From Rhizobacter sp. (GTDB lineage Bacteria > Pseudomonadota > Gammaproteobacteria > Burkholderiales > Burkholderiaceae_C): a DNA stretch of 32,241 nt. The notes below the pieces were generated by a model. That model made no database searches. It was not told the DNA's origin and saw nothing but the letters and a program-made list of their open reading frames with translations. The stretch is taken from the NCBI GenBank assembly GCA_017881025.1, contig JADGRJ010000015.1, forward strand, positions 1 through 32,241, given 5' to 3'. Positions 1 through 32,241 of the stretch are shown in pieces (positions within the stretch are counted from its first letter, which is position 1; each line of letters begins with the position of its first letter). The position numbers and the translations under genes were made by a program.

Positions 1-852
1 GTCGGCAACATGGGCATGGCGATGGCCGAGCGACTGCGCGAGCGCGGCGACGACGTTCTCGTGCGCGACGTCCGCGCCGATCGCGAGGCGATGGCCGAAC
101 GGTGCGGCGCGCAGGCCTGCGCGAGCCCGGCCGCGCTCGCTGCGCGCTGCGCGGTCGTGATCGTCGCCGTCGTCGATGCCGCGCAGACGGAAGATGTTCT
201 CTTCGGCAGCGACGGCGTCGCCGCGGCAGTGTCGCCGGGCGCGTGCGTCGTTCTCTGTCCGACGATCGCGCCGGACGGCGTCGAGCGGATCGCGGCGCGG
301 CTCGACGCGCTCGCCATCGACTGGATCGAAGCACCGATGTCGGGCGGGCCGGCGCGCGCGCGCGCCGGGACGATGAGCCTGATGGTCACGTGTCGCGAGC
401 ACGTCTTCGCGCGCCACGCGGCGCTGCTCGCGGCGCTGGCCGACCCGGTGTTCCGCCTCGGCGAGCGCGCCGGTGACGGCGCCCGCACCAAGCTCGTCAA
501 CAACCTGCTCGCGGCGATCAATCTCGCCGGCGCCGCCGAGGCGCTGGCGCTCGCCGAGCGCGTCGGCCTCGACCCGGCACGGACGCTTGCCGTGATCGAG
601 CGGTCGAGCGGTCAGAGCTGGATCGGCAGCGATCGCATGGCGCGCGCGCTCGCCGGCGATGCGGCGCCGCGCGCGCACACGACGCTGCTCGCCAAGGACA
701 GTCGGCTCGCGCTGGCGATGGCCACCGCGGCTGGCGCCGAGGCGAAGCTCGGGGCAGTCGCGGCGGCGACGTTCGCGAGCGCCGTCGCGCAGGGCCGAGG
801 CGACCTCGACGACTCGTGCCTGCTCGCCCTCCTGCGCGCGCCTTCTCCGTAG
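1..852 (+). CDS. NAD(P)-dependent oxidoreductase, 3-hydroxyisobutyrate dehydrogenase family (5' end outside window)
   Basis: Reading frame is open to the window edge (VGNMGMAMAERL, the tail of a GxGxxG Rossmann motif). EAPMSGGPARARAGTMSLMV matches the family substrate-binding signature and GDGARTKLVNNLLAAINLAGAAEAL matches the catalytic-lysine region. Confidence 0.88.
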   Translation, partial: VGNMGMAMAERLRERGDDVLVRDVRADREAMAERCGAQACASPAALAARCAVVIVAVVDAAQTEDVLFGSDGVAAAVSPGACVVLCPTIAPDGVERIAARLDALAIDWIEAPMSGGPARARAGTMSLMVTCREHVFARHAALLAALADPVFRLGERAGDGARTKLVNNLLAAINLAGAAEALALAERVGLDPARTLAVIERSSGQSWIGSDRMARALAGDAAPRAHTTLLAKDSRLALAMATAAGAEAKLGAVAAATFASAVAQGRGDLDDSCLLALLRAPSP

Positions 853-903
853 CAACGCTCGACCGTCGAGCGGTCGCCCTGGCAGGATCGATGTCGCCTT
901 CGC

Positions 904-1989
904 TCAGGCGGCCTGACGACCGCGGGCGCCGGCCAGCGCGGCGCACACCGCCGCCGTGACGTCGGCCGTCGTCGCGCTGCCGCCGAGGTCGCGCGTGTGC
1001 AAGCGCGGCTTGGCGGTCACCTGCTCGATCACCCGCATCAGGCGCGCCGCCGCCTTCACCTCGCCGAGGTGCTCGAGCATCATCACCGCCGACCAGAAGG
1101 TGCCGATCGGATTGGCGAGCCCCTGGCCCATGATGTCGAACGCCGAGCCGTGGATCGGCTCGAACATCGACGGGAAGCGGCGCTCGGGATCGATGTTGCC
1201 GGTCGGCGCGATGCCGAGGCTGCCGGCGAGCGCGGCGGCGAGGTCGCTCAGGATGTCGGCGTGCAGGTTGGTCGCGACCAGCGTGTCGAGCGACGCCGGC
1301 CGGTTGACCATGCGCGCTGTCGCCGCGTCGACGAGCTCCTTGTCCCAGCGGACGTCGGGAAACTCGCTCGCGACTTCAGCGGCGATCTCGTCCCACATGA
1401 CCATCGCGTGGCGCTGCGCGTTGCTCTTGGTGACGACGGTGAGGAGCTTCCTCGGCCGCGACTGCGCGAGGCGGAACGCGAAGCGCATGATCCGCTCGAC
1501 GCCGGCGCGCGTCATCATCGAGACGTCGGTCGCGACCTCGATCGGCAGGCCCTGGTGGACGCGTCCGCCGACGCCCGAGTACTCGCCCTCGCTGTTCTCG
1601 CGAACGATCACCCAGTCGAGGTCCTCGCGGCGGCAGCGCTTCAGCGGCGCGTCGATGCCGGGCAGGATCCGCGTCGGCCGCACGTTCGCGTACTGGTCGA
1701 GCCCCTGGCAGATCTTCAGGCGCAGGCCCCAGAGGGTGACGTGGTCGGGAATGTGCGGATCGCCGGCCGAGCCGAACAGGATCGCGTCCTTGCCGCCGAG
1801 CGCCTCGAGGCCGTTCGCCGGCATCATCTCGCCGTGGGCGCGAAACCAGTCGCCGCCCCAGCCGAAGTCCTCGAACTCGAACGCGAAGTCGCTGCCGGCG
1901 GCGACCGCCTCCAGCACCTCGCGGCCGGCGGGAACGACCTCCTTGCCGATGCCGTCGCCGGGAATCGTCGCGATGCGGTAGGTCTTCAT
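904..1989 (-). CDS. ttuC: Tartrate dehydrogenase / isopropylmalate-isocitrate dehydrogenase family
   Basis: MKTYRIATIPGDGIGKEVVPAG..., GSAGDPHIPDHVTLWGLRLKICQGLDQYANVRP, and the C-terminal GSAFDIMGQGLANPIGTFWSAVMMLEHLG are typical of TtuC-like beta-decarboxylating dehydrogenases. Confidence 0.88.
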   Translation of the reverse strand: MKTYRIATIPGDGIGKEVVPAGREVLEAVAAGSDFAFEFEDFGWGGDWFRAHGEMMPANGLEALGGKDAILFGSAGDPHIPDHVTLWGLRLKICQGLDQYANVRPTRILPGIDAPLKRCRREDLDWVIVRENSEGEYSGVGGRVHQGLPIEVATDVSMMTRAGVERIMRFAFRLAQSRPRKLLTVVTKSNAQRHAMVMWDEIAAEVASEFPDVRWDKELVDAATARMVNRPASLDTLVATNLHADILSDLAAALAGSLGIAPTGNIDPERRFPSMFEPIHGSAFDIMGQGLANPIGTFWSAVMMLEHLGEVKAAARLMRVIEQVTAKPRLHTRDLGGSATTADVTAAVCAALAGARGRQAA

Positions 1990-2009
1990 CGAGCGCTCTC
2001 GCGGCGGGC

Positions 2010-3533
2010 TCAGGCGGCGACGACCGGAATCTTGGCGATGCGCGCCTTCCATTCGGCCGGCCCGGTCTCGTGCACCGACGTGCCGTTGGCGTCGACGGCG
2101 ACGGTCACCGGCATGTCGACGACGTCGAACTCGTAGATCGCCTCCATGCCGAGGTCGGCGAAGCCGACGACCTTCGCCTGCTTGATCGCCTTCGAGACGA
2201 GGTAGGCAGCGCCGCCGACGCCCATCAGGTAGGCGCTCCTGTGCTTCCTGATCGCCTCGATCGCGGCCGGCCCGCGCTCGGCCTTGCCGATCATGGCAAT
2301 GAGGCCGGTCCGCGCCAGCATCATCTCGGTGAACTTGTCCATGCGCGTCGCCGTTGTCGGGCCCGCCGGGCCGACGACCTCGTCGCGAACCGGGTCGACC
2401 GGGCCGACGTAGTAGATGACGCGATTCGTGAAATCGACCGGCAGCGGCTCGCCCTTGGCGAGCATGTCCTGGATGCGCTTGTGCGCGGCGTCGCGACCGG
2501 TGAGCATCCTGCCGCGCAGGAGCAGCGTCTCGCCCGGCTTCCAGCTCGCGACTTCCTCCTTCGTCAGCGTGTCGAGGTCGACCTTCCTCGACTTGTTGTA
2601 GTCGGGCGCCCATTTCACGTCCGGCCAGAGGTCGAGGCTCGGAGGCTGGAGGTACGCGGGCCCCGAGCCGTCGAGGACGAAGTGGGCGTGGCGCGTCGCC
2701 GCGCAGTTCGGGATCATCGCCACGGGCTTGCTCGCCGCGTGCGTCGGCGCCATCGCGATCTTGACGTCGAGCACCGTCGCCAGGCCGCCGAGACCCTGCG
2801 CGCCGATGCCGAGCGCGTTGACCTTGTCGAACAGCTCGATGCGCAGCGCCTCGGTCTTGTTCCGCGGCCCGCGCTGCCTGAGCTCGTGCATGTCGATGTC
2901 TTCCATCAGGCTCTGCTTGGCGAGCAGCATCGCCCGCTCTGCGGTGCCGCCGATGCCGATGCCGAGAATCCCCGGCGGGCACCAGCCGGCGCCCATCGTC
3001 GGCACCGTCTTCAGCACCCAAGCGACGAGATCGTCGCTTGGGTTCATCATGATGAACTTCGACTTGTTCTCGCTGCCGCCGCCCTTGGCGGCGACGATCA
3101 CGTCGACCGTGTTGCCGGGGACGAGCGTCATCTCGACGACCGCCGGCGTGTTGTCCCTGGTGTTCTTCCGCTCGAAGTGCGGGTCGGCGACGATCGAGGC
3201 TCGCAGCGGGTTGTCGGCGTCGAGGTAGCCCTTCCTCACGCCGTCGTTGACGGCGTCCTCGACGCTGCCCGGGAAGCCCTCGAAGCGAACGTCCATGCCG
3301 ATCTTCAGGAACACGTTGACGATGCCGGTGTCCTGGCAGATCGGCCGCCGCCCCTCGGCGCACATCTTCGAGTTGGTGAGGATCTGGGCGATCGCGTCCT
3401 TCGCCGCCGGCGCCTGCTCGAGCTCGTAGGCGCGCGCCAGGTGGGCGATGTAGTCGGCCGGGTGGTAGAAGCTGATGTACTGCAGCGCGGCGGCGATGCT
3501 GTCGGCGAAGTCGGCGTGGCGGATCGTGGTCAT
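2010..3533 (-). CDS. fumA: Fumarate hydratase, class I (Fe-S dependent)
   Basis: 507 aa. GRRPICQDTGIVNVFLKIG, GGGSENKSKFIMMNPSDD and MGAGWCPPGILGIGIGGTAE are class I fumarase signatures; an alpha/beta-type fusion is present in one chain. Confidence 0.9.
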   Translation of the reverse strand: MTTIRHADFADSIAAALQYISFYHPADYIAHLARAYELEQAPAAKDAIAQILTNSKMCAEGRRPICQDTGIVNVFLKIGMDVRFEGFPGSVEDAVNDGVRKGYLDADNPLRASIVADPHFERKNTRDNTPAVVEMTLVPGNTVDVIVAAKGGGSENKSKFIMMNPSDDLVAWVLKTVPTMGAGWCPPGILGIGIGGTAERAMLLAKQSLMEDIDMHELRQRGPRNKTEALRIELFDKVNALGIGAQGLGGLATVLDVKIAMAPTHAASKPVAMIPNCAATRHAHFVLDGSGPAYLQPPSLDLWPDVKWAPDYNKSRKVDLDTLTKEEVASWKPGETLLLRGRMLTGRDAAHKRIQDMLAKGEPLPVDFTNRVIYYVGPVDPVRDEVVGPAGPTTATRMDKFTEMMLARTGLIAMIGKAERGPAAIEAIRKHRSAYLMGVGGAAYLVSKAIKQAKVVGFADLGMEAIYEFDVVDMPVTVAVDANGTSVHETGPAEWKARIAKIPVVAA

Positions 3534-3769
3534 GATCGGTGTCGATGGCAGGCAGCCCGCAAGTCTACGACCCGCCGAACGGACCGTACATGACCCCGAG
3601 GATCAGGACCTTCATCGAAGCCGAAACGGCCGGCGGCGTGGCGCTGGCGCTCGCCGCGGGGGGCGGGACGGGGAGCAGGGCCATCGTGTCCTTCGTTTGC
3701 GGGCGCACAAGTTGTCGGGTCCGCACATGAGGTAAAAGAGGCGGTCGCGATCGCAGGAGGACATCGAAC

Positions 3770-5734
3770 ATGAGCTCAGAACCACACGTCTACCCACCGC
3801 CGGCTGCCGCCGTGAAGGGCGCCTGGGTGTCCGGCATGCCCGCCTACCAGGCGCTGTGCGACGAGGCGGCGCGCGACTACACGGGCTACTGGGCGCGCCT
3901 GGCGCGCGAGCTGATCAGCTGGCGGACGCCGTTCAAGAAGGTGCTCAACGCCGACAAGCCGCCGTTCTTCAAGTGGTTCGAGGACGGCACGCTCAACGCC
4001 TCGTACAACTGCCTCGACCGCAACGTCGAGAACGGCCTCGGCGACAAGACGGCGATCATCTTCGAAGCCGACGACGGCAAGGTCACCAAGGTCACGTACA
4101 GCGAGCTCCTGGCGCAAACCTGCCGCCTCGCCAACGCGATGAAGGCGCGCGGCATCGTCAAGGGCGACCGCGTCGTCATCTACATGCCGATGTCGATCGA
4201 GGGCGTCGTCGCGATGCTCGCCTGCGCGCGCGTTGGCGCGCCCCACTCGGTCGTCTTCGGCGGCTTTTCCGCGCAGAGCCTGCGCGACCGCATCGCCGAC
4301 ACCGGCGCCGTGCTGGTGGTCACCGCCGACGAGCAGCTGCGCGGCGGCAAGGCGCTGCCGCTGAAGGCGATCGTCGACGAGGCGCTGAGCGGTCCGGGCC
4401 ACGCGGTGCGCGACGTCATCGTCTACCGGCGCACCGGCGGCAAGGTCGACTTCGTCGCGCCGCGCGACAAGTGGCTGCATGAGCTGGTCGGGAACGAGCC
4501 TTCGACGTGCGAGCCGGAATGGGTGCTCGCCGAGCATCCGCTCTTCCTTCTCTACACGTCGGGATCGACCGGCAAGCCGAAGGGCGTGCAGCACTCGACC
4601 GGCGGCTATCTGGTGCAGGCGGCGCTGACGACGAAGTGGACCTTCGACCTCAAGCCCGGCGACGTCTTCTGGTGCACCGCCGACATCGGCTGGGTCACCG
4701 GCCACACCTACATCACGTACGGGCCGCTCGCGCTCGGCGGCACCGAGGTCGTCTTCGAAGGCATCCCCACTTACCCCGATGCGGGCCGCTTCTGGCAGAC
4801 GATCGCCAAGCACAAGGTCTCGGTCTTCTACACCGCGCCGACGGCGATCCGCGCGCTCATCAAGACAGCCGAAGGGAACGACAAGGTCCACCCCAAGAGC
4901 TACGACCTGTCGAGCCTGCGCATCCTCGGCACCGTCGGCGAGCCGATCAACCCCGCGGCCTGGGAGTGGTATCACAAGAATGTCGGCGGCGGCCGCTGCC
5001 CGATCGTCGACACCTGGTGGCAAACCGAGACCGGCGGCCACATGATCACGCCGCTGCCGGGCGCGACGCCGCTCGTTCCGGGTTCGTGCACCTTGCCGTT
5101 CCCGGGCATCGACGCGGCGATCGTCGACGAGCAGGGCCACGACGTGCCGAACGGCACGGGCGGCATCCTCGTCATCAAGAAGCCGTGGCCGGGAATGATC
5201 CGCACGATCTGGGGCGACTCGGAGCGCTACGCCAGGAGCTACTACCCGGAAGAGTTCCACGGCAAGTACTACCTCGCCGGCGACGGCGCGAGCCGCGACG
5301 AGAAGACCGGCTACTTCACGATCACCGGCCGCATCGACGACGTCCTCAACGTCAGCGGCCACCGCATGGGGACGATGGAGATCGAGTCGGCGCTTGTCGC
5401 GCACACGGCGCTCGTCGCCGAGGCCGCTGTCGTCGGCCGACCCGACGAGACGACCGGCGAGGCGATCTGCGCCTTCGTGGTCCTCAAGCGTCCGCGCCCG
5501 ACCGGCGAGGAGGCGAAGAAGATCGCCAAGGAGCTGCGCGACTGGGTCGCCAAGGAGATCGGCCCGATCGCCAAGCCGAAGGACATCCGCTTTGGCGACA
5601 ACCTGCCGAAGACGCGCAGCGGCAAGATCATGCGCCGGCTGCTGCGCTCGGTGGCCAACGACGAGAAGATCACCCAGGACACGTCGACGCTCGAGAACCC
5701 GGCGATCCTCGAGCAGCTGGCGGAGAAGAACTGA
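3770..5734 (+). CDS. acs: Acetyl-CoA synthetase (acetate--CoA ligase)
   Basis: 654 aa. [21 protein letters not shown] adenylation motif, [17 protein letters not shown], and the C-terminal [16 protein letters not shown] acetylation-site motif. Confidence 0.96.
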
Positions 5735-5750
5735 GCTTCGTCCGGCGCCG

Positions 5751-6140
5751 ATGAAGCCGGTCTTCCACCTCGTCGCCGGCGCGCCCGATCCGGTCGCGCC
5801 GTTCAGCCACGCGGTCGAGGCCGACGGCTGGATCTTCCTGACCGGGCAGATGCCTTTTCCGTCGACTTCGGTCGACGAGGCCTACCCCGAGGGCATCGAG
5901 GCGCAGACGCATCAGGTGATCCGCAACCTCGACACCGTGCTGCGCGGCCTCGGCCTCGGCCTCGGCCATGTCGTCTCGGCGCGCATCTTCCTCACCCGCT
6001 TCGACGAGGACTACGCGCCCATGAACGCGGTCTACGCCAGCTACTTTCCCGCAGGGCGGCGGCCGGCGCGCACCTGCGTCGGCGTCAGCGCGCTCGCCAA
6101 GGGCGCGCGCGTCGAGATCGAGTTCGTCGCGAGGCGCTAG
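5751..6140 (+). CDS. RidA family (YjgF/YER057c/UK114) protein
   Basis: 129 aa: MKPVFHLVAGAPDPVAPFSHAVEADGWIFLTGQMPF ... RRPARTCVGVSALAKGARVEIEFVAR. Starts 16 nt after the acs stop. Confidence 0.9.
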   Translation: MKPVFHLVAGAPDPVAPFSHAVEADGWIFLTGQMPFPSTSVDEAYPEGIEAQTHQVIRNLDTVLRGLGLGLGHVVSARIFLTRFDEDYAPMNAVYASYFPAGRRPARTCVGVSALAKGARVEIEFVARR

Positions 6141-6160
6141 GGCCTAGGCCAGCGCCGGCG

Positions 6161-6949
6161 ATGCAAGCGCCGCAAGCCCTCGTCGACGACGCCCGGCGTC
6201 GCGTCGATCGCGCCCGGCGCATCGTCGTCCTGACCGGCGCGGGCATCTCGACCGAATCGGGAATCCCTGACTTTCGTGGCCCGCGCGGCGTGTGGACGAA
6301 GAATCCCGCCGCCGAGAAGCAGTCGACGATCCAGCACTACCTCGCCGATGTCGAGGTGCGCAAGGCCGCCTGGCGCTCGCGCGTCGATTCGCCGGCGTGG
6401 TCGGCCGAGCCGAACGTCGGCCACCGCGCCCTCGTCGCGCTCGAGCGGCGCGGCACGCTGCACGCGCTCGTCACCCAGAACATCGACGAGCTGCACCAGC
6501 GGGCCGGGCAGTCGGCCGCGCTCGTCGTCGAGGTGCACGGCAGCATGCGCCGCGTCATGTGCTGGCAGTGCGGCCGGCGCGCGCCGATGGACGAGGCGCT
6601 GGCGCGAGTCCGCGCCGGCGAGGACGATCCGCACTGCCTCGACTGCGGCGGCATCCTGAAGAGCGACACGATCTCGTTCGGCCAGGCGCTGGTCCCGGAA
6701 GTGATCGATCGCGCGATGGCGGCGGCCGCCGCTGCCGATCTTCTGCTCGCCGTCGGCACGACGCTGCAGGTGCAGCCCGTTGCCAGCATGGTCCCGATCG
6801 CGGCGCGCGCGGGCGCAGAAATCATCATCGTCAACGATCAGGACACGGCGCTGGACGAGCTCGCCGACGTCGTCATCCGCGCGCCGATCGGCGCGGTGCT
6901 CACGGCGATCTGCGGCGGTGTCGCGAGCGCTCAGGACTCGAGCCGGTAG
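6161..6949 (+). CDS. Sir2-family NAD-dependent protein deacylase
   Basis: GAGISTESGIPDFRG, TQNIDELHQRAG, VHGSMRRVMCWQCG ... HCLDCGG (two zinc CxxC pairs), VGTTLQVQPVASM. Confidence 0.94.
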   Translation: MQAPQALVDDARRRVDRARRIVVLTGAGISTESGIPDFRGPRGVWTKNPAAEKQSTIQHYLADVEVRKAAWRSRVDSPAWSAEPNVGHRALVALERRGTLHALVTQNIDELHQRAGQSAALVVEVHGSMRRVMCWQCGRRAPMDEALARVRAGEDDPHCLDCGGILKSDTISFGQALVPEVIDRAMAAAAAADLLLAVGTTLQVQPVASMVPIAARAGAEIIIVNDQDTALDELADVVIRAPIGAVLTAICGGVASAQDSSR

Positions 6950-8970
6950 AGGCACATCCAGTCGTCGGGCTCGGCCGAGCCGGGCTTCTTGACGTTGAAG
7001 CGGTCACCGCCGTCGGGCGCCTGCAGCGGCGACGTTCGCCAGAGCGAGGGACGCTCGAGAAACTGCTGGCGGAACTCCTCGGTCGCCCAGATCTGGCCGG
7101 CTTCCACGCGCGGCTCGACGCGGGCCGCGCAGAGGATCGCGTCGCCGCCGACGATCACCGTGCGCTGGCTGGCGCCTCTGCGGTCCGTCTGCACGGGGCC
7201 GTAGTGGAGTGCGATCCGCAGGCGCGGATGGCCCGGGGCCTGGTAGACCGCGTCCATCAGGTGGCGCGCCGTCTGCGCCAGCGCGACCGGATCATCGGCC
7301 GCGATCAGGGCGGCGTCGCCGGCGCGGATCTCGGTGATCGCGGCGGGCGGTGCCCAGCGCCGCACCGCTTCCTCGAGGGCAGCGCGGACCGGGCCGTCGA
7401 GCCCGGAGCGCATCAGGTTGGCGAAGCCCTGCACGTCTGCCTTCAGCACGCAGGACTGGCGCACGTCGAGGGTCCGCTCGACCGGGCCCGACTCGCGCCA
7501 CGGCCGGTCGTAGCCGACGATGTTGACCCGGTCGATGCGTTGCAGGAAGGCGGTGTTGTTGCGCGCGATCACGTCGAACAGCACCGGGTGGATCAGGTAG
7601 TGGGTCGCCCGAGGCAGGATGCCGTTGGTCTCGAGCGTCGCCTCGCCGGGGCGCAGGAAGCGTTGCCGCCATTCGCCGCGAACGCGGTCGTGCTGCACGT
7701 AGCCGAGCAGGCCGACGCGGTAGAGCGAGCTGAACGCATCCTGTCCGTCGTGCACCTCGTCCTCGCCGCCGATCGCTTCCAGCTCGGCGCGGCTGATGAC
7801 GTGGCCCGGCAGGCGATCGAAGAGCAGCTCGGGCTTGAGGCCGGAAACGTAGGGAGCGATCTCGGCCAGGTACTCGTGCGCGATCTCGGTCGCCGCCTGG
7901 TTGATTGCCTCCTTGAGGCGGTATTCGTTGCGGCGCTCGTCGGGGCGCAGCGCCGTCAGCCGCTCGCCGATCGTCATCAGGTCGCGCGGCCGCAGCAGCG
8001 TGTGGCGGCACAGGTATTCGAACGCGTCTTCCTCCTCGTGCGTGTGGACGTCGGTGACGCTGAGGCGGCCGAGGAAGGCCTCGAGCGGGTTGCTGCGCAC
8101 GCGCTCGGCCAGGACCATGCGATCGGTCCTCACGAGACGCACGTTGTTGACGAAGATCTCGCGCAGGCTTTCCGGCGTGTAGACGATGTCGACCGCGCTG
8201 CCGCGGTACTGCTGGAGCATCGCCGTTCGCTGCGGCCAGCGCGCATAGGCCTCCTTGCGGATCGCCGCGAACACCTTGAGGTGATGGTTGATGCGGCGCA
8301 GCTGGTAGGCGACCTCGACCAGCCCGAGCTGCGAGAAGTACCAGACGTTGGGCGACAGCTCGCCGGTCACGCTCGGGCTCGCCGGCATGTCTTCGACGTG
8401 CTTGTTGAAATACTCGTCGATGCCGTCGATGAAGATCGCCAGGGGCGCGTTGAGCGCGCGCAGGCGCGGCACCAGGTGCCCGTCGGTCTCGGTGGCGCAG
8501 CGCTGCAGCTCGCTCGGCGTGAAGTCGAGCAGGCGGACGAAGTGGTCGATGACGCTGTGCAGGCGCGAATCGGCGATCAGGCCACCCAGCCGGGCGCCGA
8601 CCTTGAGGTCCTCGATGGCATCGAAGTGCTTGAGCGCCGCCATGGCGATCGCCGACAGCCACACCTTCGACCACGGCAGCGGCGAAGCGGAGAACAGGGC
8701 GATCGATTCGCGGCCGAAGATCTTGTCGCCGATCGGCTTGTCGAGCAGGTTGCCGCTCGGCAGGCAGGCCGCGTGGCCTTCTCTCTGGTACAGGACCCGC
8801 TTGGCCTTGAGCAGGAGGGTCTTGCCGAAGCCCTTGGTGCCGATGACGACGAACTTGTCGTCGCGCCCCGGCGTGAGGAAGGCGTCGATCTCGGGCGTGC
8901 GGTGGAGCAGCGACTCGTCGAAATCCTCGGCCACCCGGATGTCATCGGCATCCACGGTCCACGCGCGCAT
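6931..8970 (-). CDS. P-loop ATPase fused to a C-terminal class III nucleotide-cyclase-like domain
   Basis: 679 aa. Walker A GTKGFGKT (8818-8841), Walker B LAIFIDGIDEYF. C-terminal cyclase-fold motifs: SCVLKADVQGFANLM, EIRAGDAALIA, LRIALHYGPVQ, GGDAILCAARVEPRVEAGQIWATEEF. Confidence 0.85.
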   Translation of the reverse strand: MRAWTVDADDIRVAEDFDESLLHRTPEIDAFLTPGRDDKFVVIGTKGFGKTLLLKAKRVLYQREGHAACLPSGNLLDKPIGDKIFGRESIALFSASPLPWSKVWLSAIAMAALKHFDAIEDLKVGARLGGLIADSRLHSVIDHFVRLLDFTPSELQRCATETDGHLVPRLRALNAPLAIFIDGIDEYFNKHVEDMPASPSVTGELSPNVWYFSQLGLVEVAYQLRRINHHLKVFAAIRKEAYARWPQRTAMLQQYRGSAVDIVYTPESLREIFVNNVRLVRTDRMVLAERVRSNPLEAFLGRLSVTDVHTHEEEDAFEYLCRHTLLRPRDLMTIGERLTALRPDERRNEYRLKEAINQAATEIAHEYLAEIAPYVSGLKPELLFDRLPGHVISRAELEAIGGEDEVHDGQDAFSSLYRVGLLGYVQHDRVRGEWRQRFLRPGEATLETNGILPRATHYLIHPVLFDVIARNNTAFLQRIDRVNIVGYDRPWRESGPVERTLDVRQSCVLKADVQGFANLMRSGLDGPVRAALEEAVRRWAPPAAITEIRAGDAALIAADDPVALAQTARHLMDAVYQAPGHPRLRIALHYGPVQTDRRGASQRTVIVGGDAILCAARVEPRVEAGQIWATEEFRQQFLERPSLWRTSPLQAPDGGDRFNVKKPGSAEPDDWMCLYRLES

Positions 8971-9082
8971 CGCAACTTCCCCACGGACACTCGATGGCGA
9001 CGAGCATAGAGCCTGGTCGCGCGAGCGTCCAGCCGGCGCCGGGGCGCGAGAATCGCCCCATGTCGCTGATCCGCGTCGCGCC

Positions 9083-10435
9083 GTGCCGTTGACCCTGGCG
9101 TCGACGCGTGCGGCCGCGCGCCGAGCGATCTGGATCATCGCCCTCGCGCTGTGCGGCGCGGCAGAGGGGCAGCGCCCGGCGGCGCACGACGCGGAGATCT
9201 CGAGATTGGCCCTGCCGAGCGTCGGCCTGCGCGCCCGCGACCTCGCCGTCGTCGTCAACGACGCCGATCCCGCCAGCGTCGAGCTCGGCCGCTACTACGC
9301 GGCGCAGCGCGGCATCGCTGCCGATCGCGTCATCCACGTCCGCTTTCCGGCCGGCCAGCAGGTGATGGCCTTCGCCGACTTCATGCGCGTCCAGGCGGTT
9401 CTCGACGCCAAGGTCGGCGCCGACGTGCAGGCGCTCGCGCTCGCGTGGACGCTGCCGTTTCGCGTCGAGTGCATGTCGGTGACGGCGGCGTTCGCGCTCG
9501 GCTTCGATCCCGGGTCGTATTGCGCGGAAGGCTGCCAGACGACGAAGGCCTCGCCCTACTTCAACAGCACCAGCCGGGCGCCGTTCACCGACCACCGGGT
9601 GCGCCCGGCGATGCTGCTCGCCGGCGGCGACGTCGAGAGCGCCAAGCGATTGATCGATCGCGGCCTGCGCGCCGACGAGACCTGGCCCGAAGGCAAGGCC
9701 TACCTGATGAACACCAGCGACGGCGCGCGCAACGTCCGCGCCGAGACGTACGAGCGGGTTCGCGCGGTGCTGGGATCGGCGTACCCGATCGAGCAGGTCG
9801 ATGCCGATGCCCTCGAGGGCCGGACCGACGTGATGTTCGAGTTCACCGGCGTTGCCCGGGTCGCGGCGATTCCGAGCAACCGTTTCGTCGACGGCGCGAT
9901 TGCCGACCACCTGACGTCGTTCGGCGGCGCCTTGCTGGCGGGCGTGGATCAGACGACGGCGCTCGAATGGCTCTCGGCGGGCGCGACCGGGAGCTACGGC
10001 ACGAGCAGCGAGCCGTGCAGCTATCGCGCCAAGTTCCCCGATGTCGGCGTCGTCATGGCGCACTACCTCTCCGGCGAGACGCTGGTCGAGGCGTACTGGA
10101 AGAGCGTCCTCATGCCGGGGCAGGGCGTCTTCGTCGGCGACCCGCTGGCGCGGCCTTTCGGCGGCGTCCGCGTCAGCCAGTCGTCCGCCGGCACGGTGAT
10201 CGCGACCCGTGCCCTGTTGCCCGGCAACTACCTCCTCGAGGCGTCGCGCAGCAGCATCGGGCCGTTCCAGCCGATCCGCGCCGTGCGGGTGGCCGGCTTC
10301 GGGGTCCGCCGGCTGACACTGCCGGCCGGAGACCCGCGCTTCTTTCGCCTGCGTAGCGTTCCCCAGCCGGCGAAAGCGGAGTCGGCCGCGTCACCGGCTT
10401 CAGCGCCGCCGGCCGCGTCGGCGGCGTCTGGCTAG
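9083..10435 (+). CDS. TIGR03790-like uncharacterised secreted protein
   Basis: 450 aa from a GTG start with a signal-peptide-like N-terminus (VPLTLASTRAAARRAIWIIALALCGAAEG). LARDLAVVVNDADPASVELGRYYAAQRGI and SAGATGSYGTSSEPCSYRAKFPDVGVVMAHYLSGETLVEAYWKSVLMPGQGVFVGDPLARPFG resemble the family; ends in an Ala/Pro-rich tail. Confidence 0.75.
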   Translation: MPLTLASTRAAARRAIWIIALALCGAAEGQRPAAHDAEISRLALPSVGLRARDLAVVVNDADPASVELGRYYAAQRGIAADRVIHVRFPAGQQVMAFADFMRVQAVLDAKVGADVQALALAWTLPFRVECMSVTAAFALGFDPGSYCAEGCQTTKASPYFNSTSRAPFTDHRVRPAMLLAGGDVESAKRLIDRGLRADETWPEGKAYLMNTSDGARNVRAETYERVRAVLGSAYPIEQVDADALEGRTDVMFEFTGVARVAAIPSNRFVDGAIADHLTSFGGALLAGVDQTTALEWLSAGATGSYGTSSEPCSYRAKFPDVGVVMAHYLSGETLVEAYWKSVLMPGQGVFVGDPLARPFGGVRVSQSSAGTVIATRALLPGNYLLEASRSSIGPFQPIRAVRVAGFGVRRLTLPAGDPRFFRLRSVPQPAKAESAASPASAPPAASAASG

Positions 10436-10462
10436 CTCCGGAGCGCGGTCGACGCGATCGGG

Positions 10463-10996
10463 CTACTCCGGCTCGATGCCGAGCGCGACGATGACCCGCG
10501 ACACCATGTTGTACGACGCGATCGTGCCGATCAGCTCGACCAGATGGCGATCGTCGCCGAGCGCGCTGCGCGCTGCCGCGAAGGTCGGCTCGGCGACCTC
10601 GACCGAGCGCGTCATCTCGAGCGCGAGCCGGATCGTCGCCCGTTCGGCGCGGTCGAACAGCTCCGGCGTCGCGAGGGCGCGATCGACGTCGCGGAGCGCG
10701 TCGACCTGCGCCTCGGTCGCGCCGGCGGCGCGAAGCAGCGGTGCATGGTGATGAAACTCGTAGGCGGCGCGATTGAGCGTCGCGACCGTGCAGATCGCGA
10801 TCTCGCGCAGGGCAGCCGGCAGGCCGAGGCCGGTTCGCACCGCGCCCATCAGCGCGTTCCAGCCGATCGCGAGCGGCGGGCTGTAGAGCAGCTGGCGGTC
10901 GAGGTTCAGCAGCGTCCCGCCGCGGCGCGCGCGGATCGGCGCGACGACCTCTTCCGGTCCGGCGTCGTCGTCCGGCTTGTAGGGCAGGCGGGGCAC
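10463..10996 (-). CDS. Carboxymuconolactone decarboxylase / AhpD-like family protein
   Basis: LPAALREIAICTVATLNRAAYEFHHHAPLLRAAGATEAQVDAL matches the CMD family core. Confidence 0.85.
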   Translation of the reverse strand: MPRLPYKPDDDAGPEEVVAPIRARRGGTLLNLDRQLLYSPPLAIGWNALMGAVRTGLGLPAALREIAICTVATLNRAAYEFHHHAPLLRAAGATEAQVDALRDVDRALATPELFDRAERATIRLALEMTRSVEVAEPTFAAARSALGDDRHLVELIGTIASYNMVSRVIVALGIEPE

Positions 10997-11021
10997 GGCG
11001 ATGCGCGGGGCGGTGAGGCGG

Positions 11022-13049
11022 CTAGGCGTCCTTGGCCAGCACCACCGCGGGCGCGGCGAGAAAGCGCTGCATCGCGAGCACGGCGACGATCAGCGACAGG
11101 CCCACCGCATCGGCGATGCCGCCCGGATAGACGAGCGCGACGCCGGCAACGATCAGCATGACGCGTTCGAGTGGGGTGGCGCGCCGCAACGCCCAGCCCT
11201 GGAAGCCGCCGGCGATCGCGGCGATGCCGAGCGCCGCGGTCAGCGTCACCTGCGCGATCGACCACCAGTTGGCGGCGGCGAGCGCCTTCGTCGAGCCCAT
11301 CAGCAGCAGGCCCTGGCCAGCCGGGTCGAGGACGAACATGAACGGCAGCAGGAACGCCGGAACGGTGTACTTCCAGCATTGCATCGTCGTCTTGTACGGG
11401 TCGCCGCCGGTGATCGCCGCGGCCGCGAACGGCGACAGCGCCGTCGGTGGCGAGACCTCGGAGAGCACGGCGTAATAGAAGATGAACATGTGCGCGGCGA
11501 AGTCGGGGACGCCGAGCTTGATCAGCGCCGGCGCGGCGATCACCGCGCAGATGATGTACGACGCCGTCACCGGCACGGCGAGGCCGACGACCCAGACGAC
11601 GAGCGACGTGAAGATCGCGGTCAGGAGGAGCGAGCCGGCGGCGTAGTCGATGACGATCGAGCTGAACTTCAGGCCGAGGCCAGTGAGGGCGACGACGCCG
11701 ACGATGATGCCGGCGCCGGCGCAGGTCGCGCCGACGTTGAGCATGCCGATCGCGCCGCCTTCCATTGCCTTGGCGAAGCCGGAGTGAAGGAGGTGGTCCT
11801 TGACCGAGCCCTTGCCGCGAAAGAGGTCGTACGAAAAGAGCGCCGTCTCCGGGCGCAGCATGCTGGTCGCGAGCGCGACGACGGTCGCCCAGAACACCGA
11901 GAGCACCGGCGAGAAGCCCCACAGCATGAAGGCGACGATCGAGACCAGCGAGAGGAAGTGGAACCAGTAGCGCTTGCTCAGGTTCCAGACCGTGTCGACG
12001 CGCTCGAAGGCGACGTCACGCATTCCGTACTTGCGCGCGTCGATCTCGACCATGAGAAAGAGCGCCAGATAGAACAGCAGCGTCGGGATGCACGCCATCA
12101 GGAGAACGTCGAGGTACGAGATCTTCAGGAACTCGGCGATCAGGAAGGCCGCGGCGCCCAGCACCGGCGGCGAGATGATCGCGCCGAGGCCGCCGGCGGC
12201 GAGCAGGCCGCCGGCGGCGTTCTTCTCGTAGCCGACCTTCTCGAGCAGCGGGTATGCGACCGCGCCGAGCGTCACCGTCGTCGCCACGCCCGAGCCCGAC
12301 GGGCCGCCGAGCAGGAACGACGCGAGCACGACGGTGCGCCCGGCGCCGGTCGGCTTGCCGCCCATCGCCGAGAACGAGAAGTCGAGGTAGAACTTGCCGG
12401 CGCCCGAGTGCTGCAGGAACGCGCCGTAGATCGTGAACAGGATGATCAGCGACGAGGCGACGTCGACGGCGACGCCGAAGATGCCTTCGAGCGTCATGTA
12501 GAGGATGCCGACCAGGCGGCCGACCTCGTAGCCCTTGTGCGTCCACGGCGCCGGCAGGTAGGGGCCGGCGAGGGCGTAGGCGACGAAGGCGAGCGTGATC
12601 ACCGGCATGATCCAGCCGCTGGTTCGCCGCATCGCCTCGAGGACGAGGACGATCAGGCCGACGCCGAAGACGATGTCCCAGGGGTCGGGCGAGGTGTTGC
12701 GGTCGGTGAAGTCGTCGCCGCCGAGGATCGCGTAGACGACGACCGCCATCGCCAGCGCCGCCGCCAGCCAGTCCCACCACATGACGCGGTGGCGAAAGCG
12801 CCGCGTGACCGGAAAGACCAGGAAGCAGAGGAAGAGGACGAAGGCGACGTGGACCGGCCGCAGCACCTGCGTCGGCACGATCGCGTAGGCGCTGTAGAGA
12901 TGGAACGCCGCCATCACGAAGGCGACGAGGCGAACGAAGCCGCCGAGCCAGCCCTTCAGCTTGTTGGCCGCGCCTTCCTCTTCCTCGACGTACTGCTCGG
13001 CGCGAAGCAGCGCCTCTGCGCTGACGACGGCCGGCTCATCGGTACCCAT
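11022..13049 (-). CDS. TRAP transporter permease, fused small/large membrane subunits (DctQM type)
   Basis: 675 aa, many hydrophobic helices: GGPSGSGVATTVTLGAVAYPLLEKVGYEKNAAGGLLAAGGLGAIISPPVLGAAAFLIAEFL and EVSPPTALSPFAAAAITGGDPYKTTMQCWKYTVPAFLLPFMFVLDP. Confidence 0.93.
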   Translation of the reverse strand: MGTDEPAVVSAEALLRAEQYVEEEEGAANKLKGWLGGFVRLVAFVMAAFHLYSAYAIVPTQVLRPVHVAFVLFLCFLVFPVTRRFRHRVMWWDWLAAALAMAVVVYAILGGDDFTDRNTSPDPWDIVFGVGLIVLVLEAMRRTSGWIMPVITLAFVAYALAGPYLPAPWTHKGYEVGRLVGILYMTLEGIFGVAVDVASSLIILFTIYGAFLQHSGAGKFYLDFSFSAMGGKPTGAGRTVVLASFLLGGPSGSGVATTVTLGAVAYPLLEKVGYEKNAAGGLLAAGGLGAIISPPVLGAAAFLIAEFLKISYLDVLLMACIPTLLFYLALFLMVEIDARKYGMRDVAFERVDTVWNLSKRYWFHFLSLVSIVAFMLWGFSPVLSVFWATVVALATSMLRPETALFSYDLFRGKGSVKDHLLHSGFAKAMEGGAIGMLNVGATCAGAGIIVGVVALTGLGLKFSSIVIDYAAGSLLLTAIFTSLVVWVVGLAVPVTASYIICAVIAAPALIKLGVPDFAAHMFIFYYAVLSEVSPPTALSPFAAAAITGGDPYKTTMQCWKYTVPAFLLPFMFVLDPAGQGLLLMGSTKALAAANWWSIAQVTLTAALGIAAIAGGFQGWALRRATPLERVMLIVAGVALVYPGGIADAVGLSLIVAVLAMQRFLAAPAVVLAKDA

Positions 13050-13070
13050 GTCGCGGCGCGTTCGCCGGCG

Positions 13071-14030
13071 TCAGTTGACCTTGATGCCCTTTTCCGCGTA
13101 GTACTTCAGTGCGCCGGGGTGAAACGGTATCGGCGTCGCCGCGGCCTTCTGGTTCTCGAGCTTGAAGTTGAGCGCTTCCTTGTGCACCGCGACGATGTCG
13201 TCCTTGCGGTCGAAGATCGTCTTGACGATGTTGTAGGCGGTCTTGTCGTCCATGCTCTCGTGCGCGACCAGGATGTTCATCACCGTCGCCTGCTTGTTGT
13301 CGGCGTCCATGCCCTTGTAGGTCTCCTTCGGGATCGTGTCCTGCACGTACAGGTTGCCGTACTTCTTGTTCATCGCCGTGACCGCGTCGGCGTGGTCGAC
13401 CAGCTTGACCTTGGTGTTGGGCGTGTTGGCGAGGTCGGTGACCGCCGCCGTCGGCAGGCCGCCGACCCAGAAGAACGCATCGATCTTGCCGTCCTTGATG
13501 GCGTTGACCGATTCGGCGGCGCCGAGCCGCTCGCGCTTCACGTCGCTGTCCTTGTCGAGGCCGGCCGCTTCGAGCAGGCGAAACGCCATCACCTCGGTGG
13601 CGCTGCCGGGCGAGCCGGTCGAGACGCGCTTGCCCTTCAGGTCGGCCATCTTGTTGATGCCGCGGCCCTCGACGGTGACGACGTGCATCCGGTTCGGATA
13701 CAGGACCATCAAGGTCCTGAGCGGCACCTTGTTGCCCTTGAACTTGTCCTCGCCGCGAAACGCGTCCTGGCTCGCGTCGGTCATCGCGAAGGCGATGTAG
13801 GGCTTGCCGCTGCCGATCAGCTTGAGGTTGTCGACCGACCCGCCGGTGACTTCGGCGGTCGCCTGCATGCCGGGCACGTGCTTCGAGAGCACGGCGGCGA
13901 TGCCGCCGCCCATCGGGTAGTAGACGCCGCCGGTGCCGCCGGTGGCGATCGAGATGTTCTGCGCCTGGACGGCGAAGGCGAGGGCCAGTCCGGCCAAGGG
14001 TGCGCAGGCGCGCGCGATCGAAAAGGTCAT
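13071..14030 (-). CDS. TAXI-family TRAP transporter substrate-binding protein
   Basis: Signal peptide MTFSIARACAPLAGLALAFAVQA, then QNISIATGGTGGVYYPMGGGIAAVLSK; C-terminus FHPGALKYYAEKGIKVN. Confidence 0.93.
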   Translation of the reverse strand: MTFSIARACAPLAGLALAFAVQAQNISIATGGTGGVYYPMGGGIAAVLSKHVPGMQATAEVTGGSVDNLKLIGSGKPYIAFAMTDASQDAFRGEDKFKGNKVPLRTLMVLYPNRMHVVTVEGRGINKMADLKGKRVSTGSPGSATEVMAFRLLEAAGLDKDSDVKRERLGAAESVNAIKDGKIDAFFWVGGLPTAAVTDLANTPNTKVKLVDHADAVTAMNKKYGNLYVQDTIPKETYKGMDADNKQATVMNILVAHESMDDKTAYNIVKTIFDRKDDIVAVHKEALNFKLENQKAAATPIPFHPGALKYYAEKGIKVN

Positions 14031-14290
14031 CGAAGTCTCCGGTGCGGCCGCTGCGCGGCGCGAGGTGCGGCGATTCTGCAACGCGCGGCGCGTCGAGCGC
14101 ATGCGGGTTCTTGCCGGTGCGCCGACGACCGCGCCGATGGTGCAAGCGGAGCGCGCCGTCGCGGCGGCGACGAGGCAGATCGTCCCGGCGTGTCTCTTCA
14201 CTCGAAAAAGGAGCCTTCGCGCCGGCTGATCATGCGACCGGCGTCGGCCTCTGCGGGCATCCTCGCTGAATCTCTTCTCCGAGCTTCGCC

Positions 14291-14635
14291 ATGCATGCCC
14301 TCTCGGTCCGACTCTCCGGCAAGCGCCTCTACATCGCCGACCTGGCGGCCCGCCTCGAAGCGATGGAGAACGGTCGCGCGCCCATGAACGCGCTTGCCTA
14401 CAGGCTCTATGCGCGGCGCATGGCGGCGGCGATGGAAGGCTATCCGCCGGGGCTCCTCGCGGCCCAGCTCGGCCGCGCCTATCCGTCGGTCCTGCACGCG
14501 ATCGAGCACCGTCAGTTCGAGGTCGACGGCGCGTTGAGCGGGCAGCGCGGCCGCGGCGCTCGGGTCGTCGCGACGGCGCTGCTGCGCCATCTGCATCGCC
14601 ACCGGCAGCGCCGTCAGCGCCGCGCCGCGCCATAG
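14291..14635 (+). CDS. Hypothetical protein
   Basis: 114-aa ORF in the gap upstream of the TAXI gene with strongly GC-biased third codon positions; overlaps the convergent neighbour by 22 nt. No family recognised. Confidence 0.5.
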   Translation: MHALSVRLSGKRLYIADLAARLEAMENGRAPMNALAYRLYARRMAAAMEGYPPGLLAAQLGRAYPSVLHAIEHRQFEVDGALSGQRGRGARVVATALLRHLHRHRQRRQRRAAP

Positions 14636-15237
14636 GCGAAGTCGTCGAAGGCGGTGACGCTGTCGGCCTTGGTCCAGACACCGACAGCGCCCGATCCTGC
14701 GATGTGGTCGTCCTCGACGTCGATGCAGCGCTTGCCGTCGAGCGAGACGGCGATCCGCGCGCCAACGAACTCGACGCGCAGTGTGTGCCAGACCCCGGCG
14801 GGCACCGGCGCGTCGACGTAGCGGATCGTCTTGCGGCTGCCGCCCTCGGTGTAGTAGAGCGAGACGTTGTTCTCGAGCGCGTTGGCGCGGGCGACGTAGT
14901 AGTGGTCGCCGTCCTTCCAGCGCCAGACCAGCCCGCCGGCCTGGTCTTCGCGACCCGAGACCGGCTTGAACTTCACCTCGACGAAGCCGTCGCTCAGCGA
15001 CGTGCCGGTCCGCACGCACCAGGGAAACGTGCCGCTGCCCGACTGGCGCAGCACGTTCGATCCGCTCGGCGCCCCCGGCTCCTTCGCCACGGTCCAGCGC
15101 GGGCTGCCGCGGCCGGTGACGCCGCAGGTCCAGCCGGAAGGCGCCGCGCCGACCGGGTCGGTCTCGAAATCGACGGTCTGGGCGATGACGCTCGTCGAGA
15201 GGATCGAGGTCAGCACGCCGATGGAGGCAGGGTTCAT
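14614..15237 (-). CDS. Secreted protein with concanavalin-like / 3-keto-disaccharide hydrolase (DUF1080)-like fold
   Basis: Signal peptide MNPASIGVLTSILSTSVIAQ, then DGFVEVKFKPVSGREDQAGGLVWRWKDGDHYYVARANALENNVSLYYTEGGSRKTI ... GVWTKADSVTAFDDFAYG. Confidence 0.75.
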   Translation of the reverse strand: MNPASIGVLTSILSTSVIAQTVDFETDPVGAAPSGWTCGVTGRGSPRWTVAKEPGAPSGSNVLRQSGSGTFPWCVRTGTSLSDGFVEVKFKPVSGREDQAGGLVWRWKDGDHYYVARANALENNVSLYYTEGGSRKTIRYVDAPVPAGVWHTLRVEFVGARIAVSLDGKRCIDVEDDHIAGSGAVGVWTKADSVTAFDDFAYGAARR

Positions 15238-16226
15238 GGCGATTCCTTTGATCGAGGTTCGGCGCCGCGCTGCGCCTCGGCACGGAAGTGCGCGTAGAGG
15301 GAGTCGAGCACTGTGCTCATCTCCGCGAGGAGGACGTCGTCGTCGCCGATGCGCTCGCGCGCGCCGGCCATCACCGCCTCGAGGCCCTTCGCCTCGGCGA
15401 CCGGATCGCCGCCGATGTCGAGCGCGTGGACGAGCGCGGCGAGCCGGCGCAGGGCCGGGTCGTCACCGAGGCCGAAGCTCGCCATCAGGGCCTCGAAGGT
15501 GACGAGGTCGCCGACGTGGGTGAAGGCGGCGCCGTCGAAATCGAAGCCGAGCGCGCGCTTCGGGCAGTCGGCGGGCTTCGCGAGCCAGCGGAAGCGCGCG
15601 CTTCGATCGATGAAGCGGCGGATCAGCCAGGCGCTCGCGACCCGGTCGATCCAGAGACGCCGCCGCGTCGCCCAGACGCGGCCCTGGTAGTCGGCGACGT
15701 CGAGGCGCGGCAGGCGCCGCATCGTCTCGTGCGGCTCGTCGGGCATGAGGAGCGCGTCGAGGCGCCTGCTGAACTCGAGCCACGCGGCTTCGGCCTCGAC
15801 GGCGGCGTCCCCGGGAAAGAAATCGATGCCGCGAACGGCGTCGAGCTCGCGCTGCAGGCGCCGGCGCAGGCGCGCGAGCTCGATCGGCGCGAGCGACGAC
15901 AAGCCGCGATGCGCGGCCTTCCACGACTTGCGCAGCGCCGCGTAGTCGGCGCTGCGATCGAAGAGCTGCCGGTACGCAGCGCCTTCCTCGGCCGACTGCG
16001 GCGTGACCGTCATGAGCCAGGCGTTGCCACCTTCGCGGATGCACTCGTCGCCGAGCTCGCGCAACGCCGGCTCGCGCTCGGCGCCGCCGGGGAGCAGGTA
16101 GGCGCCGTCGCGCAAGGCGACGCAGCCCGACGCCTTGAGCGCGCGCCAGATGCGCATTCGCGCCGTGCCGCTCGCCGTCGGCAGCGAGATGACGAGCAGG
16201 CGCCAGGCAGCGTCGTCGAAACCCAT
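15234..16226 (-). CDS. chrB: ChrB-family (chromate resistance) protein
   Basis: MGFDDAAWRLLVISLPTASGTARMRIWRALKASGCVALRDGAYLLP and WATRRRLWIDRVASAWLIRRFIDRSARFRWLA ... RALGFDFDGAAFTHVGDLVTFEALMASFGL. Confidence 0.85.
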   Translation of the reverse strand: MGFDDAAWRLLVISLPTASGTARMRIWRALKASGCVALRDGAYLLPGGAEREPALRELGDECIREGGNAWLMTVTPQSAEEGAAYRQLFDRSADYAALRKSWKAAHRGLSSLAPIELARLRRRLQRELDAVRGIDFFPGDAAVEAEAAWLEFSRRLDALLMPDEPHETMRRLPRLDVADYQGRVWATRRRLWIDRVASAWLIRRFIDRSARFRWLAKPADCPKRALGFDFDGAAFTHVGDLVTFEALMASFGLGDDPALRRLAALVHALDIGGDPVAEAKGLEAVMAGARERIGDDDVLLAEMSTVLDSLYAHFRAEAQRGAEPRSKESP

Positions 16227-16237
16227 GTAGCGAATGA

Positions 16238-16249
16238 TACATTGATGTA
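16238..16249. promoter_or_regulatory. Candidate operator: inverted repeat TACAT-TG-ATGTA in the divergent chrB/MFS intergenic region
   Basis: Direct reading of 16221-16260: ATGTA (16225-16229), TACAT (16238-16242), ATGTA (16245-16249), in a 34-nt AT-rich gap between two divergent start codons. Confidence 0.4.
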
Positions 16250-16260
16250 GAGTCATCGAC

Positions 16261-17490
16261 ATGAAAAGCTGGAAGCGCCTGCTGTTGCCGGCCGGGGTGG
16301 ACACGGGCGCCGCGCCCTTGCTCGCCGGCCGCGCGCTGCGCGCCTTCGCCGACGGCTACATGGCGATCCTCCTGCCGGCGTACCTGCTCGCGATCGGCCT
16401 GGGAACGCTCGAGGTCGGCGTCATCGCGACGGCGACGATGCTGGGGTCGGCGTTCGCGACCGTCGCAGTCGGTGCCTGGGGCCATCGCTTCCGGTCCAGC
16501 CGGCTCCTGCGCGGCGCGGCGCTGCTGATGGCGCTGACGGGGGTCGGCTTCGCTGCTTTCTCGTCGCTCTGGCCGCTGCTCGTGGTCGCCTTCGTCGGCA
16601 CCCTCAATCCGAGCTCGGGCGACGTCAGCGTCTTCCTGCCGCTCGAGCACGCGCGTCTCGCCGGCGCGGCGCGCGGTCATGCGCGGACGGTGCTCTTCGC
16701 CCGCTACAGCCTGCTCGGCGCGGTCTCGGCGGCGCTCGGTGCGCTCGCTGCCGCCGTCCCCGCCTGGCTCGTCGGCCTCGGGGTGTCGACCATCGCGGCG
16801 TTGCGCGCGATGTTCGTCCTCTACGCCGTCGTCGGCGTGATCGTGTGGCTGATCTACCGGCGCCAGCCGCTGGCCGCCGCCGACGCCGAGCCCGACGCGT
16901 CGCCGCCCGCGCCGCTCGGCCCGTCGCGCGCCGTCGTCGTCAGGCTCGCTGCCTTGTTCAGCGTCGACGCATTCGCCGGCGGTCTGGTCGTGAATTCGCT
17001 GATGGCGCTCTGGCTGCTGGAGCGGTTCGGGCTGTCGCTCGCGCAGGCGGGTGCGTTCTTCTTCTGGGCCGGGCTCCTGAGCGCCGTCTCGCAACTCGCC
17101 GCGCCGATGGTCGCGCGCCGCATCGGCCTGCTGAACACGATGGTCTTCACGCACATCCCCGCCAACGTCTGTCTGGTGCTGGCGGCCTGGGCGCCGAGCT
17201 TGCCCGTCGCTCTCGCGCTCCTCTTCGTTCGCAGCGCCTTGTCGCAGATGGACGTGCCGACGCGAACCGCCTACGTCATGGCGGTGGTTACCCCCGCCGA
17301 GCGGCCGGCGGCGGCCAGCTTCACGGCGGTGCCGCGCAGCCTGGCCGGCGCGCTCAGCCCGACGCTGAGCGGCGCGCTCTTCGCGGCCGGCTGGATCTCG
17401 GCGCCGCTCGTCGCCTGCGGCGTGCTGAAGATCTGCTACGACCTCGCGCTCTGGCGATCGTGCCGGGGCGATGCGCTGGAAGAGCGGTGA
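16261..17490 (+). CDS. MFS transporter
   Basis: 409 aa with about 12 hydrophobic segments (LLAGRALRAFADGYMAILLPAYLLAIGLGTLEVGVIATATMLGSAFATVAVGAWGHRFRSSRLL...); divergent from chrB. Confidence 0.9.
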   Translation: MKSWKRLLLPAGVDTGAAPLLAGRALRAFADGYMAILLPAYLLAIGLGTLEVGVIATATMLGSAFATVAVGAWGHRFRSSRLLRGAALLMALTGVGFAAFSSLWPLLVVAFVGTLNPSSGDVSVFLPLEHARLAGAARGHARTVLFARYSLLGAVSAALGALAAAVPAWLVGLGVSTIAALRAMFVLYAVVGVIVWLIYRRQPLAAADAEPDASPPAPLGPSRAVVVRLAALFSVDAFAGGLVVNSLMALWLLERFGLSLAQAGAFFFWAGLLSAVSQLAAPMVARRIGLLNTMVFTHIPANVCLVLAAWAPSLPVALALLFVRSALSQMDVPTRTAYVMAVVTPAERPAAASFTAVPRSLAGALSPTLSGALFAAGWISAPLVACGVLKICYDLALWRSCRGDALEER

Positions 17491-17566
17491 GGGGCACTGG
17501 CGATTGCCACGCGGGATGGGGACGCGGATACTCGCCTCCGCTCATGACGAGCCCCGGAGACAACGC

Positions 17567-18190
17567 ATGAACTACAAGCCTTCCTCGATGGTCATCGCCC
17601 TGTCGGCGGCGACGTTCGCGCTCTTCGCTTCGAGCGCCAACGACGCGCAGGCGCAGGCGGCTGCCTTCACACTCTCGAGCCCCGACCTGCCGGGCAACGT
17701 CTTCCCCGGCAAGTTCATCCTCAACGGCTTCGGCTGCACCGGCGCCAACACGTCGCCGGCGCTGGTCTGGAGCAACGTGCCGGCGGGAACGAAATCACTG
17801 GCGCTGCAGGTCCACGACCCCGATGCGCCGACCGGCAGCGGCTTCTGGCATTGGGCCGTCTACGACATGCCGCCGGCCACCGCCGGATTGGCGCAAGGCG
17901 CCGGCAACGCACCGGGCTCGCTGCCGCCGGGCGCGTACGGCGGCAACACCGACTTCGTCGACACCGGCGCGACCGGCGGCAACGGCAACTACGGCGGGCC
18001 GTGTCCGCCGCAGGGCGACCAGCCGCACCGCTACGTGTTCACGCTCTACGCGCTGGCGGTCGACAAGGTGGCAGCCGCCGGCGGCATCCCGAAGACCGGC
18101 ACCGCGGCGCTGTACAGCTTCGTGATCAACAAGGGCGTTGGCCCCGCGCTGCTCGGCAAGGCGTCGTTCACCGCGACTTTCGGACGCTAG
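17567..18190 (+). CDS. YbhB/YbcL-like PEBP (Raf kinase inhibitor-like) protein, secreted
   Basis: Signal peptide, then FTLSSPDLPGNVFPGKFILNGFGCTGANTSPALVWSNVPAGTKSLALQVHDPDAPTGSGFWHWAVYDMPP ... YGGPCPPQGDQPHRYVFTLYALAV. Confidence 0.93.
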   Translation: MNYKPSSMVIALSAATFALFASSANDAQAQAAAFTLSSPDLPGNVFPGKFILNGFGCTGANTSPALVWSNVPAGTKSLALQVHDPDAPTGSGFWHWAVYDMPPATAGLAQGAGNAPGSLPPGAYGGNTDFVDTGATGGNGNYGGPCPPQGDQPHRYVFTLYALAVDKVAAAGGIPKTGTAALYSFVINKGVGPALLGKASFTATFGR

Positions 18191-18216
18191 GGCGCCGCGC
18201 GTCACGGCGCGGCGCC
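18191..18216. terminator. Terminator-like hairpin between convergent genes
   Basis: Perfect 10-bp inverted repeat GGCGCCGCGC-GTCACG-GCGCGGCGCC, starting at the base after the PEBP stop codon; no T-tract. Confidence 0.5.
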
Positions 18217-18222
18217 TCCGCG

Positions 18223-18861
18223 TTACGGCAGCTTCTGGAAGCCGAAGACCGGCGGGTTCATGCCGCAGCTGACGCCGTCGTCGCCGACCTTGCCGGTCGC
18301 GTTGACGATGAACTTCGACTTCGCCGCGCCGGCGATGACGAGCGAATCGGTCAGGTTCAGGCCGTTGGTGCTCGTCGGGCCCGTCGGCTGCATGAAGGTG
18401 CTGCCGCCGGTGCCTGCCGACGCGTTCGTGGTCAGGTAGAGGTACACGGTGTCCGAGACCGGCGCCGCGTCGGTGCCGTTGCAGGCGTTCGGCGCGCCGA
18501 CGGCATCCGGCGCCTGGGTCGTGCCGCCGTTGTCGCTGCGGCAGACGTCGGCCGTGTATTGCGTCCCCGCCGTGCACAGGCCGGCGGTCGCGCTCGGCGT
18601 GAACTTGATCAGGTCCGACATCTTGATGATGACGCAGTTGTAGGTCGCGTCGGGCGGGTTGCCGCTGCCGAGCGTCGGCGTCGCCAGGAAGTCGACCTCG
18701 GTCGCCGTTGCGCTCGAAAACACCGTGACCGGGCTGGTGCATTGAGCGCTCGTCGACAGCATCACCGAGTAGACCTGGAGCTTGAGCGAGCTCGCGTCGA
18801 GCGCCAGGGCGTTCGCCGAAAACAGCCCGGCGGCGACGAGTGCGAATTTGAGTGATTTCAT
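18223..18861 (-). CDS. Hypothetical secreted protein
   Basis: 212 aa, signal peptide MKSLKFALVAAGLFSANALA, Ser/Thr/Ala-rich with several cysteines; no family recognised. Confidence 0.75.
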   Translation of the reverse strand: MKSLKFALVAAGLFSANALALDASSLKLQVYSVMLSTSAQCTSPVTVFSSATATEVDFLATPTLGSGNPPDATYNCVIIKMSDLIKFTPSATAGLCTAGTQYTADVCRSDNGGTTQAPDAVGAPNACNGTDAAPVSDTVYLYLTTNASAGTGGSTFMQPTGPTSTNGLNLTDSLVIAGAAKSKFIVNATGKVGDDGVSCGMNPPVFGFQKLP

Positions 18862-18880
18862 GATCGTGGCCTCGGGCGGG

Positions 18881-19003
18881 TCAGCTGCCGGCGCCGACGA
18901 TCGTCAGCTTGTCGGCGGTGGCGTCGTAGTCGCCGCCGCCGCAGGAGGTGATGGCAGCGCCGATGGCGAATGCACAGAGGACGAGGGCGAGCAGGCGCTT
19001 CAT
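18881..19003 (-). CDS. 40-aa putative lipoprotein
   Basis: Hand translation: MKRLLALVLCAFAIGAAITSCGGGDYDATADKLTIVGAGS*. Signal sequence with an ITSC lipobox; ends 19 nt upstream of the secreted protein gene. Below the ORF-track size cutoff. Confidence 0.6.
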   Translation of the reverse strand: MKRLLALVLCAFAIGAAITSCGGGDYDATADKLTIVGAGS

Positions 19004-19078
19004 CACGGCTCCGGTAAATGAGGTTCCGGGATATCGGCGCGCGTGCTCGACCCTTGAGGTCGAAGCGGCGAGGAACGG

Positions 19079-19243
19079 TCAGTCCGTGACTTGCGACCGG
19101 CCTGCGCGGACGACCCTGCCGCCTTCGTTGCCCGCACCGGGCCCCACCTCGATCACCCAGTCGCTCGCCGCGATCACGCGCTCTTCGTGCTCGACGACGA
19201 TCACCGTGTCGCCGGTGACGACGAGCCCCTGCAGCTGCGTCAT
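19079..19243 (-). pseudogene. UvrA-like C-terminal remnant
   Basis: Hand translation: [54 protein letters not shown]. Matches the UvrA ATPase H-loop region (GNTVIVVEHDxxVIxAADWVIDxGPGAGxxGGxVV); no Walker A/B or signature segment upstream. Confidence 0.6.
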
Positions 19244-19319
19244 CGGCTCGCGCGCGCGTGCACGCAGACGAACCGGCTGGTGTCGTGATCGGCGGCGCGC
19301 ATACTTGGGCGTTGCCTCA

Positions 19320-20057
19320 ATGCGCGAAGCGACCCAAGCCGCTTCGCGCCCGCCGATGCCCGGCTACCAGACCAAGCAGGAACGGGTCTCGATCGCCGGG
19401 GTCGACGACCTCGTCATCCGCTCGCTCCTCGACCGCCAGCAGTTCGCCGACCGCGACGGCGCCGCGGAGCGGCTCGGCATCTCGTCGGCGGCGTGGCCGC
19501 TGTTCGGCCTGCTTTGGCCCTCGGGCGCGCTGCTCGCGGCGCGGCTCGGCGCGCGGCCGGTGACGGCCGGCGAGCGAATCCTCGAGATCGGCTGCGGCCT
19601 CGCCCTGGCGAGCCTGGTCGGGCACCGCCGCGGCGTCGACGTGACGGCGAGCGACCGCCATCCGCTGACTGAGCTCTTTCTTGCGGAGAACCTGCGCCTG
19701 AATGGCCTGCTGCCGATGAAGTACCTGCACGGCGACTGGGACGCGGCCGCCGATGAGGGTGACGCCGACGCGGCCGCCCCCGCGCCGGGCCGCTTCGACC
19801 TGATCGTCGGCAGCGACCTGCTCTACGAGCGGGATGCGAGCGGCGCGCTGGCCGGGTTCATCAGTCGTCATGCGAAGGCGTCGTGCGAGGTGTGGATCGT
19901 CGATCCCGACCGGAGCAATCGGCCGGCCTTCAACCGGCGCATGGCCGCCGACGGCTTCGAACGGAGCGAGGAACGCCTCGACGTCGCCGCCACCGCGACG
20001 GGTGCGGCATACAAGGGACGGCTGCTCGTCTATCACCGTAAACTTGCCGCCCATTGA
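19320..20057 (+). CDS. Class I SAM-dependent methyltransferase (lysine/ETFB-methyltransferase-like)
   Basis: [54 protein letters not shown]. Start could also be ATG at 19356. Confidence 0.82.
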
Positions 20058-20100
20058 CGGCGCCCACCGCCCGCCGTCGCCAGCCCAGCCGAGCGCCGCC

Positions 20101-20772
20101 GTGCCCCTCCTTCCCGAACTGCTCGAGAACAACCGCCGCTGGGCGGAGAAGATGGAAGCGGCGCGGCCGGGCTTCTTCACTGGCCTGCTGCAGCAGCAGG
20201 GGCCGAAATACCTGTGGATCGGCTGCGCCGACAGCCGGGTTCCCGCCAACGAGCTGGTCGACCTCGACCCGGGCGAGCTCTTCGTCCACCGCAACGTCGC
20301 CAACGTCGTCGTCCACTCCGACCTGAACTGCCTCTCGGTGATCCAGTTCGCGACCGACGTGATCAAGGTGCGCCACATCATCGTCGTCGGCCATTCGCAG
20401 TGCGGCGGCGTCATCGCCGCGCTCGAGGACCGCCGCGTCGGCCTCGCCGACAACTGGCTGCGCCATGTCCAGGACGTTCGCAACCGGCACAGCGCCTGGC
20501 TCGAGACGGTCGCCCCCGCCGATCGCGTCAATGCCCTCTGCGAGCTCAACGTCGTCGAGCAGGCGCTCAACGTCTGCCAGACGACGGTGGTCCAGGAAGC
20601 GTGGCAGCGCGGCCAGGAGATCGTCGTCCACGGCTGGGTCTATCGCCTGCACAACGGCCTGCTCAAGGACCTGACGATGACGGTGAGCCGGCTTGACGAC
20701 GCCGGCGTCGCCTACGAGCGCGCGCTCGCCGTCGTGCACGCGCGCTATTCCGAGCCCTCGCGCGCGGCCTGA
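20101..20772 (+). CDS. can: Beta-class carbonic anhydrase
   Basis: GTG start. WIGCADSRVPANELVDLDPGELFVHRNVANVV and VGHSQCGGVIAAL zinc/active-site motifs. Confidence 0.95.
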   Translation: MPLLPELLENNRRWAEKMEAARPGFFTGLLQQQGPKYLWIGCADSRVPANELVDLDPGELFVHRNVANVVVHSDLNCLSVIQFATDVIKVRHIIVVGHSQCGGVIAALEDRRVGLADNWLRHVQDVRNRHSAWLETVAPADRVNALCELNVVEQALNVCQTTVVQEAWQRGQEIVVHGWVYRLHNGLLKDLTMTVSRLDDAGVAYERALAVVHARYSEPSRAA

Positions 20773-20787
20773 CGCGAAGGCCGCGCG
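20761..20787. terminator. Terminator-like hairpin overlapping the carbonic anhydrase stop codon
   Basis: Perfect 10-bp inverted repeat CGCGCGGCCT-GACGCGA-AGGCCGCGCG; TGA stop lies at 20770-20772. Lies before a convergent gene; no T-tract. Confidence 0.45.
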
Positions 20788-20815
20788 GGCCGGCGCGGAT
20801 CCACCCGTCGTTCCG

Positions 20816-21472
20816 CTAGAGCCGCTTCGCCGCGGCCCGCCCCAGCTCTTCGAACGCCTTGAGCGCGGCCGCGCGGTCGCGCCGCGGCAGCTCGGCCGAT
20901 CCGAGCGAGATGTTGTGCTCGCCCTTGCGCAGCTCCAGGAGGGCGCCGTCGCCGAGGATGCCCTTTGCCTTGTCGGCAGTTTCGACGAACGCCGCGGCAT
21001 CGACGCCGAGGGACGGAAATGCCTCGATGCGAACGTTCTTCAGCGCGCGCTGGTCGAGCGGATTGGTGAAGCCCTGCGCCATGCCGAGCGCGTCCTCGTG
21101 CGCGCTCTTGCCGCCGTTGTAGGACTCCTGCACCGCCAGGAGGACCTGGCCGTTCGCGGCCTTCCAGCCGCACTCGGTGATGCCGTACTCCTCGAGCCGC
21201 TTGCTGCGCTCGGCCTTGGCGCCGGGAAAGACCTTCTGCACGTCGGCGCTCGAGACGATCGTGCACGGGTCGCCGTCGGGCAGCTTCTTCGCCGCCGGCG
21301 TTGCGCCGGTGACCGCGCGGATGCCCTTGGCGGTCTTCTCGGCCGCCTTGGCCGCATCGGCGGGCCGGGTCGTCTGCGCCGTCGCGGCGCCCGTGGCAAG
21401 GAGCGCGAGGGTCGCGACGCCGATGAAGAGGAGCGCGTTCGCGCGGCGAACTGCAATGCAAGGAAGGGTCAT
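20816..21472 (-). CDS. Hypothetical secreted protein
   Basis: 218 aa, signal peptide (ANALLFIGVATLALLATGAATAQ), then PCTIVSSADVQKVFPGAKAE ... ECGWKAANGQVLLAVQ, vaguely DUF3558-like. Confidence 0.75.
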   Translation of the reverse strand: MTLPCIAVRRANALLFIGVATLALLATGAATAQTTRPADAAKAAEKTAKGIRAVTGATPAAKKLPDGDPCTIVSSADVQKVFPGAKAERSKRLEEYGITECGWKAANGQVLLAVQESYNGGKSAHEDALGMAQGFTNPLDQRALKNVRIEAFPSLGVDAAAFVETADKAKGILGDGALLELRKGEHNISLGSAELPRRDRAAALKAFEELGRAAAKRL

Positions 21473-21539
21473 GTCCAGGTCGATCGGAGTGAAGGTCGCC
21501 GATCATCACACTTCCGCCGGCGCGTCGATAATCCGCCTC

Positions 21540-22010
21540 ATGCGCGCCGCCTGCCTCGTCGCTCTGATCGCCCTGGGCGCCCTGGTGGTTCCGGCCGCGC
21601 ACGCCCAGGGCGCGAACTTCGATCGCGACTGCTCGCAATGGATCGAGAAGAAGGGCTTCTCGACCGACTACATCAAGCTCCGGACCGGCAAGCGCCAGCG
21701 CGGCATGGCCGACGGCTGGCGCGGCAACGTCGAGCCGAAGGACGTCCAGCCCGGCGACGTCGTCATCACTTACATCAAGGACAAGGGCCGGCGCATGCGC
21801 GTCTCGTACGTCGAGGACGTGCGCCGCAACGGCGACGGCCGTGCCGGCGCGGTGATCGTCACCGAGTGGAACGAAGGCAAGTACATCGACGAGCCGTGCC
21901 TCGTCACCGACCACTTCGGCCGCGACTCGGGCCAGCGGTCGATCCCGATCGACACCGTCGTGCGGGTCTGGCGGCCGAGCCTGCCACTGCCGAACGGCGC
22001 CGCCGACTGA
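21540..22010 (+). CDS. Hypothetical secreted protein, possible CHAP/amidase-like fold
   Basis: 156 aa, signal peptide MRAACLVALIALGALVVPAAHAQ, then FDRDCSQWIEKKGFSTDYIKLRTGKRQRGMADGWRGNVEPKDVQPGDVVITYI. Confidence 0.72.
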   Translation: MRAACLVALIALGALVVPAAHAQGANFDRDCSQWIEKKGFSTDYIKLRTGKRQRGMADGWRGNVEPKDVQPGDVVITYIKDKGRRMRVSYVEDVRRNGDGRAGAVIVTEWNEGKYIDEPCLVTDHFGRDSGQRSIPIDTVVRVWRPSLPLPNGAAD

Positions 22011-22045
22011 GCCCCTCGCCGGCGGACCATTCGATCGAGGAGACG

Positions 22046-23071
22046 GTGTTGACCGACGCTCAGGAACTGGTGCTCGAGCTGTTCTACGGCCGCTGGCGCA
22101 GCCAGACATTGCATGCGGGCGTCGAGCTCGGCGTCTTCGAGGCGGTCGGTAGCGTTCCCGCGACTGCGGCGCAGGTCGCACACGACCTCGACCTCGATCC
22201 GGCGCTGACCTACCGCCTGCTGCGTGCGCTGGCGTCGCTGCGCGTGCTCGGCGCGCACGACGGAGAAGCGTTTTCGATCACCGAGGCGGGTGCGATGCTG
22301 CGCGGCGATCACCCGCAGTCGATGCGCGACGCCCTTCTCCTGCGCGAGGGTCCTGAGCACACCGCGATCTGGAAGCACCTGTCAGCGCTCGTTCGCGACG
22401 GCAGTCAGGACGGTTTCGCTCGCGAGTTCGGCGTCGCCGCGTTCGAGCATGCCGCGCGCGAGCCCTCCTACCGCAAGGCCTTCGACGCCGGCATGAGCAG
22501 CCAGTCGAACTTGCAGACCGGCTGGGCCCTCGAGGCGCTCGAGCGGTGCGATGTCGCCGCGATCGCGCACCTTTGCGACGTCGGCGGTGGTCAGGGCCAT
22601 CTGCTCTGCCATCTCCTGGCGCGCTATCCGCACCTGGAGGGAACGATTCTGGAGCGCCCTGGCGTCCTCGGCCCGGGCGCGGCGCCCTGGGCGTCCCGGC
22701 TTGGCGTCGCCGATCGCTGCACGAGCGTCGCCGGCGACATGTTCGTCGACGTTCCCGGTGCCGACGCGTACACGATGAAGATGATCCTCCACGACTGGAA
22801 CGACGACGAATGCGTGCGGATCCTCGCCAACCTGCGCCGCCGTGCGAGCGCGTCGGGTCGGGTCTTCATCATCGAGCACGTGATTCCCGACGGCGGCGCT
22901 CCGGACTACGCGGCGCTGTTCGACATGCACATGCTGTGCTGGGGCACGGGCAAGGAGCGGACGGTCGAGGAGTACCGCGCGCTCCTGCGTGAGTCGGGAT
23001 GGACGTTCACGGCGGCCCGCTTCCCGCGCAGCGGCGCCATCGGCGTGGTCGAGGCGTCGAAAGCCGCCTGA
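22046..23071 (+). CDS. O-methyltransferase (family 2, acetylserotonin/hydroxyneurosporene methyltransferase-like)
   Basis: GTG start preceded by GAGGAG. N-terminal dimerisation/wHTH-like region, then LCDVGGGQGHLLCHLLARYPHLEGTILERPGVL and MKMILHDWNDDECVRILANLRR. Confidence 0.88.
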   Translation: MLTDAQELVLELFYGRWRSQTLHAGVELGVFEAVGSVPATAAQVAHDLDLDPALTYRLLRALASLRVLGAHDGEAFSITEAGAMLRGDHPQSMRDALLLREGPEHTAIWKHLSALVRDGSQDGFAREFGVAAFEHAAREPSYRKAFDAGMSSQSNLQTGWALEALERCDVAAIAHLCDVGGGQGHLLCHLLARYPHLEGTILERPGVLGPGAAPWASRLGVADRCTSVAGDMFVDVPGADAYTMKMILHDWNDDECVRILANLRRRASASGRVFIIEHVIPDGGAPDYAALFDMHMLCWGTGKERTVEEYRALLRESGWTFTAARFPRSGAIGVVEASKAA

Positions 23072-23101
23072 CCGAAGGGGCCTCGGTAGCGTCGCGCGGC
23101 C

Positions 23102-23815
23102 CTAGGCGCCGAGATAGCGATGCCAGAGCGCGCGATCGGCGGCGAGCTGGTCCGAGCTGCCGCGCCAGACGACGCGGCCTTTCTCGACGATCACGTGGTG
23201 ATCGCCGATCGCGACCAGCCGCTGCACGTACTTGTCGATGACGATCATCGCCAGGCCGGCGTCGCGCAGCTGGCGCAGGGCGTGCCAGATCTCCTCGCGA
23301 ACGAGCGGCGCCAGCCCTTCGGTCGCTTCGTCGAGGATCAGCAGCTCGGGGTTGGTCACCAGGGCGCGACCGATCGCGAGCATCTGCTGCTCGCCGCCCG
23401 AGAGCTGGCTGCCGCCGTGCGAGCGCCGCGCCGCCAGCGCCGGGAAGAGGTCGAGCACGCGCGCGGGTGTCCAGTTCGTCGCGCCTCGGGGCGATGCGCG
23501 CCGGAACGCTTCGAGGTGCTCGTCGACGCTCAGATTGGGGAAGACCTGGCGCCCCTCGGGGACGAGGCCGACGCCGGCGCGCGCGATCCGGTTCGGCGCC
23601 CAGCCCGTGATGTCGCGGCCGGCGAGCGTGATCGTTCCGGCGCGCGGGCGCAGCAGGCCCATCACGGTTCGCACGAGCGTCGTCTTGCCCATGCCGTTGC
23701 GCCCGAGAACGCCGACGATCTCGCCCGGCGCGACGGCGAGGTCGATGCCGAACAGCACCTCGGCGGCACCGTGGCCGGCATGGACACCGCGGACGTCGAG
23801 AAGCGCCGTCGTCAT
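23102..23815 (-). CDS. livF: Branched-chain amino acid-type ABC transporter ATP-binding protein
   Basis: GVLGRNGMGKTTLVRTVMGLLRP Walker A, LSGGEQQMLAIGRALVTNPELLILDEATEGLAP. Confidence 0.93.
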   Translation of the reverse strand: MTTALLDVRGVHAGHGAAEVLFGIDLAVAPGEIVGVLGRNGMGKTTLVRTVMGLLRPRAGTITLAGRDITGWAPNRIARAGVGLVPEGRQVFPNLSVDEHLEAFRRASPRGATNWTPARVLDLFPALAARRSHGGSQLSGGEQQMLAIGRALVTNPELLILDEATEGLAPLVREEIWHALRQLRDAGLAMIVIDKYVQRLVAIGDHHVIVEKGRVVWRGSSDQLAADRALWHRYLGA

Positions 23816-24585
23816 GTCGCGATGCCGTCGTCGCCGAGGTAGGCGGCGATCACCGCCGGGTCGCTGCGCACCGCGCCCGGCGTGCCGCTGGCGACGACGC
23901 GGCCGCCGACCAGCACCGAGACACGGTCGGCGAGGCGAAAGACGGCGTCGACGTCGTGCTCGATCAGCAGCACCGCGCTCTGCGTTCGCACGACGCGGAT
24001 GAGCGCTTCCATCCGTGCCGACTCCTCGGCGCCCATGCCGGCCATCGGCTCGTCGAGCAGCATCAGGCGCGGTCGGCCGGCCAGGGTCATGCCGACTTCG
24101 AGCGCGCGCCGCTCGCCGTGCGAGAGCTGGTCGATCGCATGCGCTTCCTTGGCGCCGAGGCCGAGGGTGTCGAGCAGCTCGCGCGCGCGCTCGAAGAGGG
24201 CGGTGTCGCGCCGCGCCGGGCGCCAGGCGTCGAGGCTGCCGCGCGTCACCGCCTGGACGGCGAGGGCGACGTTGTCGAGCACGCTGGCGCTGCGAAAGAG
24301 GCGCGTGATCTGGAACGAGCGAGCGAGGCCGTGGCGGGCGCGCCGATGCGTCGGCCAGGCCGTGATGTCGGCGCCGGCGAAGACGATCGTGCCGCGGTCG
24401 CTCGCCAGCTGGCCGCCGAGCTGCGCGACCAGCGTCGTCTTGCCGGCGCCGTTCGGGCCGATGAGCGCGTGGATCTCGCCGGCCTCGACGCGAAGGTCGA
24501 CGCGATCGGTCGCGACCAGGCCGCCGAAGCGCTTCTCGAGGCCGCGCACGTCGAGAAGCGGCACTGCCGAACCGGTGCCCGTCAT
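23812..24585 (-). CDS. livG: Branched-chain amino acid-type ABC transporter ATP-binding protein
   Basis: LIGPNGAGKTTLVAQLGGQ, LSHGERRALEVGMTLAGRPRLMLLDEPMAGMG; 4-nt overlap with livF. Confidence 0.93.
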   Translation of the reverse strand: MTGTGSAVPLLDVRGLEKRFGGLVATDRVDLRVEAGEIHALIGPNGAGKTTLVAQLGGQLASDRGTIVFAGADITAWPTHRRARHGLARSFQITRLFRSASVLDNVALAVQAVTRGSLDAWRPARRDTALFERARELLDTLGLGAKEAHAIDQLSHGERRALEVGMTLAGRPRLMLLDEPMAGMGAEESARMEALIRVVRTQSAVLLIEHDVDAVFRLADRVSVLVGGRVVASGTPGAVRSDPAVIAAYLGDDGIAT

Positions 24586-25568
24586 GGCAACGGCGGCGCG
24601 CGGCGCCGCGTCCACAGGCCGACGATTCCCTGGCGCGCGAACAGCACCACGGCGAGCAGGACCCAGCCGGTCCAGAACTCGGGGTGCTCGGTCGTCGACG
24701 ACAGCACTTCCTGCAGCAACAGCAGGACGGCGGCGCCGGCGAGGCCGCCCCAGACGGTCGCGACGCCGCCGAGGATGACCATCACCATCAGCGTTCCCGA
24801 CTGCGTCCAGTGCAGCGCGTTCGGGCTGACGTAGCCCTGCAGGTTCACGCTCAGCGCGCCGGCGACGCCGCCGAGCGCGCCGGCGACGACGAAGACGACG
24901 AGCTTGTAGCGGTAGGTCGGAAAGCCGAGCGCCTCGGCGCGGACGTCGTCGTCGCGCAGCGCGAGCACGGCGCGGCCGAAGCGCGACGGCGCGAAGCGAG
25001 CGAGCGCGACCAGCGATAGCGCGAGCACGGCGAGGGCGACGTAGTAGAGCGCGAGCGGGTTCTTGAGGTCGAGCACCCAGGAACCGAACGTGAACAGCGA
25101 GCGGGCGCGGATGTTGAGGCCCTCGTCGCCGCCGTAGCCCTTCACCGAGTTGGCGAGGTAGAACAGCATCTGCGCGAACGCCAGCGTGATCATGATGAAG
25201 TAGACGCCGCGCGTGCGCAGCGAGATCGCGCCGATCACGAAGGCGACCAGCGCCGTGACGACGATCGTCGCGGCGAGGTGGAGCGGGCCGCTCTGCACGC
25301 CCTCGCTGATCATGACCCCCGTGACGTAGGCGCCGAGGCCGAAGAACGCGGCGTGGCCGAACGAGACCAGCCCCGCGTAGCCGAGGACGAGGTTGAGGCT
25401 CGTCGCCGCGATCGCGTAGACGACGATCCGGCTCGCCAGGCTGAGATAGAAGTCGAGGCCGAAGGCGCGCAGCAGCCACGGCAGCGCGAGCGCGACGGCG
25501 AGCAGGACGGCGAGCGCGACGAGGGCGCCGGCCTTGATCGCGGCAGCGCCGGGCCGCGTCGGCGCCAT
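24582..25568 (-). CDS. livM: Branched-chain amino acid-type ABC transporter permease
   Basis: ATSLNLVLGYAGLVSFGHAAFFGLGAYVTGVM and GALGGVAGALSVNLQGYVSPNALHWTQSGTLMVMVILGGVATVWGGLAGA. Confidence 0.93.
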   Translation of the reverse strand: MAPTRPGAAAIKAGALVALAVLLAVALALPWLLRAFGLDFYLSLASRIVVYAIAATSLNLVLGYAGLVSFGHAAFFGLGAYVTGVMISEGVQSGPLHLAATIVVTALVAFVIGAISLRTRGVYFIMITLAFAQMLFYLANSVKGYGGDEGLNIRARSLFTFGSWVLDLKNPLALYYVALAVLALSLVALARFAPSRFGRAVLALRDDDVRAEALGFPTYRYKLVVFVVAGALGGVAGALSVNLQGYVSPNALHWTQSGTLMVMVILGGVATVWGGLAGAAVLLLLQEVLSSTTEHPEFWTGWVLLAVVLFARQGIVGLWTRRRAPPLP

Positions 25569-26485
25569 CAGGTTCGCGCCGGGAACAGGCCTTGCGGCTT
25601 GATCGCGAGGACGATCGCCATGAAGACGTAGACCGCGATCGAGGCGATCGCCGGGCCGGCGGCGCTCGCCCACTGCGGCGGCAGGAACTCGCGCAGCACG
25701 TGCTGCAGCAGGGTGCGACCAAGCGTGTCGATCGCGCCGACCAGGATCGCGCCGACGAGCGCGCCGCGGATCGAGCCGATGCCGCCGATGACGATGACGA
25801 CGAAGGCGAGGATGAGGATGTTCTCGCCCATGCCGACCTGCACCGCGAGCAGCGGCCCGAGCAGCGCGCCGGCGACCGCGCAGAGCGCCGCGCCGATGCC
25901 GAAGACGATCGTGAAGAGGCGCGGGATGTCGGTTCCCATGGCCGTCGCCATCTCGCGGTTCGACGCGCCGGCGCGAACCAGCGCGCCCATTCGCGTCTTC
26001 TGCACGAGCAGCCAGAGCAGGCCGGCGAGCGCGACGCCGACGCCCAGGATCAGCAGCCGGTACGCCGGATACTGCAGCCCCGGCAGCAGCTCGACGGGGC
26101 CGGCGAGGGCGGCGGGCGCCGACAGCGGCAGGTCGTTGCCGAAGATCATCTTGACGCCGTCGTTGAGGATCAGGATGAGGGCGAAGGTGGCGAGCACCTG
26201 CGACAGGTGGTCGCGCACGTAGAGCGTTCGCAGCAGTCCCGCCTCGAGCGCCATGCCGAAGACGGCGGTGAGCGCGACCGCGCCGACCACCCCGAGCAGG
26301 AACGAGCCGGTGAGCGCGACCAGCCAGGCGGCGAGGAACGCGCCGACCATGTAGAGCGAGCCGTGCGCCAGGTTGATCATGTCCATGACGCCGAAGACGA
26401 GCGTCAGCCCGGCGGCGAGCAGGAACAGCATCAGGCCGAACTGCAGCCCGTTCAGCGACTGCTCGAGGATGAGGACGCCGGCCAT
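25568..26485 (-). CDS. livH: Branched-chain amino acid-type ABC transporter permease
   Basis: LNGLQFGLMLFLLAAGLTLVFGVMDMINLAHGSLYMVGAFLAA and LAFVVIVIGGIGSIRGALVGAILVGAIDTLGR. Confidence 0.94.
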   Translation of the reverse strand: MAGVLILEQSLNGLQFGLMLFLLAAGLTLVFGVMDMINLAHGSLYMVGAFLAAWLVALTGSFLLGVVGAVALTAVFGMALEAGLLRTLYVRDHLSQVLATFALILILNDGVKMIFGNDLPLSAPAALAGPVELLPGLQYPAYRLLILGVGVALAGLLWLLVQKTRMGALVRAGASNREMATAMGTDIPRLFTIVFGIGAALCAVAGALLGPLLAVQVGMGENILILAFVVIVIGGIGSIRGALVGAILVGAIDTLGRTLLQHVLREFLPPQWASAAGPAIASIAVYVFMAIVLAIKPQGLFPART

Positions 26486-26529
26486 CGGTCAGCGTCCCGC
26501 CGGCAGGGTCGTGATGCGCGCGCCGCGCC

Positions 26530-27720
26530 TCACTTCATCGCGCAGCTCTGCACGTACGCGTCGCCGTGGTTCTTCAGGATCGGTTCGTTGAACGACTTGT
26601 TGATCAGGCCGCCCTTGCCGTCGTTGCCGACGGTGCGAACGTAGTAGTTCTGGATCGGGTACTGGTTGCTGTTGAACTTGAACGGCCCGCGCACCGACTC
26701 GAAGCGCGCCGCCTTGAGCGCCTTCAGCACCGCCGGCTGGTCCTCGAGCTTGCCCTTGACGTCGCGCACCGCGGCGCCGATCAGGAGCGCGGCGTCGTAG
26801 CCCTGCGACGCGTAGAGCGTCGGCACGCGCTTGTACTCCTTCTCGAACTCGGCGACGAACTTCTGGTTGGCGGCGTTCGTGAAGTCGGGCGACCAGTGGG
26901 CGGTGTTGAAGAGCCCTGCCATCGACGCGCCGACCGGGTTGATGACGTCCTGATCGGCCGAGAAGCCGGGCAGCAGCAATGTCGTGTCCTTGCCGAGCCC
27001 GGCGCCGACGTACTGCTTGATGAAGTTGATTCCCATCCCGCCGGGCAGGAAGATGTAGACCGCCTGCGGTCTGGCGGCCCGGATCTCGGCGAGCTCGGCG
27101 GCGTAGTCGAGCTGGCCGAGCTTGGTGTAGTTCTCGCCGACGATCTGGCCCTTGAAGGTGCGCTTGAAGCCGGCGAGCGAGTCCTTGCCGGCCTGGTAGT
27201 TCGGCGCGACCAGGTAGACGCTCTTCAGGTCGCGCGTGTTGGCGAACTGGCCGGCGGCCTCGTGGTACGCGTCGTTCGGCCACGACACGGCGAAGAAGAG
27301 CGGGTTGCAGTCCTTGCCGGCCATCGACGACGGCGCCGCGTTCGGGCTGATGTAGATCGTCTTGCTGTCGAGCGCTTCCGGCAGCGCCGCCAGCATGATG
27401 TTCGAGAAGACGACGCCGGTCATGAAGTCGACTTTGTCGCGCTTGATGTTCTTCTCGAACAGCTGCTTGGCGACGTCGGGCTTGAACTGGTCGTCGTTCA
27501 CCAGCACCTCCGCCGGCAGGCCGCCGAGCTTGCCGCCGTTCAGCTTCACGGCGAGCAGGAAGCCGTCGCGGATGTCGATGCCGAGCGCCGACGACGGCCC
27601 CGACAGCGTGCTGACGAAGCCGACCTTGACTTTGTCGGCGGCGTGAGCGGGCAGCGCGGCCGCCACGAGACCGGCGACGAGCGCGACGATGGCGGCATGA
27701 CGGGAAAGGCGCGTGGTCAT
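26530..27720 (-). CDS. ABC transporter substrate-binding protein (LivJ/LivK-like)
   Basis: Signal peptide MTTRLSRHAAIVALVAGLVAAALPAHA, then ADKVKVGFVSTLSGPSSALGIDIRDGFLLAVKLNGGKLGG. Confidence 0.92.
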   Translation of the reverse strand: MTTRLSRHAAIVALVAGLVAAALPAHAADKVKVGFVSTLSGPSSALGIDIRDGFLLAVKLNGGKLGGLPAEVLVNDDQFKPDVAKQLFEKNIKRDKVDFMTGVVFSNIMLAALPEALDSKTIYISPNAAPSSMAGKDCNPLFFAVSWPNDAYHEAAGQFANTRDLKSVYLVAPNYQAGKDSLAGFKRTFKGQIVGENYTKLGQLDYAAELAEIRAARPQAVYIFLPGGMGINFIKQYVGAGLGKDTTLLLPGFSADQDVINPVGASMAGLFNTAHWSPDFTNAANQKFVAEFEKEYKRVPTLYASQGYDAALLIGAAVRDVKGKLEDQPAVLKALKAARFESVRGPFKFNSNQYPIQNYYVRTVGNDGKGGLINKSFNEPILKNHGDAYVQSCAMK

Positions 27721-27978
27721 GACGGAGGACCTTTCAGATGAAGCGTCGCGGTGCGCCGCAGGTGTCGCCGGATTGTAGGGATCGCCCTCAGCAGCCGGCA
27801 TTCGATGCAGGTGTTTGCAGCGCCTAGGCCAACGCGCCGGGCACTTCCACACGCGAGCAGCTTTCCCGTGGTGTCACGTTGATCGAGAGGACCTGGACGA
27901 TGCCTCGGGCATTCCGCGTTGTGTTCGCGATGCAGAACGTTCTCGCCGACGAGGCGTCTTCTTGAAGGAGACGCTGGG

Positions 27979-29325
27979 CTAGCCTTGTCCAGCAGCGCCG
28001 GCCGCCTTCGACCAGCGAACCACGAGGCCGCTCTTGTGCTCGGGCGGCACCACCCACTTGAGCGACAGGTCCTGGGAGGGAAGGTCCCATGTGGCCGTTC
28101 TCAGCGCCAGCGCGGCGAAGAGCTGCATCATCACCGTCGCGAAGTCGTAGCCGGCGCATTTGTGGAAGGTGAGGGCGCCGGCGCCCTGCGGCATGAAGGC
28201 GTCGGGGGCACGCTTCTTCTCGTCGCGCTCGGGAGAAAAACGCTCGGGATCGAACTTCTCCGGGGCGGTGAAGATCGGATCGAGGTTGCTCTCGTAGACC
28301 GCCATCATCACCAGGTGGCCCTGCGGGATGGTGTAGCCGGCGACGTCGATGGCGCATTTGGCGCGCCCGAAGCTCATTGGCACGTTCGGGCAGGTCCGCT
28401 TCACTTCGTCGACCACCTGCATGAGGTACGGCATCGCCCGCAGCCGGGCCGGACCGATCGGCCCCGAGGGCGCGTTGGCAAGCACCTCTGCGCGCAGGCG
28501 CTCGCATACGTCGGGGTTCTCGTGAAGCGCGCGCAGGGTCGCGGCGAGCTCGGCATAGACGATCATTCCGGCGAGGAGGAAGTGGTGCATCTCGCGCGCT
28601 GCCGTCTTCGCGTCGAGCGGCGCGCCTGCCTCGCGGGCCGCGGAGAGGATGCGCGCGAGGCCGTCCGGCCGGGCCGGCGGCGCATCGATGTGGCGCTGCG
28701 CGATCTTTTCCAGGAGCGCGAGGATCCGGTCGCGCGCTTGCAGGCCCTTCGAGTAGGCGGTCCCGGGCAGGCCGATCGGCAGCGCGACGAAGGCGCTGGC
28801 GAGGATCGCGTTGTCGGCGAGCAGGCGGCTGAGCTCTTCTCCGGGCTCCAGGCCGAAGATGGCGCCGGCCAGCGATTCGATCGCGAGCGTCTTCAGGTCG
28901 GCCGTCACCGGGCCCTCGCGGTTCGCCAGCCACTTCGCGAGCAGTCCTTCGATCCGGGCCTGCAGGCCCGGCAGGTAGGCCTCGATCGCCTCGGGCGAGA
29001 ACGCGGCGAGGAGGCTTCGCTTGCGCTGCGCGTGGGCCTCGCCGTCGAGGAGCGGAACGATGTCCGGGTCGCCGCCGAAGAGCGCCAGCAGGTTGGCCGG
29101 CATCGCGCCTTCGCGCTGGACTTTCGTCGGGTCGAGCCAGAGCCCGGCGCGCTGCGGGCCGGCGATGAACACGGTCGGCTTGCCGAGAATGCTGGTGCGG
29201 AAGACATCGCCGAAACGGGCGCGACGCTGGCGGATGAAGGCGAAAGGATCCTTCGCGAACTGGAGCGTCTCGCCGACGAGCGGCAGGCCGCTGCTGCCGG
29301 GAGGAAGTGGATTCGCAGCGGCCAT
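27979..29325 (-). CDS. Cytochrome P450, atypical (non-canonical I-helix and heme loop)
   Basis: N-terminal PPGSSGLPLVGETLQFAKDPFAFIRQRRARFGDVF; ExxR motif in VVDEVKRT; heme-ligand loop FMPQGAGALTFHKCAGYDFA. Start ATG 29325 is preceded by a strong GAAGGAGG Shine-Dalgarno. Confidence 0.85.
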   Translation of the reverse strand: MAAANPLPPGSSGLPLVGETLQFAKDPFAFIRQRRARFGDVFRTSILGKPTVFIAGPQRAGLWLDPTKVQREGAMPANLLALFGGDPDIVPLLDGEAHAQRKRSLLAAFSPEAIEAYLPGLQARIEGLLAKWLANREGPVTADLKTLAIESLAGAIFGLEPGEELSRLLADNAILASAFVALPIGLPGTAYSKGLQARDRILALLEKIAQRHIDAPPARPDGLARILSAAREAGAPLDAKTAAREMHHFLLAGMIVYAELAATLRALHENPDVCERLRAEVLANAPSGPIGPARLRAMPYLMQVVDEVKRTCPNVPMSFGRAKCAIDVAGYTIPQGHLVMMAVYESNLDPIFTAPEKFDPERFSPERDEKKRAPDAFMPQGAGALTFHKCAGYDFATVMMQLFAALALRTATWDLPSQDLSLKWVVPPEHKSGLVVRWSKAAGAAGQG

Positions 29326-29380
29326 GTCGCCTCCTTCGCCGTTCAAACCCAGACGATTGTAGGGAGGGCCGAGAACCGCG

Positions 29381-30169
29381 CTACGCCGGGACCTGGCCCT
29401 TGATCGCGTTCGCGCGTGCGCCGTAGGTGATCCGGCCGGCGGCGTCCGGCGTGACCCGGGCGCGCAAGCGGTCCTTCAGCAACTTCAGGTCACCGGGCGC
29501 CATCGCCGCCAGCCGCGGCGCGAGGCGCGGCCCGGTCTGCGCGATCTTCCAGAACGAATCGAAGTCGGCGAACGTCCGCGTGACGGCGATCTCGCGGGTT
29601 TCGATCTGCACCAGTCCGGCGCCGGCCCAGAGCGCCCGCATCGTCTCGATCCGCGACGCCTCGACGCTGGGCGGCCAGAGCGGCGGCGGGCCGAGCGCGG
29701 CCATCTCCTCCTGCAGCATCGCGAAGGGGAAGCCGCCGCCGAGGATGTCCCACGCGTACGACGAGACGCTGCCGCCGGGGCGAACGACGCGCGCCATCTC
29801 CGCCACGGCCTTTGCCGGATCGGGAACGAAGAAGATGACCAGCGCCATGACGGCGGCATCGAAGGCGGCGTCGGCGTACGGCAAGGCCATCGCATCGCCG
29901 ACGTCGAACCGAACCGAGCCGATCGCCAGCCGCTCGCGGGCGTAGGCGATCTGCTCCGCCGACGGGTCGATGCCCTGCACCGCCACGGGCGCGAAGCGCT
30001 CGACCAGCATCTCGGTGAACGCGCCGTTGCCGCAACCGACGTCGACCCAGCGCCAGCCGGTGGCCGGGTCGAGCCAACGCAGGAAGATGTCTCCGGCGAG
30101 CTGGCTCCACTTGCCCATGAACTCTTCGTACGCGGCGCCGTCGTCGAAACGGATCTGCGGTGCTTCCAT
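29381..30169 (-). CDS. Class I SAM-dependent methyltransferase
   Basis: WRWVDVGCGNGAFTEMLVERFAPVAVQGIDPS, FDVGDAMALPYADAAFDAAVMALVIFFVPDPAKAVAEMARVVRPGG. Confidence 0.92.
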   Translation of the reverse strand: MEAPQIRFDDGAAYEEFMGKWSQLAGDIFLRWLDPATGWRWVDVGCGNGAFTEMLVERFAPVAVQGIDPSAEQIAYARERLAIGSVRFDVGDAMALPYADAAFDAAVMALVIFFVPDPAKAVAEMARVVRPGGSVSSYAWDILGGGFPFAMLQEEMAALGPPPLWPPSVEASRIETMRALWAGAGLVQIETREIAVTRTFADFDSFWKIAQTGPRLAPRLAAMAPGDLKLLKDRLRARVTPDAAGRITYGARANAIKGQVPA

Positions 30170-30324
30170 CGGTTTGCCTCCGTCAGGTCTGATCATCCGC
30201 TTTCGCAGGGGCTGTCCTTCACGAAGGGCTGCTTCCGGACCCCGACAGGCGGCGGTCGAGAACCCACCCCGCGACGGCGGGCGGAGCTAACGGTGCTCGG
30301 TGCGCAGATGCCGCGCGGGAGCCG

Positions 30325-31549
30325 TCATCGCCCCGACGCGGAGTTCGGCATGCCTGCGGCCTCGTCGTCGACGGCCTTCTGAACCGCGCGGTAGAACGCC
30401 TCTCGCGCGTCGCTGGCGACACGGTCGGTCGCTCCTCCTGCCCAGTTGGCGTTGGAGGCGATCACGATCTTGCGCTTCGGGTCGATGAAGATGCCTTGAC
30501 CGAAGACGCCGCGGGCGGCGAAGGAGCCGTCGGTGTACGTCCACCACTGGTAGCCATAGCCGCGCCCGGGCCGGCCAGTGTCGGTGCGCTGGGTCGTGGC
30601 GTCGGCCAGCCAGCCTTCCGGCACGATGCTTTGCCCGTCGACGCGGGCACCGCTCAGGATGAAGAGTCCGAAACGGGCGAAGTCTCGAGTGACGGCCTGG
30701 ATGCAGCAGCCGCTGATCTCGTTCCCGGTGCGGTTGACGATCCAGGTGGCCTGTTGCTCCATGCCGGCGGGAACCCAGATCCTTTCGGACAGGTAGGTCG
30801 ACAGATTCTTCTTCGTGGCCCGGCCGAGCAGGACGCCGACGAGATTGGTTTCGCCCGTGCTGTAGTGCCAGCGCGTACCCGCCGGCACCTCGCGCGGCAG
30901 GCGCCGCATGTAGCTCACGAGCGCGTCGACGCCTTCCTCGGGCTGGTGCTTGTTGAACTGCGCCACGTCCGAGTTCGGGTCGGCGTAGTCCTCGTTCCAC
31001 CGCACCCCCGAGGTCATCGTCAGGAGCTGGCGGATGCTGACGTCGTCGTAGGCCGAGCCTTTCATCTCCGGGATGTAGTCGCTGACCTTGTCGTCCATGC
31101 TGCGGATGAAGCCGTCGCGGATCGCCGCGCCCACCAGGGTCGACGTGATCGACTTGGCGACCGAAAACGTGGTCCAGCGCCCGCTGCTGTCGAAGCCCAG
31201 GCCATAGCGCTCCAGGCGCAGCTTGCCGTCGTGCACGATCAGCAGCGCCGCGCTGCGCTGGCCGGCCATGTAGGCGTCGACGTCGAGCGCCAGCTTCAGC
31301 GGCGGCCCCGGTGGCAGCGGCATCGGCGTGCCGCCGGCCGGCACGACCCGCGACGTGGCCAGAACGGGCAGCCGATCGAGCGCACGAAAGGCCGCATCGC
31401 GCTGCGGCTGACTCCAGAACAGGACGTCGCGGTTGGTCGGCAGCGTCGCCAGCAGCCCGCGCGTCTCCTTGTCGAGACTGAACCATCCGGCCAACCCGGC
31501 CACCACGAGAGCGGCAAGCAGCCCGAGCGCAATCTTCCTCGCCTTCATC
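30325..31549 (-). CDS. Serine hydrolase (class C beta-lactamase-like fold), membrane-anchored or secreted
   Basis: N-terminal hydrophobic segment, TFSVAKSITSTLVGAAI (SxxK), LLTMTSGVRWNEDY, WHYSTGETNLVGVLL (YST), GYGYQWWTY. Confidence 0.92.
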
Positions 31550-31641
31550 GGACCCTCCTGTCGGTGAACCAGCGCATCGTCAGCGCGCCAGGGGCCTGGG
31601 GTTGAAAGCTGCCACCCACGCAATCGAGCAGACGAACGCCG

Positions 31642-32112
31642 TCAGACCCAGATCTGAAGCACGTAGTCGAACGGCGCTTGCGAATTGAAGAGGTCGACCC
31701 GTTGCAGCCGAATGCGCAGCGCGCCGGCGCCGTCGCGAACGAGCGTGTGCCGGTAGCTGCCGCCGAAGTGGCGCACGCTGTCGCGCCGGAGCTCCATCAT
31801 GTGAAAGCGCGAGCGCACCTCGATCGTCGTCGCCGTCACCGACTCCAGGGCGACGTGGCTGACGAGGTGATTTGTCTCCCACATCGGCGCCTGCGACCAC
31901 GCGTTCGGATGCGAGACGCGGCCTTTCCGGATCTCCATCATCAGCCTGTCTTCGGCGAAGATCGACGGCGATCCTTCCCACTCGGTCTGCTCGCGCGTCA
32001 CCGGCATCCAGTAGACGCCGTCGTCGGCGAAGAGGTCGATGAACGCCTGCCAGTGCTTGCCGTCGAGCAGCTCGGCCTGGCGGTAGAGGAACTGCTCGAC
32101 CTCGCGCTGCAC
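31642..32112 (-). CDS. Aromatic-ring-hydroxylating dioxygenase beta subunit (5' end may extend past window)
   Basis: VEQFLYRQAELLDGKHWQAFIDLFADDGVYWMPV ... RIRKGRVSHPNAWSQAPMWETNHLVSHV-type sequence. GTG at 32112 is a possible start, but the frame stays open to the window edge. Confidence 0.85.
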   Translation of the reverse strand: MQREVEQFLYRQAELLDGKHWQAFIDLFADDGVYWMPVTREQTEWEGSPSIFAEDRLMMEIRKGRVSHPNAWSQAPMWETNHLVSHVALESVTATTIEVRSRFHMMELRRDSVRHFGGSYRHTLVRDGAGALRIRLQRVDLFNSQAPFDYVLQIWV

Positions 32113-32241
32113 GTCGGTCGCGCCGGCGACGACCAGGCCGGTCTTGGGCAGGGCTTGCGCCGCGCTGTCGACGGTCCCGGCGGGGGCGCGCGGCGAGTGG
32201 TCGGGAGCGACCCGTTGCGCGCCGGTCGGCGCCGAATCGCC

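Follow-up and report, generated by a model that had tools for sequence, protein, structure and literature searches.

A Rhizobacter cytochrome P450 that groups beside the CYP152 peroxygenases lacks both the acid-alcohol pair and the CYP152 arginine

A 32,241-nucleotide stretch of a Rhizobacter sp. contig (JADGRJ010000015.1; the whole stretch is hereafter called the window) encodes a cytochrome P450 that is best read as a peroxygenase-type enzyme unable to use the arginine mechanism of CYP152, and for which we infer the use of peroxide. We put at roughly 0.5 the probability that it is a heme-thiolate P450 of a new family, sister to CYP152, that runs on H2O2 or an organic hydroperoxide instead of ferredoxin and O2; its handling of peroxide or oxygen is probably of a kind that has yet to be described. 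The coding sequence is a single intact frame of 448 amino acids plus stop (Table 1), and the Pfam p450 match covers most of it (residues 15-425). Translation likely starts at the ATG at 29325 and not at the TTG at 29346 given in a mechanical ORF list, because a GGAGG precedes this ATG and three orthologues start at about the same place. The features that define the P450 superfamily, namely the Pfam p450 domain, the heme Cys and ExxR, were all found, and Cys390, ExxR and the PERF region are intact; the ExxR (EVKR) reported in the initial annotation was confirmed.

Table 1. Features of the P450 gene and its product, with positions in the window.
Feature	Position	Strand	Basis
P450 coding sequence, ATG start	27979..29325	-	Pfam p450 E 1.6e-42; similar start in orthologues L004-L006; dN/dS 0.11-0.32
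Ribosome-binding site GGAGG, 4 nt 5' of the ATG	29330..29334	-	sequence reading; GGAGG also before the L005 start
REGAMP (R71, A74, P76), CYP152-type	29098..29115	-	CYP152 13/13, 12/13, 13/13; others 12%, 6%, 3%
C-helix HAQRK (H98, R101, K102), CYP152-type R-K	29020..29034	-	R101 and K102 in 13/13 CYP152; others 3%, 0%
I-helix, model residues 239-269	28519..28611	-	DSSP on the AlphaFold2 model
His247-His248; His248 replaces the Asn invariant in CYP152 rows (Asn238, SP-alpha)	28582..28587	-	column table; kept in 4/4 family members
Leu251, helix-aligned counterpart of the CYP152 carboxylate-binding Arg (Arg241, SP-alpha)	28573..28575	-	ungapped profile I-helix match; Arg in 13/13 CYP152
AGMIV; Ile255 and Val256 at the acid and Thr positions	28558..28572	-	alignment with AGFET/AGHET P450s and translation; 4/4 family members identical
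ExxR = EVKR, E307 and R310	28396..28407	-	translation; E and R invariant in 97/97 P450s aligned
PERF region FDPERF	28237..28254	-	alignments A1/A2
Expanded Cys loop PQGAGALTFHKCAG; Gln380 in place of the usual Phe; Cys390, heme ligand (codon 28156-28158)	28150..28191	-	translation; Q in 12/13 CYP152, F or Y in 80/80 others
C-terminal WDLPSQDLSLKWVVPPEHKSGLVVR, CYP152-like (Q418, D419, P427, S432)	28015..28089	-	matches CYP152 VPDQDLSI..PALPKSGFVMR

The gene is not an isolated occurrence. Three orthologues (L004, L005 and L006), all from Burkholderiales MAGs and 81-87% identical in alignment, keep AGMIVYAE unchanged, and Cys-loop length does not vary among the four family members. The dN/dS values of 0.11-0.32 denote purifying selection, and sequence comparison indicates a maintained gene; together with the conserved I-helix and loop length, this selection confirmed that the motif set did not arise by chance or artefact. 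The gene is present in 3 of the 6 genomes of the window's genus and in the MAG of L006, and a contig scan limited to close relatives found no orthologue outside that one genus and the one further Burkholderiales MAG. In the search for the wider family, draws of ~400 genomes at each of the family, order, class and phylum levels returned only distant P450s, and no member was found on plasmids (best match ~31%) or on the viral contigs searched; viral-contig scans for the structure-alignment P450s stood at none for A3 and nine for A4. In the L006 genome, a truncated second copy of the C-terminal part of the P450 lies ~8 kb from the intact gene (L107:1440-1700; genome G1149, contig C3 near 414150-414350), with an internal stop and an in-frame fusion to the start of another gene, and looks like the remnant of a duplication. 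Another genome of the window's genus (G004) is without the new P450 but has a true CYP152 with Arg-Pro (L012), and no CYP152 was seen among the best matches in the genomes carrying the new family; one might substitute for the other, the numbers being tiny.

The initial annotation had reported that the I-helix acid and Thr are replaced by Ile and Val, and the translation bears this out, giving AG-M-I-V within LLAGMIVYAELAATL at 28534-28578 (-). It had set the I-helix and heme-loop region at 28141-28572; the motifs do lie there, but the I-helix stretch extends 6 bases beyond that end. Among the 80 other P450s aligned, none is without both the acid and the Thr/Ser, and the protein did not fall within a characterised monooxygenase family having the same substitutions. 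In just one of these (L030, AAHDI) is the acid followed by neither Thr nor Ser, and in three the acid is replaced by His. Across the four family members, AGMIVYAELAATL is invariant.

Two registers relate this helix to that of CYP152. Alignment on the AGx(D/E)T motif points to Ile255-Val256, and profile alignment to CYP152, which is ungapped through the I-helix, sets Arg-Pro opposite Leu251-Ala252; the Arg-Pro of 13/13 CYP152 rows is Leu-Ala in 4/4 family members by the profile register and Ile-Val by the motif register, and neither yields an Arg at the clamp position. We take A264 of BM3 to be the Ala of AGHET. The OleT mutant R245E, in which the Glu seems to bind iron, has been likened to BM3 A264E (PMC5377825), and with A264 so assigned this likeness fits the register that has Arg-Pro at Leu251-Ala252. 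The literature describes Arg-Pro as taking the place of the acid-alcohol pair and as binding the carboxylate (PMC6167049; PMC5818669), and OleT R245L is severely compromised (PMC5377825), so that Leu at this position argues against the CYP152 carboxylate mechanism. Any implied CYP152-like action on fatty acids is unsupported, the carboxylate-binding Arg-Pro being absent.

The Cys loop, described earlier as about three residues longer than usual, is exactly three longer than in all 80 non-CYP152 P450s compared. From Pro to Cys the family has a length of 12, compared to 13 in 13/13 CYP152 rows and 9 in 80/80 other P450s, which leaves the loop one residue shorter than that of CYP152. Across the 97 P450s aligned, the insertion and the Phe-to-Gln change are confined to CYP152 and this family. 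A review links H2O2-driven P450s with a lost acid-alcohol pair, a lost heme-loop Phe and an altered proximal loop (PMC5818669). A proposed likeness to the CYP74 loop was not supported, as CYP74 has a nine-residue extra motif in the heme domain (PMC10813956), compared to an insertion of three here, and the sequence is of the CYP152 type.

The resemblance to CYP152 was upheld by phylogeny. A maximum-likelihood tree built on 79 P450s places the family next to 13 CYP152 sequences as their sister group (100/96 with all columns). The sister position holds at 99/94 after removal of the I-helix and Cys-loop columns, and an artefact of these trait columns was rejected on that ground. One CYP152 row (L094) is nearly identical to 3awm, the solved fatty acid alpha-hydroxylase SP-alpha. 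Many otherwise CYP152-only residues are also present: 19 of the 56 CYP152-diagnostic residues are common to the family, compared to a mean of 1.9 and a maximum of 5 in the 80 other P450s, and 18 of the 19 lie outside residues 245-268 and 376-393. An AU test did not reject a grouping of the family with CYP120 apart from CYP152 (p 0.098), an arrangement absent from the best tree, but pure long-branch attraction is less likely since the shared loop insertion and the 18 diagnostic residues outside the trait regions agree with the placement. From these sequences, the resemblance looks like true kinship. With CYP120 and CYP725A4 added, the family, CYP152 and CYP120 formed a clade (99/93). When CYP152 was removed the family joined CYP120 (100/98), and when the family was removed the CYP152-CYP120 link was not recovered, though not rejected either (p 0.257), suggesting that the family helps bridge the CYP120 monooxygenases and CYP152 in these trees, within the limits of an outgroup drawn mostly from Pseudomonadota and plasmids.

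The protein combines traits of both neighbours. In common with CYP152 (SP-alpha CYP152B1, BS-beta CYP152A1, OleT CYP152L1) it has the changed Cys loop, no acid-alcohol pair, the REGAMP, R-K and Q-D...S residues and a C-terminal KSGxVxR. CYP152 mostly has Gln or His where this P450 has Pro91, and is without the J-J' segment, between the I-helix and ExxR, which is kept here in CYP120-like form. The best NCBIfam match, CYP152 CypC, reached 125.6 bits against an equivalog cut-off of 600 bits. With an identity to CYP152 of 26-30%, a position outside the CYP152 clade and no Arg-Pro, this P450 is by sequence not a CYP152. In pairwise scores to structures CYP120A1 (2ve3) came first (190 bits), then CYP725A4 (taxadiene 5-alpha hydroxylase), then CYP152, and the highest overall similarity was to a cyanobacterial CYP120-like protein (31% over 443 residues), with an N-terminal PPGxxGLPLxGET and a J region alike in CYP120. 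An AlphaFold2 model from 12 sequences (pTM 0.80, mean pLDDT 75.8), in which the Cys loop is poorly defined (residues 374-388 below pLDDT 50), gave the same picture, its best Foldseek matches being CYP120A1 (TM 0.84), CYP725A4 and OleT. However, CYP120 has AGHET and FGGGxRxC, compared to AGMIV and QGAGxxxxHKC here, and neither its acid-alcohol pair (HET) nor its standard FGxGxRxC loop is found in this P450. By naming habit, members of a P450 family are ~40% identical or more. Since identity falls well short of 40% in all pairwise P450 comparisons other than those with its own orthologues, the usual rule would make this a new CYP family. Such families are common, as 54% of P450 families in a metagenome survey were reported to be new (PMC12416667). 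No description of a CYP152-like P450 without the Arg was found in the literature searched, which took in only a minority of subscription journals.

The genomic surroundings would fit a self-contained enzyme, given that no Fer2 gene adjoins the P450 and that neighbourhoods differ except between L004 and L005. There is no Fer2 domain on the P450 contig in the window, L004 and L005 genomes, and none within 200 kb of the P450 in the L006 genome, where the nearest on the contig is >200 kb away and the nearest Pyr_redox_2, among the matches listed, is ~20 kb away. The neighbourhoods of the window (methyltransferase and ABC transporter), L005 (PEP mutase and PhyH) and L006 (LysR) are unrelated, and L004 and L005 have flanking DNA in common. 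An operon or cluster explanation was rejected: the P450 aside, the window shares nothing with L004-L006, and L006 shares only one 39-base match with L004/L005. At the window edge, 31642-32112 (-) encodes a ring-hydroxylating dioxygenase beta subunit on the strand of the P450, upstream of a beta-lactamase-family serine hydrolase and a methyltransferase; no alpha subunit was seen within the window. A long frame at 20693-23071 (+) ends in an O-methyltransferase domain with its dimerisation domain and adjoins a carbonic anhydrase frame (19834-20772). The 1128-codon frame at 11001-14387 (+), of charged repetitive composition and without a Pfam match, is almost certainly noise from the antisense strand of a high-GC genome because it overlaps a minus-strand frame for an NMT1-type binding protein (13071-14765).

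Several findings count towards peroxide-driven chemistry. First, the family is sister to CYP152, has 19 of its 56 diagnostic residues and finds its best NCBIfam match in CypC. Second, the loop change occurs only in CYP152 and this family, and the review cited above ties that loop to H2O2 (PMC5818669). Third, the gene has no adjacent Fer2, sits in differing neighbourhoods and is under purifying selection. Counting against it, CYP120A1, where the acid-Thr pair is present, comes nearest in raw similarity and in model fold; the AU test gave p 0.098; the Cys loop is modelled with low confidence; and the genomes hold 13-24 Fer2 matches elsewhere, bacterial P450 redox partners often being encoded away from the P450. 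In the mechanism we propose, the ferric heme would bind H2O2 or an organic hydroperoxide, whose cleavage, yielding Compound I, would be aided by an acid-base group that is not the carboxylate of a fatty acid held by Arg. Compound I would then oxidise a substrate whose anchoring probably differs from that of a simple fatty acid. The best candidate for the acid-base group would be the conserved I-helix His248, or the substrate itself. His248, three residues before Leu251, should face the pocket and might serve as the acid/base group; Glu259, invariant in the family but two turns past Ala252, was judged less likely to reach the iron.

The leading alternative, which we judge possible but unlikely, is a monooxygenase that depends on redox partners and achieves O2 activation with no acid-alcohol pair, protons being delivered by the substrate or ordered water. 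P450eryF is a known P450 with a hydrophobic residue at the Thr position, and the similarity and fold shared with CYP120A1, the CYP120-like J region and the Fer2 domains elsewhere in each genome are in keeping with such an enzyme. However, acid and Thr are both gone here and not just one, the proximal loop, where a partner would dock, has been reshaped in a manner that only CYP152 shares among the P450s compared, and none of the four copies adjoins a Fer2 gene. Moreover, Ala or Val at the Thr position turns P450cam into an uncoupled oxidase (PMC10750395). A hydroperoxide isomerase, dehydratase or lyase, with chemistry like that of CYP74 (the allene oxide synthase group), which needs neither O2 nor partner (PMC10813956), appears improbable. 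It would share an altered I-helix groove, a lengthened heme domain and the lack of nearby Fer2, but CYP74 has nine extra heme-domain residues (PMC10813956) and this P450 three, and tree and residues tie it to CYP152. Still harder to credit is a divergent CYP152 that lost Arg-Pro secondarily: the 19 diagnostic residues and the insertion held in common would suit it, but 13/13 CYP152 rows form a 100/100 clade without this family, which keeps the J-J' segment missing in CYP152 and has the shorter loop. Finally, a heme protein without oxygenase activity, whether for binding, sensing or as a decaying gene, is very improbable, for despite the lost catalytic pair, the patchy, nearly single-genus distribution and the truncated L107 copy, the heme Cys, ExxR and PERF are intact, dN/dS is 0.11-0.32 and the I-helix core is identical in 4/4 family members.

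Returning to the peroxygenase-type reading, its interest is raised by a P450 that stands beside CYP152 and shows only some of the CYP152 features. No natural H2O2-driven P450s are better known than the CYP152 enzymes, and their origin from O2-using P450s has so far been inferred from the end product only. Here, a CYP120-like body is combined with a CYP152-type heme loop, a lost acid-alcohol pair and no arginine clamp, and with this partial set the order of those changes becomes testable. We suggest, tentatively and as an unlikely case, that the family is a surviving relative from the CYP152 stem, peroxide-driven without the Arg-Pro clamp, in which a protein acid-base group (e.g. His248, in peroxidase-like fashion) replaces the substrate carboxylate; if true, nature would have solved P450 peroxygenase chemistry in a second way. 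For CYP152 enzymes to oxidise molecules other than fatty acids, decoy acids must be added, and the new family, if peroxide-driven, would offer a peroxygenase scaffold independent of fatty-acid carboxylates.
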